Positions 1 to 64,000 of a stretch of DNA of 64,000 nt are shown here, piece after piece (positions within the stretch are counted from its first letter, which is position 1; each line of letters starts with the position of its first letter). The stretch is from Pirellulales bacterium (GTDB taxonomy: Bacteria > Planctomycetota > Planctomycetia > Pirellulales > UBA1268): contig JAGYJY010000006.1 in the NCBI GenBank assembly GCA_018401745.1, positions 1 to 64,000 on the forward strand, written 5' to 3'. Below the pieces are notes generated by a model. That model made no database searches. It saw only the letters and a list, made by a program, of their open reading frames with translations, and was not told the origin of the DNA. The position numbers and the translations under genes are program-made.

Positions 1-999
1 ACCTCCACACTGAAATACCGCGCGTCGTCGGCATCGAGGTCGTCCGCTCCAACAATCACGACCCGCCCCTGCCGCGTGCCTTTCTCAAGGCCGGCGATGG
101 CAAAGGTGAGCGGCTCACAGCCGGCTTCATCCCACTCCACCGGCTGCACGGCCCGACGGGCGTAGCGGCCGTCTGGCTGCACGATCTCGACCGCGACCGA
201 CCGCTCTTCGGCAGGCCCCAGGCGGCTTCGCTCCACCGTCAGCTCAAGCGGTGCCGTGGCCGACACACGCTCAGCCGGCAGCCGCACCGAGTCGAGCGAG
301 AAGTTGGACGGATCCTCCACCCCCACATCGATCACAACGGGCGAGACCTGCGGATGACGGGCCAGCACCGCGGCAGCTGGCTCGCCAGTCTCCCAGGCCG
401 CCAGCGAGAGATCGGTGAAAAGATAGAGCTCCCGCCTGCCAAGCTGCGACTCAGTCAGGAGATTGGACGCGGCATCGACGGCGGTGGCCAGCGGGATCGC
501 CTGCGGACCTGCTGCCAGACGATCCAGAGCTGCGACGGCTGCCTGGCGACTCGGGGCAAATGCCAGCGGCCTGCCGGACGTGTCGACGATGGCGATCTCA
601 CTGCCTCGCGGCAGCCGCTCAATCAGGTCGCGGGCGATCGCCGCGGCATCCTCCAGCCGACTGCGGTTGGCCTTCCGCAGCAGCATTCGCGGCGAGGTGT
701 CGATCGACGAAAGCCACCACGACGGGCCCTTCCGCCTCCCCCAGCCATCCAGCCGCCCGCAGCGTTGGCCTCGCGAGTGCGAGCGCCAGGAGCACAATCG
801 CTGCCATCCGCAGCAGGAGGAGCAGGAGGTGGTTGAGCCGCAGCCGACGCCGGTTGGCAATCCGCCTCTCTTGCAGAAATCGCAGGGCGGGAAAGTCGTG
901 CGGCACGGGCTTCCGCCGCATCGCCAGATGCAGCACGATCGGCACTGCCACGAGGGCAGCCCCACCGAGAAGCAGCGGCGTGAGGAAGGAAAGGCCCAT
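1..999 (-). CDS. BatA-type VWA membrane protein, 3' end outside window, frame broken by one indel
   Basis: The N-terminus matches the BatA family: two hydrophobic segments at residues 4-25 and 55-73 separated by an Arg-rich loop (AMRRKP, RRIANRRRLRLNH). In many bacteria this family sits in an inner-membrane complex with MoxR and DUF58 proteins. The ATG frame fails near position 706, where the strand reads ...GPVVVAF then leaves frame. Dropping one surplus base there gives VVVAFVIDTSPRM, a VWA beta-strand with a DxS-type MIDAS start, and the new frame stays open to the window edge with VWA-like sequence such as SRLEDAAAIARDLIERLP and LYLFTDLS. It lies 39 bases downstream of the DUF58 gene in the same orientation. 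The C-terminus is not in the window. The family is clear; the frameshift is probably artefactual. Confidence 0.8.
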
Positions 1000-1038
1000 G
1001 GATGGTGTGTGCTCGCGGCGTCGGCGTGACGAAACTCT

Positions 1039-1938
1039 TTAGAAGCGGTTGCGGCGGCTGGCCAGATACCCGGTGAGGGCTCGGTCGAACTGCATGCTGG
1101 TGTCGATCGGAACGTAATCGATGCCCGCCTGAAAGCAGGACCGTCGGTAGTCCTCCCGAAAGCTCTGAACGCTCTCGAGATACCCGCTGCGGGCTGCGTC
1201 GGCATCGATCACGAGCTTTGAGTCGGCCTCCGGATCGGTGAGTTCCACCATCCCTTCGTAGGGAAACCGCTCCTCCGCTTCGTCGAGCACATGAAAGAGA
1301 ATCACGTCGTGGCCCCGATGCCGGAGCCGGTTGAGGGCATCGCGGATCGGCTCGGGGTCGGCCAGCAGGTCGCTGAAGACCATCAGCAGCGAGCGATGCC
1401 GCAGCATGGCTCCAGCCTGCACTAGGCTCTTGGCGATGTCGGTGGCTCCTGAGGGCTGAACCCGCGTCAACAGCGAGAGCACTTCGGCGATCTGCGAACG
1501 TTTCGAGCGGGCAGGCAGGCTCAGCCGGATGCGGTCGTCGAAGACCATCAGTCCGCAGGGGTCTTGCTGGTGGACCATCAGCCAGCAGAGGGCTGCCGCC
1601 AGCGAGATCGAGTAGTCGAGCTTGGTGAACTGCTGACGGTAGGTGAAGTCCATCGAGCGGCTGGTGTCGATCAGCAGGTAGCCGGTGATGTTGGTCTCGG
1701 CTTCAAACTTCTTGACGTAGGGCTTGTCGGTCTTGGCGTAGACCAGCCAGTCGATGTCTTTGGGGTCGTCGCCGGGGGTGTATCTGCGGTGTTCGCTGAA
1801 CTCCACGGAGAAGCCGTGGTAGGGGCTGGCATGCAGCCCCTGCAGAAACCCCTGCACGATAAACTTCGCGCGAAGGTCGAGCCGGGCAATCTGTCGTACG
1901 ACATCCGGCTTCAGGTATTCCTCAACGGCACGCACCAT
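1039..1938 (-). CDS. DUF58 domain protein (VWA-like partner of MoxR)
   Basis: This is a 299-aa cytosolic protein of the DUF58 family, which is typically encoded next to MoxR ATPases and BatA-like VWA proteins. The family signature (RRYTPGDDPKDIDWLVYAKT, residues 51-70) precedes a VWA-like fold whose MIDAS motif DTSRSM starts at residue 91 and whose later strand reads LLMVFSDLL. The substrate of these MoxR/VWA systems is generally unknown; metal insertion or complex assembly is the usual suggestion. It sits between moxR (31 bases upstream) and batA (39 bases downstream), all leftward, so co-transcription is likely. The frame is intact and the length is usual for the family. Confidence 0.9.
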   Translation of the reverse strand: MVRAVEEYLKPDVVRQIARLDLRAKFIVQGFLQGLHASPYHGFSVEFSEHRRYTPGDDPKDIDWLVYAKTDKPYVKKFEAETNITGYLLIDTSRSMDFTYRQQFTKLDYSISLAAALCWLMVHQQDPCGLMVFDDRIRLSLPARSKRSQIAEVLSLLTRVQPSGATDIAKSLVQAGAMLRHRSLLMVFSDLLADPEPIRDALNRLRHRGHDVILFHVLDEAEERFPYEGMVELTDPEADSKLVIDADAARSGYLESVQSFREDYRRSCFQAGIDYVPIDTSMQFDRALTGYLASRRNRF

Positions 1939-1969
1939 CGCCCGCCCCCTTCTGGCAGCTGCCTGCCGC

Positions 1970-2996
<1,027 letters not shown>

Positions 2997-3116
2997 GCTT
3001 ACGTCACCTACGGGGGAGTCGCCGCGGGCGGCACTCGCCCGTTCCTTGTGCAGTATCGGGCTTTGCTGCGATTGCGGCAATCGTGATGGCTCCGTCGCGG
3101 CCGCTAGAATGCGAGC

Positions 3117-5508
3117 ATGCACCATATCATCCCCCCCTCGCTGCGTTCTTTGTCGATTGCCCTGATTCTCGGGGTCGCGGCGTTTCTGCTCGTTAGCAGG
3201 CAGGCGATGGCCCAGCAGCCGGCCGTGACCACCCGGCAGATCGAGGTGGCAATCGAAAAGGCCCGCAACTACCTGGTCGGCCAGCAGCGGGGTGACGGCT
3301 CGTGGGAGTGCTCGATGCGGCCCAACGAGACACGGGTCGGGGCAACGTCGCTGGTAACACTCGCCCTGCTCAATGCTGGCCTTCCTCCCGAGCATCCCAC
3401 GATGGCGAAGGCGCTCAACTGGCTCCGCAGCCAGACGCCAGACGAAACCTATTCGGTGTCGCTGCAGACGATGGTGCTGGCCCTCGTGACTCCCGACGCC
3501 GACCGGCTGCAGCTGGCCCGGAATGTGAAGTGGCTGGAAGATGGTCAGATCCGGCAGGGAGCCACCGCCGGCTCGTGGAGCTACCACCACAATCGCGGCA
3601 ACGGCGACAACTCCAACTCGCAATACGCGATGCTGGGACTGCATGAGGCCAGCGAGGCCGGCATTCAGGTCGACCCTGATGTCTGGCAGCTCGCTCAGAA
3701 ATACTGGGTTTCCTGTCAGGTGAACGACGGCTCCTGGGGCTACACGCTCGGCAACCTCGGCGGCTCTGGCAGCATGACCTGCGCCGGGATCACGAGCCTC
3801 TGGATTACCAGCCAGCATCTCCTCGCGGCCGATGCCAAAGCCGCCGGCGACAGCGTCACCTGCTGCGGTGGAGGCCGCTCACCGCAGCAGCTTGAGCGGG
3901 GCCTGGCCTGGCTGGGCAGCCGCTTTTCCGTTGTGGAAAACCCGGGCACCCGGGGGCAGACCTGGCTCTACTACTATCTCTACGGCCTCGAGCGGGTGGG
4001 TCGCTTCACCGCCCGCCGCTACATCGGCAACGCCGACTGGTATCTCGAGGGCGCGAAGATGTTTATCGCCTCGCAGGATCCGCTCGACGGCACCTTCAAG
4101 GGCTCGCATGAAGACAAGGTGGTGGCCACGAGCTTCGCCCTGCTCTTTCTGGCCAAGGGACGCCGGCCGGTGATTGTTTCCAAGAGCCGGCATCTTCCCG
4201 ATCCCGACTGGAATCGGCACGGCCACGAGGTCGCGCACCTCGTCCGTCATGTCGAGCAGCGGTGGAAGCGGGACTACCCCGCTGGCCTCTCCTGGCATGT
4301 GGTCGACACCCCATCCGCCGGCCTTGATGACCTCCTCCAGGCCCCCGTGCTCTGGCTCTCTGGCAGCCGCGGCCTCGACCTCGGCCCGGGCGCCGGCAAG
4401 AAACTGCGGGCCTACCTCGACGACGGCGGCTTCATCTTCGCTGAGGCCTGCTGCCCCGAGAGCGCCGGCTTCGATGCGGATCTCCGCAGGCTGATGGAGG
4501 AAGCCTTTCCCGAGCCTGAGTTTCGCTTTCTTTTGCTGCCTCCCGAGCATCCCGCCTGGAACGCCGAGGAGATCGTGCCGGCGAGTCTCCAGCGGCCTCT
4601 CCTGGGGATCGACTACGGCTGCCGCACCTCGGTGATCTACGCCCCGCCCACCGACAACCTGCCCGGCGGGGCGATGCCGAGCCTCGGCTGCCTGTGGGAG
4701 CTCGGCGGCAGTTCCAAAGACAGCCTCGCCGACAACTATCCGCCGCGAGGTCGACGCGGCCCTGGCGATCGGCACGAATGTACTTGCCTACGCCACCAAC
4801 CGTCAGCTCAAGCGAAAAGACGAACTGTTTGCCCTGCCGGAGCGGCCGACCGACCCTGAGGTCGATCCCGCCGCCAGAGGGCGGCTCGCCATCGGCAAGC
4901 TGCGGCATGCCGGCATGTGCAACGCAGCTCCGGCAGCGCTAGCCAACGTGCTGCGGGCAGCCGCCCGCGAACTTGGTGCAGAGGTCGACGATGCCCCACA
5001 GATGATCGACCCGAGCGATGAGGCGATCTTCGGCTACCACCTGCTTTTTATGCATGGCCGCAGTGGCTTCGCTCTCGACGATGCGGGCCGCGCCAACCTG
5101 GCAGCCTTCCTCGACCGCGGCGGCCTGCTGCTGGCCGACAGCATCTGCGGCTCAAAGGAGTTTTCCGACGCCTTCCGCGCCGAGATCGAAGCGATCCTGC
5201 CTGCGGCAACGCTCGAGGAGATCCCCGCCGACGACCCGCTCTTCACGCCGGCCTATGGCGGCTTCGATATTCGCCGCGTGACCCTCCGCCAGCCGCTGGC
5301 AGGTGATGGCCGCCTCGATGCCAGGGAGCAGCTGATCACCCCCAAGCTCCAGGGCATTCGCAGCGGCGACCGCTGGGCGGTGATCTTCTCCCCCTACGAC
5401 CTCTCCTGCGCCCTCGAGAAGCAGAACTCGCTGCAGTGCACCGGCTACGGCAGCGACGATGCCCAGCGGATTGCGCTGAACCTCCTGCTCTACTCGCTCA
5501 ACCACTGA
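3117..5508 (+). CDS. Secreted squalene-cyclase-like/DUF4159 protein, one indel
   Basis: A signal peptide (hydrophobic residues 12-26, cleavage near RQAMAQQ) is followed by alpha/alpha-toroid repeats like those of prenyltransferase/squalene-cyclase families (QRGDGSWE, NDGSWGY, QDPLDGTFKGS, residues about 35-330) and then a DUF4159 domain from about residue 345. The first frame breaks near 4737, after DSLADN. Dropping one base continues as IRREVDAALAIGTNVLAYAT and on to LLLYSLNH at 5508, so both parts belong to one protein of about 796 aa. DUF4159 proteins beside MoxR/DUF58/BatA clusters are common in planctomycetes; their function is unknown. It faces away from moxR across a 120-base intergenic region that must hold both promoters. 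Confidence 0.85.
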
Positions 5509-5633
5509 CCGCTCAACCACTGAGTTTGTTCAACAAAGTCGGGATCCGAGCCCGAGCCCGAGCCTGTTGAAGGCCAGCTGCCGCGTCGCTGCAGGCAGTC
5601 GCTGCACGTCTCCGCGGTGCCGCTTCCGCTCGC

Positions 5634-6314
5634 TCACTCGGAATCTCTTCCCGTGAGGAAACTCGCGTAGTAGAGCAGGGTCAGCAGGCTCTGCAGCGTG
5701 GCGGCAACATAGGTCCAGGCCGCGGCGTTGAGCACTCGGTTGACCCCTCCCATGTCTGCCTGCGGCACGATGCCGAGGCTCACCAGCTGGGCCTTTGCAC
5801 GATTGCTCGCATCAAACTCGACCGGCAGATTGACCAGCTGAAAAAACACCGTGCCGCCGAAGAGCAGAATGCCGAGCCAGGCCAGCTGCGACAGCCCAAT
5901 GCCGAGCCCAATCAGCAACAGGATCACGCCAAAGCCGCTGCCGATATTCGCAATCCCCACCGCCGCATTGCGAATCGACATCAGGGCATAGCCCTGGGCA
6001 TCCTGGAGGGCGTGCCCAGCCTCATGGGCTGCGATGCCCACGGCGGCCAGCGACCGCTGGCTATAGACCTCAGGCGAGAGCCGCAGCACCTTCGCCTGCG
6101 GGTCGTAGTGGTCGGAGAGTTTGCCCGGCACCTGCTCGATGGCCACATCGGTGGCCCCTGCGGAATCGAGGATGAGGCGGGCGGCCGCCGCCCCTGTAAT
6201 CGGAGCCGGCTCCTGTGACGCTGCGGCATACGCCGAATGCACCCGCCACTGTGCCCACATCGCCAGCAACAAGGCGGGAGCCACATACACGAAATACATT
6301 GGGTCGAAAAACAT
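5634..6314 (-). CDS. YugP-type membrane zinc metallopeptidase (Zn_peptidase_2)
   Basis: The 226-aa product has a single N-terminal hydrophobic segment (MYFVYVAPALLLAMWAQ), the zinc-binding motif AAHEAGHALQDAQ (HExxH) and two further hydrophobic stretches, the layout of the YugP/Zn_peptidase_2 family, at that family's usual length. I chose the ATG at 6314 because MFFDPMYFVYV is the typical family start; the 26 upstream in-frame residues look non-coding. The physiological substrate is unknown. It converges on the DUF4159 gene, separated by 125 bases containing three GAGCCC units and a TTCAACA/TGTTGAA inverted repeat. Confidence 0.88.
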   Translation of the reverse strand: MFFDPMYFVYVAPALLLAMWAQWRVHSAYAAASQEPAPITGAAAARLILDSAGATDVAIEQVPGKLSDHYDPQAKVLRLSPEVYSQRSLAAVGIAAHEAGHALQDAQGYALMSIRNAAVGIANIGSGFGVILLLIGLGIGLSQLAWLGILLFGGTVFFQLVNLPVEFDASNRAKAQLVSLGIVPQADMGGVNRVLNAAAWTYVAATLQSLLTLLYYASFLTGRDSE

Positions 6315-6520
6315 GGTGGTGCTCGTGTTTCCTCGGGATGTCGCTCCGGCGTAAGCCTCTGACACAGCCCCGTGGGCCGCGGCAGGCTTCATGCATGCGG
6401 AAAGCCGCGTTGGACGGCCGGCCTTTCCGAAGCCATTCTAGCAGGGAGGCCTCGTGCAGGGGCCATCCGCCTGCCCTCTGGCCTCTCGGGCCAACCAATT
6501 TTTACGGATTTGGCCCCGCC

Positions 6521-7679
6521 ATGGTTCGCTTCGCTTTTTGTTCTCTGACCTTTTCCGTTGTGCTCCGCGGGTGTGCCGCCGCGGGCGTGATCGCCGGCCT
6601 TTTGGCGGCTGGGGGCTGCAACCGCGAGCCTGCCGCCTCTCCCATCAGCGAGGCGACGGGAGACCTCGTCGACGTGGCCAGCCTCTGCGAACGAATCGAT
6701 GCGGTGCTTGCCCACGCCCGCGACGGCCGGCGGCTCAACACCACCGACCATGCCGCCTGGCAGGTTGTGCATGGAATCCTCGCCTTTGGCGACGCTTTTC
6801 CCGTCGATCATGAGGGAACGACCTCTCCGGCCCTCGACTACCTGCTGACTGGCGGCCGGCTCACCGGCTGGACACTTCGGCCGGGCTCGGAGGGAGTGGT
6901 CGCTGTCCTTGATCCTGGCAGCAAAACCGGCCAGGGGCATCCCGATCAGTGGCTCGGCTACCTCTCCCAGTTTTCGCTCGAAGGGCTCCCGTTGGACGCG
7001 ACACTCTCGGCCGGTGGAGCGACCTACCAGGTGTCGGACCTGCTCGCTCAGGCCCAGCACGACCTGAGGCCCGGCCAGGAGGCAACCTGGACCCTGATGG
7101 CATTCTCCACCTACCTGCCTGTCGACGCCTCCTGGACCGCCGGTGACGGCACCGAGTGGACACTGGAAAAACTCGTGGCGATGGAGGCCGCGGCCGATCT
7201 GGCTGAGAGCGCCTGCGGGGGATCACATCGCCTCTACGGGCTGACCGTCGCCATCAACCGTTACCTCGCCGCCACCGGTCAGGAAGCTGCCGATCTGGCC
7301 GGCGGCTGGGCCCAGGCCGAGGCACGCATTCAAGCAGCAATCGAAAACGCCCGCCGCTTCCAGCAGCCCGATGGCAGCTTTTCCACGAGCTTTTTCGAAC
7401 GGCCGAGCACGTCGCCAGACGTGTTTGCCAAGATTGGCTCGTCTGGCCACACGTTTGAGTTTCTGGCGATGGCGCTGGAGCAGGAAGCGACTGAATGAAC
7501 CCTGGGTGCGACGCGCAGCCGACGCACTGGTCACACTGCTCGAGCAGACCGCCGACGTGCCGGTGGAGTGCGGTGGGCTCTACCATGCCGCCCATGGTCT
7601 TGTGCTCTATCGGGCGAGAATGTGCGGCACGGATGCCCTCGCCTTTTCTTTCGAATCGCCCAGGCGGCTGGTACCCTGA
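6521..7679 (+). CDS. Putative lipoprotein of a planctomycete-type family, one indel
   Basis: The start ATG at 6521 opens a lipoprotein signal ending in the lipobox LAAGGC, so the mature protein should be membrane-anchored. The body is mostly helical and ends in the first frame at EQEATE. Removing one A near 7485 turns that end into EQERLNEPWVRRAADALV and continues through ECGGLYHAAHGLVLYRAR to a stop at 7679, which reads as a conserved C-terminus. I recall similar planctomycete proteins carrying a misleading GTPase-activating-protein name; no GTPase-related motif is visible. Function unknown. Another hydrophobic-residue-rich stretch is absent, so the rest is probably periplasmic. Confidence 0.7.
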
Positions 7680-7770
7680 CATGCAGCCGGGGTACACGAC
7701 GAGTTCGCGTGAGCGGTGGCAGGCCGCCGTCGTGATCTGCGTGACAGACTTCTAACGATGGGCTGCGCAC

Positions 7771-9301
7771 GTGCACGGGCTGATTTTTTTCTATATCCAG
7801 AAGTTTGCGGAGTCGCTCTCCAAAGACGGCCGTGTGCAGCGGCCGCTGCGGACCACCGTCAACGCAGCCTCACGACGTTTTCTGCCATCGAAAAGTTATC
7901 CCGACGAAGAGGCGGTCTCACTGCTCTCGTCGGTTGCCGAGGCAGCGGGCGAACCGCTTCCCAGCCTGCTTGAGAGGTTTGGCTTCTTTTTGGCACCCCA
8001 TCTGCTGAAGGTGGCCGGGCAGCATGTCGAGCCCACCTGGCGGACGCTCGACCTGATCGAACACACCGAGTCGGTAATCCACACCATGGTGCGGGCCACG
8101 ACGCCCGACGCCACGCCACCGGTGATCGAAACGGCCCGCACGGCGGCCGATGAGGTGCAGGTGATCTACGCCTCCTCCCGCAAGCTCTGCCGGCTCGCGG
8201 CGGGCATTCTCCGCGGCGTGGCCGAACACTACGGCGAAGCGGTGGAAATCACGGAAGACGCCTGCATGCTTCATGGGGCCCCCTTTTGCTCATTTGTGAT
8301 TCGGCTCACACGGCCTGAAACCAACGACTCGCACGACTCACATGCCGAGACGATCCAGCTGGAATCATCCGCCGATGGCCGCCTCTCGGTCAGCAAAGAC
8401 GGGCCTGTGGTCACCGGCCGCGCCTTCGACGATCCGCCGCCCACGGTGATCGGTGGGCATCGCGTCATCAAGCTGCTGGGCCGGGGCGGCATGGGGCGGG
8501 TCTATCTTGCCCACGATGAACAGCTCGACCGCGATGTGGCGATCAAGACGATGCTGCCTTCCCGGGCCGATGACCCTGCCGCACGCAAACGGTTTCTGCG
8601 GGAAAGCCGAGCGGTCGCGAAGGTCGAGCACGAAAACGTCGTCTACGATCTACCAGGTTGGCGAGCATCCGCTGCCAGGCTGCGACTACGGCCTGCCCTA
8701 CTTCGTGATGCAGCGGCTCTCCGGCAGCCCGCTGACGGTGGTCCGCGAGGAGCAGGGCCGGCTCCCGCTGCCGGAGGCCTTGCGGATCGCCAGGGAGATC
8801 GCCTCGGGCCTACATGCGGCCCACACCGCAGGCCTGATTCACCGCGACATCAAGCCGGAAAACGTGTTTCTTGAGGGGCCGCACCAGAAGGTGAAGATCA
8901 TCGACTTCGGCCTGGCCAGCGACAATCGCGGCGACGACATGCGGCTCACGGTCGACGGGGCGATCGTGGGAACCCCCGCCTACATGGCGCCTGAGCGGAT
9001 GAGCAACTCCAGCGACGTCGACTTGAAGGCCGATATCTTTGGCCTCGGGGTGATGCTCTACGAGATGCTCGCCGGGCAGTTTCCCTTTGAGGGCACGTCG
9101 ATCGTCTCGATGCTGGCGTCGATCGCCCGCGGCGAACCGAAGCCGCTGACGGCCTGCGTGCCCGATATTCCAGCCGAGGTGGCCAGTGTGGTGATGCGGA
9201 TGATGGCCCGCGAGAAGGCCGACCGGCCCGCGAGCTGCGAACAGATCGCCCAGCAGATTGCTGAACTCGAGAGCCGGCTGGCATCTGGCCACCGCTTGTA
9301 G
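7771..9301 (+). CDS. H-NOX (haem NO/O2 sensor) - Ser/Thr protein kinase fusion, one indel
   Basis: Residues 1-180 match the H-NOX/HNOB haem fold. The start MHGLIFFYIQ (GTG at 7771) is the typical family N-terminus. His104 in SVIHTMVRATTPDATPP aligns with the proximal haem ligand of Thermoanaerobacter H-NOX, and YASSR (Tyr133, Ser135, Arg137) is the YxSxR haem-propionate motif. After a linker of about 45 residues comes a Hanks kinase: glycine loop LGRGGMGRVY, VAIK lysine 259, then after the indel HRDIKPEN, DFG and APE motifs. A surplus T near 8644 breaks the frame; without it the join reads EHENVVTIYQVGEH, typical kinase sequence. Expected role: haem-bound NO or O2 controls phosphorylation of unknown targets. 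No transmembrane segment is visible, so it is probably cytosolic. Confidence 0.85.
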
Positions 9302-9343
9302 CCGCACGCCCCCGCCTGCTGCGGCGGCCCACAAGGGCTCGGA

Positions 9344-10684
9344 TCAGGTGCGTGACCGCACCGAGGCCACCGCGGCAGCGACCGCCTCCGCCAGCACGTC
9401 GGCATCGCCTCCCCAGGTGAGCTCCTCGCTCTCCCCCGAGGCCATCCGTTTCAGCTGGGCCTTGCCGGCGGCAAACTCATCGGAGCCGAGGATCAACGCC
9501 ACCGGGTGCCCTCGCTTGGCCGCGAGCTTGAGCTGCACACCAACCTTCTTGGCCTCAGGATAGAACTCGACGGCCACGCCTCGCGACCGCAGGGCCGACG
9601 CAATCCGCAGATAGTCGCCAAGATGCTCGTCGGCAAAGAACACGAGAAAGACTTCGGCCGGTGTCTCGGCAGTCGGCAGGCGGCCAAGCTCTTCAAGGCC
9701 TGCGATCAGTCGATCGAGCCCGAGCGAGGCGCCGACGCCAGGAAGCGGCTGCTTGGTGTAGAGGCCTGCCAGGTTGTCGTAGCGGCCGCCTGAGCAGATG
9801 CTCCCCAGGCTCGGCAGCTCGTCGAGAAAGCTCTCCAGCACAATGCCGGTGTAGTAATCAAGGCCGCGAGCGATCGACGGATCGAGCATCACCCGACCCG
9901 CAGGCACGCCCGCCGAGGCCACTCCATCGATGATCTTTGCCAGGCCCGCCAGGCCGGCCTTGCCGATTTCCGATTCCCCCACGAGCGGCTTGAGCTGCTC
10001 GAGCACCGCCTGCGGCGGCCCCGCCAGCGACGCCATCGCCAGCAGCCGCTCAATCGCCTCGGGAGCAACACCATGGCCCGCCAGTTCCGTACCCACGGCC
10101 TCGGGTGAGGCCTTGCCGAGCTTGTCGAGGGCCCGCAAGACATCCGTCTGCTTTTCGGCGAGCCCCGCCTGCTCAAGGATGCCGGTGAGCGTGCGGCGGT
10201 CGTTGAGCCGGATCGTAAAGCGGTCGATGCCGATCGCGACGAGCAGGTCGTGCACCACAAGGACCGTTTCCAGGTCCGACACCGGGCTCGTGGTGCCGAT
10301 AGTGTCGAAGTCGCACTGCATGAACTCGCGGTAGCGGCCCCGCTGCGTGTTTTCACCACGCCACACGGTCGCCATGTGGTACCGCTTAAAGGGCAGACCG
10401 AGCGAGCCCACATGCTGCGCGGCAAACCGGGCGAAGGGCACGGTCAGGTCAAACCGCATCCCAACGTCGCGATTGCCATGATCGGTGAAGCGGTAGAGCT
10501 GCTTGTCGGTCTCGTCGCTCCCTTTGCCGGTGAGAATCTCCAGATACTCAAGCGCCGGCGTGTCGATCGGTGCGAAGCCGTAGGAACGGTACACGCGACG
10601 AGCCACATCGAGCACCCATTCCCGCGCGAGAGCCTGGGCGGGCAAGTAGTCGCGAAATCCTTTGAGCGTGCGAGGGGTGATCAT
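9344..10684 (-). CDS. hisS: Histidyl-tRNA synthetase
   Basis: The 446-aa product is a full-length class II histidyl-tRNA synthetase that charges tRNA-His in the cytosol. Visible signatures are the N-terminal TPRTLKGFRDYLP, motif 2 (RGENTQRGRYREFMQCDFD), the histidine-binding ARGLDYYTGIVLE and motif 3 (GVGASLGLDRL), followed by a C-terminal anticodon-binding domain (EVFLVFFADE to the end). The anticodon domain argues for HisS rather than HisZ. It converges on the H-NOX-kinase gene with 42 bases between stops. The YkgJ-type gene lies 36 bases upstream in the same direction. Confidence 0.95.
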   Translation of the reverse strand: MITPRTLKGFRDYLPAQALAREWVLDVARRVYRSYGFAPIDTPALEYLEILTGKGSDETDKQLYRFTDHGNRDVGMRFDLTVPFARFAAQHVGSLGLPFKRYHMATVWRGENTQRGRYREFMQCDFDTIGTTSPVSDLETVLVVHDLLVAIGIDRFTIRLNDRRTLTGILEQAGLAEKQTDVLRALDKLGKASPEAVGTELAGHGVAPEAIERLLAMASLAGPPQAVLEQLKPLVGESEIGKAGLAGLAKIIDGVASAGVPAGRVMLDPSIARGLDYYTGIVLESFLDELPSLGSICSGGRYDNLAGLYTKQPLPGVGASLGLDRLIAGLEELGRLPTAETPAEVFLVFFADEHLGDYLRIASALRSRGVAVEFYPEAKKVGVQLKLAAKRGHPVALILGSDEFAAGKAQLKRMASGESEELTWGGDADVLAEAVAAAVASVRSRT

Positions 10685-10720
10685 GGTGCGGGGCGGGGCG
10701 AGCCTGAGGTGACAGTGCTG

Positions 10721-11224
10721 TTACGAGAGGATCTGCAGCGGATTTGGCTTGGGGCTGCGAATCGATCGGTGCCGGTTTTTTCGCTTGCGTCCATCACCGA
10801 TCTTCGAGCCACACGGCCCGAGCATCGCCTCCATGAACTCCTCGACCTGCTCGGGCGTCTCGAAGTACTGGTCATACACCCAGTCGTCTTCATACTCGCA
10901 GTTGTCAGTCGTGTACTCACGGCAGATCAACGGCCGGGTCTCATAGATGCCGCAGCGGTTGTCGTCTTGGAGATGCTTGCAGACGGTGTGCACACAGACA
11001 TACCAGGAGCCGGCTTCCACGAAGACCGTGGCATGCTCATGCAGCAGAAACCACCGCAGATACTCAAACTCCTCGATCGTCTCGGGCGCATCGGTCGGCA
11101 GCGCGAAGTAGCGGCAGCACTTGGCGGAGCAATGCTCGCAGAGCACCTGATCGGCTGGAACATTCTCCCGCCGCGGCTTGACGGGCAGCCGCGGCAACAC
11201 AGGCTCAGCAACGGGCATCGGCAT
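10721..11224 (-). CDS. YkgJ-family cysteine-cluster protein
   Basis: The 167-aa protein carries the CxxCxxCC-type cluster LCEHCSAKCCRYFALP (residues about 28-43) plus later cysteines in YVCVHTVCKHL and NRCGIYETRPLICREY, the pattern of the YkgJ/Fe-S cluster-binding family. Such proteins are thought to bind zinc or an Fe-S cluster; no reaction is established. An Asp/Glu-rich tail (YEDDWVYDQYFETPEQ) follows. It probably shares a transcript with hisS. Its start faces a long palindromic repeat tract rather than an ordinary promoter region. Confidence 0.85.
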   Translation of the reverse strand: MPMPVAEPVLPRLPVKPRRENVPADQVLCEHCSAKCCRYFALPTDAPETIEEFEYLRWFLLHEHATVFVEAGSWYVCVHTVCKHLQDDNRCGIYETRPLICREYTTDNCEYEDDWVYDQYFETPEQVEEFMEAMLGPCGSKIGDGRKRKNRHRSIRSPKPNPLQILS

Positions 11225-11384
11225 CTCAGGATTCCCGACACAAAAACGAAAAAATCAGCCACAACGGCCCACACTCTAGCCCACACCAAACCACAGCACG
11301 ACCCTCCGCGGCGATCCACCACCAAAACCCCGCAGCCGCCTCACAAACGAGCGAGCGGTGGGGAGACCACCCGCGGATTGTGAA

Positions 11385-11516
11385 GGAGACCGCGCGCGCG
11401 TGGTCCGGCTCGGCAGGCGGCAAAAGTCTCGTCGCTGGCCAGGAGAGGCCCAAACGCTCCTCGAGCGTTCGCCGACCCGCCGAGCCTCCACTTTTCTGTC
11501 AATGAGCGAAGGGAGG
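11385..11516. repeat. Dispersed intergenic repeat, family A copy 1
   Basis: This stretch (GGAGACCGCGCGCG... through CGGCAAAAGT... to AATGAGCGAAGGG) recurs with few changes at 59926-60054 and 60061-60190. It has nested dyad symmetry: outer arms GGCTCGGCAGGCGG and CCGACCCGCCGAGCC, inner hairpin CGCTC/GAGCG. It overlaps no credible gene. The region between 11225 and 11384 is A/C-rich and I see nothing else in it. Confidence 0.8.
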
Positions 11517-11520
11517 AAAC

Positions 11521-11725
11521 GGGACGGGTCCTCGGGCCGCAAAGCGAATGCACGCGCGAGCGGGACGGGTCCTCGGGCCGCAAAGCGAATGCACGCGCGA
11601 GCGGGACGGGTCCTCGGGCCGCAAAGCGGCCTCGGCTTTGCCGAGGTGCCTCCGGCACCCGAAGACCCGTCCCGTTCAATCCGCCTCCGGCACCCGAAGA
11701 CCCGTCCCGTTCAATCCGCCCGTCC
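11521..11725. repeat. Dispersed intergenic repeat, family B copy 1 with partial units
   Basis: Two 41-base tandem units starting GGGACGGGTCCTCGGGCCGC (11521 and 11562) lead into a complete 71-base nested palindrome at 11603-11673: outer arms GGGACGGGTC/GACCCGTCCC, inner stem GGCCTCGGC-TTT-GCCGAGG. Further right-arm half units (CGGCACCCGAAGACCCGTCCC-like, split here) follow. Complete copies also occur at 52781-52851 and 60203-60273. Confidence 0.85.
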
Positions 11726-11760
11726 CGCTTGCGCACCGCCACCCCGCTCAGCCCTCGTCC

Positions 11761-11999
11761 CCGGCCGCAGGCCGCCGCTCCTGCGGCGGACTCGCTTCAC
11801 GCCTGCGAAGCCATCCTGGCCTTCGCAGGCTAAGGCGACCAGTCAGAAAGCCAAGGTTTCTGACCGGCCGCAGGCCGCCGCTCCTGCGGCGGACTCGCTT
11901 CACGCCTGCGAAGCCATCCTGGCCTTCGCAGGCTAAGGCGACCAGTCAGAAAGCCAAGGTTTCTGACCGGCCGCAGGCCGCCGCTCCTGCGGCGGACAG
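11761..11999. repeat. 103-bp tandem repeat, about 2.3 copies, each with three hairpins
   Basis: The unit beginning CCGGCCGCAGGCCGCCGCTC starts at 11761, 11864 and 11967, an exact 103-base period. Each full unit contains three inverted repeats: a CCGCAGG.../CCTGCGG hairpin, GCCTGCGAAG/CTTCGCAGGC, and AGTCAGAAA/TTTCTGACC. Copies are nearly identical, which suggests recent duplication or concerted evolution. Not a CRISPR array: there are no variable spacers. Confidence 0.85.
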
Positions 12000-12120
12000 G
12001 CCGTCCTTAAAACCGTAAGCGAGGGGTGAGCCCGGGCCGAATGAGCCGGCCTTGCAGTCGAGCGAAGCCCGGAGGGCGAAAGCGAGAATGCACGAGTGAG
12101 CGAAGCCAGGATGGCGAAGC

Positions 12121-12203
12121 GAACGCTCGGCGAATCGGCCTGGGCTCACCCCGAGCGCCCCCGAACGCTCGGCGAATCGGCCTGGGCTCACCCCGAGCGG
12201 CCC
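12121..12203. repeat. 42-bp direct repeat pair
   Basis: The unit GAACGCTCGGCGAATCGGCC followed by TGGGCTCACCCCGAGCG occurs twice, at 12121 and about 12163. It contains a CGCTCGG/CCGAGCG dyad. The same GGGCTCACCCCGAGCG core recurs at about 60321, linking this tract to the repeats downstream of 59863. It ends about 60 bases before recJ. Confidence 0.75.
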
Positions 12204-12266
12204 CCAGGCGTGAATCTGCTTTAATAGCCACCCATCAACCAGGAACCGAACGCAGGGGGTGGCCCG

Positions 12267-14051
12267 ATGCCGAAATGCTGGCGAATCCAACCGCACGACG
12301 CCGCAGCCGTGAGTCGCCTGGAGCGGTCCGTCGGGATTTCGCCGGTGCTCGCCAGGCTGCTGGCGGCCCGTGGCGTGGCCGAAGACGATGCCCGGACGTT
12401 TCTCGCCGGGAGCCTCTCAGACCTTCGTGATCCGGAGCTGCTGCCCGGGGTGGCGGAGGCCGCCGACCGGATCGTGGCCGCGGTCAAGGTGGGGAAGCGG
12501 CTGTGCATCTACGGCGACTACGACGCTGACGGGATGACGGCGACGGCCATTCTGGCGGGCTGCCTGCAGGCCCTCAATGCAGACTTCTTCTGGTACGTGC
12601 CCGACCGCTTTGATGAGGGCTACGGGCTCAATGCCGGGGCTCTGGCAACGATCAAGGAGAAGGGGGCTGGGCTCGTGGTCACGGTCGACTGCGGGATCGC
12701 CAGCGTTGCCGAGGCGGTGGCTGCCCGCGAGCTGGGGCTTGAGCTGATCGTCACCGACCACCATGCCTTTGAAGATGAGTTGCCGGAGGCGGATGTGCTC
12801 GTCCACCCGAGGCTGCCGGGGCATGACTATCCGTTTGGAGAACTCTGCGGGGCGGGCGTGGCTTTCAAGCTGGCCTGGGCGATCGCCACGCGGGCGAGTG
12901 GGGCGAAGCAGGTCACGCCCCGGCTGCGGGCAATGCTGCTTAAGGGCATTGGCTTGGCGGCGGTGGGCACCGTGGCGGACGTGGTGCCGCTGCTCGACGA
13001 GAATCGCATCTACGTGCGGCATGGGCTGGAGGCCCTGCGGAGCCGAGGCGGGCCCGGTGTGGCGAGGCTGCTTGAGCTTGCCAAGCTGCACGAGAAGAGC
13101 CGGCTCGACAGCGAGGATGTCGCCTTTCGTGTGGCTCCGCGGCTCAACGCGACCGGTCGGATGGGGATGGCGACGGTGGGGATCGAGCTGCTGCTGACCG
13201 ACGACGTGGCCCGCGGCCATCAGCTGGCCGAGTATGCCCATGAGCTCAACGCACAGCGGGAGTCGATCGAGCGGAGCATTCAGCTGGCAGCCACCAAGCA
13301 GGCAACCGAGCGGTTTGATCCGGCAGCCGACCCGGCCCTCGTGCTGGCGGCCCGCGGCTGGCATCCGGGAGTGATCGGGATCGTGGCGGGGCGGCTGGCC
13401 GAGAAGTATCACCGGCCGGTGGTGATGATCGCCCAGGACGAGCACCAGGGCCGCGAGGCGATCGGGAGCCTCCGCAGCGTGCCCGGGTTTGACGTGCATG
13501 CGCCGCTGCTGGCCTGCCGGGAGCTGCTCCGCTCCTGCGGTGGCCATGCCGCGGCGGCGGGGCTGCGGGTCGACGATGGCCAGATCGACGCGTTTCGCGA
13601 GAAGTTCTGCGGCGAAGTGGCGTCGCGAATGGCGAAAGGGCTGCGGACCGCCACGCTCACCATTGATGGGGAAACCACCCTCGCGGCCCTCACCCTGCGG
13701 GTCGTGGAGGAGATCGAGCGACTCGCCCCCTTCGGCAACGCCAATCACCGGCCGTTGCTCTGCTCGTCGCGGGTCTCGCTGGCGGCGCCGGCCCGCACGA
13801 TGGGCGAAGGCGGGCGGCATCTGCAGCTCTCGCTGGTGCAGCACGGGGCCACGATCCGCGGTGTGGCCTTCGGGGCAGGCGACTGGCTGCCGCACCTGCC
13901 GCCGCCGGGGGAACCCTTTCACATCGCCTTCCGGCCGGTCGTCAACGAGTATCGCGGCCGCCGTTCAGCGGAGGTGCAGCTGGTCGACTGGCGACCCGAT
14001 GGGATTGACGTCACCCAGGAGCTGCCACCGCTCGCCGCAGCTCACGGTTAA
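12267..14051 (+). CDS. recJ: Single-stranded-DNA-specific exonuclease RecJ
   Basis: The 594-aa protein has the RecJ DHH-phosphoesterase core: motif I YGDYDADG at about residue 83, the VTVDCG strand, DHH motif VTDHHAFE at about 169, then the DHHA1 region with AARGWHPGVIGIVAGRLAE and the GGHAAAAGL signature. RecJ degrades single-stranded DNA 5' to 3' in recombination and mismatch repair. Length is usual for the family and the frame is intact. The ATG at 12267 gives the typical short lead-in. The upstream 1 kb is repeat tract. Confidence 0.95.
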   Translation: MPKCWRIQPHDAAAVSRLERSVGISPVLARLLAARGVAEDDARTFLAGSLSDLRDPELLPGVAEAADRIVAAVKVGKRLCIYGDYDADGMTATAILAGCLQALNADFFWYVPDRFDEGYGLNAGALATIKEKGAGLVVTVDCGIASVAEAVAARELGLELIVTDHHAFEDELPEADVLVHPRLPGHDYPFGELCGAGVAFKLAWAIATRASGAKQVTPRLRAMLLKGIGLAAVGTVADVVPLLDENRIYVRHGLEALRSRGGPGVARLLELAKLHEKSRLDSEDVAFRVAPRLNATGRMGMATVGIELLLTDDVARGHQLAEYAHELNAQRESIERSIQLAATKQATERFDPAADPALVLAARGWHPGVIGIVAGRLAEKYHRPVVMIAQDEHQGREAIGSLRSVPGFDVHAPLLACRELLRSCGGHAAAAGLRVDDGQIDAFREKFCGEVASRMAKGLRTATLTIDGETTLAALTLRVVEEIERLAPFGNANHRPLLCSSRVSLAAPARTMGEGGRHLQLSLVQHGATIRGVAFGAGDWLPHLPPPGEPFHIAFRPVVNEYRGRRSAEVQLVDWRPDGIDVTQELPPLAAAHG

Positions 14052-14169
14052 CCGGGCCTTCACCAACGGTGTGGCGTCGACCGCTACACTGACGCGAATG
14101 CAACGTGCGGTGCCCGGGCCGCACGGTCAGAGCAACGCGTTCGGCTTTTTCTCACGAGGAATCTCGCGG

Positions 14170-15528
14170 ATGTCCACGCCTCTCACACCTCGGCTGCCTG
14201 CAGTGGCCGCCCTCGTCGTCACGCTTCTCGCACCAGCTGTCTACGGAGACGACTGGGGAGACGACTGGCCGCAGTGGCTCGGGCCCACGCGGGATGGCGT
14301 GTGGCATGAAGAGGGTGTTGTCAAAACGATTCCCGCAGCCGGCCTGCCGGTGGTCTGGCGAGTGCCGGTGAAGGGGGGCTACTCGGGCCCGGCGGTGGTG
14401 GGCGGCCGCGTCTATCTCACCGACTACGAGCAGACCGGTGGGGAACTGGCCAACAACCCCAACGGCCGCAACGAGCTCACCGGTCGCGAGCGGGTACTTT
14501 GCTTTGATGCCGCCGACGGCCGCCTTCTCTGGAAGCACGAATACGACTGCCCGTATTCGCTTTCCTACGCCTACGGGCCGCGGTGCACGCCGACAGTCGA
14601 TGCTGGCCGCGTCTACACCCTGGGCGCGGAGGGCAACCTGCTCTGCCTCGACGCCGAAACGGGCACCGTTCTTTGGGAGAAAGACTTCAAGCGCGACTAC
14701 GCCGCCCCCACGCCAATCTGGGGCTTCTGCGGGCATCCGCTGGTCGATGGCGATCAGCTGATCTGCCTCGTTGGAGGCGAGGGCAGCGTGGCGGTGTCGT
14801 TTGACAAGCGGACAGGCGAAGAGCGCTGGCGGCAGGGCACGGCCAGTGAGGCGGGCTACTGCCCACCCACGATCATCGAGTCAGCAGGCGTGCGGCAGCT
14901 GCTGATCTGGGATGCCGACAAGCTCAACGCGGTGGTGCCCGAGACCGGCAAGCCGCTCTGGAGCCAGCCGCTCAAGCCCGGCTACGGCATGTCGATCATG
15001 GCGCCGCGGGTTGCCGACACGCCGCTGGGCCAGGTGCTCTTTGCCAGCGGCATCGGCCGGGTGGGGGCGCTCTATCAGCTCTCTGCCGACACGCCCGGGG
15101 CCAGCCTGCTCTGGCGAGGCGAGCCCAAGACGGCTGTCTACTGCGCCAACAGCACGCCCTACATCGACGGCACCACCCTCTATGGCTGCGACTGCGAAAC
15201 CGGCTTTTTAACCGCGGTCGATCTCACCACAGGCGAGCGGCTGTGGGAAACGCTTGAGCCCACCATGGGCACCGAGCGGCGGGGCCGGCATGGCACGGCC
15301 TTTCTCGTGCGAAACGGCGACCGCACCTGGCTGATGAGTGAAACGGGCGATCTGATTGTGGCCACACTCTCTCCCGAGGGCTATGCAGAGGATTCGCGGA
15401 TGCACGTCCTCGATCCGACGGGCGAGTGCTTTGGCCGGGAGGTGGTCTGGAGCCATCCCGCCTTTGCCAACCGCTGCATCTTCGCCCGCAACGACAAGGA
15501 ACTCGTCTGCGTTTCCGCGGCGGAATGA
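14170..15528 (+). CDS. Secreted PQQ-binding-like beta-propeller protein
   Basis: I chose the ATG at 14170 because it begins a signal peptide (PAVAALVVTLLAPAVYGDD). The mature protein opens with WPQWLGPTRDGVW, the motif typical of planctomycete PQQ-like propellers, and continues as repeated beta-propeller blades (VLCFDAADGRLLWKHEY, LLCLDAETGTVLWEKD, VAVSFDKRTGEERWRQ, LTAVDLTTGERLWET). The 452-aa length suits a seven- or eight-bladed propeller. It is probably periplasmic; no dehydrogenase activity can be claimed. It follows recJ by 118 bases on the same strand. The stop is followed by a GCGGCCGC palindrome-containing spacer and then the tRNA. Confidence 0.88.
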   Translation: MSTPLTPRLPAVAALVVTLLAPAVYGDDWGDDWPQWLGPTRDGVWHEEGVVKTIPAAGLPVVWRVPVKGGYSGPAVVGGRVYLTDYEQTGGELANNPNGRNELTGRERVLCFDAADGRLLWKHEYDCPYSLSYAYGPRCTPTVDAGRVYTLGAEGNLLCLDAETGTVLWEKDFKRDYAAPTPIWGFCGHPLVDGDQLICLVGGEGSVAVSFDKRTGEERWRQGTASEAGYCPPTIIESAGVRQLLIWDADKLNAVVPETGKPLWSQPLKPGYGMSIMAPRVADTPLGQVLFASGIGRVGALYQLSADTPGASLLWRGEPKTAVYCANSTPYIDGTTLYGCDCETGFLTAVDLTTGERLWETLEPTMGTERRGRHGTAFLVRNGDRTWLMSETGDLIVATLSPEGYAEDSRMHVLDPTGECFGREVVWSHPAFANRCIFARNDKELVCVSAAE

Positions 15529-15658
15529 GGCGAAAACGGCTGGCCGACGGCTGCGATTGTCTGCGGCCGCAGGGCCGTGTACGCTTTTCACTGGTGGTCG
15601 CTATCGATAGCTCAGCTCTTGCAAGAGGATCGATGGCCGCAGATGGCTGCTTTGTGAT

Positions 15659-15733
15659 CGGGGCGTAGCTCAGCCTGGCTAGAGCGCTACGTTCGGGACG
15701 TAGAGGTCGCACGTTCGAATCGTGTCGCCCCGA
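15659..15733 (+). tRNA. tRNA-Pro (anticodon CGG)
   Basis: The 75 bases fold as a complete tRNA without encoded CCA: acceptor CGGGGCG/CGCCCCG with discriminator A, D arm GCTC/GAGC, anticodon stem CTACG/CGTAG with loop TTCGGGA (anticodon CGG, G37 as in proline tRNAs), and T arm GCACG-TTCGAAT-CGTGT. It reads CCG proline codons. It lies between the PQQ protein and a lower-GC patch with a transposase remnant, a usual position for an integration site. Confidence 0.95.
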
Positions 15734-15957
15734 CTCTTCACTTACCGTCCGGAGTTGGTCGGGCCGTATGCGGCCCGACCGTGGAGGTGCAGCGGAGATT
15801 CCTCGCAGCAGTCGCTCGAGAGGCTGGCAATAGACACGCAGATGGAGACGTAAGAGCGTGATCCGGACGCTTGCGTCCACTGAGAAACCACTGTTTTCTC
15901 GAGCGACCATGTCGGCGGCCGCATCGGCAGGGACTGGCTCCGTTTGGGTCAGCAAAC

Positions 15958-16001
15958 GGTGCCTGTCCCTTTCGTCTTTTGCCCAGAAGGGGTCAGGCAC
16001 G
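15958..16001. repeat. Inverted repeat in the tRNA-flanking spacer
   Basis: CGGTGCCTGTCCC (15958-15970) is mirrored imperfectly by GGGGTCAGGCACG (15989-16001), giving a hairpin with an 18-base loop. Similar GTGCCTGACCCC-type sequences flank some REP-associated transposases, but no such gene is visible. The rest of 15734-16175 contains no gene I can support. Confidence 0.45.
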
Positions 16002-16175
16002 TTTTCCTGATAGAAAACCAGCCAGACCCCGAGCGTGGCCAGATCGGCCTGGGTGAATAGGCCGAGCCGGCAACTGTCTTCGGCAGGCAGCTTGCCCGCA
16101 AGAGGGCCGGCGGCCCGTCACCGGTTGGCACGAAGACGCCGTCGGTCGCTTTAGGCTCGCAGATGCACGTGGTGA

Positions 16176-16560
16176 TTGAGCGCCGATCCGAAGCAGTGCA
16201 GAAAGGAGACGGCGCTTCACAAAATCATCTCAGAGAACCTCGAGAGCTGGCTCGAGTGGCGAGAAGCGGCCGAGCGGCGTGTATCGGGCTACGTCGAGGA
16301 CGAACTCCGCGGCTATCTACAGTGCGGGCTCCTCTGCTTCGGCTTCGCCCGCGCAGTCTGCATGACATACGGCGATCCAGGACGCTGTCTGCGCCCACGC
16401 GAGAAAAGCGCCACCGCAGAGGGGTGCGGGGAGCTTGCGGCAACGGCCTGCGGACGGCCGCAACACGCGATCTTCTTGATCACATGCCTTCTGCCAGCCG
16501 GCAGACCGTTGCTGAAGTGCCATTGACCGGGCTATCCTTCGCGATGCGAAGATCCGCCGG
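16176..16560 (+). pseudogene. IS91-type transposase N-terminal remnant
   Basis: The frame from 16176 gives HKIISENLESWLEWREAAE then EDELRGYLQCGLLCFGFAR, which resembles the zinc-binding N-terminal domain of IS91-family transposases (a Cys-rich ...YLxCGxLxxGFAR... segment). The match then moves to the neighbouring frame: GVRGACGNGLRTAATRDLLD and MPSASRQTVAEVPLTG look like the next family segments, normally C-P-S-C and a tryptophan-containing RQWVL. Several expected cysteines are gone and the catalytic domain is absent, so it is a decayed fragment. It ends about 20 bases before the stop of the convergent orphan gene. Confidence 0.5.
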
Positions 16561-16579
16561 ATGCGGCCTGAGCAAACAT

Positions 16580-18796
16580 CTATTCCTGCAGAAAAACTGT
16601 CTGATAAGCGACGGCCGGGCGACCGAAAACGTCGGTAAAAGCTGCTCGAATCGTATACGAACCAGCCGCTGGTGTGTTGCCATCCTCGCGTTCGCTCAGT
16701 TCCATCGGTATCGGATGCTCAAGCGTGAATGGCACGGATTGCTCAAGCTTCAATGAATAGCTGGAACCATATTCAGGAAAGATCGATGGCCTGACCCGGT
16801 TGTCCGGACCATAAACTTCCCAGGAAACGAGCGGTTCGGGACGCTCCCCAGCCCATTCACCGGTGCCGAGCTTTCCGACAGCCCGAAATCGAATCTGGTC
16901 AGAACTGCCATCAGTCGGTTGACTCACCTCAATTTGCAGTCGAGGACCCGGCCCTAAATCGGGGCGAGCCACTGGCCGAGGAAGATCGTGCAGTTCGGCT
17001 GCCTGGCCCGGTCGCTCAATCCGCAGTTTTCCATCCGCCTGCGCGAAGATCAACTCGTCGTAGCCTGCAGGTGGAACCTGCGGATCGTCAATGATGACGT
17101 CAAATTCTCGTCCTCCTCGCAACAAACGCTCGACTTCTAACGCGGCGTTGGCCAAAACCTCACGATATTTAATCCCGTGTTGGTTCTTGCGTTCCAGATG
17201 CAACCAATCGAGCCGGTGCATATGATAAGGTGTGAAGGTGTAACCATAGGGAATGACAACGGCGACCTTCGCAGCTCGCAAGAGTTCTGCCGTTTTCCGA
17301 TTGGGGTTGCGGTCGAACGCTTCACGCACGAGCGAGGTGTAGTAGAGCTGGTAGGGGTATGGCAATCCGGAGTTGTCGGCAATGCCGATCCAGCCCGTCC
17401 AGTACCAAAAATAGGAGGCACCCTCCTCGTAGAAAAGCGGTATTGTGGCGCTCTTTAATTTTACCTCATTCGGATGATAAAAGGCGATCCCCCATTTTTT
17501 ATTAAAAGCTCGAGCCGCGCCGCGCAAAACGGCCGTTCGTAGAGCAACAGCATTCTGGACAGTTGGCGGGATTTGAGTTCCCAACCCCATGTTATAAGCC
17601 TCGACTAAGTCATTGGTCGTGGCATCTTCGTCCACGATCCCGCCGACTCCGTCTTCAACCGCCAGTTGATACCAGGCCGTCGGCCATTCGTACTCCCAGG
17701 CGACAATGGATTCAGGGCCTTCCAACAACTCCAGTGCGCCCAGCCCGAAGTTTTTCGCAAAGCTCCGGTTGATTGCTGATTGACCTCGCTCTTTGACTCC
17801 CTTTCGAACAATCCGCTGCAAGCTATCGACAGCCTGAATTTCCGGCAGCGGAGCCGCCTCGGAATCGTCAAGAGCAAGGCCCCAGTTGTGCACGCCTGGT
17901 TCATCGACGTGATTGCCGAAGCCCCAATAGTTGGAGCGATACAGATCGGCGGGCCAGTCAAGCGGTTGATAGGCCAGGTTGTTGTGATACATCGAGCTGC
18001 GCGTCAGCCAATCGGGATAGTTGGCACGGGCTCGCTTGCCAGGATGCGTCACCAGAAAGTTAGCGCCGGCGGCAAGGTAAGATTTCAGCTCTTCTGGCGT
18101 CTTGGCTATGTATTCGTAACCTTTCGACTGACCGTCGGCGGACATCCCCAAGCGGTAATGGGGACGCCCTGCCTGATCGCGATCAAAAGCCACCCAGCCG
18201 TTCAGCAGTTCCGGGTGCAGCGGCAGATCGGTGTATGTCGCAGGCGGAGTCACCACCTGGCTCAAAGCGATCGCTGTCCTACGAAACATCCAACCTTGAA
18301 GCATAATCTTCTCGGGAGTCTCCTGAACCGGAGCCCGATTGCCACCGATACCGGCTTCCGGTTGTTGCGGCCAGCCATACGTCCACAGGTTCAATTTGGG
18401 CAATTGCGGTTCGCCACTTACTTGATGCACAAAGTTCACCGCATCGGGCCAACCTGGCTCCTGCCACAAATACTGCGAAACGACTGGGTCGTGGGACTCC
18501 GTGGGCCAGCTATCCAGCAGCGTCCACATTTGGTAGCTGTCGCCATTTTGCCGTGTGAACTCTAGGCCATACCACTGCGCGGGCGCGTCTTCTGAACCTT
18601 GCTCGACAGGGCCAAGACAAATCGTTGCCTCGACCACCGACAAACGGTTTTCGGTCTCAAAGGCCGGGCGACCAGCAGGCTCTTCTATCAGTTCATATAC
18701 CGCGACCGTACCGGGCGACCCAAGCGGAGGCTGTTGAGCGGCGGCAAACTGCAAAGTCGAAAACACGATGAAGCACAGGAGCAGGAGTCTCTTCAT
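16580..18796 (-). CDS. Large secreted protein of unknown function, compositionally atypical
   Basis: The ATG at 18796 starts a good signal peptide (MKRLLLLCFIVFSTLQFAAA, cleavage near AAAQQ); a GTG three codons upstream is the alternative. The 738-aa product has no motif I can name with confidence. Aromatic-rich segments (YFWYWTGWIGIADNSG), a Rossmann-like stretch (AAKVAVVIPYGYTFTPYH ... EFDVIIDD) and a C-terminal Ig-like part (TIRAAFTDVFGRPAVAYQTV) resemble multi-domain glycoside-hydrolase-like secreted proteins, which is inference only. Its DNA is clearly richer in A/T than its neighbours, and it lies next to a transposase remnant and a tRNA, so horizontal acquisition is likely. The frame is intact over 2.2 kb, so it is probably functional. 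Confidence 0.7.
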   Translation of the reverse strand: MKRLLLLCFIVFSTLQFAAAQQPPLGSPGTVAVYELIEEPAGRPAFETENRLSVVEATICLGPVEQGSEDAPAQWYGLEFTRQNGDSYQMWTLLDSWPTESHDPVVSQYLWQEPGWPDAVNFVHQVSGEPQLPKLNLWTYGWPQQPEAGIGGNRAPVQETPEKIMLQGWMFRRTAIALSQVVTPPATYTDLPLHPELLNGWVAFDRDQAGRPHYRLGMSADGQSKGYEYIAKTPEELKSYLAAGANFLVTHPGKRARANYPDWLTRSSMYHNNLAYQPLDWPADLYRSNYWGFGNHVDEPGVHNWGLALDDSEAAPLPEIQAVDSLQRIVRKGVKERGQSAINRSFAKNFGLGALELLEGPESIVAWEYEWPTAWYQLAVEDGVGGIVDEDATTNDLVEAYNMGLGTQIPPTVQNAVALRTAVLRGAARAFNKKWGIAFYHPNEVKLKSATIPLFYEEGASYFWYWTGWIGIADNSGLPYPYQLYYTSLVREAFDRNPNRKTAELLRAAKVAVVIPYGYTFTPYHMHRLDWLHLERKNQHGIKYREVLANAALEVERLLRGGREFDVIIDDPQVPPAGYDELIFAQADGKLRIERPGQAAELHDLPRPVARPDLGPGPRLQIEVSQPTDGSSDQIRFRAVGKLGTGEWAGERPEPLVSWEVYGPDNRVRPSIFPEYGSSYSLKLEQSVPFTLEHPIPMELSEREDGNTPAAGSYTIRAAFTDVFGRPAVAYQTVFLQE

Positions 18797-19246
18797 TTTT
18801 CGCACTTTTTTAACGCTACGACGTTCGCTCAGCTGGAATCCAACTGTGAGCCAGCTTTGCGGTCTAAGGATAGGTCTGCCAATGGCGCCTCCTCAACCAC
18901 TTTCCGTCTGAGGCGCAGCTCATGAGCCGCGTAGTCCCGTCTCCCGGCGACGCTCATTGCGTTGTGCCGCCGCGGGACCGGCATGAGGCCGGAGGCGGGG
19001 CCGCGGGGGAAACGCGGCGGCGGAAGCTATGCATGGGCGGCGGAGCGGGGACAGTGTGCGTGACCGTCAGTGCACTCTCCGCGGGATGCGGCCCGCCGTC
19101 GCGGAGCTGACCGGTGCTGAGCCGGCTGCCGCCGGAAACGTCCTTTCTGACGCTGCATTCCGAAGCCGGCAGAAAAAACGCCTTGCCGCGGCGGGTCCGC
19201 GACGAGATAGTGAAATGAGTGCGGCGTTCACTGGAGTGGCTGATTC
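18797..19246. other. 450-base divergent intergenic region
   Basis: The left half is A/T-richer like the orphan gene; the right half is very GC-rich with short palindromes (GCCGCCGCGGGACCGGC, CCGGAGGCGGGGCCGCGGG). It must carry the promoters of the orphan protein and the metal-efflux operon. I see no RNA gene, coding sequence or clear promoter box. Confidence 0.5.
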
Positions 19247-19771
19247 ATGCGTGCGACCTGTTCCGTCATCATGCGGCTTGCGGTGATCGTGGCGGTTTTC
19301 GCCGCGGACAGCCGTGGTCTGCCGCAGGCGGTTTCCGCTGATGACGGGGCTCGTGCGACGCCGGTCAGCCTGGTGGTTGCAGACTGCTCGCATGCCAGCT
19401 GCTGCGGTGGGAGCGGCGAGAACGGCTCCTGCTGCTGCGTGGATCCGGAGGCCTCCGCGAGCACACCTCACCCCGAGGCCACATGCTGCAGTGACGGTCC
19501 CCCCGCGGGCCCCGCCGATGATGTCGCTGCGGCTAGTGGCTGCCGCTGCTCGGCACGCCGGCTGCCCGAGGTGCCGCGGCTGCCGGTCGCACCGGCAAAC
19601 CCGCCACGCGGCGAGCATGACGCCGCCGCGAGCATGACGGCTCTTCCGTCGGCTCTGGCTGATGTGCCGATGGACGCAGGCGCTCTCAGCCGCCCCCGTG
19701 GCAAGGACCAGCACCCTCGGCCTCAGCCTCTTCTGCAGCATCTTGCTGCGCTGTGCTGCTGGCGAACGTAG
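19247..19771 (+). CDS. Small Cys-rich exported protein heading a metal-efflux operon
   Basis: The 174-aa product starts with a possible signal segment (MRLAVIVAVFA) and has dense cysteine clusters (CSHASCCGGSGENGSCCC, TCCSDG, SGCRCSARR, LCCWRT) in an otherwise Ala/Pro-rich, low-complexity chain. A GGAG lies 10 bases before the ATG at 19247. I do not recognise the family. Position directly ahead of the CusB/CusA-like genes and thiol content suggest metal binding, but no standard metallothionein pattern is present. A long open frame on the opposite strand is a compositional shadow. The 216 bases to the next gene hold nothing I recognise. Confidence 0.55.
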   Translation: MRATCSVIMRLAVIVAVFAADSRGLPQAVSADDGARATPVSLVVADCSHASCCGGSGENGSCCCVDPEASASTPHPEATCCSDGPPAGPADDVAAASGCRCSARRLPEVPRLPVAPANPPRGEHDAAASMTALPSALADVPMDAGALSRPRGKDQHPRPQPLLQHLAALCCWRT

Positions 19772-19987
19772 CGGGCTTCCCGAGCCCGGCGTGTCTTGCG
19801 CACCGCGCGGTGCCTCTCGGCATCCACGGCTGCCTGATCTCGGCGTCTGTCGTGTCAGGTAGCCGGCGATGCCTGCGGTCTGACCAGCCTGGCCAGTGCT
19901 TCTCGGCCTGCGTGGTGCCTGCAACGCCTCGCGTGGCCATACGCACGTGTTGATTCCCCGCGTTCCCCAAACCGAGCCGTGATCACA

Positions 19988-21716
19988 ATGCCCGCCCACA
20001 CAAACATGCCCGGCTCTCTGCACGCGGCTGCGGCCTCCACCGCCGCAGGCCGCCCCCGCGAAGCCATCGGCTGGTGGCTCAAGCTTGTGCTGCAGCCGCT
20101 CCTCCTGCTGCTCTTCATCAGCATGGCCTTCGCCGGCCTGGGCGTTGTGCAACGCTTCGGCTGGCTCAGCAGCAACACGGCCGGCACTGCCGCCGACGAA
20201 CACACCGAGCACGCGGGAGCAGCCAGCTACATCTGCCCGATGATGTGCACACCGCCAAGCTCAAAACCGGGCCGCTGCCCGGTCTGCGGCATGGAGCTGG
20301 TGCCTGCGGCCAAACAGGCAGGCTCCACCGATGGCCGCTCGGTGGTGATCGATGCAGCCGCCCGCCGCGTGGCTGGGATCGAGACGGTCGCTGTCCGCAG
20401 CGCCGCTGCCAGGCGAACGATCGAAGCCATCGGCCGGCTCGACTACGACGAGGGCGGCCGCAAGACCCTCGCCGCCTACGTCGATGGACGCATCGAGAAG
20501 CTCTTTGCCGACTCCACCGGGGTTGTGGTCTCCAGGAGCGACACACTGGCAGTGCTCTACTCGCCCCAGCTCTACTCGGCGCAGGTGGAGCTGCTCCTGG
20601 CTCGCGAGGCCAGCATACAAAGCCGCGGTGGGTCACTTCCCCGGGTGGCCTCGGTCAACGAGAGCCTCTCCCGCAGCTCCCGGCAGCGGCTGGTGGAGCT
20701 CGGCATGAGCGATCCGCAGATCGCCGCCTTGGAAGCGAGCGGCATCGGCCGAGAGTCGGCTCGAGCTCGTGGCCCCGATGAGCGGCACGGTGATCAAAAA
20801 GGCTGTCGTGGAAGGCCAGTATGTTTCCGAAGGCGACACGATCTACGAGCTTGCCGATCTCTCCAGCGTGTGGCTGAAGCTCGAGCTGTTTCCCGAGGAT
20901 GCGGCCTTCCTGACCTACGGCGTGCGGGTGCAGGCGGAGGTGCAGTCGCTGCCGGGCAGGCTCTTTGACGGACGGGTGACCTTCGTTGATCCGGTCGTTG
21001 ACCCGCGCACCCGCACCGTCGGCGTGCGGGTTGTGCTGCCCAACGACGAGGGCTCCCTGCGGATCGGCGACTTCGCCCGGGCTTCCCTCGAGGTGCCGCT
21101 CGGGGGCAGCGAGGCACTCTACGATCCAGAGCTGGCGGGGCGGTGGATCAGTCCACGCCATCCCCACATCACCGCCGCCGAGCCGGGCAGCTGCCCAATC
21201 TGTGGTGTGCCGATGGTCTCCGCCACATCGCTCGGCTTCACCGATAACCCGGCGCTCGCAGGCGAGGTGCTCGTCGTGCCCCGTGATGCGGTGCTGATGG
21301 CCGGCAGCAGCAGCGTCGTGTATGTCGAGACCGAACCTGGCCGCTTTGAGATCCGGTCGGTTGTGCTCGGGCCCGTTGTGGATGACGACGTCGTGGTCGC
21401 TGAGGGCCTTGCCGCTGGTGAGGCCGTGGCGAGGAAAGGCAACTTCCTGATCGACTCCCAGATGCAGCTGATGGGAAATGCATCGCTGATCGACCCCACT
21501 CGGGCCGAAGCAACAGCCGAGGCGGTGCAGCCCTCGGTCTTGATCGAGCTGGAGGACCTGCCACCGATCGGGCCGATGCGGCTTGCGGAGCCCGCGGCCG
21601 ACACCGCCGAGGGGCCAGCCCTCCCGCCTCCTGGTGCGATGCGGCTGGTCCCTGCTGCACCGCAGCTGGTCCCCGCAGCACCGCCGCCGCCCACGGCGAC
21701 CGGGGAGTCCCCATGA
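19988..21716 (+). CDS. CusB/CzcB-like RND efflux periplasmic adaptor with two metal-binding HMBD motifs, one indel
   Basis: An N-terminal membrane anchor (LVLQPLLLLLFISMAFAGLG) precedes a heavy-metal-binding motif (YICPMMCTPPSSKPGRCPVC), then membrane-fusion-protein beta-barrel and lipoyl-like segments and a second motif (HPHITAAEPGSCPICGVPM). These HMBD motifs occur in copper/silver efflux adaptors. The frame breaks near 20749: without one surplus C it reads GIGESRLELVAPMSGTVIKK, the expected lipoyl half. The tail is a Pro/Ala linker. The stop overlaps the next ATG by four bases, so translation is coupled to the pump. The GTG at 19979 is an alternative start. Role: bridges inner-membrane pump and outer-membrane channel. 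Confidence 0.85.
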
Positions 21717-24700
21717 TCACCCGCCTGCTCGACTTCTGTCTCCGGGAACGGCTCGTCGTGCTGCTCGCTGCCGTGGCGGTGGCCGCCTATGGCTGGCATG
21801 CGATACAGACGGTGCCGCTCGATGCCATTCCCGACGTCGGGGAAAACCAGGTGATCGTGCTCAGCGAGTGGCCTGGTCGCTCGCCGAAAGACATGGAAGA
21901 CCAGATCACCTATCCACTCTCGGTCGCCCTGCAGGCGGTGCCTGGCGCGAAGAGCGTCCGCGGTAAGAGCATGTTTGGCTTCAGCTTCGTGCAGGTGACC
22001 TTTGCCGACGAGATCGACTTCTACTGGGCCCGCTCCCGCGTGGCCGAGCAGCTCACCACCGTCACCGGCTCGCTGCCCCCAGGCGTCACGCCACAGCTCG
22101 CCCCAGATGCCACGGCCCTAGGGCAGATCTTCTTCTATGTGCTCAAGCCGCCGGCCGGCGTCGACCTCGCCGAGCTTCGCTCCCGCCAGGACTATTTCGT
22201 TCGCTATGCCCTGGAGTCGGTTGAGGGTGTGGCCGAGGTGGCCTCGATCGGTGGCTACGTTCGGCAGTATCAGGTGGATGTCGACCCCGACCGGCTGCGG
22301 TTCCACCAGCTGACGCTCTCAGCCGTGGTGGAGGCGGTGCGGGCGGCCAACATCGATGTCGGCGCCAAGACCGTCGAGAGCGGCGGCATGGAGTTTCTCG
22401 TCCGCGGCCGGGGATTCATCGGCTCTGGCCGTTCAACGGCGGAAACGATTGGGCAGATCGAGACAACCGTGATTGCCACCCGCGACGGGATTCCCGTGCG
22501 GCTGCGAGACGTGGCGAGCGTGCAGCTGGGGCCCGCCTTTCGCCGGGGCGGCCTCGACCACAACGGCGGCGAGGCGGTCGGCGGTGTGGTGATCATGCGG
22601 TATGGAGCCAATCCGCGGGACGTGATCGAGCGGGTGCAGGCGAAGATCACCTCGCTGGAGCCAGAGCTCGACGGCATCCGCATCGTCGGGGTCTACGACC
22701 GCACTGGGCTGATCGATGAGACGATCCACACGCTCACCGAGGCGCTCAGCCAGGAGACGATGATCACGATCGTCGTTGTGGCCCTGTTTCTCCTGCATCT
22801 GCAGGCAAGCCTGCTGATCGCGATCACCCTGCCCCTGGCGGTGCTGATGGCCTTCGCTGCGATGAAGCTCTTTGGTGTCGACGCCAACATCATGTCGCTG
22901 GCGGGCATCGCCATTGCCATCGGCACGATGGTCGACATGGGGATCATCGTGCTGGAAAACATCTACGACGCGCTCGCCGAATGGGAACAGAGCCCGCAGC
23001 GGCCCGAGGGCAGGCCGCGAGCCGCAGCGAGGCTCGCGGTGATCCGCAGGGCCGCCGCGGAGGTGGTGCCCGCGGTGATGACCGCGGTGACCACCACAGT
23101 GGTCAGTTTCCTGCCGGTGTTTTTCCTCACGGGCCGCGACGCGAAGCTCTTCACGCCACTGGCCTGGACAAAAACCTTCGCGCTGGTGGCCAGCCTGATC
23201 GTTGCGGTCACGGTCGTGCCGGTGCTGGCCAGACTCGTGCTGCGGTCTTCGCGGCCATCTCGGCTCGGCAGCCTGCTTGCCGCCAGCGGCGGTGCGGCGG
23301 TGATGGCTGTGCTCGGTGGGCTGGTGTGGCAGGAGCAGCTCACCGCAGCCACCGGGGCAGCCGGTCGGCTGGTGACGGCAGGGCTCGCGGCGATCGGTGG
23401 CCTGAGCGGCTGGTGGCTCAGCCGTGAGCGGCTGACACCGATGGATGGAAATCCTGCCAGTCGCTTCGTCCGCTGGCTCTACGCTGGCAGGCTCCGGCTC
23501 GCGCTCGACAACAAAGGGCTGATGCTTCTCTTCCCTGCCCTGCTCTTCGCGCTGGGCCTTGCCGCCTGGATCGGCCTGCCGACGCTGCTCGCTCCGCTGG
23601 AGCGGTTCGCCAGGGCCTGCGGAGCCGAACTCAACGATGTGCCTGGCTATGTCGACGCCAAGCACACCTTCACAGGGCTCTCAAGCGACGACTGGATCGC
23701 CCTCGACGAGGGCAGCTGGTTCTACATGCCGAGCCTCTACCCGGCAGCGAGCTTCACGCAGGCGATGGAGGTGCTGCAGACGCAGGACACGCTGATTGGC
23801 CAGATTCCCGAAGTGGCCGACGTGCTCGGCAAGATCGGCCGCATCGATTCCGCCCTCGATCCGGCCCCCGCGGCGATGATCGAAACCTACGTGATGCTCA
23901 AGCCCAGGGAGCAGTGGCGAGCCGGGATCACGGCGGGGGATATCTGGAACGAGATCAATGCCGTGGCCACGCTGCCGGGTGTCACGCCTGCCTCACCCCT
24001 GCAGCCGATCGAGGGCCGTGTGGTCATGCTGCAGGCGGGCATCAAGGCCTCAATGGCGATCCGCATCTACGGCGATTCACTTGAGGGGCTTGGCCAGGCG
24101 GCCCTGGCAGTGGCTCAACGGCTCCGCAGCAATCCACTGGTAGATGCCCGCACCGTGAACCCCGACATCGTGATGGGCAAGCCCTACCAAGAGTTTGACG
24201 TCGATCGCGAGGAGGCCGCGCGGCACGGCATGACCACGCTGATGGTCAACGAGCTGATCGCGGCAGGGCTTGGGGGCGTTGACGCGACCACGACGGTCGA
24301 GGGCCGCGAGCGGTATCCGATCCAGGTCCGGTTTTCACGGGATCGCCGTGAGCTGCTGGAAGACCTGCCCAAGCTCCCGGTGGTCACGCCCTCAGGGGAT
24401 GTCGTGCCGCTGGCGCGACTGGCGAAGGCCACGACCACCTGGGGGCCGGGGGCGATTTCGAGCGAGGACTCGCGGCTGGTGGCGCACGTCATGTTCACGC
24501 CTGCTGGCCGCGGCGCTCTGGAGACCGTCGACGGCGTGATGGCGGATCTTCGCCAGGCCCGAGCCGACGGCAGCCTTGTGTTTCCCGAAGGCAACTTCGA
24601 ACTTGAGGCCGTGGGCTCGTTTCAAAACCAGATCGAGGCCAATCAGCGGCTGATGTGGATTCTTCCGACAGTCTTTCTGATCAATCTTCTGCTGCACTAC

Positions 24701-25210
24701 CTCCATTTCCGCAACCTGCCGATTTCGCTCGTGGTCTTTTCGGGGATCCCGATCGCCTGTGCGGGAGGCATGCTGGCCGTAGCGATCAATGAAATCGAGC
24801 TCAACACCGCGGTCTGGGTGGGCTTCATCGCGCTCGCCGGGCTTGCCGCCGACGACGGGATTGTGATGGCGAGCTTCATCCACCAGCGGCTGCAGCAGCG
24901 GCGGATCGAGACGGTGCCGGAACTTCGTCAGGAGATTTACGAGGCGGGGCTCAAGCGGATCCGCCCCTGCGTGATGACCACGCTGACGACGATCGCAGCG
25001 CTCTTGCCGGTGCTTCTGTCCGAAGGCCGCGGCAGCGACGTGGCCCGGGCCATGGCCTGGCCCGTCTTCGGCGGCATGCTCGTCGAGCCATTCACGACGT
25101 TCGTTGTGCCGACGATCTACTGCGGCTACCTGGAACTGCGGCTGCGAGCCGGGCTTCCCGTCGACAACGAGGCGGCGGAGCACTGGCCCACACCCCCCAG
25201 CCTCCCTTGA
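21713..25210 (+). CDS. CusA/CzcA-family heavy-metal efflux RND pump with an extra hydrophobic insert
   Basis: The 1165-aa protein is a heavy-metal-efflux RND transporter: N-terminal VPLDAIPDVGENQVIVLSEW, FSFVQVTFADEIDFYWARSR, and transmembrane segment 4 with its proton-relay aspartate (AIAIGTMVDMGIIVLEN). It drives metal out of the periplasm using proton motive force together with the adaptor before it and the channel after it. It is about 120 residues longer than typical CusA: around residues 510-570 extra hydrophobic stretches (AAVMAVLGGLVW, LVTAGLAAIGGLSGWW) lie between the first membrane bundle and the second periplasmic domain. The frame is intact. Metal specificity cannot be read safely. 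Confidence 0.92.
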   Translation: MITRLLDFCLRERLVVLLAAVAVAAYGWHAIQTVPLDAIPDVGENQVIVLSEWPGRSPKDMEDQITYPLSVALQAVPGAKSVRGKSMFGFSFVQVTFADEIDFYWARSRVAEQLTTVTGSLPPGVTPQLAPDATALGQIFFYVLKPPAGVDLAELRSRQDYFVRYALESVEGVAEVASIGGYVRQYQVDVDPDRLRFHQLTLSAVVEAVRAANIDVGAKTVESGGMEFLVRGRGFIGSGRSTAETIGQIETTVIATRDGIPVRLRDVASVQLGPAFRRGGLDHNGGEAVGGVVIMRYGANPRDVIERVQAKITSLEPELDGIRIVGVYDRTGLIDETIHTLTEALSQETMITIVVVALFLLHLQASLLIAITLPLAVLMAFAAMKLFGVDANIMSLAGIAIAIGTMVDMGIIVLENIYDALAEWEQSPQRPEGRPRAAARLAVIRRAAAEVVPAVMTAVTTTVVSFLPVFFLTGRDAKLFTPLAWTKTFALVASLIVAVTVVPVLARLVLRSSRPSRLGSLLAASGGAAVMAVLGGLVWQEQLTAATGAAGRLVTAGLAAIGGLSGWWLSRERLTPMDGNPASRFVRWLYAGRLRLALDNKGLMLLFPALLFALGLAAWIGLPTLLAPLERFARACGAELNDVPGYVDAKHTFTGLSSDDWIALDEGSWFYMPSLYPAASFTQAMEVLQTQDTLIGQIPEVADVLGKIGRIDSALDPAPAAMIETYVMLKPREQWRAGITAGDIWNEINAVATLPGVTPASPLQPIEGRVVMLQAGIKASMAIRIYGDSLEGLGQAALAVAQRLRSNPLVDARTVNPDIVMGKPYQEFDVDREEAARHGMTTLMVNELIAAGLGGVDATTTVEGRERYPIQVRFSRDRRELLEDLPKLPVVTPSGDVVPLARLAKATTTWGPGAISSEDSRLVAHVMFTPAGRGALETVDGVMADLRQARADGSLVFPEGNFELEAVGSFQNQIEANQRLMWILPTVFLINLLLHYLHFRNLPISLVVFSGIPIACAGGMLAVAINEIELNTAVWVGFIALAGLAADDGIVMASFIHQRLQQRRIETVPELRQEIYEAGLKRIRPCVMTTLTTIAALLPVLLSEGRGSDVARAMAWPVFGGMLVEPFTTFVVPTIYCGYLELRLRAGLPVDNEAAEHWPTPPSLP

Positions 25211-25259
25211 GCCACTCAAGCTGTTTCCCTACCTTTCCCACCCCTCCGGAGGCTCTCTC

Positions 25260-25730
25260 ATGATGCTTCATCTCTCTCGCGTGTTTCTTGTGGCAGCCCT
25301 GACGGTGCTCGCACCCGCGGGCTCTGCTGCGGAGCCAACCCCCGAGCAGCTGCACATTGGTGTGCAGCGGATCTGCCCCGTGTCGGGCTTGCCGCTTGGT
25401 GATCACGGTCCGCCGGTGAAGGTGCTGGTTGGCCAGCAGGAGGAGGAAATCTTCCTCTGCTGCAAAGCCTGCGCCACCCGACAGATCGATGCCGCCCACT
25501 GGAAGACGATCCACACCAACATCGCCGCAGCCCAGCGAGTCTGTCCGGTGATGAAAAAGGACCTCCCGGCCAAGCCAGCCTGGGAGATCATTGGCGGCCG
25601 CGTGGTGTTTGTCTGCTGCCCACCATGCCTGAAGAAGATTGCAGCGGAGCCGGAGAGTCATCTTCAGCAGATCGACCAGCTGTATGCCGAGTCGCTGCAG
25701 ACAGAGCGTGGTGTCCGCGAGGAGCGGTAG
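25260..25730 (+). CDS. Secreted protein with two Cys-rich metal-binding motifs (YHS/TRASH-like)
   Basis: A CGGAGG ribosome-binding site sits about 9 bases before the ATG at 25260. The 156-aa product has a signal peptide (VFLVAALTVLAPAGSAAE) and two related halves: RICPVSGLPLGDHGPPVKV with EIFLCCKACATRQI, then RVCPVMKKDLPAKPAWEII with VVFVCCPPCLKKI. Each half is a CPV...CCxxC unit like YHS/TRASH metal-sensing zinc-ribbon motifs. Location between pump and channel genes suggests a periplasmic metal chaperone or sink. It ends two bases before the CusC-like start. Confidence 0.8.
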   Translation: MMLHLSRVFLVAALTVLAPAGSAAEPTPEQLHIGVQRICPVSGLPLGDHGPPVKVLVGQQEEEIFLCCKACATRQIDAAHWKTIHTNIAAAQRVCPVMKKDLPAKPAWEIIGGRVVFVCCPPCLKKIAAEPESHLQQIDQLYAESLQTERGVREER

Positions 25731-25732
25731 TC

Positions 25733-27371
25733 GTGCAGCGCTGTCACCGGTCAGAAGCCACCGACGCGGCCGCCAGCAGCCAGATGCTGCCGCCGCGAGA
25801 GGGCCGCGCCTTCTGGCAGCGGGTGGCTCAGTGTGCGACCTGGACGACAGTCGTCGTTCTGGCTGTTGCAGGCTGCAGCGTGGGCCGCTCGCGGGATGGT
25901 GAGCTTGCCGGGCTGGCCGAGGCGAGCATGCGAAAGCTTTCCCATCAGGGGCAGCGCTTGGGAGCGGCTCGTCCTCGGGGGATGGCGATCGAGAGCGACA
26001 TGACACCGCTGGCCCGCGTGCCGGCGCTTGAGGGCCCGCATCCAGTTGAAGACTACGTGCGAGTCGCCCTCGCGCAGAACCCCGACATCCTGGCTGCCCG
26101 CAAGCAGATTGAGGCGCTCGCCTTTCAGGTGCCTGTGGCCCGCAGCCTGCCCGACCCCTCGCTGACAACCGTTGCCCAGCCAGCGCCTGTGCAGACGGCG
26201 GCCGGTGAGTTTCAGTTCATTCTCAACGCCAACCAGAAGTTTCCCTGGATGGGCAAACGCGACACGCGGGCGTCACTGGCCGAGGCGGAGACGGGCGTGG
26301 CTCGGGCCGAGCTCGCAGCAGTCGAGCTGGAGACGGTCGCCAAGGTGAAGAAGGCCTACCACGAGCTTGCGTATGTGCAACGGACGATCGAGATCACCCA
26401 GGCCGAGCAGCAGCTCCTGAAAAGGCTCCGCAGTGTCGCCGACACCCGCTACCAGACTGGGCAGACGAGCCTGCAGGACGTGCTCCGGGCTGATCTTGAG
26501 ATCTCTGCGATTGAGAACAGCCTGATTGATCTCAGGCAGCGAGAGACTGCCGAACAGGCCCGGCTCACGAGGCTCTTACATGTGCCACCCGACACTCGCC
26601 TTGAGCCGCTCGCCGACCTGCCCGACGAGCAGCTCCCTGCCGATCTGACCAGCCTTCGCCAGCGGGCCGTGTCGGCCAGACCCCAGCTCCATGCGGCCCT
26701 CACGCAAAACACGCGGGAGCGGAGGGCGATCGAACTTGCCCGGCTCGACTCGAAGCCCGACGTCACCCTCGGCTTTGCCTGGATCGATGTCGCCGATGCC
26801 GGGCTCGCGGCAAGCTCCAACGGTCAGGATGCCCTACTGCTCACCGCCGGCATGAACCTGCCGATTTACCGGAAACGGCTCGACGCGTCTGTGCGGTCGG
26901 CGGAAGCAGCCGCGGTCGCCTCCGCGCGACGGTACGACTCGCTGCGAGACGCGACGCTTGAGGAGGTCACCGAGCTCTTTGCCCAAGCCGAAAGTCACTC
27001 CCAGATGCTCGCGCTCTTCAGCGAAGACATTCTGCCCAAGGCGGAGCAGACGCTGGAGGTGTCGAGCGAAGCCTATACAGTCGGCGATGTCGACTTTCTG
27101 CAGCTGCTCGACAACTGGCGGCAGCTGCTTCGCTACGAGATCGGTCGCGAGCGGCTCAAAGCCGATCTTCATCAGACCCTCGCTCGCCTTGAGCAGGTGG
27201 TCGGCGGCTGGGGCGACATCCGCGCAGCCCAAAGCCCGCCCGACGCTCCAGCTGCCGAGGAGGTTGCGGTGCCAGCGGACCAGGACCACCACCGAGCCAC
27301 TCCCCGCGCCGGCTCCAGCAGATCCGCTCGAGGCGGTTGTGCATCCCAGCGACGCCACCAATCCCCGATGA
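25733..27371 (+). CDS. TolC/CusC-like outer-membrane efflux lipoprotein, probable indel near the end
   Basis: The GTG at 25733 follows GAGGAGCGGTAG closely and leads to a lipobox (LAVAGC), so the protein should be a lipidated outer-membrane factor. Two long helical OEP domains follow (YVRVALAQNPDILAARKQIE to VADTRYQTGQTSLQDVLRAD; second repeat to DVDFLQLLDNWRQLL), giving the channel for the CusBA-like pump. The frame would run to 27625 as Arg/Ser-rich sequence overlapping the convergent gene by 200 bases. Removing one base near 27289 instead yields DQDHTEPLPAPAPADPLEAV and a stop at 27371, the more natural Pro-rich tail. I prefer the shorter end. Confidence 0.82.
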
Positions 27372-27423
27372 GGTCAATCCCCGATGAGGCCCAGCGCAGC
27401 CCTCAGGCATGCTGCTCGATCGC

Positions 27424-28428
27424 TCAGGCCTTTTCGATTCGCCGTCGCATCCAAAAGGCACTCGCTTCGGCGAGTGGAAATTTCCGCCGCATGGCGGCGA
27501 TCTCCGGAAACATCCGGTGCATCAGCTCGGCATGCCGCAGCAGCATGAAGTTGCCGGGCCAGGTCACTTCAAAGTCGGCATTGCAGCAGAGAAATGCCTG
27601 CAGCAGATACTGCTCGTTCCAGTGAATGCCCTGCTCGTTGTAGACGCTGAGATAGCGGCGGGGCAGGCTGATGTCGTGGATGTGCACATGCACCCCCGGC
27701 TGCAGCGAGGGCAGGATTTCCAGGTATTCATACTGGACATCTCCTCCCTCTCGGAGCACATGGGTGCTGTCGATGAAGAGCACGTCGCCCGCTTCGAGCG
27801 CCTCAAACTCAGCAAGCGGCACGTCCTGCACCCGCTGCTCGAGCAGGGTCAGCTGCCCCTCGGCCGCAAGCCCCCGCACAAGCTCCGACGGATACGGCTC
27901 GATGGCCAGCAGGCTGGTGGCAGCCTGGCCGTCTGCAGCACACGCATCGGCTGCGTTTCGCTTCAAGGCTTCAGCCGCCACCACCGTCGACTGCCCCGAG
28001 CCCACCTCGATCAGGCGGCGGGGCTTGAGGTCGCGGAGCATGCCGTAGTAGACGTGCGCGTCGACAGCCATGTAGACGCCATTGACCACAGAGAAGCCTG
28101 CCTGTCCCTCCACGGGCTCCACCGGGAAGCGATCCCGAAACTCGGCCAGGAAAGGAGGCAGCGTGGCGGTGAGAAACGCAACCGCCTCCGCCTCCCGCAT
28201 GTCGATGCCCCGCAGCCGGCTCTCTTCATCCCAAAAGCCTGGCGTGCTCAGGTCCTCCCGCTGGGGCACCGGCGAATAGTAGTGTCGCCGCACCAGGTCG
28301 AAGCCTCGCTCGTCGGCCAAGGCCTCGAGGGCTGCGTCGTCGATCGGTGGTGATGGTCGCATCCCCTCCCGCCGCCCTCCCACCAGGCCTGAGAGCCATC
28401 GTTTGATCCGCCTGCTGAGTTTGCTCAT
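27424..28428 (-). CDS. Class I SAM-dependent methyltransferase (Methyltransf_24-like)
   Basis: The 334-aa cytosolic protein has the SAM-binding loop RRLIEVGSGQSTVVAAEAL at about residue 137, motif LAIEPYPSELV, and VLFIDSTHVLREGGDVQYEY, the acidic/His active region of Methyltransf_24-type enzymes often found in surface-polysaccharide clusters. The acceptor is unknown. Its start overlaps the end of the upstream glycosyltransferase gene by four bases, so it is the last gene of the leftward glycan operon. Confidence 0.82.
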   Translation of the reverse strand: MSKLSRRIKRWLSGLVGGRREGMRPSPPIDDAALEALADERGFDLVRRHYYSPVPQREDLSTPGFWDEESRLRGIDMREAEAVAFLTATLPPFLAEFRDRFPVEPVEGQAGFSVVNGVYMAVDAHVYYGMLRDLKPRRLIEVGSGQSTVVAAEALKRNAADACAADGQAATSLLAIEPYPSELVRGLAAEGQLTLLEQRVQDVPLAEFEALEAGDVLFIDSTHVLREGGDVQYEYLEILPSLQPGVHVHIHDISLPRRYLSVYNEQGIHWNEQYLLQAFLCCNADFEVTWPGNFMLLRHAELMHRMFPEIAAMRRKFPLAEASAFWMRRRIEKA

Positions 28429-29765
28429 TCGATTTCAGCCCCTTGCTCGATCGCTTCGTGCCGCGGTTCCACTCGAGACTCGAGCCCGAGGGCATTGAGA
28501 AGTTCCTTCACCGCCACCGACGCCGCAAACTCCCGGCGAGCAGAGGCCAGGGCATTCGTGACCAGTGTTTCGCGGCGGCCTGCATCACCGGCGAGCCTGC
28601 GAATCGCCAGGGCGACTGCGTGTGGATCCAGCCTCTCAACCACCTCTCCGCAGGCGTGCTCGCTGAGGTAATCGATCAGAAAACTTCCGGGGGGGGCGAG
28701 CGCCAAAATCGGCACACCACTCGCCAGGTAATCACCGAGCTTGCCCGGAGCAGATGTCTGCACAATCGCAGCCACGCCGTCATCAAAGGCAAATCCCATG
28801 AACACGATGCTTGCCTCCCGCTGCCTGGCCCAGGCCTTCCCCGGATCGACATGAGCAAACACTTCCACACCCGGCCCGTGGATGCCTTCCTCCGCAAGCT
28901 GCCCTGGATCCTGGGCCGTGTAGAGGTGGAGTTCGGGCTGCACATCCGCGAGCTCTGCAAAGCTCGCGATCAGACAGCGAAACGCGGCGTAGTTTACATG
29001 GTAGACCGCGCCTGTGTAGACAATCCGACAGGGAGCCCGAGGGTCGCCCGCGGCCTGCGGCAGTTCCGGCACCTCATCGGTCCATGCGGGATTGCGAATG
29101 ATCATGGGCCGTGTGCCCGACCGCTGGGCCACACGGGCAGCGAGCCGCTCATTCGGCACAAGCACATGGCGAGCCGTTTGCAGGATCATCGGCTCAAACT
29201 GCTGGCTGCGGGCAAACGCTGCCGGAGCCCAGCTCCACTGGGCGACGTAATCGTCGAAGTAGTAGGCCACCAGCGGCAGACGCAGCGCTCGGCAGGCAAG
29301 CATGCTGGCTGGCAGATCGATCAGATCGCCGGTGCAGGCAACCACGCCCCCACACCGCTCCCGGCGGAGAATCAGGGCAATCCGCCAGCCGCGGAGGACG
29401 CACCGGTAGAGGACTGTCAGCGTCGCCCACCAGCCGGGCTGGCTCCAGCGGGCCTCGCACGGCTCGCTCGGCAGCGTCACTGTTGTGTTTCGGGCCAAGT
29501 CCGCAGGAGCTGCCCGAGATGAGGCGATCACGACCGCCTGCTCCGCGGGCAGCATGCCCAGCAGCCGCTCAAGCACCATTGCCTGGCCCGACCACATCGG
29601 GGGCACGGCGTGGGAGACCACCGCAAAGCGGTCATCGGCTCCCCCTCCTTCCGTGGATCGCTGGCCCAACAGCCACCGACCGCTCGTGGCAACGCGAATC
29701 ACGACAACCGCAACAGCAGCCGCGAGCCTGCTCACGGCCGCCTTAGCCCGCGCGGCGGTGCTCAT
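28425..29765 (-). CDS. Glycosyltransferase (GT4-like)
   Basis: The 446-aa protein has a GT-B architecture: N-terminal domain with AVVSHAVPPMWSGQAMVLERL (split: AVVSHAVPPMW, SGQAMVLERL) and a C-terminal nucleotide-sugar domain containing ASIVFMGFAFDDGVA, LGDYLASGVPILALAPPGS and a late Glu in HACGEVVERLDP. It resembles family 4 glycosyltransferases but lacks a textbook EX7E motif, so donor and acceptor are unknown. It overlaps both neighbours (23 and 4 bases), indicating translational coupling. Confidence 0.75.
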   Translation of the reverse strand: MSTAARAKAAVSRLAAAVAVVVIRVATSGRWLLGQRSTEGGGADDRFAVVSHAVPPMWSGQAMVLERLLGMLPAEQAVVIASSRAAPADLARNTTVTLPSEPCEARWSQPGWWATLTVLYRCVLRGWRIALILRRERCGGVVACTGDLIDLPASMLACRALRLPLVAYYFDDYVAQWSWAPAAFARSQQFEPMILQTARHVLVPNERLAARVAQRSGTRPMIIRNPAWTDEVPELPQAAGDPRAPCRIVYTGAVYHVNYAAFRCLIASFAELADVQPELHLYTAQDPGQLAEEGIHGPGVEVFAHVDPGKAWARQREASIVFMGFAFDDGVAAIVQTSAPGKLGDYLASGVPILALAPPGSFLIDYLSEHACGEVVERLDPHAVALAIRRLAGDAGRRETLVTNALASARREFAASVAVKELLNALGLESRVEPRHEAIEQGAEIE

Positions 29766-30984
29766 GAATCAGTTCCTCATAGAGGGCCACGTGGCGGGCC
29801 ACATAGGCAGCCTCGGTGTAGTCGCGGGCCACGAGCGCCAGACTGCTGTCGATCATCGCCTGCCGAAACACGGGCTCCGTCATCAGCTTCGTGATGGCGG
29901 CCGCCAGCGCCGACGCATCGCCCTGCGGCACGGCCACGCCACTCTGCGGCGCCCCGACCACATCCGGGAGCGACGTGCCCTCAAAAACAACCACGGGCGT
30001 GCCACAGGCCATGGCCTCGATCGCCATCATGCCGAAGGTCTCACCAACCGAGGGCATCAGAAAGACGTCGGCAGCCGTCATCGCCCGCGCAACGTCCCTA
30101 CCCTCCTCCATCCAGGGCATGGGGATCACGGTGTAGCGGGTTTTGAGCGCCGCGACGTCGCTTCCATCCGACTCAAAACAGAGCACATGGGTGACGACAC
30201 CCTCAGGAAGCCGCAGCAAGGCCTCCTCCGCAAAACGAGTGCCCTTGAGGATGTTGTGGGGCGTCCAGCGGACAGCTGCAACGCGAGCATCCAGCGGGAT
30301 CCCCAGCTCCTCGCGGACCTGAGCCTGATCGCCAACACAAAACACCTCAGGATCCAGCCCAAAGGGAATCACCGACCTTGGAAGATGCTGCAGGATCGGA
30401 CTCTCCGCCACCCGCTGCTCCATCCACCGCGACGCCACGATCAGGTGAATCGAAGACCGCTCCAGACTCTTCCGCTTCAGCTCCCAGTTGCGAGCCGTCT
30501 GATCTTCCTTGATCACCAGCGGAAGCGACAGATCTGGGCATTCGCCACATCCCGTCCGCCAGCGTTCGCAGCCCAGGGAGTGGACACAGTGCCCGGTGGT
30601 GATCCAGGGGTCATGCAGTGTCCACAACACAGGTCGCTTCCCGTTGGCGATCCACGGCAGCATCCGCAGGCTGAAGAAACTTCGGGCATGCAACAGCTGC
30701 AGGTGCAGCAGGTCAGCACGCCGAGTGAACGGCTGGCTGAGCATGCCAAGCCCGAGCACACTCAGGTCCGACTGCCGCGACTGCCGCGCCTCCATCCCAT
30801 TGGCAGCCCGATTCAGCTTCCGCAGCAGCCGTGATCCCAGGGCATGCACCCGGTCTTCGGCCGAGTATTTCAGATCGACGACATAGTCCGACTCATGCCC
30901 CTGGGAAAGGAGCGCCCGGTGGATCACCATGCCGTTGAACCGCTGGCCCGGCAGGTCATACGCGCTCACGTAGACAACCTTCAT
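29743..30984 (-). CDS. Glycosyltransferase family 4 (WcaC-like)
   Basis: The start is placed at the ATG for MKVVYVSAYDLPGQ, which overlaps the upstream stop as ATGA; 32 further upstream in-frame residues are low-complexity and overlap the previous gene. The 413-aa protein has the segment LHDPWITTGHCVHSLGCERW and CGECPDL, a His/Cys-rich signature I associate with colanic-acid-type family 4 enzymes, followed by the C-terminal Rossmann domain with PSVGETFGMMAIEAMACG (EX7E). It probably transfers a sugar onto a lipid-linked surface-glycan intermediate. Confidence 0.85.
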   Translation of the reverse strand: MKVVYVSAYDLPGQRFNGMVIHRALLSQGHESDYVVDLKYSAEDRVHALGSRLLRKLNRAANGMEARQSRQSDLSVLGLGMLSQPFTRRADLLHLQLLHARSFFSLRMLPWIANGKRPVLWTLHDPWITTGHCVHSLGCERWRTGCGECPDLSLPLVIKEDQTARNWELKRKSLERSSIHLIVASRWMEQRVAESPILQHLPRSVIPFGLDPEVFCVGDQAQVREELGIPLDARVAAVRWTPHNILKGTRFAEEALLRLPEGVVTHVLCFESDGSDVAALKTRYTVIPMPWMEEGRDVARAMTAADVFLMPSVGETFGMMAIEAMACGTPVVVFEGTSLPDVVGAPQSGVAVPQGDASALAAAITKLMTEPVFRQAMIDSSLALVARDYTEAAYVARHVALYEELIHEHRRAG

Positions 30985-31837
30985 GGCTCTCCCTGATCGG
31001 TCGCCTGTTGCCGTGCCAGCTGCTTCACGACCTGTTGCCACCAGTACTGCGGTCGTAGTCGCCGCAGCCGTGCCAGCCACCGCTCCATCGGTTCGAGAGC
31101 TAGCTCCCGTCGACGCAGCTCGATCTCTTTCGAGAGAACCTCGAGCTCCCGCTGCCGCAGGCCGGAGGAGAGCACGTTGACCGCATCTTCCGCCGGCGTC
31201 GCATCGCCCCCTCAGGCGGCTGCCCGCTCACGTTGAGCACAGCCCAGAGTGCCCCAAACGGCTCGGGCAGCTGCTCACCCTTGCCGTTGATGTGATGGAA
31301 GTCGGGACAGGCAACGACATCCCAGCGGTCGTCGAAATCGTCGGGCGCCCATCCTGAGCGATGGGTCTGCCAGTAGGTGCCATGCAGCCCCCAGCCATCC
31401 GTCTGGCCGCTCTCGTCCTGAGGCATGAAGCCCAGCGGTGTAAACACAACCACCTGCCGACGGGCGAGCCGTTCGCACTCGCGGAGAGTCTCGAGGCCGG
31501 CCTCTCGCTCCAGGTGCTCGATGAAGTCGAGCATCATGATGGTGTCGATGCAGCGGTCCGGGAGCGTGTGCAAGCAGTCGGGCACGCGGCCCTGAATGAT
31601 CAGCGTGGTGGTCCCGGCGAAGCGTCGTCGGAGCTCCGCGACGTATTCGTCATGCGCCTCCACGCAGACAAGCACGTTGGGGGAGTTGACAATGGTCTGA
31701 GGCCGCACACCACAGCCAATATCCATCACCGAAGAGGACGGCTTTACAAGAGCCGCGCCCTGCTCGTAGAGAGAATCACGTTCAACCCACTGCAGCATGG
31801 CGTCTCTCGATGTTCGTGCCGGGCTTCTGTCCGCCAC
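30981..31837 (-). CDS. SAM-dependent methyltransferase of the glycan cluster, one indel
   Basis: The first frame has a methyltransferase core: SVMDIGCGVRPQTIV, VEAHDEYVAELRRRF, DTIMMLDFIEHLERE. It fails in a run of five C at 31207-31211 (G on the coding strand). One more G gives PPEGGDATPAEDAVNVLSSG and continues in the frame RELEVLSKEIELRRREL to QATDQGEP, stopping at 30981 in an ATGA overlap with the next gene. The C-terminal tail is a basic coiled helix. A homopolymer miscount is the simplest explanation. The acceptor is probably a sugar or lipid intermediate of the cluster. Confidence 0.78.
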
Positions 31838-31846
31838 CCACCGGTT

Positions 31847-32818
31847 TCAGGCGTAGATCGCGTTGTAGTGGGAGGGCTCCTCGAGCTGCTCCACCTGTGG
31901 GGCTGGGCTGGGGCTGGGCCGCGCCAGCCCCGTGAGCCTGCCGTGGAGGCTCGCGCCATACCGATACCAGCGGGCTAGCCGCACATGGCGAGCCCGAGCC
32001 GTGGCATCGGCCCCGCAGTAGTGTGACGCGACGGCATGCGCCTTGCTTCGGATGCGATAGCGGTATTGCCACAGCTCGCGGGGAAGATCTGGGCTGCCCA
32101 TGGCCTCTTCGACGAGCCGCAAAACCTCAGCGGCCATCACGTTTCCCTGGGCCGCCGAGGACGCCGCCTGCGGGTGCACCCGATGCGTCGCCAGAACCTT
32201 TGGAATGTGCCGCAGCCCTCCCAGCATCGCCACGCGAAACCAGTAATCGAGGTCGCCCGTGTAACGCAGCGCTGGGTTTCGTTTCCCCACCTGATCGAGC
32301 GATGCTCGGCGAAGAAACACACCCGGCCCAACCGCCACGTCGAAGCCGAGGAGCATCACGCCGAGGTCGTAGTCGGGCAGCCGCACAGTGCGGGTCACAT
32401 TGCCAGCAGGATCAATTTCGGCCCAGTCTGGGTAGGCCGCCAAGGCTCGGGGATCGCCCTCAAGGGCCATCACACCCGCCTCGATTGCTCCGGGCAACAA
32501 CGGGTCGTCGGCGTTGACAATGCAGACGATCTCGCCTTGGGCCATTCCCAACCCTCGATTGACGGTCGGATTCTCTCCCATGTTGTCATGCCGAACGGCT
32601 GTGACGTGATCGCGGAACCCCTGAATGATCTCCGGCGTTGCATCCTTGGATCCGTCGTCGAGGACGATCACCTCTGTGTGGTCGTATTCCTGAGAGAGCA
32701 CGCTCTCAATCGTTTCCGCAACAAACGCCCCCTGGTTGTAGGCAGGGATGACGATGCTCACGAGTGGCTTTGCAGGCATGGGCGCAATGGTCCTTCGCGT
32801 TTGGCGATCGTCATCCAT
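31847..32818 (-). CDS. Glycosyltransferase family 2
   Basis: The 323-aa cytosolic protein is a GT-A fold family 2 enzyme: LVSIVIPAYNQGAFVAETIE, VIVLDDGSKDATPEII, and the metal-binding DxD-like CIVNADDPLLPGAI. The downstream GDLDYWFRVAMLG region supplies the catalytic base (usually an ED/xDxxW-type motif). It is the first gene of the leftward glycan operon, nine bases before the methyltransferase. The ATG at 32818 is used; an internal ATG 13 codons later (MPAKPLVS) is possible. Confidence 0.88.
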   Translation of the reverse strand: MDDDRQTRRTIAPMPAKPLVSIVIPAYNQGAFVAETIESVLSQEYDHTEVIVLDDGSKDATPEIIQGFRDHVTAVRHDNMGENPTVNRGLGMAQGEIVCIVNADDPLLPGAIEAGVMALEGDPRALAAYPDWAEIDPAGNVTRTVRLPDYDLGVMLLGFDVAVGPGVFLRRASLDQVGKRNPALRYTGDLDYWFRVAMLGGLRHIPKVLATHRVHPQAASSAAQGNVMAAEVLRLVEEAMGSPDLPRELWQYRYRIRSKAHAVASHYCGADATARARHVRLARWYRYGASLHGRLTGLARPSPSPAPQVEQLEEPSHYNAIYA

Positions 32819-33250
32819 TTCGGCGTTTTACGCGACCAGAGTTCGACAGTTTCTCTTCGCCCCCTTTCTCCCTCAGGAAACTCCTCAACGCTGGTGACAG
32901 CAGGCAACCACACGTCGCCACAGCAGTGCTGGCGATCCGTGTCCTGACGGATATCGCGGTATGCACGGTAGGTGGGACCACTCCAAACCGGGCTTTTGGC
33001 GAATCTGAGAACTCTACAAGGGCTGAAAAAAATCGCTCAAGGTGAGTTTTCCACCGCAACGTCGGGGGAGCCTGCCGCAACCCCCGTTCTCTGGAGGGGG
33101 GGCGATTACCGCAGCGGGCAATGCGGTATCCTGCAAACGCCGTTCAAGCGGCCAGCGGGTGCCCAGCGAAAGTCCTGTTTTTTTGCCTGTGGCCCGCGCG
33201 ACGCATGTCACCCCATCCTCCTCCCGCGGCCCACGGACGAACGTTTTTTG
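32819..33250. other. 432-base divergent intergenic region
   Basis: This spacer separates the glycan operon from the HAD gene and must contain both promoters. It includes a G-run (TGGAGGGGGGGCGATT), a CTGTTTTTTTGCC tract and a T-run (ACGTTTTTTGATG) just before the HAD start. I see no RNA gene, repeat of the local families, or clear promoter boxes. Confidence 0.45.
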
Positions 33251-33934
33251 ATGTCAGCCTCAGAGGCGGCCACGAGCCCGACCATTGCCGCTGTCGCCTT
33301 CGATCTCGATGGCCTGCTCGTCAACACCGAGGAGCTCTACCAGGATGTCGGCACGGAGCTGCTGCGGCGACGAGGCAGGTCGTTCGATGCCGACCTCCTC
33401 GACGCGATGATGGGGCGGCCGCAGCCGATCGCGCTTTCCATCATGATTGAGTGGCACGACCTTCCCGACTCGGTGGAAATCCTTGCCTCCGAGACGAAAG
33501 AGATCTTCGTCTCACTCCTCGACGATCGGCTCAGCCTGATGCCAGGCGCATCGGCCTTGGTCGACCATCTGGAGCGGCACAGCCTGCCCAAGGGTGTGGC
33601 CACCAGCAGCGGCCCCGACTTCGCGCACGACGTCTTGGGCAGGGTGGGCCTGCTTGAGCGGCTCGACTTCGTGCTCACCGCCGCAGACGTCACCGAAGGC
33701 AAGCCTCATCCTGAGATCTACGAAACTGCCGCATCCCGGCATGGCGTGCCGGCCGGCCGTCTCCTCGTCTTTGAAGACTCCGCCAACGGCTGCCGGGCGG
33801 CGGTGGCTGCCGGTGCGGTGGTCGTGGCAGTTCCCGGCGGCCACAGCCGGCGGCACGACTTCAGTGGCGCCCACCTTATTGCTGATTCACTGGCCGATAC
33901 GAGAATCTACAGCCTGCTCGCTCGTGGTTCATAA
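33251..33934 (+). CDS. HAD-superfamily phosphatase (beta-phosphoglucomutase-like)
   Basis: The ATG at 33251 gives a 227-aa protein with all four HAD motifs: nucleophile AVAFDLDGLLVNTEE, Thr/Ser motif GVATSSGPD, lysine in ADVTEGKPHPEIYE and acidic motif LVFEDSANGCRAAVAAG. This layout is typical of the beta-phosphoglucomutase/PGMB-like subfamily acting on phosphorylated sugars. Upstream in-frame sequence is not conserved-looking, so the start is secure. The alpha/beta-hydrolase gene starts five bases after the stop. Confidence 0.88.
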   Translation: MSASEAATSPTIAAVAFDLDGLLVNTEELYQDVGTELLRRRGRSFDADLLDAMMGRPQPIALSIMIEWHDLPDSVEILASETKEIFVSLLDDRLSLMPGASALVDHLERHSLPKGVATSSGPDFAHDVLGRVGLLERLDFVLTAADVTEGKPHPEIYETAASRHGVPAGRLLVFEDSANGCRAAVAAGAVVVAVPGGHSRRHDFSGAHLIADSLADTRIYSLLARGS

Positions 33935-33939
33935 ACGTC

Positions 33940-34764
33940 ATGCACACGCCTCCCCCACCATCCGCCGTGTCCCTCGCTGCAGGCGGAGAACTGACGTTTT
34001 TTGAGGCCGGCAAGGGCCCGCTCCTCCTCTGTGTGCACGGGTTTCCTCTCGACCACAGCATGTGGCAGGGCCAGCTTGCCGGGCTTGCCGACCGTTTCCG
34101 GGTGGTCGCTCCAGACCTGCGGGGCTTTGGCCGCTCCCATGGCGGTCCGGCGGTGACCACGCTCGACGACTTCGTCGCCGATCTTTGCGACCTGCTCGAC
34201 CAGCTGGCACTCACCGAGCCCGTCACGCTCTGCGGCCTCTCGATGGGCGGCTACATCGCCTTTCGTTTTGCCGCGCTCGCGCCGCAGCGGCTCAACGGTC
34301 TCATCCTCTGCGACACGCGTGCGGCAGCCGATACCGCCGACGTGATCGCCAACCGCCACCGCATGGTGGAGATTGTCAGAAAAGGCGGCGTGGCCACCGT
34401 GGCCGATGCCATGCACAGCAAGCTCTTCGCTGCAGTCAGCTACGCCGAACAGCCGACGATGGCCGAATCCACCCGCCGCGTGATGATGACCGCTCGACCT
34501 GAAGCCGTGGCTGCCGCCCTGCTCGCCATGGCCGCTCGACCGGACGCCACCCCGCAGCTTGCCTCACTGCCGATGCCGAGCCTCTGGCTCTGCGGGAGCG
34601 AAGACAGCATCACACCCCCAGCTGAGATGCAGGCCAACGCAGCCCTCGCTCCAGACTCTCGGTTTGTGGAAATCACCGACGCCGGCCATATGGCGCCTCT
34701 TGAGCAGCCAACGCTCGTCAACGAGTGCATCACCAGCTTCATGACCTCGCTTGAGCACCGATGA
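33940..34764 (+). CDS. Alpha/beta-fold hydrolase
   Basis: The 274-aa protein has a complete alpha/beta-hydrolase signature: oxyanion strand LLCVHGFPLDHSMW, DLRGFGRSHGG, nucleophile elbow GLSMGG, an acidic residue in WLCGSEDSIT and the catalytic histidine in DAGHMAPLEQP. It is closest in style to small-molecule esterases or 3-oxoadipate enol-lactonase-like hydrolases, but the substrate is unknown. No signal peptide. Its stop overlaps the next start by four bases, coupling it to the 1066-aa membrane protein. Confidence 0.88.
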   Translation: MHTPPPPSAVSLAAGGELTFFEAGKGPLLLCVHGFPLDHSMWQGQLAGLADRFRVVAPDLRGFGRSHGGPAVTTLDDFVADLCDLLDQLALTEPVTLCGLSMGGYIAFRFAALAPQRLNGLILCDTRAAADTADVIANRHRMVEIVRKGGVATVADAMHSKLFAAVSYAEQPTMAESTRRVMMTARPEAVAAALLAMAARPDATPQLASLPMPSLWLCGSEDSITPPAEMQANAALAPDSRFVEITDAGHMAPLEQPTLVNECITSFMTSLEHR

Positions 34765-37700
34765 ACTCCTCTCGTCCGGGGCACAGCACGCAGTCAGGCG
34801 TGCTCTCGATTGAGCAGTCGCTGCGGGCCGCGGTGCCCGAGGCGATTTTTGCATCGCCACGGGTCGTGCGGCGAATCATTCAGGCTGACCTCGACCTACC
34901 CATCCCCAGAGCGCGGATGCCCCACGGGGAAAGCATTGTGCTCACGCCGCTGCGGCTGCTGGACCTGGCCGACGACGTCTGGGCGCTCCCCGCCCACACG
35001 CCCGACCATCTGCTGCTGATCGCTCGCCCCGACGCGGAAGCCCACCAAGACGACACCGACGGCCTGCTGCGGAGCTACTGGCGGCTGCTCGCCCACGGCT
35101 GCATCGACATCAAGGCCCGCGCCCTTCTGGCCACCCCCGAGGACGTCACCCGCATCCTTGCAGACCTCCCGCAGCTCGGCAGGCTGCAGCTGGCGGAGGT
35201 GCGAGCGGTGCTCACCAAAGAGGCGCGGCTGCGAGACCCTGACAACACCCGGGAGGTCGTGGCTGAGTTTATCGCGATGGCACTCGAACTTGCGGAGTTT
35301 GCCCCGCGGGAGTTTCACGCCTGGTTTCCGGCGATCGACCATCCTGAAACGCTCATCCGTCGGCTTCAGCAACTGGTCGGGCTGGATGCCATCCTGGCGA
35401 GAACCCGGCCAGCCCTCTTGGCCACGGGAGCACCGATCGCCACCGACAACAGGACTCGCCGAGCAACCGCCCTGCCCCCACGTCACCGAAGCCCCATCAC
35501 GCGACGCAGGCGAGCATTTCTTCGACACTGGACCCGCCTAGCGGCCCGCCGTGGCAATGACGTGCGGGCTGCGCTGCTGCACTGGAAACTCGGCAGTCTG
35601 GCTGACGGCAATCCGGTCGCTGCAGAGCGGACTCGCCGCGGCCTGGCCCGCCGCACCGCCTGCCTAGTCCGCAGGCTCGAGCGCGGGCTGGGGCTTGGGG
35701 AAGCAACCCCCAGCGATGTCAGCAGCCTGCTGATGGCGTTGGTCGAGGCCGCTGGGGGATCCTCCTGGTCGCCAGCAGCGCGGCTCCTGTTTGACTTGCA
35801 GAAGATCTGTGTCGACAGTGAGCGGGAGAGCTACCGCACGCAGCTGCTCTCCTGGGCCGTGACACTCGGCCGCACACCGCTGATCCGCCCGCTCCCGCAT
35901 CAACGGACCGCCCTGATCCATCGCCATGTTGCTGCCGCCCTGCGTCGCCTGCCATCGCTCAACCTCTCGACCGACATGGTCGAGGCGGGTAACGCCCTGC
36001 TCCTGCCCGCGATCGAGACCACGGCTGCCAACGTCCGCAGCCGACTTGCCCCCGCCATCCGCCACAGCCTGTCGACTGCAGGGCTTGCCCCTCGTTCGCT
36101 GGTCGAAGAAGCCGCCTTCGACACGCTGGTTGACGAGCTGCTCAGCGACATCGCCAATCGGGGATTTGAGTCGTTTGGCAACGTGCGGGATGCCGTTTCA
36201 CGCAGCCAGGTGAAGCTCCATGACCTCCAAGGCCTGCAGGAGCTGGCGTTGGGCGATCCGCTGCTGAAAGCCAATCGTCGCCTGGCTCGGCATCTCGATG
36301 GAGCCTACACAGCTGCCCCAGCCTATCTCGCCTTGATGCAGCGGCTGAGTGCCGTTGCCTTCGGGCTGCCTCTCGGCCGCACCCTCACGCTGCATGTGCT
36401 GCTGCCATTTGGTGGTGCATTCATCTTCTGGCTTGGACTGGAACACATTGTCGAGCCGGTGACGGACTACGCCCTCGGTGATCCTGTGCGGATCTACAGC
36501 CAGACGGCCGTACTGCTGACGGGGGTCTTCTTCTGGCTGGTGATGCACCTGGCCACGTTCCGCACAAAACTCTTCGAGGCCGCCCAGGCCATGAGTCAGG
36601 GCGTCTCTTTCCTGATGTTTGCCCTCCCGCAGCGGGTGCTCAAGATGCCGCCGGTGGAGCGGTTTCTTCGCAGCCGGCTGGTCAGGTTTTTCCGCCGCCA
36701 CCTCTCCAGCCCGGTGGTCTTCACCTTCATTGTCTGGCTGATGGTGCCGCAGGAAGGCGGCTGGGTCTCCCGATCCAATCCATGGCTCAATGAAGTGGTC
36801 TTCTTTGCAAGCCTTGGCGTGCTCAACTCACCTCTCGGCCGCCTCCTTGAAGAACAGGTGCTCGAAACCCTGAGACGAGCAATCCGACAGATTCATGCCA
36901 CGCTGATCGTCGGCCTGCTCACCTGGGTCGTCGACCTTTTCCGGCATGCGACGGACTTCCTGGAAGGGATGCTCTATGTCGTCGATGAGCAGCTGCGGTT
37001 TCGCTCCGATGAATCGCGGTGGTCGCTGGCGGTGAAGGCGGTGCTGACCACGCTCTGGGCGTCGGTCGACTGGGTGATTCGCTTCTGCGTCACCCTGCTG
37101 ATCGAGCCGCAGCTCAATCCGATCAAGCACTTCCCGGTGGTGACGGTCTCCCACAAGCTGCTGGTACCGATGATTCCGATGGTGGCTGGCCAGCTGGTGG
37201 CAGCCACGGGCATGGAACGGGGCCTCGCCCTGACAGCGGTGACGTTTGTTTCGACCGCAACCCCTGGCGTGTTTGGCTTTCTTGCCTGGGAGCTCAAAGA
37301 AAACTGGCGGCTCTACGCCGCCAACCGCTCCCCCGTGCTGCGGCCGATCCAGATCGGCAGCCACGGTGAGACGATGCGGCGACTGCTCATACCAGGGCTG
37401 CACTCCGGGACAATTCCCAAGCTCTACGCCAAGCTACGGCGGCAGCTGCGTGCCGATCGAACCGGGATGGGGATGGTGCCGGCTGATGAAGCCCTGGCCG
37501 AGCTCGCCAGCGATATCGAGGCCGTCGCCAAGGCGGAGTGCCTCGGCCTGCTGAAGCGCACCCGGCTCTTCCATCAGACGGAGATCAGCGTGGCGGAAGT
37601 GCGGCTGGCGACCAACCGGATCCACGTGAGCTTCTCCGCAGCCTCCCTCGGAGCGGTCCCTCTGACGATGGCGATCTCTCAGTTCGAAGGCCGCGTCACG

Positions 37701-37961
37701 GGCGACCTGGTCGAGCAAGGCTGGATGTCCACGCTCGACCCTGAGCGAGAGAAACTCCTGCGACTCGCGCTGAGCGGCCTGGCAGTTCTCTGCGGGGCGG
37801 ATCAGACGATCGAGTCGTGCTCAGGACAGACCACGCCCCAGCCCGTCGAGCCGATCGACTGGCTCGAGTGGCAAGCCACCTGGGAATCACACCGCCTGCC
37901 AGAGGATCAGCGGATCGAGAGATCCGCCGGCCCCAGAGCCCACACGCTGGGGCGAACCTGA
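34761..37961 (+). CDS. Large polytopic membrane protein, function unknown
   Basis: The 1066-aa product has a long soluble, Arg/Leu-rich helical N-terminal half (residues 1-530) and a membrane half with hydrophobic segments near residues 541-560 (VLLPFGGAFIFWLGL), 582-602 (VLLTGVFFWLVMHLA), 650-663, 710-727 (LIVGLLTWVV), 757-783 and 800-850. I recognise no catalytic motif or named domain. The C-terminal 200 residues are soluble again. It is translationally coupled to the alpha/beta hydrolase, suggesting a shared envelope task. Its 3' end overlaps the predicted end of sppA on the other strand by 55 bases. Confidence 0.7.
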   Translation: MNSSRPGHSTQSGVLSIEQSLRAAVPEAIFASPRVVRRIIQADLDLPIPRARMPHGESIVLTPLRLLDLADDVWALPAHTPDHLLLIARPDAEAHQDDTDGLLRSYWRLLAHGCIDIKARALLATPEDVTRILADLPQLGRLQLAEVRAVLTKEARLRDPDNTREVVAEFIAMALELAEFAPREFHAWFPAIDHPETLIRRLQQLVGLDAILARTRPALLATGAPIATDNRTRRATALPPRHRSPITRRRRAFLRHWTRLAARRGNDVRAALLHWKLGSLADGNPVAAERTRRGLARRTACLVRRLERGLGLGEATPSDVSSLLMALVEAAGGSSWSPAARLLFDLQKICVDSERESYRTQLLSWAVTLGRTPLIRPLPHQRTALIHRHVAAALRRLPSLNLSTDMVEAGNALLLPAIETTAANVRSRLAPAIRHSLSTAGLAPRSLVEEAAFDTLVDELLSDIANRGFESFGNVRDAVSRSQVKLHDLQGLQELALGDPLLKANRRLARHLDGAYTAAPAYLALMQRLSAVAFGLPLGRTLTLHVLLPFGGAFIFWLGLEHIVEPVTDYALGDPVRIYSQTAVLLTGVFFWLVMHLATFRTKLFEAAQAMSQGVSFLMFALPQRVLKMPPVERFLRSRLVRFFRRHLSSPVVFTFIVWLMVPQEGGWVSRSNPWLNEVVFFASLGVLNSPLGRLLEEQVLETLRRAIRQIHATLIVGLLTWVVDLFRHATDFLEGMLYVVDEQLRFRSDESRWSLAVKAVLTTLWASVDWVIRFCVTLLIEPQLNPIKHFPVVTVSHKLLVPMIPMVAGQLVAATGMERGLALTAVTFVSTATPGVFGFLAWELKENWRLYAANRSPVLRPIQIGSHGETMRRLLIPGLHSGTIPKLYAKLRRQLRADRTGMGMVPADEALAELASDIEAVAKAECLGLLKRTRLFHQTEISVAEVRLATNRIHVSFSAASLGAVPLTMAISQFEGRVTGDLVEQGWMSTLDPEREKLLRLALSGLAVLCGADQTIESCSGQTTPQPVEPIDWLEWQATWESHRLPEDQRIERSAGPRAHTLGRT

Positions 37962-39809
37962 CCGCTCCCGAAGGCGTCGCCAAGCAGGGCTTCAAGCACT
38001 GCCGTGGCGAGGCCACGCTTCTTCAAGAGGTCAATCGCGGTTGCAGAGATACCGATCGCTCGCAGGTCTTCGTCCGAGTCGCCAAGGAGTGTCGACAGAT
38101 CGAGGCCCGCTTGAGAGCTGAGGTCGATGCACCACTTCATAGCTCTCGAGATCGGCCTTCTTGGCCACCACGGCGAGGCAGTTATCAAGTCCGCCGATTT
38201 CATCGACAAGGCCGTGCTGCTTCGCCTGCGTGCCCGACCAGACTCGTCCCCCAGCCAGGTCGTGCAGCTGCTCAACCTCGATCCCACGCGCCTCGCCGAC
38301 AATGTCAAGAAAGCGGGTGTAGACATCGTCGATCGTCTTCTGCAGCGTGGCTTCGTCGTCGTCGTTCCAGGGCCGGTCGGGGGCAAACGCCACCGCTGCC
38401 TCATCGAGCGCGATGTTTTCCACGTGCACGCCCACCCGCTTCATCAGCGAGCCAAAGCTGAGCTTCATTGAAAAGACACCGATCGAGCCGGTGATCGTGC
38501 CCCGTTCGGCATACACAGGCACACCGAGGCAGCTCACCCAGTAGCCACCAGACGCAGCCATTTCCCCCATGGAGACAACCACTGGCTTTTTCGCCTTGAG
38601 CTCAAGGAGGGCCTGGCGAATCGCCTCGCTGGCAGTCGCCGATCCGCCTGGCGAGTTGACCCGCACGACGACACCCTCGACTTTTTCGTCGTCGATCAGC
38701 TCGCGGATCGCCTTCACCGTTGGTCCTGAGACGATGGAACCTCCCGACGTCTTCGTGCCGTCGATGATTGTTCCCGAGAGGTGCATCACCGCGATCGATG
38801 GCTTGCGGATTCGCGAGCTGCCACTCGAGCCGCCCGACATCATCTTGCTCATCAGCTCAAACATCGACATCTCTTTGCGTGCGCTGCGGCCCTTTTCAAC
38901 CCAATCCACCTCGCCTTCGGCACCGGCCCAGCGTGCCATCGCGGTCTTCAGCGTGCCGGTCGGAGCAAGCGCATCGACGAGGCCGGCAGCGAGCGCTTCC
39001 TTCGGCAGGAGCACCCGCAGCTTTTGGAGTTCGCGAACCTGCTCAGTCGTCAGCCCGCGGCCCCTGGCGATCATCGACACTTCGGCATCGTTCATCGTGG
39101 CGAGCATGTCGAGGTAGTGGTCGCGAAGATGATCGCTCATCGCGGAGTTGAGGTAGGGCTCAACGGCTCCTTTAAAGTTGCCTGCCCGCACCACCGACGC
39201 CTTGACGCCCAGCAGGTCCATCGCGTCGCGGTAGAAGAGCGACTGCAGCGACTTCGACGGCATGTCGATGCCACCAAAATCCGACATTGCTACATGGTCG
39301 CAGGCTGCAGCGATCGCCAGGTGAGTTGGCGAGGGGTTCTCGAGCCAGGCTGCGAGCTTCTTGCCCGCTTTCTTGACCAGCTCGATCCTTCTCAGCAGTT
39401 CGTCGAGCTGCGCGAGATTGAAGCTCAGTGAGTTGGCCGAGAGGTCGAAGACCACATGATCGACATCCTCCTTCTTGGAAAGCTCATCCAGGAAGTCGCA
39501 CAGCTTATAGAAGCTCTTGCCGCGGCTCGGCCCATCACCCATCACGAGGCTGAGTGGATCAAACTCCGCCGGGCCCACGAGATCGACGTAGGTGCCCGAA
39601 AGCACCACCCGCTCAATCTTGATCTTCTCAGCCTTTGCAGGCGTCTTGGCATCTTCGGTCTTCTCTTCGGTCTTCTCAGCTTTGTCCTCGGCAGCCGCCT
39701 CGTCCGCAAGACATGCCAACGGCATGGCAACCAGCCCACCGGCTGACATCAGGCAAAAAACGGCCATCCACAGGTGGCACCAACGACGAGAAGCGCGAGA
39801 AGAGTCCAT
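37907..39809 (-). CDS. sppA: Signal peptide peptidase SppA (S49, tandem-domain type), one indel
   Basis: A signal sequence (LWMAVFCLMSAGGLVAMPLA) and a Lys/Glu-rich linker precede two S49 protease domains. The catalytic lysine is in GNFKGAVEPY of the first domain and the serine in SMGEMAASGGYW of the second, as in E. coli SppA, which clears cleaved signal peptides from the membrane. The conserved RVNSPGGSATASE and GTITGSIGVFS are present. A surplus base near 38129 breaks the C-terminus; without it SYEVVIDLSSQAGLDLSTLL continues to LGPADLSIR at 37907. The other reading stops at 38031. The longer one gives a 55-base tail-to-tail overlap with the membrane-protein gene. Confidence 0.88.
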
Positions 39810-40073
39810 GAATCACCTCAGGGATTGAAACGGTTGCTGCGAAGAGGCCTTCGGAGCGTTGACCGGAACGATTGGTGGCAACCCGCCTCCATCTAGGATA
39901 CCTTCGGGCCCGGCCGGGGGGATGGGGCCGCCGAAGACCGACGTTGTTCTCCCCCTCCCGCCCAGGTTTCCGTATACCACCAGTCGCAGCCGCTCTCCGC
40001 ATGAGAGCCCCTTTTCACCGCCCCATCTCACAGAGCCCCCTTCACCAGAGCCCCCTTCACAAGGAACACTCCC

Positions 40074-41438
40074 ATGTCTGCTGCCATGCCGTCTCGCCGC
40101 CGGTTTCTCCAGGGCCTGTCGAGCACCGCAGCCGGCGTCTGCCTGGCCTCAGGCCGGCTGACGGCCCTCGCCGCTCCCTCCGACCGCCCCACGTTCGCCA
40201 CGATCGGCCTGCGCAACCAGGGCTGGACGATCACCAGCAAGTCATTCCAGTTTGCCGATTTCGTGGCCCTCGTCGACGTCGATGCGGGTGTGCTTGAGGA
40301 GAACCGGGCCCGTGTGGAGAAGGCCCAGGGCCGCAAGCCCGACGGCTACAAGGACTACCGCACGGTGCTCGAGCGCGACGACATCGATGCGGTGATGATC
40401 GCCACTCCAGACCACTGGCACACCAAGATCGCGGTCGAGGCGATGCGAGCCGGCAAAGACGTCTACTGCGAGAAGCCGCTGACCCTCACGATCGACGAGG
40501 GCAAGCTGATCGAACGGGTGGTGAAGGAAACCGGCCGGGTGTTTCAGGTGGGAACCATGCAGCGGACCGAATCGGAGCAGCGGTTCCTGCAGGCGGTGGC
40601 GCTCGTCCACGCCGGCCGCATCGGCACCGTGAAGAAAGTCACCTGTGGCATCAACGGCATGGAGCCCTCGCCACAGATCCCTGAGGCCCCCGTTCCCGCA
40701 GGCCTCGACTGGGACCTTTGGCTTGGCCCAGCGGAAGCGGTTCCCTACCGAGCGCTTCCGCAGCTGCGGGAGGGCTACGGCGGTGGTGTGCCGCTCTACA
40801 GCAACTGCCACTACTCATTCCGCAACTGGCATGAATACTCCGGCGGCAAACTGACCGACTGGGGAGCCCACCATGTCGATATCGCCTGCTGGGCACTCGG
40901 TGCAAGCGACACCGGCCCCAGCCGCATCGAGCCGCTCGACTACACCCTGCCGGTGGACTACAAGGACGGAGAGCCCTTGGTCCACGATCGCTACAACGCC
41001 GCCACGCACTTTCGCATCCGGGCGACGATGCCCAATGATGTGGAGATGATCATCACCAGCGAGGGCGATAACGGCATCCTCTTCGAAGGCACCAAGGGCC
41101 GGTTCTTCGTCAACCGAGGCAAGATCGCTGGAGCCCCGGTCGAAGCGTTGGCCGACGACCCGCTTCCCGAGGGTGCGATCGAAGCGGTCTATGGAGGTCC
41201 GGTGAGCGCGAACCACACCGCCAACTTCATTGAGGGCATGCGATCGCGGAAGCAGCCGATCTCGGACGTTTGGACCCACAACCGGATGCTGGAAATCTGC
41301 CACCTCTGCAACATCGCGATGCGGCTCGGCCGGCCCCTCGACTGGGATCCTGCTGCCCGGCAGATCGTGGGTGACGAGCAGGCCAATAGCTTTCTGAGCC
41401 GGGAAAGCCGCAAGGGCTTCGAGATCGAGGGAGCCTGA
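40074..41438 (+). CDS. Tat-exported Gfo/Idh/MocA-family oxidoreductase
   Basis: The N-terminus is a twin-arginine signal (SRRRFLQGLSSTAAGVCLA). A Rossmann NAD(P)-binding half (FVALVDVDAGVLEENRARVE) includes the family EKP motif in DVYCEKPLTLTIDEG, and the C-terminal half has the substrate-binding DWGAHHVDIACWALG. Length 454 aa is usual for the planctomycete exported forms. Such enzymes oxidise or rearrange sugars and inositols; the substrate is unknown. AAGGA lies just before the ATG. Two direct repeats of CAGAGCCCCCTTCA occur in the leader. Confidence 0.9.
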   Translation: MSAAMPSRRRFLQGLSSTAAGVCLASGRLTALAAPSDRPTFATIGLRNQGWTITSKSFQFADFVALVDVDAGVLEENRARVEKAQGRKPDGYKDYRTVLERDDIDAVMIATPDHWHTKIAVEAMRAGKDVYCEKPLTLTIDEGKLIERVVKETGRVFQVGTMQRTESEQRFLQAVALVHAGRIGTVKKVTCGINGMEPSPQIPEAPVPAGLDWDLWLGPAEAVPYRALPQLREGYGGGVPLYSNCHYSFRNWHEYSGGKLTDWGAHHVDIACWALGASDTGPSRIEPLDYTLPVDYKDGEPLVHDRYNAATHFRIRATMPNDVEMIITSEGDNGILFEGTKGRFFVNRGKIAGAPVEALADDPLPEGAIEAVYGGPVSANHTANFIEGMRSRKQPISDVWTHNRMLEICHLCNIAMRLGRPLDWDPAARQIVGDEQANSFLSRESRKGFEIEGA

Positions 41439-41480
41439 GCCAGGGCATGCCGCAGGCGTTCGCCGACGGTATGATGATCG

Positions 41481-41505
41481 CCGGGCGTGCGGGAAGACAC
41501 GCCCG
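41481..41505. terminator. Hairpin after the oxidoreductase gene, possible terminator
   Basis: CCGGGCGTG and CACGCCCGG form a 9-bp GC-rich stem around a short loop, 43 bases past the oxidoreductase stop. No T-run follows, so termination is only plausible; it could also be a processing or attenuation structure ahead of the isomerase gene. Confidence 0.4.
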
Positions 41506-41571
41506 GTCGTTCCTGGCTCTGCCAGGAGGTGCGACGTTACGGTTCACGTTGTCTTCGGGGGTCTTTGGTCC

Positions 41572-42399
41572 ATGGCTCGCTCCACGCTTTCTCGCCGTTC
41601 GTTTGTTGCTGCTGGCTCCGCTGCCGTGGCCGCCGGGCTCCTCCCTCGCGTCGCTGCCGCGGCGATGCCTGCCGCTCCGCTGGGCATTCAGCTCTACTCG
41701 CTGCGGGGCTACGACGTCGACACGGCGCTTGCGCATGCCAAAGACCTGGGCTTTCAGGCGGTCGAGTTCTACTCCGGCATGTTTCCAATCACCGACGACA
41801 CCGCGGTGATCGATGCGACCGTCATGAAGGTCAAAGACCTTGGCCTGACCATCTCGGCCCACGGCGTGAATGGTTTTGGTGCCGATGCCGACGCCAACCG
41901 CAAGGTGTTTGCGTTCGCCAAGGCTGCCGGCATCCGCACGATCTCAGCAGATCCATCGCCGGAGTCGTTCGCCAGCCTCGACGACCTCGTCAAAGAGTTC
42001 GACATCCGGATCGCGATCCACAACCACGGCCCCGCCCATCGCTACAACCGGGTGATCGACGTGCTGCATGCGATCGAGGGCCACGACGAACGGATCGGGG
42101 CCTGTGCCGACCTCGGCCACTTCATCCGCTCCGGCGAGCGGCCCACGGAGGTGATCCGCCTGCTGGCCGGCCGGCTCTACGGCATCCATCTCAAGGATTT
42201 CGCCGAGATGAAAGAGAAGACCGAGGGCGTGATCCTTGGCAAGGGCCACATGGATGTGCGGGCCGTCTTCGAAGCCCTGGTGAAGGCCGACTTCCCTGCC
42301 GACGGCGCCCTCTCGCTTGAGTATGAAGAGAATCCTTCCGATCCCATTGCCGACATCCGCGAGTGCGTCGCCGTCGCGCAGGCTGCCATGAAGGCATAG
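41572..42399 (+). CDS. Tat-exported sugar phosphate isomerase/epimerase-like protein
   Basis: The 275-aa protein has a twin-arginine signal (LSRRSFVAAGSAAVAAGLL) and the AP_endonuc_2 TIM-barrel fold of xylose-isomerase-like enzymes: LGIQLYSLRGYDVD, AVEFYSGMF, IAIHNHGPAHRYN, GACADLGHFIRSG and a final FPADGALSLEYEENP. The Glu/Asp/His residues in these strands are the usual metal ligands. Probably a sugar epimerase or isomerase in the cell envelope, functionally linked to the exported oxidoreductase upstream. Substrate unknown. Confidence 0.88.
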   Translation: MARSTLSRRSFVAAGSAAVAAGLLPRVAAAAMPAAPLGIQLYSLRGYDVDTALAHAKDLGFQAVEFYSGMFPITDDTAVIDATVMKVKDLGLTISAHGVNGFGADADANRKVFAFAKAAGIRTISADPSPESFASLDDLVKEFDIRIAIHNHGPAHRYNRVIDVLHAIEGHDERIGACADLGHFIRSGERPTEVIRLLAGRLYGIHLKDFAEMKEKTEGVILGKGHMDVRAVFEALVKADFPADGALSLEYEENPSDPIADIRECVAVAQAAMKA

Positions 42400-42471
42400 C
42401 CCGACTGACCGCTGCCTTTCCAACCACGCGCGCCCCATCACTGCCGTCACATTTTTCCGGAGACTTGTGTC

Positions 42472-43716
42472 ATGCCGCTCTATGAATACGCCTGCCAGCA
42501 CTGCGACGAGAAGTTCGAACTGCTGATCCGTGGCCAGGAAAAGCCGGCCTGCCCGCACTGCAAGGGCAAGAAGCTCACCAGGCTGCTCAGTGTGGTTTCT
42601 GGCCATGTGGCCGATGGATCGTCTGGCGGCGGTGGTGAGATGCCGGAGGGAGGCTGCGGCATGCCCCAGTGCGGGATGGGTGGCTGCGGCATGGGCGGCA
42701 TGGATATGGGCGGTCTCGGCGGCATGATGGCCCTGCTGCTGGCCGTGTTTCTCTCCTGGGCAGGCACAGCGATCGCAGCGGAGCCTCCAGCCCGGCTGCT
42801 GGTGGTGACAGTCACCAACGGCTTCCGGCATAACTCGATCGAAACGGCGGAGCCTGTCATCGAGCAGCTCGGTCGGGAGAGTGGCCTTTTCCATGTCGAC
42901 TACCTGCGGCAGCCCGCCGGAGAAGAGGTGTTTGCCAAGGCTTTTGCCCCCGAGGCCCTCGCTGAGTTTGATGGCGTGATCTTTGCGAGCACCACGGGCG
43001 AACTGCCGATACCCGATGTCGATGCCTTCCTGTCGTGGATCAAGAAGGGCAAAGCCTTCATCGGCATGCACGCCGCAAGCGACACCTTCAAGAGCAACGA
43101 TGCCTACGTGGAAATGATCGGCGGCCACTTTGCAGGCCATCCCTGGAACGCAGGCGGAGAGCATGCGTTCGTGGTGCACGAGCCCGGCCATCCGCTGGCC
43201 GCGATGGTTCCTGAGCGTTTTCGCTGGAAGGACGAGATCTACCAGTACGACCTCCGCTACAACCCCGACAACCTGCGGGTGCTCGTAAGCCTCGACATGA
43301 CGGCTAGCACCCCCAAGGAGCCGTGGCATGTGCCGGTCTCGTGGGTCCGCAGCTATGGCGACGGCCGCGTCTTCTACACGAACTTCGGCCACAACGACGC
43401 CACCTGGCAGGAGCCTGCCTACCAGCAGCACCTGATCGAGGGCATCCGCTGGGCGCTCGGCCGCTCGGAGGCCCCGGCAGAGCCGAATCCCGAGGTGCAG
43501 GCGGCAGAGTATCTGCGGAGCGTGGTGGCGGCAGCCGCGGAGGCCACCGGAGGGAATGCCGACGACCTGCTTGCCAAGGCCGATGCACGCATTGCGAAGG
43601 ATCCCAGCTTTGCTGTCGGCCTGCGGCCCAGGATGCTTGAGCTACGGGGCATGGAAGCGGCCGCCAGAAAAGATGCCTATGCCGCGATCCTGGCCGAGCT
43701 GGAGGGAGGCCTCTGA
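42472..43716 (+). CDS. FmdB-type zinc ribbon fused in frame to a ThuA-like domain
   Basis: Residues 1-45 are an FmdB zinc ribbon (MPLYEYACQHCDEKFE with a second CPHC), followed by a Gly/Met/Cys-rich stretch (GGCGMPQCGMGGCGMGG). From residue 85 a signal-peptide-like segment (MMALLLAVFLSWAGTAIAAE) leads into a ThuA domain (LLVVTVTNGFRHNSIE, FIGMHAASDTF, GGHFAGHPW, PVSWVRSYGDGRVFYTNFGH). ThuA domains are glutamine-amidotransferase-like and implicated in sugar metabolism. An internal signal peptide after a cytosolic zinc ribbon is odd: two genes may have been joined by an indel, because a neighbouring frame stops at 42727 in an ATGA overlap with the ATG at 42724. If so, the ThuA gene starts at 42724. 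Confidence 0.75.
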   Translation: MPLYEYACQHCDEKFELLIRGQEKPACPHCKGKKLTRLLSVVSGHVADGSSGGGGEMPEGGCGMPQCGMGGCGMGGMDMGGLGGMMALLLAVFLSWAGTAIAAEPPARLLVVTVTNGFRHNSIETAEPVIEQLGRESGLFHVDYLRQPAGEEVFAKAFAPEALAEFDGVIFASTTGELPIPDVDAFLSWIKKGKAFIGMHAASDTFKSNDAYVEMIGGHFAGHPWNAGGEHAFVVHEPGHPLAAMVPERFRWKDEIYQYDLRYNPDNLRVLVSLDMTASTPKEPWHVPVSWVRSYGDGRVFYTNFGHNDATWQEPAYQQHLIEGIRWALGRSEAPAEPNPEVQAAEYLRSVVAAAAEATGGNADDLLAKADARIAKDPSFAVGLRPRMLELRGMEAAARKDAYAAILAELEGGL

Positions 43717-44571
43717 TGTCTTGCTTCGTCCACATCACTCGAGGCTGCGCTCGCTGATCCCTACCCGCTCACCGATGCCGCACGCGAGCAGTTTCGCGAA
43801 GACGGCTTCATTCGGTTGCCGAAGGTTTTCAGTGCCGAGGTGCTCTCTGCCCTGGAGCCTGCGATCACAGCAGACACGCTCGCCCATGATCGCTCTGCCG
43901 GCGTGCCGCTGGAAGAACGCGACACCTACGGGAAGGCGTTTATCCAGGTGGGCAACCTCTGGGAACGGTGCCCCGAGGCTCGCAGCCTGACATTCTCCAA
44001 GCGACTGGCTCGCATCGCCGCGGAGCTGCTTGGCACCCGTGGCGTGCGGCTCTGGCACGACCAGGCCCTCTACAAAGAGCCCGCTGGCGGCTTCACACCC
44101 TGGCACGCAGATCAGCAGTATTGGCCGATGGCCTCAGGCCTCTCGGTGACCGCCTGGATTCCACTGCATGCCGTGCCGCTGGAGATGGGCCCGCTCTCCT
44201 TCGCCCGCGGCAGCCATCGCAAGCGGATCGGCAGGGAGCTCGCCATCTCTGAGGAATCGGAGCGGCTGATCCGTGAGGCGGTTCGCGACCAGGGGCTCGT
44301 CGAGGTCAGCGAGCCGTATGCCGCCGGCGACGTTTCCTTCCACCTCGGCTGGACGCTGCACCGGGCCGGCCCTAACACGACCGCCCATCCGCGGAAGGTC
44401 CACACCGTGATCTTCATGGATCTTGAGATGCTGCTGGCGGAGCCGAAAAACGACGCCCAGCGGCTCGATCATCAGACATGGACTCCGTCGACTGAGATTG
44501 GCCAGGTCATGGCCGACCCTCGCAACCCCGTGCTCTACGAGGCTGCGAGCAGCGAGGCCGCCACGGGCTGA
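43716..44571 (+). CDS. Phytanoyl-CoA dioxygenase (PhyH)-like protein, indel near the start
   Basis: The body is a PhyH-type Fe(II)/2-oxoglutarate oxygenase: facial triad in TPWHADQQYWP (HxD) and LHRAGPN (distal His), with SLSFARGSH-like sequence (PLSFARGSHRK) and a 2-oxoglutarate-binding Arg nearby. In the open frame no ATG or GTG precedes the TTG at 43816, although DPYPLTDAAREQFREDGFIR just upstream is typical family sequence. The ATG at 43716, overlapping the ThuA stop as TGATG, is one base out of frame; dropping one T at 43721-43722 gives MSASSTSLEAALADPYPLTD. Hence I place the start there. Substrate unknown. Confidence 0.8.
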
Positions 44572-44664
44572 CAACGCCTTCATCACAACGCTGGCTGATA
44601 GACTTCGCGGCAGAGACACTACCGGAGTGTTCTCAACCGACGCTTTCTCAGAGGGGACGCCTCC

Positions 44665-45585
44665 ATGCTGGCACGATTTTTCGGGTGTGCGGTGGTGGCG
44701 ACCGCCGTGATGGCCCCACCCCCAAGCCACGCCGCCGAAACCTTCGAGCTCACGCTCACGCAGCAGCATGCCAGCGATGCCGCTTTGACGGGCTTTCGCA
44801 TCGAGCAGCAGACAGCCTCGTGGCCCGCAGGCCGCACAGCGCTGATCGTCTGCGACGTGTGGGATGCCCACCACTGCCTCAACGCCGTAAAGCGGCTCAA
44901 CGAGTTTGCCCCGCGGCTCAACGAGGTGGTCAAGGAGGCCCGTCGTCGAGGCGCGACGATCATTCATGCCCCGAGCGACTGCATGGAGGCCTACACCGAC
45001 CATCCCGCACGAAAGCGAGCGATGGCCGTTCCCCTGGCTGCCACCTTGCCAGAAGACATCACCTCCTGGTGCTCCTCGATTCCGGCCGAGGAGACGGTTG
45101 AATATCCGATCGATCAGTCTGACGGCGGCGAGGATGACGACCCGGCCGAGCATGAAGCCTGGGCGGCCGAACTCGCCGCGCGTGGCCTCAACTCCAGAGC
45201 GCCCTGGAAGCAGCAGCTGGCCACGATCGAAATCGACGCTGATCGCGACTTCCTCACCGATCGTGGCGACGAGGTCTGGAGCATTCTTGAGGCCCGCGGT
45301 ATCGACAACGTGATCCTCACCGGCGTGCATGTAAACATGTGCGTGCTCGGCCGCCCTTTTGGCCTCCGGCAGTTAGCCCGCAACGGTAAGCATGTCGTCT
45401 TGATGCGGGACATGACCGACAGCATGTACAACCCCGCTGCCTGGCCTTTCGTGAGCCACGTGGAAGGCACCCGCCGCGTGATCGAACATATCGAGCGGCA
45501 TGTCTGCCCCACAATCACCAGCGATCAGCTGCTTGGCGGCGAGCCATTTCGCTTTGCAGCCGACATCGGTGCCAGCCGCCCATGA
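44665..45585 (+). CDS. Exported isochorismatase-family cysteine hydrolase
   Basis: A signal peptide (FFGCAVVATAVMAPPPSHAA) precedes an isochorismatase-like hydrolase fold: catalytic Asp in ALIVCDVWDAHHC, strand RGATIIHAPSDC, and the nucleophile cysteine in ILTGVHVNMCVLGRPFG. The 306-aa length is longer than the cytosolic family average because of the signal and an acidic insert (SDGGEDDDPAEHE). Probably hydrolyses an amide or imide in the periplasm. Its stop overlaps the purU ATG by four bases. Confidence 0.85.
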   Translation: MLARFFGCAVVATAVMAPPPSHAAETFELTLTQQHASDAALTGFRIEQQTASWPAGRTALIVCDVWDAHHCLNAVKRLNEFAPRLNEVVKEARRRGATIIHAPSDCMEAYTDHPARKRAMAVPLAATLPEDITSWCSSIPAEETVEYPIDQSDGGEDDDPAEHEAWAAELAARGLNSRAPWKQQLATIEIDADRDFLTDRGDEVWSILEARGIDNVILTGVHVNMCVLGRPFGLRQLARNGKHVVLMRDMTDSMYNPAAWPFVSHVEGTRRVIEHIERHVCPTITSDQLLGGEPFRFAADIGASRP

Positions 45586-46442
45586 AGACGGTTCACATCC
45601 TCACCCTGACGGTTCCCGATGCTCCGGGAATCGTGCATGCGGTCTCCTGTGGCCTGCTTGACATCGGCGGCAACATCGTGGAGAGCGGCCAGTTTGGGGA
45701 TCCGTGTTCGCGGCTGTTCTGTCTACGGACCGTCGTCGAGACCGAGTGCCAGGCGTCGGAGGAGGTCGCTGCGGCGGTCGCTGGAAAGCTCGCTGCTGCG
45801 GGGCATGACCAACGGGTGCGGCTGGAGGTCCGGCGGGCCGACCGGCAGCCGCGGATTCTGATCATGGTCTCCAGATTTGACCACTGCCTGGTCGACCTGC
45901 TCTACCGCTGGAGGAACGGCCTGCTTCCGGTGGAGATCCCGGCGATTGTCTCCAATCATCCCGATGCCGAGCCGATCGCCCGCAGCCACGGCATCCCCTT
46001 CCACCATCTCCCGATCACGCCTGCAACCAAGCCTGCCCAGGAGGCAAAGCTGCTCGAGATCGTCAAGGAGAGCCGCATCGACCTGGTGGTGCTCGCCCGT
46101 TACATGCAGGTGCTCTCAAACGAGCTCTGCCTGAAGCTCGAAGGCAAAGCGATCAACATCCACCACTCGTTTCTGCCGGGCTTCAAAGGGGCCAAGCCCT
46201 ACCACCAGGCGGCGGCTCGCGGGGTGAAGCTGATCGGTGCCACGGCCCACTTCGTCACGCCCGATCTTGATGAGGGGCCGATCATCGAGCAAGACGTCGC
46301 CCGTGTGACCCATGCCCACACGGTTGAGCAGATCATCGCCCTCGGCCAAGACACCGAGCGGCTGGTGCTCGCCCGTGCCGTGCGGCTCTGGGCCGAAGAC
46401 CGCGTGCTGATGATCTGCGACCGCACGGTCGTGTTTACCTGA
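45582..46442 (+). CDS. purU: Formyltetrahydrofolate deformylase
   Basis: The 286-aa protein has an N-terminal ACT domain (LTVPDAPGIVHAVSCGLLD) and a formyltransferase domain with the catalytic Asn/His/Asp residues in INIHHSFLPGFKGAKPY and TPDLDEGPIIEQD. PurU hydrolyses 10-formyl-THF to formate and THF, balancing one-carbon pools. Length and motifs are standard. It is translationally coupled to the exported isochorismatase-like gene, an unexpected pairing. The next gene converges 34 bases later. Confidence 0.93.
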   Translation: MKTVHILTLTVPDAPGIVHAVSCGLLDIGGNIVESGQFGDPCSRLFCLRTVVETECQASEEVAAAVAGKLAAAGHDQRVRLEVRRADRQPRILIMVSRFDHCLVDLLYRWRNGLLPVEIPAIVSNHPDAEPIARSHGIPFHHLPITPATKPAQEAKLLEIVKESRIDLVVLARYMQVLSNELCLKLEGKAINIHHSFLPGFKGAKPYHQAAARGVKLIGATAHFVTPDLDEGPIIEQDVARVTHAHTVEQIIALGQDTERLVLARAVRLWAEDRVLMICDRTVVFT

Positions 46443-46475
46443 TGATCTCGCTGAGTGTGGAAAAAGTCTGCCGCT

Positions 46476-47999
46476 TCATCCCTGCACGAGATCATGCATC
46501 ACATGGCCGTGGATGTCGGTCAGACGGAAGTCGCGGCCCTGGTAGCGGTAGGTGAGCCGGCGGTGATCAATCCCGAGCTGGTGCAGGATCGTGGCGTTGA
46601 GGTCGTGGATATGCATCGAGCCGGGCGTCCAGGTTTCCTTCGCCGGCTGCGGGAAAATCGGCTGGCCGTGCTCGTCGGCGATGTTGTAGCCGTAGTCGTC
46701 GGTGCGGCCGTACGTAATGCCCGGCTTCACACCGCCGCCAGCCATCCACACCGTGAAGCACCGCGGATGATGGTCGCGACCATAGTTCTCACGGGTTAGC
46801 CCACCCTGGCAGTAGACGGTCCGACCAAACTCGCCGCCCCAGACAACGAGCGTGTCGTCGAGGAGGCCGTGTCGCTTCAGGTCTTGAATCAGGGCAGCCG
46901 AGCCTTGGTCGATATCCCGGCACTGCGACTCATGCTCCGCCGGCAGGTTGCCGTGGGCATCCCAGCCGCGGTGGAAGATCTGGACGTTGCGGACGCCCCG
47001 CTCCACCAGCCGCCGGGCCTGCAGGCAGCAGGCTGCAAAGCTGCCCGGCGTGTTGACGTCGTCGCCATAGAGGCTGAGCGTGTCGGCAGTTTCGCCTGAG
47101 ATGTCGACCAGCTCGGGGATTGAGGTCTGCATCCGGAAGGCCATCTCATGCTGCTCGATCCGCGAGAGCACGCCAGGGTCGCCGAAGGCGTCGCAGTGCT
47201 GCTGGTTGAGCGTCTGGAGGAGATCGAGCTGAGCCCGCCGGTCGCTGCGGCTGACGCCTGGGGGGTTGGCCAGATAGAGCACAGGATCGCCCTGGCTTCG
47301 CATCAGAATCCCCTGGTGCTCCGCCGGCAGAAAGCCTGGCCCCCAGAGGCGGTTGAAGAGGCTCTGCTCGGCGTAGCTCGTCTTGGCGTGCATCACCACG
47401 TAGTGCGGCAGGTTGTCGTTCATACTGCCAAGGCCGTAGCTCAGCCAGGCCCCCAGGCTCGGCCGGCCGGGCACCTGGCTCCCCGTCTGGATGTAGGTGA
47501 TGGCCGGATCGTGGTTGATCGCCTCCGTGAAGGCGGTGTGCACCACGCAGAGTTCCTTCACCACGCCAGCGGTGTGGGGCAGGAGTTCACTGACCCACAC
47601 GCCGTCGGCATTGTTGTCGTGCTTGGTGAAGCGATACTTGCTCGGCGCGAGCGGCAGGCCGCCTTGCTGGTTGGCCGTCATTCCAGTGATTCGCTGCCCG
47701 TCGCGGATATGATCTGGCAGCTGCTCGCCAAACTGCTTCTCCACCGCCGGCTTGTAGTCCCACATGTCGTGCTGACTGGGGCCGCCGCTCATGAAGAGAT
47801 AGATCACATGCTTTGCCTTGGCTGCATGGTGCAGGCCAGGCTCCGCAGCCGCCACCCCGCCCGAGGCTTCGTCAGCCACGACTCCGTCCTGAGCCAGCAG
47901 CTGCGCCAGCGAGGCCGTCCCCAGCCCGAGAGCCGTCTGCCCAAAGAAATGTCGCCGCGCCAGCGTGGCAGCAAGATCTCGCTCCGCAGAATGCACCAT
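46476..47999 (-). CDS. DUF1501 family protein
   Basis: The 507-aa product begins with a degenerate Tat-like segment ([21 protein letters not shown]) and continues with DUF1501 hallmarks: [55 protein letters not shown] and [21 protein letters not shown]. The fold is sulfatase/alkaline-phosphatase-like. These proteins are nearly always paired with PSCyt/PSD1 proteins in planctomycetes, as here (35 bases downstream of that gene, same strand). The biochemical function is not established. Confidence 0.92.
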
Positions 48000-48034
48000 T
48001 CCTCAGCCCCCTTCTCTTTGTACTGCTCGTGCTG

Positions 48035-50505
48035 CTAGTACTGCATCGTGGCCGCATCGCTTGCCAGCACGGCGACGGCCAGCTGGGTCCAGCTGGCGAC
48101 TTCAGCCGCCAGCAGCGATGGATCGCGGCTGGCTTCACCGACAGCCAGCAGGCCCTCCGCCGCCGCCGTGTCTGCGGCATAGCGTTGCCGCATTTCTCGC
48201 AGGAGGCCATCGCAGGCACGCCGCTCCAGCTCACTCGGCGGCCGGCAGGCGAGCATCGTAAACAGCGCTTCCAGCCGCTCATCGTCGCGGCTCTGCTCCC
48301 GCAGCAGCCGCTCGGAAAGCTCCCGTGCCATCTCAATCCGCTGTGTCTCGTTGAAGAGCCCGAGCGACTGCAGCGGCGTGCTCGTCCGCGACCGTCGCAC
48401 GCAGGCCGACTCTCGGTCGGGAGCATCGAAGAGCGTCATCATGGGATGCGGGCTTGTCCGCTTCCAGTAGACATAGAGACTGCGGCGGTAGAGCCGCTCA
48501 CCGGTGTCGGCCACATACTGCTTGGTGTTGCTCGCCGGATGGGCCATGGCCGCCCACATCCCCGACGGCTGATAGGGCTTCACGCCTTCGCCTCCCATCG
48601 CGGGGTCGAGCAGGCCACTGCTCCAGAGCCCCAGATCGCGAAGCACCTCGGCATCGAGCCGGTAGCGGGGGCCGCGGCCCACGAGCAGGTTCTCGGGATC
48701 ATCGAGATCGGGTCTGGTGGCGGATGCCTGCCGAAAGGCACGGCTGGTCAGCATGATCTTGAGCATGTGCTGCATGTCCCAGCCGCTCTCGCGAAGTTCC
48801 ACCGCAAGCCAGTCGAGCAGCTCTGGATGGGTTGGGCGGCGGCCCTGCACGCCGAAGTCTTCGGGGGTTCGCACGAGGCCCGCCCCAAACACCTGCTGCC
48901 AGAGGCTGTTGACGAGCACGCGGGCAACGAGCGGCTGATCAGCTGAGGTCAGCCAGGCGGCCAGGCCGAGCCGCGTGCGGGGGGCGTCGTCTGGGAGATC
49001 ACCGAGCACCGCCGGCACGCCGGGCTCGAGCGGGTCGCCCTTGGGCTGGTCATACTCGCCACGATGCAAGACCCTGGTCTCGCGTGGCGTCGACAGATCG
49101 GCCGCCACGAGCGTTGTCGTGAAGGCCGCCTCCGCAGCCTCACGGCGGACGAGCAGACCGCGGGCCTCAGTGGCCAGCTGCTGAGGGGCAAAGGGGCCCG
49201 TGGGACGGGCAGCCAACGCCAGCACATCGAGACCGCTCAGCCCGCTCCATCGGCTCGCATCATCCCCAGTGAGGCTCACAACTCCGGCCTCCACGAGGTT
49301 GCGGGCATGGGCAACATGCTCAACCGTTTCAGCTTCCAGCTCCTGCCAGGCCTGCCAAGCCGCATGGTCGGCAGGCACCCGCACCGTCGGCCCAAAGGCA
49401 TAGGCATTGCGATCCATCGGTGGCTCGGCCGTGCTGTTGAAGAATGCCAGCAGCTCGTAGTATTCCGTCTGCGTGACAGGGTCGTATTTGTGGGTGTGGC
49501 AGCGGGCGCAGGTGAGCGTCATGCCCAGGAGCACCGTGCCCAGGGTGTCCGTGCGGTCGAAGCTGTTTTTCGCCTGAAACTCGTCGGGAATCGCACCGCC
49601 CTCGCTGGTGGTGGGATTGAGCCGCACGAAGCCGGTGGCCACCTGCTGCTCCAGCGTTGGCTCCGGCAGCAGGTCGCCTGCGAGCTGCCAGGTGATGAAG
49701 TCGTCGAGCGGCAGGTTGGCATTGAAGGCCCGCACCACCCAGTCGCGATAGGGATAGATGCCGCGGCGGTTGTCGAGGTGCAGGCCGTGGGTGTCGCCGT
49801 AGCGGACCGCATCGAGCCAGAAACGGGCCATGTGCTCGCCGTAGCGGGGGCTTGCGAGCAATCGATCCAGATATCGCTCATAGGCGTCGGGGAGGCATCC
49901 GCGAGAAACGCCGTCAGCTCAGCGGGCGTCGGCGGCAGGCCAGTGAGCGTGAGGGCGGCCCGCCTGGCGAGCGTGCGTCGATCCGTCTCGGCCGCGAAGC
50001 CGAGGCCTCGCTCATCAAGCCGACGAGCAATCGCCTCGTCGATCACCGCCGAGCCATCGCCGCCACCATCTGCCAGCGGCCCACGGGTCGGCGGCACATA
50101 CGCCCAGTGCTGCTCGTAGCCGCCCCCCTGCTCCACCCAGGCTCGCAGGATCTGCTTCTGCTCAAGGGTGAGCTGCTTCTCATAATCGGCTGGCGGCATC
50201 GGATCATCGGCAGAATCGATGCGGGCAAGCATCTCACTCTCCGCGGGATGCTCCGGATCGATCGCTCGGTAGCCGCCGCGGTCGGCCGTGGCCGCTGCAA
50301 ACGAGTCGAGCCGCAGCCCGACGTCCTCATGAGTGTCAGGGCCGTGGCAGGCAAAGCAGGTGTCGGAGAGGACCGGCAGCACATCCCGGTCGAAGCTGAC
50401 CTCCGCGGCGTCCGTGCGCTGCCCCGCGGCGATGGCCACAGCCAGCAGGATCACCGCTGCCACTCTCACAGGGCCCTGCATCGGTCGGCCTCCAGTCGGC
50501 ACCAT
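48035..50505 (-). CDS. PSCyt1-DUF1549-DUF1553 (PSD1) planctomycete protein, one indel
   Basis: The start at 50505 has a GGAG 9 bases upstream and gives a signal peptide (VAAVILLAVAIAAGQ). Domains in order: PSCyt1 cytochrome-c-like (SDTCFACHGPDTHEDVGLRL, CxxCH), DUF1549 (RRAALTLTGLPPTPAELTAF; ARFWLDAVRYGDTHGLHLDN) and DUF1553 (SLWQQVFGAGLVRTPEDFG; NPLVGRGPRYRLDAE-like; SESACVRRSRTSTPLQSL-like). The frame breaks in a run of four G at 49889-49892; one more base restores ADASPDAYERYLDRLLASPR. The CxxCH suggests haem binding in the periplasm. Together with DUF1501 it forms the common planctomycete pair of unknown function. Confidence 0.88.
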
Positions 50506-50692
50506 GGTGAATGTCTCCGCGGTGGACGATGTGGCCGCTCGTTTCGACCCAGCCTGAGCCTGCACATGCATCGTGGAATCCCCTTTACCACCAATCGTAA
50601 CTGCGAGCGGTTCTCCAGAGCCATCCATTTCGGCAAAATCGGCCCCGGCTCGCTCAGTTTCCCCGGTCGCCTTCCCCATCCGCAGGCATCGC

Positions 50693-51319
50693 ATGGCACA
50701 GCTCTACTTCTACTACTCGGCGATGAACGCGGGAAAGAGCACAACGCTCCTGCAGTCGGCCCACAACTACCGGGAACGGGGCATGCGGCCGCTGCTCTAC
50801 ACCCCGGCTGTCGACGACCGTGCGGGCACCCGCCAGATCAGCTCGCGGATCGGCATCTCGGCCGAGGCGATCAGCTTCGACTGCAGCTACAACTTCCACA
50901 ACGCCCTGCAACAGATGCTGGCATCAGAGCCGGTGCACTGCGTGCTCATCGACGAAGCCCAGTTTCTCACGCCGCAGCAGGTGCTCCAGCTGACGATGGT
51001 CTGCGACCAGCTCGCGATCCCCGTCCTCTGCTACGGCATCCGCACCGACTTCCGAGGCGAGCCCTTCGCAGGCAGCACTTACCTGCTTGCCTGGGCCGAC
51101 AACCTCGTCGAGATCAAGACGATCTGCCGCAGCGGCAAGAAGGCCACGATGAACGCCCGCCTCGATGCCCAGGGCAACCGGGTCGTGGAAGGCGAGCAGA
51201 TCGACATCGGCCACCACTACGAAGCGATGAGCCGCAAGGAGTTTCGCCTCGACCAGGTCTCGCCAGTGAATCGTTCTCCGGGCCCGGAAGGATCAACGCG
51301 GCCGGAGCCGGCAGCCTGA
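50693..51319 (+). CDS. tdk: Thymidine kinase, zinc ligands mostly lost
   Basis: The 208-aa protein starts [20 protein letters not shown], almost identical to E. coli Tdk, with Walker A (AMNAGKST), lid/catalytic Glu in [10 protein letters not shown] and [12 protein letters not shown]. It phosphorylates thymidine in the salvage pathway. In E. coli Tdk a structural zinc is held by CFCG and CRKH; here the equivalent places read CRSG and SRKE, so three of four ligands are missing. The C-terminus is also Pro/Arg-rich and non-conserved. The ATG at 50693 is firm. It is divergent from the PSD1 gene. Confidence 0.9.
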
Positions 51320-51418
51320 AAGCCGTTGCACGTCCGCGAGCATTCCACACGAGCGATGTATGCTGGCCATCTTCATCAGCCTCAATGCATCCGAATCATC
51401 GTAAGGGAGGAAAGCAGC

Positions 51419-52720
51419 ATGCGGCACGCCCGTCTCGGCATCAGCCTCTGTCTGGCCGCGATCGGCTGGATCAGCAGTGGCGGGGCAGCGATCGCTGCGG
51501 AACTCCGCGCGGCCGCGGCCACGATCGACATCACCCCCACCGAGCCCGTGCCGATGTGGGGCTACGGTTCCCGGCATGCCGCTCCCTCAACGGGCACGGC
51601 CGATCCCCTGCTGGCCAAGGCTGTGGTGATCGCGGTCGGCGACACCAAGCTCGCGATCGTGGGCCTCGATCTTGGCCGCTCCCCGACAGAGGCCGGGCTG
51701 CAGCGGATCCGCGAGGCGATCCGAGCCAAGGCTGGCATCGAACACTCCTTCATTGCCGGCTCCCACACCCACCACGGCCCGGTGGTCGAGCTCAGTGACG
51801 AGCCCGGCAGGGGCCAGGGCCGCTACGACGCCGCCGTGCGGTATGCCAGGTTTCTCGAAACACAGGTTGAGCAGGTGATTCTCGCAGCCGACAGCCAGCT
51901 CGTGCCCGCCCGCGTGGCAGCTGGCTCGCGTGAGCTTGAGGGCTTCAACCGCAACCGCCACTCCAAGATCCAGCCCGCTCCGGTCGACCGCCGGCTCGGT
52001 GTGCTCCGGCTCGACGATGCGGCCAGCGGCAAACCGCTGGCGGTGCTCGTCAACTTCACCGCCCATCCAACGAGCCTTCCTGATGCGACGATGACCTTTT
52101 CCGCCGACTACATCGGCTCGCTGCGAGAGACGATCGAAGCGAAACTCGGCGGCACGGCACTCTTCATGCAGGGGCTTCCGGCGACCTCTCCACCGACCGC
52201 AGCGGCCAGGATCACCGGGCCTACGGGGCAGCCCTGGGCCGAGCTGCCGCCGAGCTCGCTGAGTCGCTCGAGCCGGTCGCCGCGAAGCGGCCAACGCTCA
52301 AAGTCCGCGAAGAGCGGTTTGCATTTGATTGCAGGGTCGACTTCACGAACCCCGTGATCGCCGGCATCTATTCACTCGCCTTCTTCCCGGAGCTCGTGGC
52401 CAACTTTGTTGCGGAATACAGCGACGGCATCCGGCCCCGCATCACCGTGGCGGTGCTCAACGACTCGATCGCCTTTGGTGGGCGGCTCCGGCGAGTTCTT
52501 CTGCCAGCATGCAGTTCGGCTGCGGGAGCGAGCCCGTGTCGACGAGTTGTTCTTCTTCGGCTACTGCAACGGCTACCACCAGTACTTCCCCACGATCGAG
52601 GCGGCAGCTGAGGGCGGCTACGGCGCCGACACGCAGGTCGCCCCGGCGGAGGTGGGTGCCGGCGAAGCGATGATGAACGCGGCCCTGGCCTGGATCTTTG
52701 AGCTGCAGGGCGATCTGTAA
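51419..52720 (+). CDS. Secreted neutral/alkaline ceramidase-like hydrolase, two indels
   Basis: GGGAGG lies upstream of the ATG at 51419; a signal peptide (LGISLCLAAIGWISSGGAAIA) follows. The body resembles the ceramidase N-terminal fold: DITPTEPVPMWGYGSRH, FIAGSHTHHGPVVEL (zinc-site histidines) and LVNFTAHPTSLPDATMTFSA. Two indels interrupt it: adding one G near 52181 gives FMQGLPGDLSTDRSGQDH, and dropping one G in the GGG at 52480-52482 gives AFGGGSGEFFCQH and FFGYCNGYHQYFPTIEA, typical family sequence, ending IFELQGDL. Planctomycete members are often annotated this way without proof of ceramide as substrate. A repeat tract follows the stop. Confidence 0.82.
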
Positions 52721-52750
52721 CGGCGAACAGGACGCGAGCGCTGGAGGGAA

Positions 52751-52950
52751 CGGGACGGGTCCTCGGAGGACGGAGGGAACGGGACGGGTCCTCGGGCCGC
52801 GCAGCGGCCTCGGCTCCGCCGAGGTGCCTCCGGCACCCGAAGACCCGTCCCGCTTGTCGCACCCGGCACCCGAAGACCCGTCCCGCTTGTCGCACCGGCA
52901 CCCGAAGACCCGTCCCGCTTGTCGCACCCGGCACCTGAAGACCCGTCCCG
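52751..52950. repeat. Dispersed intergenic repeat, family B copy 2 with partial units
   Basis: The complete 71-base nested palindrome occupies 52781-52851 (outer GGGACGGGTC/GACCCGTCCC, inner GGCCTCGGC-TCC-GCCGAGG). A partial left unit precedes it and three right half-units (GCACCCGAAGACCCGTCCC-type) follow. It fills the space between two convergent genes, where a bidirectional terminator might be expected. Confidence 0.85.
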
Positions 52951-52973
52951 CTTCGTCATTTGCCGCCTATGGG

Positions 52974-54488
52974 CTACCGCCCTGGTCGTCCGTTGGGCCA
53001 GTGCGTCTTCATCAAGGCGGTGTGCTCTTCCTCGGTCAGCCGGCCTGGCTGACGACTGCCGGCTCCGGTGCGGTCGGTCAGCGTGTCGCCAAGTTCTGCT
53101 CGAGCTTTCTCGGCATGCTCCAAGAGCTGGGCAACCTTGTCGGGCATCTCGGCTGCGAGATCCCGGGTTTCGCCGGGGTCAGCGACCACGTTGTAGAGCT
53201 CGGTGCCGGTGGTCTTCTGCTGGTAGTCCACCGGCAGGCCCGCCTTCCCCCCTTCTCGACCGTCGAGCGTGCGGTAGCGGTGCGGCAGGACCAGCTTGTA
53301 GTCGCCGGCAATCACTGCCTGGAGCTCGTTCTGCCCGTAGTAGATCCAAAAGGCTTCGTGCGGTGAGGCCGCGTTGGCGTCGCCCGTGAGCAGCGAGCGA
53401 ACGCTCACGCCATCGATTTCCTGCTCGGGCAGCGGAGCCCCAATCAGCTCTGCAACCGTTGGCAGCAGATCGATGTTCATCGCAGCTGTGTCGCAGACCG
53501 TGCCGCACGGAATCTGGCCCGGCCACCGCATCACGCATGGCTCACGAAACCCGCCCTCCCAGGTCGTGCCCTTGCCTTCCCGCAGCGGGCCGGCCGATCC
53601 GGCATGCTCGCCGTAGGAGAGCCACGGGCCGTTGTCGCTGGTGAAGATCACGAGGGTCTGCTCATCAAGGCCGTTGGTGGAGATCGCGTTGATGATTTCA
53701 CCGACAGACCAGTCGATCTCAGCGATCACATCGCCGTAAAGCCCGCGCTCGGTTGTCCCCTCGAAGCGATCGCTGACGGCCAGCGGCACATGTGGCTGTG
53801 GATGGGGCAGGTAGAGAAAAAAGGGCTGGTCGCGGTTGCGGTTGATGAAGTCGACAGCGCGAGCGGTGAGCCAGCTCGTCATCATCCGCTGATCGCGTTC
53901 GTCGGCTGTCCGCAGCCGCCGGGTGCCCTCAACGATCGGTAGCGGCGGAAAGGCGTTGGTCTGGGGATGCTGCGGCCACATGTCGTTGGAGTAGGGGATG
54001 CCAAAGAACTCATCGAAGCCGTGGCTGGTCGGCAGAAACGTCTCATGGTCACCGAGGTGCCACTTGCCAAAGATCGCGGTGGCGTAGCCTTGACCTCGGC
54101 AGAGCTCGGCAAGCGTCGTCTCGGTGGTGTTGATGCCATGCCGGCTGCCTGGGCCGAGGGCCCCGTGGATCCCAACTCGGTTGGGGTAGCAGCCGGTCAA
54201 GAGGGCGGTCCGCGAGGCGCTGCACACAGGCTGAGCGGCATACCAGCGACGAAACATGCGGCCCTCTGCGGCCATCTGGTCGATGTTGGGCGTCTTCAAT
54301 CCCTCCGCCCCAAAAACACCCACATCACCGTAGCCCTGGTCATCGGTGAAGATGATCACGATGTTTGGCGGCCGCTCGGGCAGCCCCGCATCTGCGGGCC
54401 GGTTGCTGCTCCCCACCAGCGTGCACGCCGCCCCAACGATCAGCATCAGCCGCACGAAGCGGCTCGCAGAATACCTGCCACACAGCAT
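52974..54488 (-). CDS. Formylglycine-dependent sulfatase
   Basis: The 504-aa product has a hydrophobic N-terminal segment (LMLIVGAACTLVGSS) and sulfatase hallmarks: metal-binding IIFTDDQGYGDVG, the formylglycine motif CSASR at Cys89, GKWHLGDHETFLPTSHGFD, and the second metal site IFTSDNGPWLSYGEHAGSAG. Such arylsulfatase-type enzymes remove sulfate esters from polysaccharides, in keeping with planctomycete algal-glycan use. Cys89 must be converted by a formylglycine-generating enzyme, not seen in this window. Length and frame are normal. The convergent repeat tract lies just past its stop. Confidence 0.92.
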   Translation of the reverse strand: MLCGRYSASRFVRLMLIVGAACTLVGSSNRPADAGLPERPPNIVIIFTDDQGYGDVGVFGAEGLKTPNIDQMAAEGRMFRRWYAAQPVCSASRTALLTGCYPNRVGIHGALGPGSRHGINTTETTLAELCRGQGYATAIFGKWHLGDHETFLPTSHGFDEFFGIPYSNDMWPQHPQTNAFPPLPIVEGTRRLRTADERDQRMMTSWLTARAVDFINRNRDQPFFLYLPHPQPHVPLAVSDRFEGTTERGLYGDVIAEIDWSVGEIINAISTNGLDEQTLVIFTSDNGPWLSYGEHAGSAGPLREGKGTTWEGGFREPCVMRWPGQIPCGTVCDTAAMNIDLLPTVAELIGAPLPEQEIDGVSVRSLLTGDANAASPHEAFWIYYGQNELQAVIAGDYKLVLPHRYRTLDGREGGKAGLPVDYQQKTTGTELYNVVADPGETRDLAAEMPDKVAQLLEHAEKARAELGDTLTDRTGAGSRQPGRLTEEEHTALMKTHWPNGRPGR

Positions 54489-54689
54489 TGCTTGAGATCC
54501 CCTTCAACGAGACGCACCTGCGGCCTCTCAGTCAGCCGGCCTGCCCGAGATGTCTGCCTGAGCGGCCAACACCGGGCAGTTCTTCCCGCGTGGACGATCA
54601 TACGACAGACGAGGCGTCTGATCACCGTTTGGAAACCACGCCACACCGCGCCACACCGCGGCGGGAGCCTGAGGCAGCGCAGCAGCGGC

Positions 54690-56420
54690 TTACCGGGCTG
54701 CGGCCGGGGCTCCAGAGCCGCTTGGCAGGCGACTGGAGGCAGAGCCGCCGGTCGGGGTGTCGAGCAGAATAATCTCGGCATCGCGACGCGGCCTGGGCTC
54801 ACGATCCTGGCCGGTGTCAGGCAGCCTCACCGGGATGTGGTACGTCTGAACGTCTGGTTCGGCCGGCTGCTCGTCGACAGCGCTCCCCCCCACAGAGCGG
54901 TAGCTGAAGAACCCAGCGGCACCAACGAGCAACAGCAGCACCCCCACCATCGCGGCCATCACACCCACGACCAGCGACCCGCGGAAGCCGCGGCCCAGCT
55001 GCCGGCTGCGACGCTCCTCTGGCGAGATCTGCTGATAGGCATCGAGGGTTTTCCGCACAAACGCGGCATCGACATCAAGCTCGCGGGCGATTTCGAGAAC
55101 AGATCGCTCCCCCAGCAGGCTCTCTCCCTGAGACTCCATCCGCATCGCCGTGCGGAGGATCGAGTCGACATCGCTGCGAGGAACCCACCGCTCGGCCTCC
55201 CGCACGGGCATCACCGCAGCGGTCATGGCCAGCCCATCGAGCTCGTCGCCTGAGGGCCTCGCGAGTCCGATCGCGTCGAGCGCCGCCAGTGCTGCGGTTG
55301 CTGATGCAAATCGATTGGCGGGATCGCGGGCGAGCAGCTGCATCAGCCAGGCCTCAAGGGCCGGCGGAACATCGTCGCGAAGGTTTGCCAGTGGTGGCGG
55401 GTCCTCCACGGCGATCTGCCGCAGCAGCTTCAGCGGGCTGGCCTCACCAAAGGGCGTGCGGCCGGCAAGCATCTGATAGAGCGTAACCCCGAGACTATAG
55501 AGATCGCTCGCGGCAGTGGCCTCCTCGCCGGCAGCAGCCTCCGGAGCGAGATACGAGACCGTTCCCAGCAGCGTGCCGGTGATCGTCAGGCTCTCCGCTC
55601 GCTCAAGGCTGCGGGCGAGTCCGAAATCGGTCAGTTTGTAGGTGCCATCAGCAGCCCGCAGGATGTTGGCCGGCTTCACATCGCGGTGCACGATGCCGGC
55701 GGCATGGGCGGCAGCCAGGCCAGCGAGCACCTGTCGACCACAGTCGGCGGCCGCCTCCGCTGAGAGCCGGGGCTTCTCTTTGAGGATCTGCTGCAGGCTC
55801 TGCCCGTTGACATATTCCATCGCCAGATACGGTGGCGTTGCCTGGGGCTCAAACTCGTAGATCTGCACCACATGCGGAGAGGTGAGCCGGGCGATGCTGC
55901 GGGCCTCCTCGGCAAACCGCTCCATCACGCTCGCTGCAGAGCCTTCGCCCGCCGCAAAACGTGGATGCAGCACCTTCACCGCCGCATCCCGCTGCAACGC
56001 ATCGTCGTGGCCGCGGAAAACCGTGCCCATGCCGCCGCGACCAAGCACACCGCTGATCCGGTAGCGGCCGATGTGGTCGAGCTCGGCCGGCGTGCGATGA
56101 GCATCGCGGGCAGCTGGCGGCCGAGGCAGCGTGACACCCGGAGCGAGCGGCACAGCGTTGATCCAGTTGTCGAGGAAGAGCCCCAAGAGCAGGTAGATCA
56201 CCACGCCGGGAACCACGCCCGTGAGCATGGTGAGGAGAATCGCCAGCAGCCGCACGGCCACCACCGGTACGCCCCGCCGTGTGGCCAGGCCGGAGCAGAC
56301 CCCCAGGATCCACGGGCCACCCGCGGCCCACGAGAGAAAACTGCTCCCCAGCACGACCGCCGCCGCCACGATCAGCGTGGCGATGATGAACACCATTTCC
56401 AGCAAGCCAAGGGCGATCAC
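54690..56420 (-). CDS. PspC-domain Ser/Thr protein kinase in the psp operon
   Basis: The GTG at 56420, with GGAG about 8 bases upstream, gives 576 aa. Residues 7-30 are a membrane segment (MVFIIATLIVAAAVVLGSSF); residues 32-82 form a PspC domain (PWILGVCSGLATRRGVPVVA ... GVVPGVVIYLLLGLFLDNW). A Hanks kinase follows at about 116-380: LGRGGMGTVFRG, AAVKVL lysine 149, IVHRDVKPANIL, DFGLARSL, SDLYSLGVTLYQMLAG. A helical VLEIARELDVDAAFVRKTLD region, a second membrane segment (LVVGVMAAMVGVLLLLVGAA) and a polar tail complete it. It is the last gene after pspA and pspC, so it probably reports envelope stress by phosphorylation. The PspC-kinase union is unusual to me. Confidence 0.88.
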   Translation of the reverse strand: MIALGLLEMVFIIATLIVAAAVVLGSSFLSWAAGGPWILGVCSGLATRRGVPVVAVRLLAILLTMLTGVVPGVVIYLLLGLFLDNWINAVPLAPGVTLPRPPAARDAHRTPAELDHIGRYRISGVLGRGGMGTVFRGHDDALQRDAAVKVLHPRFAAGEGSAASVMERFAEEARSIARLTSPHVVQIYEFEPQATPPYLAMEYVNGQSLQQILKEKPRLSAEAAADCGRQVLAGLAAAHAAGIVHRDVKPANILRAADGTYKLTDFGLARSLERAESLTITGTLLGTVSYLAPEAAAGEEATAASDLYSLGVTLYQMLAGRTPFGEASPLKLLRQIAVEDPPPLANLRDDVPPALEAWLMQLLARDPANRFASATAALAALDAIGLARPSGDELDGLAMTAAVMPVREAERWVPRSDVDSILRTAMRMESQGESLLGERSVLEIARELDVDAAFVRKTLDAYQQISPEERRSRQLGRGFRGSLVVGVMAAMVGVLLLLVGAAGFFSYRSVGGSAVDEQPAEPDVQTYHIPVRLPDTGQDREPRPRRDAEIILLDTPTGGSASSRLPSGSGAPAAAR

Positions 56421-56478
56421 GGCAGTCTCTCCAGACCTCTCTTCTCTCCAGTCTCGACAGCAGCGGACAGCCGGAGCG

Positions 56479-56811
56479 TCAGACCCCGCGGCGACGGGAG
56501 CGAGCCTCCGCAGACTCGACCCGCTGCTCAAGCTCGGCCAGCCGCGACCAGAGGCTCCGGCCTGTTCGCAGAGGCCATTCTCGCACGTCGCGGCCCCGAA
56601 TGGGACTCGCTGTTCGCCCCAGGGCAATCGCCGCCGCGAGGTAGATCGCGATCGTGGCCCACCAGGCCGTCCACCAGGCGATCAGGACCACTGCCAGTCG
56701 CACCCAGAATGCCGCGATGCCGAGCCGGTCAGCGACCCAGCGGCAGACCCCAAAGATCAGCCCGGGGCGTCGCAGGCGGGTGCGTTCCTCTGGCCAGTCA
56801 CGATTGTCCAT
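56479..56811 (-). CDS. PspC domain protein
   Basis: The ATG at 56811 has GAGGAAG upstream. The 110-aa product has a PspC core (PGLIFGVCRWVADRLGIAAF ... WVRLAVVLIAWW) with a membrane segment (AWWATIAIYLAAAIALG) and a C-terminal basic coiled stretch (RLAELEQRVESAEARSR). PspC proteins are inner-membrane stress sensors that interact with PspA/PspB. A longer reading from 56865 adds 18 unconvincing residues. It lies between pspA (68 bases upstream) and the PspC-kinase gene. Confidence 0.85.
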   Translation of the reverse strand: MDNRDWPEERTRLRRPGLIFGVCRWVADRLGIAAFWVRLAVVLIAWWTAWWATIAIYLAAAIALGRTASPIRGRDVREWPLRTGRSLWSRLAELEQRVESAEARSRRRGV

Positions 56812-56879
56812 GAAGGTTCTTCCTCTCAAAGAGTGCGGCGTCACCACAGGCCGCACAGCCCACATCGACAGCAGCCCGA

Positions 56880-57542
56880 TCAGCCACCCTGCCGCTGCTG
56901 CTTGAGAGCCGCCAGCTCCCGATCGAGCTCGTCGTCGCCCTTGAGCGCCTCAAACTGTTCGACCAGCGGGGCGTTGCTCGAAGGATCGACCAGGTCTGCC
57001 TCGGCCTCCATCCGCTCGATCCGATTCTCGAGCCGATCAAAGCGGGCCAGAGCCTCCAGGCTGTCGGCCTTGCGGAGCGTGGTCTGCGCCTGCTTGTGGT
57101 TGCGTGCCCGGGCATGCCGCTGAGCGAGCAGCCGGTGCTTGTCGCGGGCTGTCTGAATCTTGGCTTCGACTGCAGCGATGTCCTGTTTGTACTGCGCGAC
57201 GAGGTCGTTGCAGGCCGCCACCTCCTCGGCAAACACCGCCGCCTTCTCTTCGTACTTTTTCTTCTCGCGGAGCGCCTCGCGGGCGAGATCCTCGCGGCCC
57301 CGGTCGACCGCCAGGCCAGCCCGGTCCTGCCACTCGGCAACAGCTGCCTGGGCCGACGCCGACGCCCGCTCGGCCTTCTTGCGTGCGGCGATCGCTCCGG
57401 CGCAGCTGGCTTTGACCTCGATCAGCGTGTCTTCCATCTCCTGCACCATCAGGCGGATCAGCTTCTCGGGATCCTCCGCCGCGTCGAGCATCGCGTTGAT
57501 ATTGGAACTGATGATGTCTCTCAGCCGTGTGAAGACGCCCAT
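56880..57542 (-). CDS. pspA: PspA/IM30 family phage-shock protein
   Basis: The 220-aa protein matches PspA in length and character: an amphipathic N-terminus (MGVFTRLRDIISSNINAML), then AEDPEKLIRLMVQEMEDTL and continuous charged coiled coil to DDELDRELAALKQQRQ. PspA binds the inner membrane under envelope stress, stabilises it, and in enterobacteria also inhibits PspF. First gene of a leftward operon with pspC and the PspC-kinase, transcribed from the sigma-54 promoter described upstream and divergent from the pspF-like gene. Confidence 0.92.
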   Translation of the reverse strand: MGVFTRLRDIISSNINAMLDAAEDPEKLIRLMVQEMEDTLIEVKASCAGAIAARKKAERASASAQAAVAEWQDRAGLAVDRGREDLAREALREKKKYEEKAAVFAEEVAACNDLVAQYKQDIAAVEAKIQTARDKHRLLAQRHARARNHKQAQTTLRKADSLEALARFDRLENRIERMEAEADLVDPSSNAPLVEQFEALKGDDELDRELAALKQQRQGG

Positions 57543-57621
57543 GGCGAGCCTCCGGTCGTACGTTCAAGCGATTTTGAAAGGGGGCCAACCCACCTGATCA
57601 GCCCGACGGAAGAGATGAGAG

Positions 57622-57637
57622 GCATATTCGGTGCCAA
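57622..57637 (-). promoter_or_regulatory. Sigma-54 promoter of the psp operon
   Basis: On the minus strand the sequence TTGGCACCGAATATGC has the diagnostic GG-N10-GC spacing with a near-consensus -24 box (TTGGCAC) and -12 GC. Transcription would start near 57610, leaving about 68 bases of leader to the pspA ATG. The divergent gene encodes a PspF-like activator, which supports the call. Confidence 0.75.
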
Positions 57638-57769
57638 ACCGGCCATCGTTTCACAACCTGTTGAGAAATAACGACTTAAGGGCCGTGATGCCGAAACATG
57701 CCGAACGCACAAAAGGCGGCATCCCCCACAAAATGGATTTTCTGGCCGTTTCGTGGTAAATGAAACCAC

Positions 57770-58825
57770 ATGCGTGAAGCCCTTGGCCAGTCCGACGCCT
57801 TTCTCTCGTTTGTCGAGCAGCTCTCTCGGGTCGCCGGCGTCGACCGGCCTGTGCTCGTTGTCGGCGAACGAGGCACGGGCAAGGAACTGGCAGCGGCCAA
57901 GATCCACTACCTCTCCCGCCGCTGGGAGTCGCCCTTGGTCGCGCTCAACTGCGCTGCCCTGGCACCCGCCTTGATGGAGGCGGAACTCTTTGGTCACGAA
58001 CGGGGAGCCTTCACGGGTGCGGCCACCAGCCGGGCCGGACGCTTTGAGGCAGCCGACGGCGGGACGCTCTTGCTCGATGAGATTGGGCTGATCCCCATCG
58101 AGGTTCAGGAAAAGATTCTCCGCACGGTGGAGTACGGCAGCTTTGAGCGAGTCGGCAGCTCCAAGCCTCAACAGGTCGATGTGCGAATCGTGGGAGCCAC
58201 CAACGCCGACCTGCCTGCCTTGGTTCACGACGGCCGCTTCAAGGCCGACCTGCTCGACCGGCTCGCATTTGAAGTGATCCGAGTGCCTCCGCTGCGGGAG
58301 CGTGGTGACGACATCCTCCTGCTCGCCCACCATTTCGCCAGCCGGATGGCCCTGGAACTCGGCCGTGAGCAGACGCCCACGTTTTCAGCCAAGGCGAAGC
58401 AGGCCCTGCACGCCCACGACTGGCCGGGAAACGTTCGTGAACTGAAAAACGTGATCGAGCGGGCCGTGTACCGCAGCGACACCACCACCATCAGTGAACT
58501 CATCTTCGACCCGTTCGCGGCCGAGCCGTCCCGATCGCAACACACCCTCGCGAGCCGCAGCACGAAGGATGCCGACGCCCCATCCATCGGCATCCTCGGT
58601 GGCACCGCAGCCTCGTCGACCGAGCCGCTGCCCCACTCGAACGCAGCCACCCAAACACCTCTTCTCGACGCCATTGCCTCCCTGGAGGTCGCCATGCTCA
58701 AGCAGGCGCTCGCAGAGACCCACTACCACCAACGGAAGGCAGCAGAACAACTGGGAATCACCTACCATCAGTTTCGTGGGCTCTACCGCAAACACGCTGG
58801 AGCCCTCAAGCCTCCACCTGCCTGA
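57770..58825 (+). CDS. pspF: PspF-like sigma-54-dependent transcriptional activator
   Basis: The 351-aa protein is an AAA+ enhancer-binding protein without an N-terminal receiver, as in PspF. Walker A is VVGERGTGKEL, the sigma-54-contacting loop GAFTGA is intact in GHERGAFTGAATS, Walker B is TLLLDEIG, and the arginine finger region lies in PLRERGDDILLLAHHF. A Ser/Thr-rich linker leads to a Fis-type helix-turn-helix (HYHQRKAAEQLGITYHQFRG). It should activate the facing psp promoter and might serve the second sigma-54 promoter near 60551. E. coli PspF is of similar length. Confidence 0.9.
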   Translation: MREALGQSDAFLSFVEQLSRVAGVDRPVLVVGERGTGKELAAAKIHYLSRRWESPLVALNCAALAPALMEAELFGHERGAFTGAATSRAGRFEAADGGTLLLDEIGLIPIEVQEKILRTVEYGSFERVGSSKPQQVDVRIVGATNADLPALVHDGRFKADLLDRLAFEVIRVPPLRERGDDILLLAHHFASRMALELGREQTPTFSAKAKQALHAHDWPGNVRELKNVIERAVYRSDTTTISELIFDPFAAEPSRSQHTLASRSTKDADAPSIGILGGTAASSTEPLPHSNAATQTPLLDAIASLEVAMLKQALAETHYHQRKAAEQLGITYHQFRGLYRKHAGALKPPPA

Positions 58826-58906
58826 CACCGCACCTGCCGATTCGCCCGCTCTCTCGCCAGCTTCGCCCGTTCTTCGACCACCGTTTTCAAGGAGCTCGCC
58901 AACGCC

Positions 58907-59863
58907 ATGCACACCCCCAGAGGTTCTCGTGTCTCCCGCCGCAGCATGCTCGCTGCCGGCGCGTCGCTCACCGCTGCCGCGGCGTTCCCCACACCGCTCC
59001 TCGCTGCCGACTCACCGGCGCCGGTTGGCCGCCTGCCCAAGTTTGGGGTTTCGACCTATTCCTTCTGGCAGTTCCGCCAGGAGCCGGCGCCGATTGCCGA
59101 CTGCATCGACAAGGCCGCTGCCATGGGCTTCGACGGCGTGGAGATTCTTGAGGTGCAGATGGGGGAAGCCTCCAACGCCCAGCTGCAGCAGCTCAAGCGG
59201 CAGGCCTTCGTCAACGGCCTCGACCTCTACGGCCTTTCCACCCACCAGGGCTTCGTGTCGCCAGATCCCGCCGTGCGGCAGGCCAACATTGAAAAGACGC
59301 TCCGCTCGATCGACCTCGCCTACCGGCTCGGGATTCCCACGATGCGGGTCAACACCGGCCGCTGGGGCACCTCCAAGGACTTCGATGAGCTGATGGCCAA
59401 CCGCGGCATTGAGCCGAGGCTCCCGGGCTACACCGATGACGAGGGCTTTGCCTGGGTGATCGAGGCCTTTGAAAAGTGCCTGCCGGCTGCCGAAGAGAAG
59501 GGCGTGGTGCTCGGCCTGGAAAACCACTGGGGCCTCGGCCGCACCGCAGAAGGCGTGATGCGGATCGTAGAAGCGATCGACTCTCCCTGGCTGCGAGTCA
59601 CCCTCGACACGGGCAACTTCCTAGACGACATGTATCCGCAGATGGAGCGGCTCGCTCCCGACGCCGTGCTTGTGCAGGCCAAGACCTACTACGGCGGCGG
59701 CAAGTGGTACACGCTCGACGTCGACTACGACCGCGTGGCGAGCCTCCTCAAGAAGGTCGGCTACATCGGCTACGTGTCGCTCGAGTTTGAAGGCCAGGGC
59801 GATCCAGCCAGCGAAGTCCCCAAGAGCCTCGCCATGCTCCGCGACGCCTTCGCCAAGGCCTAG
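58907..59863 (+). CDS. Tat-exported sugar phosphate isomerase/epimerase-like protein
   Basis: The 318-aa product begins with a twin-arginine signal (VSRRSMLAAGASLTAAAAF) and is an AP_endonuc_2/xylose-isomerase-like TIM barrel: FGVSTYSFWQFRQE, FDGVEILEVQM, TMRVNTGRW, VVLGLENHWGLGRTAEG, VTLDTGNFLDDMYP, YVSLEFEGQGDP. Glu and Asp residues in the ENHWG, DTGNF and EFEG strands are the likely metal ligands. Role: envelope sugar isomerisation or epimerisation of unknown specificity. It follows pspF by 81 bases but shows no functional link. Confidence 0.9.
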   Translation: MHTPRGSRVSRRSMLAAGASLTAAAAFPTPLLAADSPAPVGRLPKFGVSTYSFWQFRQEPAPIADCIDKAAAMGFDGVEILEVQMGEASNAQLQQLKRQAFVNGLDLYGLSTHQGFVSPDPAVRQANIEKTLRSIDLAYRLGIPTMRVNTGRWGTSKDFDELMANRGIEPRLPGYTDDEGFAWVIEAFEKCLPAAEEKGVVLGLENHWGLGRTAEGVMRIVEAIDSPWLRVTLDTGNFLDDMYPQMERLAPDAVLVQAKTYYGGGKWYTLDVDYDRVASLLKKVGYIGYVSLEFEGQGDPASEVPKSLAMLRDAFAKA

Positions 59864-59925
59864 CACCGTGTTCGTCTCGCCCTGGCCGCGAGGAGCGGGG
59901 CGAGGAGACGGCGGGCGGATGGTGA

Positions 59926-60190
59926 GGAGACCGCGCGCGGTGGTCCGGCTCGGCAGGCGGCAAAAGTCGCGTCGCTGGGCCAGGATAGGCCAAACGCTCC
60001 GCGAGCGTTCGCCGACCCGCCGAGCCTCCCCAGTTCGTCAATAAAGGGAGGGGACGGAGAGGAGACCGCGCGCGGTGGTCCGGCTCGGCAGGCGGCAAAA
60101 GTCGCGTCGCTGGGCCAGGATAGGCCAAACGCTCCGCGAGCGTTCGCCGACCCGCCGAGCCTCCCCAGTTCGTCAATGAAGGGAGGGGGA
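59926..60190. repeat. Dispersed intergenic repeat, family A, two tandem copies
   Basis: Two nearly identical copies start at 59926 and 60061 (135-base period). Each has outer arms GGCTCGGCAGGCGG / CCGACCCGCCGAGCC and an inner AACGCTC-CGC-GAGCGTT hairpin. They match the single copy at 11385-11516 but differ in one loop base set (CGC here, CTC there). Confidence 0.85.
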
Positions 60191-60202
60191 CGGAGAGGGA
60201 AC

Positions 60203-60273
60203 GGGACGGGTCCGCGGGCCGCGAAGCGGCCTCGGCGAAGCCGAGGTGCCTGCGGCACCCGTGGACCCGTCCC
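60203..60273. repeat. Dispersed intergenic repeat, family B copy 3
   Basis: A 71-base nested palindrome equal in length to those at 11603 and 52781. Outer arms GGGACGGGTC/GACCCGTCCC and inner stem GGCCTCGGC-GAA-GCCGAGG are kept while the triloop and several paired bases differ (CCGCGGG with CCCGTGG in place of CCTCGGG with CCCGAAG), that is, compensatory change. Confidence 0.85.
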
Positions 60274-60347
60274 GCTTGCGCGGCGGATGGCCCGCAGCGA
60301 GCGTCCGGAGGGGCAGCCCCGGGCTCACCCCGAGCGACCCCACCAGG

Positions 60348-60451
60348 TGGAGCGATTCGCACCAGTCAGGTGGAGCGATTCGCTCCAGCACACCCCGCCG
60401 GAGCGTCATGGTGGAGCGATTCGCACCAGCCAGGTGGAGCGATTCGCTCCA
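60348..60451. promoter_or_regulatory. Four tandem 17-bp dyads, possible enhancer/operator array
   Basis: Copies at 60348, 60371, 60412 and 60435 follow TGGAGCGATTCGCTCCA; the second and fourth are perfect palindromes, the first and third carry one mismatch (GCACCA). Spacing is 23, 41, 23: a duplicated pair with a 64-base period. They lie about 100-205 bases upstream of the sigma-54-like -24 box at 60551, the usual distance for enhancer-binding-protein sites. They could instead be part of the neighbouring palindromic repeats. Confidence 0.55.
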
Positions 60452-60520
60452 CCTCCTCCGCAGCGTCCCCTTCGCCCTGCTGAGAAAAAAGGCCGCTGAA
60501 ACTCCGAGAAAAACGCGTTT

Positions 60521-60537
60521 TCTGAGGATTCCTCAGA
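60521..60537. promoter_or_regulatory. Perfect 17-bp palindrome next to the sigma-54-like promoter
   Basis: TCTGAGGA-T-TCCTCAGA sits 14 bases ahead of the -24 region. It may be a binding site for a repressor or for a bending protein; nothing further can be said from sequence. Confidence 0.4.
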
Positions 60538-60550
60538 GGCTGCCACGGCT

Positions 60551-60568
60551 TTGGCACGCGAAGTGCAA
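60551..60568 (+). promoter_or_regulatory. Sigma-54-like promoter of the pseudo-receiver operon
   Basis: TTGGCACGCGAAGTGCAA has GG-N10-GC spacing, a consensus -24 box (TTGGCACG) and a -12 box GTGCA close to TTGCA. The start of transcription would be near 60578, giving a leader of about 215 bases before the first small gene at 60793. I see no coding sequence in that leader. Confidence 0.65.
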
Positions 60569-60792
60569 CTTATTTCTTGCAGCGACAGGCTCTGAAGAGC
60601 CCGATTCCGGCGACCGCTCAGGTCGCAAGGCGTCGGCTGTTTGAGGCCTTTTGCGAACGAGGTCTGCCGGGGCGTCTCGGCAGGGCTCGCGTTTCAACAC
60701 GTTGGGCACGAAACACGCTGCGTCCGAGAGCCGCCTGGCTTTTTGGAGATGCGTTTCCGTGCAAGGAGGTCCGTCGTCAAAGGAGTTCGCTC

Positions 60793-60918
60793 ATGAACTT
60801 TCGAGGAAAAGCGGGATCAGCCTCTGCCCTGGCTGATTCCTGGCACCTCACCCATGCAGACATCCTCTGCTGTGCGGTGCCGATCGTGGTGTTCCTCTCG
60901 ATCATTTCTGTGGTCTAG
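60793..60918 (+). CDS. 41-aa single-span membrane peptide
   Basis: A strong AGGAG ribosome-binding site lies 7 bases before the ATG. The peptide starts MNFRGKAGSASALADSW and ends in a hydrophobic segment (ILCCAVPIVVFLSIISVV) that runs to the C-terminus, so it should be a tail-anchored or small single-pass membrane protein with a vicinal CysCys. I do not recognise a family. It is the first gene after the sigma-54-like promoter; the next three genes follow on the same strand at 77-94-base gaps. Confidence 0.6.
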   Translation: MNFRGKAGSASALADSWHLTHADILCCAVPIVVFLSIISVV

Positions 60919-61005
60919 CTGGATACACCGTCCTGTTTGAAAAGCTTGTTGTCAGCAACCGTCCGTTCCGTCATTCCACTGCCGATTTTTAAGAGGGTCT
61001 TCATC

Positions 61006-61386
61006 GTGAAAAACGCCACCGCACTGCGAGTCTTCGTCGCCGGCGTCGCTGTTTCGTTTGCCTGTGCGACTGCCACTGCCAACGAAATGTCGCATCGCGT
61101 TGCCCTCGGGATCACTCCCACGCCTGTCTCGATTCCGCTGCCGTCCGGTGAGCTTTCGCTCGGCCTCGACGACATCACGTCGGTTGAGGTGCTGGGCCTG
61201 ACGCGGGCTGAGGCGGATCAGGTGGTTGCGGCCCGCGGCATGTCTGGCCTTTCGGCCGCTGTGCTGCCGGCAGTGGTGGGTGACCTCTTCGGCATGCCGC
61301 CGGTGTCGTCCAACTGGGACAGCGTGCGGGCGGCTGTTGCCGCTGGCGGCTTCGCCACCCGGCCCACCGTCGGTGTGGATGAGTGA
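61006..61386 (+). CDS. Small exported protein, function unknown
   Basis: The GTG at 61006 (AGAGGG about 9 bases upstream) gives 126 aa with a signal peptide (ALRVFVAGVAVSFACATATA, cleavage near ATANE). The mature part has a Pro-rich patch (TPTPVSIPLPSGELSLGLDD), a helical stretch (LGLTRAEADQVVAARG) and a Gly/Ala-rich end. No cysteines remain after cleavage and no known domain is apparent. It is probably periplasmic and belongs with the two pseudo-receiver genes downstream. Confidence 0.6.
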   Translation: MKNATALRVFVAGVAVSFACATATANEMSHRVALGITPTPVSIPLPSGELSLGLDDITSVEVLGLTRAEADQVVAARGMSGLSAAVLPAVVGDLFGMPPVSSNWDSVRAAVAAGGFATRPTVGVDE

Positions 61387-61480
61387 GTCACAGAACTTTC
61401 GTTTGAATCTTCAATACAGAGCCCCCACTGATTCCCCTGACATCCTGAAACTCGGAATCAGCACGCGGAGAACACTGATC

Positions 61481-62002
61481 GTGAACCTGCCAAACGCCTA
61501 CGACCGACGAGACATGGCCAAGGATTCGGCCGCTTCCTCGCAGCAAGCCCCTGTGCGAGAGATCGTGATCGTCGATCCGCACTGCGATCGCTATGCCGAC
61601 TTTGTGACGGCGGCCATGGACGGTGAGATCGGTCTTCACTTCTGCAACGACGCCCAGTCGGCCATCAAGCTCGCTCGACGCTTCCGAGCGGATGTCTGGC
61701 TCGTCAGCGAAGAACTGCCCGACATGGAAGGCTTCGACCTGCTGCCGCTGCTGGCCAATCAGGTCAGCCAGAGCGAGGTCGATCCTCTGCTGCGTGGCCG
61801 TCGCCAGTCGCTCGGCCGCGTTGGCCAGGGTCGCCACTCCGGCATCTTCATCGTTGCCGACGACTACAGCATCGAAGGCGAGCAGCGGTCTTTGGCAGCG
61901 GGCATTGCCGGCTACCTCGTGCGGCCTCTCTCCGCCGAACTCGTGCAGGCCCTGCGGCCCGCCGAATCAGCCCCAGCCTTCCTCGATGTTGTCGAGGCCT
62001 GA
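61481..62002 (+). CDS. Pseudo-receiver domain protein 1
   Basis: The GTG at 61481 has GGAG about 10 bases upstream; ATG at 61514 is an alternative. The 173-aa protein has CheY-like topology (REIVIVDPHCDRYADFV, ADVWLVSEELPDMEGFDLLP, SGIFIVADDY, AAGIAGYLVRPLSAELVQAL) but lacks the phosphorylation site: the expected Asp at the end of strand 3 is Ser (LVSEELPD), one acidic-pocket Asp is Pro, and the strand-5 Lys is Arg. So it is a receiver fold used without phosphotransfer, probably for protein contacts. A loop insert (RGRRQSLGRVGQGRHS) separates strands 3 and 4. Paralogous to the next gene and of equal length. Confidence 0.75.
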   Translation: MNLPNAYDRRDMAKDSAASSQQAPVREIVIVDPHCDRYADFVTAAMDGEIGLHFCNDAQSAIKLARRFRADVWLVSEELPDMEGFDLLPLLANQVSQSEVDPLLRGRRQSLGRVGQGRHSGIFIVADDYSIEGEQRSLAAGIAGYLVRPLSAELVQALRPAESAPAFLDVVEA

Positions 62003-62079
62003 GCCACTCGCGGCTCTCTCACGCATTCCATCCGATTCAACAGATCCTTTTGCATTCACGTTTTTCCAGGAGTTCTCCA

Positions 62080-62601
62080 ATGGTCATGAAGCTCGCCAAA
62101 GCGATCCAGGCTCCCAGCGTCGTCGTCATCGACCCTCGCTTTGAGGCCTATCAGGAACTCGTGGAGAGCGCCCGCTCCGGCCGCATCGGCCTGCACCTGC
62201 GAAGCTCCGGTGCTGAGGGCCTGGCCCTGGCGAAGAAGCATGCGGTTGACGCCTGGCTTGTGGCAGCCGACCTCGACGACATGTCAGGCCTCGACTTTGT
62301 CGAACTGCTCCGCAACCAGCTGGAAGCCTCGCAGACGACCGACAGCGAAGGCGGCCAGCAGCGGGTCGCGATCGTCAGCGAAGTGCCCGGCAAGCCTGGC
62401 CACTGGGAAGCCACCGAGCATGGAGCCGACCACTCGATGGTCAAGCCGATCTCGATGGCCGACCTCGAGACCTTCCTCGAGATGACCCCGGCTGAGCGGG
62501 AGATGATTCTCCCCGGCCGTGACCTCGCCCGCTCGATCCTCACCCTCCCGGTGAGCATGGGTGCCGCCGTCGTCGCCCTCGCGGTGGTGATGCTCGGCTG
62601 A
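62080..62601 (+). CDS. Pseudo-receiver domain protein 2 with C-terminal membrane segment
   Basis: CCAGGAG precedes the ATG at 62080. The 173-aa protein parallels its neighbour: PSVVVIDPRFEAYQELV, VDAWLVAADLDDMSGLDFVE, RVAIVSEVPG, GADHSMVKPISMADLETFLE. The phospho-acceptor position is Ala (LVAADLDD), though the strand-5 Lys is kept (MVKPIS). The C-terminus is a membrane segment (LTLPVSMGAAVVALAVVMLG), so this one is tail-anchored to the inner membrane with the fold in the cytosol. Together they look like a membrane and a soluble partner of one signalling or assembly complex. A strong terminator follows 28 bases later. Confidence 0.75.
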   Translation: MVMKLAKAIQAPSVVVIDPRFEAYQELVESARSGRIGLHLRSSGAEGLALAKKHAVDAWLVAADLDDMSGLDFVELLRNQLEASQTTDSEGGQQRVAIVSEVPGKPGHWEATEHGADHSMVKPISMADLETFLEMTPAEREMILPGRDLARSILTLPVSMGAAVVALAVVMLG

Positions 62602-62629
62602 GCCGGAAGTGGCCTGTCAACGAACAAGA

Positions 62630-62662
62630 GAGCCAGTGGGCCAATCATCGGCCCACTGGCTC
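62630..62662. terminator. Strong bidirectional terminator hairpin
   Basis: GAGCCAGTGGGCC and GGCCCACTGGCTC form a perfect 13-bp stem with a 7-base loop, followed by GCTTCGTTT on the plus strand. It lies between the stops of two convergent genes, so it can end both transcripts. Confidence 0.85.
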
Positions 62663-62670
62663 GCTTCGTT

Positions 62671-64000
62671 TCAGGCAACGTCTGGAGGGCTCATCGCCGG
62701 CGAGGGCAACGCAGCCGTCGACGCTTCCTCAGTCTCAGGCCGCCGTGCTCTTCCCCGGCGGCCGTTGAGCAGCCAGCCGATCGGCGTGTGACGGACAAAG
62801 AGCTGGTAGCTCACCAGGAGCACCGCCGTGGCCAGCACGCATTCCAGGAAGAGCTTCAGCAACGGCGGCCAGGGCCAGGGGCGAGCCCAGGTCTGGAGGG
62901 CCACGAGCACCGGAATGTGCGCAAGATAAAGCCAGTAGGCTGAGTCGGAAATATATCTCACCACCGTGTTTTCTGACCGCAGCATCGCTCGAAAGAGCCC
63001 GATCAGGCCGAACGACATCAGCCAGGCAAAGAGCACCTGCGGAACGGCCGTTGCCACGGGATTGCCCATCGACGCCGCCGCTGCTGGAAAGCAGGCGAGC
63101 ACCGCCAGCGGGAGCAGCAGCCACCAGCGACGGCCCACCCTGTTCTCGGGATCTCCTACAAAAAAGAGCAGGCCGCCGTAGCCGAAGAAGATGCCGTAAT
63201 AGACGAGCAGGTGCGGCTGTGGCAGCAGACTCAGTGACGTGTCGGGACCGACGTTGGGGCCGAAGACACCCATAAAAAGCTGCGGGATCGCCGTCAGCGG
63301 CACGAGCCACAGCAGCACCGCAGGCGAAACAACGAGCCAGCGGGGAGGCGTGGGAAGCTTCAGCATGCTTGCCAGCCCAGCGAGGATCGTGAACCCAACG
63401 ACCAGCCAGCAGAGGAACCAGAGAAACCAGAGGTGGCCGAAGATCGGGCCCATGAAGAGGCTTTGCGGCATCCATCTCGGCGGGAGCGGCACCACAAACT
63501 GTTCTGAGGTGAGCCAGGCTGTGTAGGCCTGGCGAAGACCGGCAAGCCCCGGCCGTCGGGACTCGTCGTCATTGCCCTGCACTCGCCGCGGCTCTTCCTT
63601 CTCCGCTTCGTCTGGATCGGCCCCGCTGGCGATGGCGAGCAGCTGCCGCACACGCTTTCGGCCTGCCTCAACCTCGTCCATGTCGGGCGTGGGGAGGCTC
63701 AGGACACCAGCCAGCATCGTCGTTGTGGCCGCATCGACCCTCGACGAATCGATCGGCGTGTCGCCGACCGGTCCCTTGGGCAGCGGCGTTGCTCCGCGGG
63801 CGAGCAACAGGTCCACGACCTCGGCCTTCCCCATGAAGGCCGCCGCGTGCATCGCGGTCCGTCCGCCCTGATCACGGCCGTTGACATCGGCCCCGTGGTC
63901 GATCAGCTCCCTGGCGACGTCGACATGCCCAAGCACGGCCGCCGTAGTCAGCAAGGGCGACTTCGACGCCGGATCCACCAGCGGCGGCCGGGGCCCTTCG
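62671..64000 (-). CDS. Ankyrin-repeat/acyltransferase-3-like membrane protein, N-terminus outside window
   Basis: The frame is open to the window edge and reads PPLVDPASKSPLLTTAAV there, so the start is off the right end. Ankyrin repeats come first (HVDVARELIDHGADVNGRDQ, GGRTAMHAAAFMGKAEVVDL), then a Glu/Arg-rich linker and about eight membrane segments (HLWFLWFLCWLVVGFTILAG, LLVYYGIFFGYGGLLFFVG, AYWLYLAHIPVLVALQTWA) like the C-terminal half of acyltransferase-3/OpgC proteins. Since the typical catalytic first helix region of that family is not seen here, it may lie upstream, which would make the ankyrin block an insert inside the enzyme. Probable role: acylation of an envelope glycan. Confidence 0.75.
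   Translation of the reverse strand, partial: EGPRPPLVDPASKSPLLTTAAVLGHVDVARELIDHGADVNGRDQGGRTAMHAAAFMGKAEVVDLLLARGATPLPKGPVGDTPIDSSRVDAATTTMLAGVLSLPTPDMDEVEAGRKRVRQLLAIASGADPDEAEKEEPRRVQGNDDESRRPGLAGLRQAYTAWLTSEQFVVPLPPRWMPQSLFMGPIFGHLWFLWFLCWLVVGFTILAGLASMLKLPTPPRWLVVSPAVLLWLVPLTAIPQLFMGVFGPNVGPDTSLSLLPQPHLLVYYGIFFGYGGLLFFVGDPENRVGRRWWLLLPLAVLACFPAAAASMGNPVATAVPQVLFAWLMSFGLIGLFRAMLRSENTVVRYISDSAYWLYLAHIPVLVALQTWARPWPWPPLLKLFLECVLATAVLLVSYQLFVRHTPIGWLLNGRRGRARRPETEEASTAALPSPAMSPPDVA

Follow-up and report, generated by a model that had tools for sequence, protein, structure and literature searches.

What switches on a small sigma-54-linked operon that encodes two receiver-like proteins devoid of the phospho-accepting aspartate, and what might such an operon serve? 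The question is raised by four genes near the end of the window, by which we mean the whole 64,000-nucleotide stretch of planctomycete DNA that was analysed. A reading made from the letters alone (below, the sequence-only reading) had assigned them to an envelope structure or a stress response under a sigma-54 activator.

Results

A duplicated four-gene operon behind a sigma-54 promoter

The operon promoter, TTGGCACGCGAAGTGCA, is of the -24/-12 type and occupies 60551-60567 on the plus strand (GG at 60553, GC at 60565, expected start near 60578). It matches 12/13 consensus positions, and the GG-N10-GC site of the sequence-only reading recurs, at a threshold of at least 11/13, upstream of the operon in 34/34 related loci. 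Four genes follow on the same strand: g1 (60793-60918), a 41-aa peptide with a C-terminal transmembrane segment; g2 (61006-61386), which begins with GTG and encodes a 126-aa exported protein with a signal-peptide-like hydrophobic N-terminus; g3 (61481-62002, GTG start), a soluble 173-aa Asp-less receiver with Ser at the phospho-Asp position; and g4 (62080-62601), a second 173-aa Asp-less receiver with Ala at this position and a C-terminal transmembrane tail. Hydrophobic segments lie at the C-terminal ends of g1 and g4 and at the N-terminus of g2, with none in g3, which agrees with the tail-anchored peptide, the exported protein, and the one membrane-anchored and one soluble pseudo-receiver of the sequence-only reading.

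The "strong terminator" claimed after g4 held up only in part. A stable 13-bp hairpin is indeed present between convergent genes at 62630-62662 (-34.6 kcal/mol, z -6.9) and might serve as a bidirectional terminator, but the plus strand has no U-tract there and the match to the terminator consensus is not above chance. The hairpin is also missing from the second copy of the operon, where the sequence diverges 2 bp past the last stop, and it thus lies outside the operon unit. PADLOC models have no match among g1-g4, on which ground anti-phage defence was rejected, as was a structured RNA at the locus, for which there were no matches either.

The duplicated unit extends from 60056 to 62603 (plus strand), its right end falling 2 bp past the g4 stop, and its second copy is found behind aroB on another contig of the source genome (G000:C4, L001 8891-11438). 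The copies share 96.3% DNA identity and the same 17-bp sites upstream. They differ by 26 synonymous and 10 non-synonymous codon changes, with 7 and 6 synonymous and 2 and 1 non-synonymous changes in g4 and g3, respectively, so that these two proteins are nearly unchanged. Because the unit occurs twice at 96% identity, both copies look maintained, and the codon differences suggest purifying selection on both, provided that the MAG assembly is correct. A relative (G003) has two operon copies as well. No PEP-CTERM gene follows g4 in the window or in the second copy. The interval 59915-60345 is a tandem array of an intergenic repeat that is dispersed over the genome, where it has about 90 matches; since the duplication starts inside this array, repeat-mediated copying is suggested.

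g3 and g4 are predicted pseudo-receivers

The two 173-aa proteins are paralogues with 32-38% local identity, both without the phospho-Asp, as had been claimed. Pfam Response_reg scores them at 21.3 and 27.1 bits (E 3e-4 and 5e-6), under the curated cut-off of 30.2 bits, and the case for a receiver fold therefore comes from structure prediction: each protein, modelled singly, gives a CheY-like fold with a pLDDT of about 90 in the core, and Foldseek matches both models to PDB receivers with probability 1.00. These predicted folds support the earlier suggestion that the pair may act as interaction modules. Across g3/g4 relatives the phospho-Asp position is A, S or N in 70/70 sequences, and the first acidic residue is retained in 68/70. 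The pocket Lys is present in 17/17 receivers from other families and mostly lost in g3 and g4, a loss consistent with the phosphorylation site having decayed further once duplication had produced the pair.

The operon is conserved in six genera

Relatives of g4 occur in 23/59 genomes and are strong in six genera of the same family. The GTDB collection yielded 34 g3 loci, all in planctomycete MAGs, with five weak g3 matches outside this set left aside; the order g1-(g2)-g3-g4 is retained among them, which bears out the expectation of a shared gene order. The 796 strand-kb of these loci contain 43 sigma-54 sites at the threshold of at least 11/13, 34 of which correspond to the one operon promoter expected per locus, a concentration beyond what chance would give. 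At L047, L051, L062 and L064, g4 is set apart from g1-g3, with a sigma-54 promoter at each of the two units. The operon runs into a PEP-CTERM gene at 11/34 loci, and the ten downstream proteins scanned include seven subtilases and one protein with an FGE-sulfatase domain.

The small proteins vary more in arrangement. The consensus of g1 among relatives is LLC..PI..FLSI.SLV-stop, and the divergent g2 family keeps the motif AVxP.(L/V)VxDL...RP..G..VG. At several related loci there is one more short peptide with a tail anchor, along with an exported g2-like protein whose C-terminus carries a conserved motif; in the g1-g3 interval of L246-L277, from several genera, such a second peptide (about 36 aa, ending in AVVVxG) precedes the g2-like gene. 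At L260 (8849-9151) a g1-like frame comes after g4 and not before g3, which suggests shuffled units.

Tandem dyads mark the operon and PEP-CTERM genes

The tandem 17-bp dyads reported upstream of the promoter are present as four putative activator sites, TGGAGCGATTCGC(T/A)CCA, starting at 60348, 60371, 60412 and 60435 (span 60348-60451). Two are perfect and two have one mismatch, they lie 100-205 bp upstream of the promoter, and the motif can also be given as TGGRGCGAWTCGCYCCA. Dyads are found at 28/34 related loci, 87-201 bp ahead of the promoter and with a pitch of 22-24, 31-33 or 43-45 bp, that is, whole helical turns. They are confined to exactly the six operon-bearing genera and occur in no other among the 59 genomes, in which the reversed pattern used as a control has 0 matches. 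We rejected the idea that they are themselves dispersed repeats: the roughly 90-copy repeats end before the dyads begin, and the dyads are limited to few promoters. One genome (G002) has dyads and a C23-type activator (see below) with no detectable g3/g4, indicating that the regulon can exist without this pair, or that the MAG is incomplete.

Within the source genome the dyad recurs only at the second operon copy, at four loci on contig C21, on contig C23 and at one further C21 site. At C23:88088-88170, four dyad sites with a 22-bp pitch precede a PEP-CTERM protein, with a weak sigma-54 match (10/13). The four C21 loci continue into sites of the type TTGGCGCGG(A/G)(A/T)TTTGC(A/G); no sigma-54 site goes with the C21 dyad at 198046. 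Of the four loci, three mark the start of secreted Gly-rich proteins in stretches that contain PEP-CTERM signals, and the fourth (188248) precedes what, judged by eye, resembles a toxin-antitoxin pair. The proteins at L095/L096 (G000:C21:190-222 kb) are near-identical giant Gly-rich secreted proteins with PEP-CTERM ends, behind one duplicated dyad/sigma-54 promoter region. The C21 promoters are paralogues of one another and so do not count as separate lines of evidence. Independent support for a regulon comes from the relatives, where many non-operon dyads stand ahead of a sigma-54 site and PEP-CTERM genes (e.g. L121, L125, L133, L137 and L138). Thus the envelope link proposed from the letters has acquired substance in the form of PEP-CTERM surface-protein genes that share the dyads or are co-transcribed with the operon.

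Exosortase was rejected as a co-occurring gene: 52/59 genomes carry one, and most relatives do so whether or not they have the operon, so that it does not discriminate. The window's genus mates G001, G002 and G003 have no exosortase match, and two of the three carry the operon; G003, at least, has PEP-CTERM proteins all the same, a situation that may reflect draft gaps or another sorting enzyme.

A receiver-less activator is co-distributed with the dyads

The promoter and the activator-type dyads upstream of it agree with the proposed control by a sigma-54 activator, which is probably encoded elsewhere in the genome and not next to the operon. Eight sigma-54 activators are present in the source genome; activators of Pirellula have reportedly been the subject of an older analysis. 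In a reciprocal-best-hit screen of seven relatives, four with dyads and three without, two of the eight fitted the dyad distribution, the C9-type and the C23-type. The C21 activator near the PEP-CTERM cluster was rejected because its orthologues occur in all tested genomes, with or without dyads.

The C23-type protein (own copy at G000:C23:23712-25051) consists of an AAA domain and a Fis HTH, with no receiver domain. Full-length orthologues are found in five dyad genera and a syntenic copy in the sixth (G012:C280), and there are none in the genera labelled g2, g3, g6, g7, g8 and g9 (genus labels, not the genes above). A tree of four shared activators, a gene tree serving as proxy for the species tree, did not recover the dyad-positive genomes as a single clade, so that the match between activator, dyads and operon would need several gains or losses. 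On this distribution we consider it likely that the C23-type activator is the protein that binds the dyads.

The own copy (L347 6007-7391) lacks one base in a T-run and is split in consequence; its orthologues are intact. The frameshift is either an artefact of assembly or a sign that the gene has decayed. Its locus has no dyads, and autoregulation through them was therefore rejected. At nearly all C23-type loci of the family (L338 and L340, for instance) the activator is divergent to a chemoreceptor cluster that encodes CheR, an MCP-type transducer and a Peripla_BP_5 protein. We rejected this cluster as the activator's signal source, because the transducer is found even in genera that lack the activator and being neighbours is little evidence by itself.

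In other families an Asp-less receiver adjoins the activator

Across five other families of the order, 15/25 C23-type relatives have a g3/g4 homologue 220-600 bp further on, on the same strand, in which Asn or Ser replaces the phospho-Asp. A sigma-54 site (here at least 10/13, a looser threshold than the 11/13 used for the operon loci) lies between activator and receiver in 14/15 of these pairs, and PEP-CTERM genes lie downstream in 13/15. Finished genomes of this set have one PEP-CTERM gene per 40-90 kb, a density that predicts about 0.1 such gene over a search range of a few kb. A 1.5-kb flank search around some 70 activators of other types found no stand-alone g3/g4 homologue. The 17-bp dyad sequence was not found at the other-family loci.

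Discussion

The sequence comparisons make it probable that planctomycetes have a sigma-54 regulon for PEP-CTERM (exosortase-sorted) surface proteins, with the operon as one of its targets and probably as a feedback arm. In this reading the C23-type activator would bind the dyads and loop to RNA polymerase-sigma-54. Because this activator lacks a built-in regulatory domain, soluble g3 and membrane-tethered g4 could serve in trans as its regulatory domain and, with g1 and g2, would convey the condition of the inner membrane or of the export of surface proteins. The working principle would be like that of PspA/PspB/PspC on PspF, with different proteins. That g3 and g4 act on the C23-type activator in trans is a tentative proposal, a little short of an even case, and we have less confidence that g1, g2 and g4 connect its control to membrane and export. 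A bolder picture, about as likely as the action in trans, is that of a split NtrC-type switch: an order-wide receiver-less activator would be held under separate receivers that are never phosphorylated, and in one family a soluble and membrane-tethered pair would report on PEP-CTERM export.

Within the same regulon, g3 and g4 might instead form an output scaffold or adaptor at the inner membrane for the sorting, anchoring or processing of PEP-CTERM proteins, for example by steering exosortase or a subtilase, and not act on the activator at all. The tail anchors of g4 and g1, the export of g2 and of the downstream PEP-CTERM protein, the PEP-CTERM subtilase gene that follows g3/g4 in several genera, and the sigma-54 promoter of g3/g4 themselves are all consistent with such a role. 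Nevertheless, we think it unlikely: the Asp-less receiver of the other families adjoins an activator and not exosortase or export genes, only the C23-type is so paired, and exosortase is present in most relatives regardless of the operon and undetected in three genus mates of which two carry the operon.

As for the activator, the C9-type protein (G000:C9:127198-128391) has to be weighed as the one that binds the dyads, with the C23-type a bystander. It is found in all six dyad genera, but its range extends to genus g7 and a large number of further families that lack dyads, and none of the C9-type loci of the control set has an Asp-less receiver beside it, so that we regard this assignment as improbable. 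The window also contains, at 54690-58825, a complete phage-shock locus: pspF on the plus strand, above its equivalog cut-off and hence a true pspF, and pspA, a PspC-domain gene and a PspC-fused Ser/Thr kinase on the minus strand, with a sigma-54-like site at 57636-57621 (minus) in the pspA-pspF interval. Despite this proximity, we give hardly any credence to a phage-shock role with activation by the PspF encoded 2-3 kb upstream, and the stress response of the sequence-only reading is likewise not supported, because PspF orthologues are absent from G030, G035 and G013, all of which have operon and dyads, the pspA promoter has no dyad, and the second copy and nearly all relatives lie away from psp genes.

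PEP-CTERM/exosortase proteins are widespread in planctomycetes, and their control outside Proteobacteria had been an open question. Haft et al. (2006) found the PEP-CTERM regulatory motif and PrsK/PrsR/PrsT only in Proteobacteria, with no such motif in planctomycetes, and noted that other PEP-CTERM regulators were still to be found (PMC1569441). Dependence of a PEP-CTERM gene on RpoN has been described (PMC9850573), and a 2025 survey of sigma-54 regulons mentions neither PEP-CTERM nor exosortase (PMC12316311). For the planctomycete genes a motif, a promoter, a candidate activator and partner proteins can now be named. Phosphorylation-dead receivers as conserved partners of a receiver-less sigma-54 activator may represent a new mode of control for such activators; among the papers covered, which did not include subscription journals, none brings pseudo-receivers and sigma-54 together.

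Our best reading is that the regulon is a previously undescribed control system, distinct from proteobacterial PrsK/PrsR. The two are alike in placing an activator motif, repeated in some cases, and a -24/-12 promoter before PEP-CTERM genes under an NtrC-type activator (PMC1569441). They differ in the site, here a 17-bp dyad, and in that separate Asp-less receivers replace the PrsK/PrsR pair. Against the PrsR model TIGR02915, which describes a receiver, AAA and Fis HTH protein, the C23-type activator scores 262.8 bits (cut-off 502.6); six other activators of the source genome score 273-365 bits, and PspF is also below the cut-off. No PrsK gene lies beside the C23-type activator, whose neighbours are the Peripla_BP_5 protein, the MCP-type transducer, CheR and an LpxA-like protein.

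By analogy, the closest parallel in working principle may be PspF with PspA/PspB/PspC (PMC3128695, PMC6003685), also a receiver-less sigma-54 activator with a target operon of soluble and small membrane proteins, and one for which inhibition in trans by PspA is established (PMC3128695). Unlike that system, g1-g4 have no match to PspA, PspB, PspC or PspD, the partners are CheY-like and not coiled-coil, and surface proteins take the place of membrane stress. As domains, g3 and g4 resemble the known class of aspartate-less receivers (ALR; PMC4395418) in their CheY fold, the replaced phospho-Asp and the retained first acidic residue, and they differ from it in being stand-alone and paired, with one partner tethered to the membrane and both tied genetically to a sigma-54 activator.

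Follow-up and report, generated by a model that had tools for sequence, protein, structure and literature searches.

A tandem dyad array as a predicted enhancer of a sigma-54-type promoter, with counterparts before PEP-CTERM genes in planctomycetes

What is the role of four closely spaced 17-bp dyads that stand before a small operon in the genome of a Pirellulales bacterium? The window analyzed here, a stretch of 64,000 nucleotides (contig JAGYJY010000006.1), contains these predicted activator sites on the plus strand at 60348-60364, 60371-60387, 60412-60428 and 60435-60451; the first and third read TGGAGCGATTCGCACCA, and the second and fourth read TGGAGCGATTCGCTCCA. A sequence-only reading had described them as a pair that occurs twice, and the array was recovered in this form, with start spacings of 23, 41 and 23 bases and a pair period of 64 bases. 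Central base aside, two of the four dyads are perfect and the remaining two carry one extra mismatch in the right arm. When up to three mismatches were allowed, 10 strand matches to the dyad were found in the window, compared with a shuffle expectation of 0.51 and a maximum of three in 100 shuffles. These matches correspond to the four array sites and to a site in a coding region (59643), each on both strands.

Downstream of the array lies a sigma-54-type -24/-12 promoter (60552-60567, plus strand; TGGCACGCGAAGTGCA), which agrees with 11 of 12 scored positions, a score that only two other sites in the window equal or exceed. It reads TGGCACG-CGAA-GTGCA, with GG at 60553-60554, N10 and GC at 60565-60566, and has GTGC in place of the usual consensus TTGC. 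The bare GG-N10-GC pattern was uninformative, with 1387 occurrences in the window versus 1389 expected. We also looked for sigma-70 promoters and intrinsic terminators between 59800 and 61600 and found none, and an Rfam search of 59800-62200 gave no informative match, the one hit being a snoRNA at E 0.95. The spacer from the end of the fourth dyad to the promoter is 100 bases long (60452-60551), and the arrays described below lie mostly 80-155 bp upstream of their promoters, positions that fit the proposed upstream activating sequence. Upstream activating sequences of the NtrC/NifA type are dyads, often paired, that lie some 100-200 bp in front of -24/-12 promoters. The arrays share this layout, whereas their dyad sequence differs from that of NtrC and NifA sites, and their up to five in-phase sites also set them apart. 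Three features of a sigma-54 promoter with an upstream activating sequence are found here, namely a -24 GG/-12 GC element, oriented dyads, and a genome that encodes RpoN and AAA+ activators.

Four genes on the plus strand follow the promoter. The first (60793-60918) encodes a 41-aa peptide whose C-terminus is hydrophobic and conserved (LTxxDxxLCxxPIxxFLSIVSLV-like); for this peptide, 25 distinct homologous stretches were found among the fetched loci, the window copy counted. The second (61006-61386) encodes a 126-aa protein with an N-terminus that resembles a signal peptide by eye and with no match in Pfam or NCBIfam. The third (61481-62002) and fourth (62086-62601) encode receiver-like proteins, here called RR1 and RR2, whose matches to Pfam Response_reg (E 3e-4 and E 5e-6, respectively) lie under the gathering score; RR2 has a hydrophobic C-terminus. 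At the column that we take, from general knowledge, to be that of the phospho-aspartate, all 10 of the 10 aligned RR1 sequences have S, N or A. The structure model of RR1 is poor (mean pLDDT 51.6), and the order of strands and helices predicted in it alternates. The array, the promoter and the four genes are all contained in a duplicated segment (60056-62603, plus strand; copy at G000:C4, 96% over 2.55 kb), in which the promoter is likewise present and which ends two bases past the last stop codon; a flanking 150-bp piece of the duplication begins at 59915. Adjoining the operon on the minus strand (62671-63978), ankyrin repeats are fused to an acyltransferase domain.

Does the same layout occur elsewhere? 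A search of the genome for the dyad at other -24/-12 promoters, as the sequence-only reading had proposed, was conducted in the own genome, which is a 74% complete draft. The dyad TGGNGCRAWTYGCNCCA with at most one mismatch gave eight clusters, while a reversed control pattern gave one match per strand. Seven of the eight clusters had an outward sigma-54-type site, defined as one that agrees with at least 10 of the 12 scored positions and faces away from the dyads; at cluster C21:197980 the -12 element is a poor match. One cluster on contig C23 precedes a PEP-CTERM gene with Pfam PEP-CTERM and FGE-sulfatase domains, one on contig C21 precedes a large PEP-CTERM protein, two more clusters on C21 stand before open frames rich in glycine, and one cluster precedes a pair that looks like a toxin-antitoxin pair by eye. 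The majority of the PEP-CTERM genes in this genome were not linked to an array. On C21, five dyad clusters with a mostly similar promoter layout occur within 33 kb (L021, L022 and L023; G000:C21:188248-221171), and several of them precede large glycine-rich frames, one with a PEP-CTERM tail at its end; the cluster before the pair that resembles toxin-antitoxin also lies here.

We then considered the own and related genomes together, in which 45 clusters were found: 35 multi-dyad arrays (two or more dyads) and 10 single dyads. Among the matches listed, which are complete for eight genomes, arrays of two to five copies occur both within the own genus and across further genera of its family. An outward site was present at 31 of the 35 multi-dyad arrays and an inward site at two, and the rate at random positions was 4.7% of 2241. 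The 10 single-dyad clusters had four outward and two inward sites; single dyads in more distant genomes were mostly left out of the fetched DNA behind this count, one (G030) being included. A collection-wide scan for the pair pattern in the contigs of 84,980 species gave 74 loci, which are mostly planctomycete by title, the exceptions being one Synechococcus, one Acidobacteria, one Spartobacteria and bacteria without further name. We counted 70 of these loci as arrays and dropped four (L271, L281, L282 and L297) that lack two dyads. Outward sites again prevailed over inward ones, at 60 versus two of the 70 arrays with a threshold of at least 10/12, and at 49 versus none with at least 11/12. 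The related-genome and collection sets share at least 13 arrays and are therefore not independent. A recognised promoter is absent at four of the 35 and 10 of the 70 arrays, some of which are cut by contig ends.

The spacing of the dyads is also regular. The spacings in the own and related genomes were 22-25, 30-35, 41-45 and 66 bp, with one of 60, and those of 22-23, 32-33 and 43-45 bp correspond to whole helical turns, in agreement with the suggestion that the pairs in the window are set about two turns apart. At a period of 10.6-10.8 bp the phase concentration R was 0.73 for 60 related-genome spacings and 0.91 for 121 collection spacings, each above all of 2000 null sets; for the related-genome spacings the period was 10.7-10.8 bp and the largest null R 0.46. 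The gap from array to promoter, with a mean of 112-117 bp in the related genomes and the collection, is likewise phased in the collection (R 0.68, reached by none of 5000 null sets), with a best period of about 11.6. Over the 90 bases immediately 5' of the promoter, the A+T content at 60 collection promoters is 0.37-0.49 per 10-base bin, compared with 0.28-0.35 further upstream, and this A+T-richer spacer may allow the DNA to bend.

To which genes do these promoters lead? Classes were assigned by tblastn with the window proteins and by a sequence pattern that describes the PEP-CTERM tail. Every one of the 48 promoters that could be classed stands before either a PEP-CTERM gene (20) or homologues of the operon in the window (28), the remaining 12 of the 60 promoters having at most 407 bases downstream and being left unclassed. 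Seven of the 28 window-type operons start with a short PEP-CTERM-tailed gene. One odd PEP-CTERM hit (L288) was checked, and VPEP is present in it.

The sequence evidence thus strongly supports the prediction that the four dyads are an enhancer, or upstream activating sequence, for the sigma-54 promoter. This introduces the question of which activator might bind them. Eight strong genes for sigma-54 activators were found in the own genome. We performed an orthologue search over 12 genomes of the family, six with arrays and six without, in which all 118 activators were parsed and three divergent activator rows were left out of the comparison. Five core activators occurred in all 12 genomes, with or without arrays. 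Orthologues of one activator, here called C23-type, were found in all six array-bearing genomes versus none of the six array-free ones. In 17 further genomes, the C23-type protein was present in six of six with arrays and absent from all four same-family genomes without arrays and all six outgroups; G017 has the protein and one weak dyad match only. Of 21 genomes taken from the collection loci, all 17 planctomycete genomes with arrays have it (66-71% identity; one copy is a short fragment where the contig ends, and another is partial), and none of the four non-planctomycete genomes does (best match at most 51%). With G017 set aside and the split own copy included, the C23-type protein therefore occurs in 30 of the 31 genomes that contain dyad pairs and in none of the 19 that do not. 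The exception, one of the four non-planctomycete genomes, is that of the Spartobacteria locus L308, which has two dyads and neither a promoter nor a C23-type protein.

In a FastTree of the five core activators, which has one poorly supported node, the array-bearing genomes do not form one clade. Since genus g1, with arrays, pairs with g3, without them (support 1.0), a parsimony count gives at least three changes of the trait. RpoN was found in 12 of 13 genomes, the own genome among them. Two genomes of one genus (G005 and G015) have no PEP-CTERM match, dyad match or C23-type activator, and G015 in addition lacks any match to the DNA-binding domain of RpoN. The C23-type protein consists of a sigma-54 AAA+ domain and a Fis-type HTH of the NKSLAAKMLGIDRSVLRRKLQRYGLD kind, with no receiver. 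The own-genome copy of its gene is divided between two frames, which could reflect either a pseudogene or an assembly error. Autoregulation by the C23-type protein was rejected, as neither a dyad array nor a strong sigma-54 site was found in 14 loci.

From this co-occurrence, a role of the C23-type protein as the activator is suggested, and we consider it likely that this protein binds the dyads and drives the operon from 60552-60567, the array in the window being one copy of a planctomycete enhancer code. In such a mechanism, dimers of the receiver-less AAA+ activator would occupy the dyads along the same side of the helix through their Fis-type HTH, and the bound dimers would build an active ATPase assembly. 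The complex would then reach the sigma-54 polymerase at 60552-60567 across about 100 bp of A+T-richer DNA, where ATP hydrolysis would open the promoter and allow the operon at 60793-62601 to be transcribed. The regulon would have two classes of target, PEP-CTERM surface proteins on the one hand and the operon for a small membrane peptide and aspartate-less receiver-like proteins on the other.

We also considered the possibility that the dyads are a true sigma-54 enhancer with another binder, either a receiver-less protein of a second type (C9-type; G000:C9:127651-128148) or a core activator. C9-type orthologues are present in all array-bearing family genomes compared (six of six in the twelve-genome set), PEP-CTERM genes adjoin C9-like paralogues in G009 and G023, and the split of the C23-type gene in the own genome also counts for another binder. 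However, C9-type proteins (at least 60% identity) also occur in two of the six array-free family genomes (G009 and G018) and in the array-free outgroups G024, G030 and G035, and the core activators, being present in 12 of 12 genomes, neither support nor exclude a binder of their kind. We regard this alternative as unlikely. The PEP-CTERM matches beside C9-like activators (G009:C18:23783-25583, G023:C77:13104-14674 and G023:C230:12601-14174), one of which genomes is array-free, hint at a second, C9-like activator lineage for PEP-CTERM genes. The PspF gene adjoins the array in the window, but PspF was rejected as the binder because the protein is missing from four of the six array genomes; the intergenic region of its own gene yielded no such dyad either.

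The dyads could instead bind a repressor or an architectural protein at sigma-54 promoters. A dyad by itself does not identify its protein, and some repressors use palindromes of about this length. However, an enhancer would account for the position mostly 80-155 bp upstream, the phased copies, the A+T-richer spacer and the fact that a sigma-54 activator occurs together with the arrays. In addition, sigma-54 promoters need an activator, and an unsystematic look noticed no other conserved element at these promoters, so that we hold this explanation to be very improbable.

Palindromic and tandem repeats abound around the array. G+C-rich repeats, both tandem and inverted, occur in the window at 59917-60274, 11520-12205 and 52830-52953, and those adjoining the array include two copies of a 135-bp unit as well as inverted repeats of 35 nt. 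The 135-bp family is also present on contig C4 without dyads; therefore, the dyads are not part of it. That the dyads belong to a mobile or palindromic (REP-like) repeat family and stand here by chance, as the repeat-rich surroundings and the position inside a duplicated segment might suggest, is hardly credible, given that the 135-bp family lacks dyads elsewhere on C4, that orientation and phasing to promoters are conserved in other genera, and that dyads lying mostly away from promoters, which the sequence-only reading had named as contrary evidence, are not what the following sets gave (promoters at 7/8, 31/35 and 60/70 clusters or arrays in the own genome, the related genomes and the collection).

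The enhancer reading invites comparison with known systems. Passages of Haft et al. 2006 (PMC1569441) describe a 17-nt motif 1 and a sigma-54 motif 2 before proteobacterial PEP-CTERM genes and assign them to PrsR, which has a receiver domain; motif 1 is sometimes repeated, ends in TTTACA and is separated from motif 2 by a mean of 63 nt. The same passages state that the PrsK/PrsR regulon is confined to Proteobacteria and that further regulators and motifs remain. The arrays resemble that system in having a 17-nt motif 5' of a -24/-12 promoter before PEP-CTERM genes (here 20 of the 48 classifiable promoters). However, the motif here is TGGNGCGAWTCGCNCCA, without a TTTACA end, the mean gap is 112-117 bp, and the phylum is Planctomycetota. 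The C23-type candidate also differs from PrsR in lacking a receiver and in scoring 263-291 bits against TIGR02915, the PrsR equivalog, which is under the cut-off of 502.6; among the own-genome activators reported against this model none reached 502.6 bits, the best scoring 365. It is like PspF in having an AAA+ domain followed by a Fis-type HTH without a receiver, but PspF models were not among its matches at the threshold used, and the targets differ. In Aquincola, the transcription of a PEP-CTERM gene is RpoN-dependent, according to passages of PMC9850573. A 2025 survey of sigma-54 (PMC12316311) covers Planctomycetota, and its main text is without the words PEP-CTERM and exosortase. We found no report of a planctomycete regulon of this kind in the open-access literature searched, most subscription journals and all of bioRxiv being outside the scope of this search. 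The recurrence of the dyad-promoter layout in many uncultured planctomycetes, 5' of exported surface-protein genes, points to an undescribed gene-control circuit. Uncultured planctomycetes would then have a sigma-54 regulon for PEP-CTERM proteins whose DNA code can be read, whose members are predicted and for which there is one activator candidate. The unnamed operon of small peptide and receiver-like proteins would also gain a function-linked handle.

A more tentative idea is that the circuit regulates itself. PspA restrains PspF, and by this model the RR proteins and the membrane peptide might feed back in trans on the activator, replacing its missing receiver. We think this possible though rather doubtful. 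If it is true, the exosortase substrates of planctomycetes would be under phosphorylation-free, membrane-linked control. The window itself contains a pspF-pspA-pspC cluster at 56482-58825, with PspF encoded at 57770-58825. PspF passes its NCBIfam equivalog cut-off (471.6 versus 443.55 bits), PspA is just under its own (240.2 versus 242.95), and PspC is under that of NCBIfam and above that of Pfam. A sigma-54-like site (9/12) at 57621 on the minus strand faces pspA.
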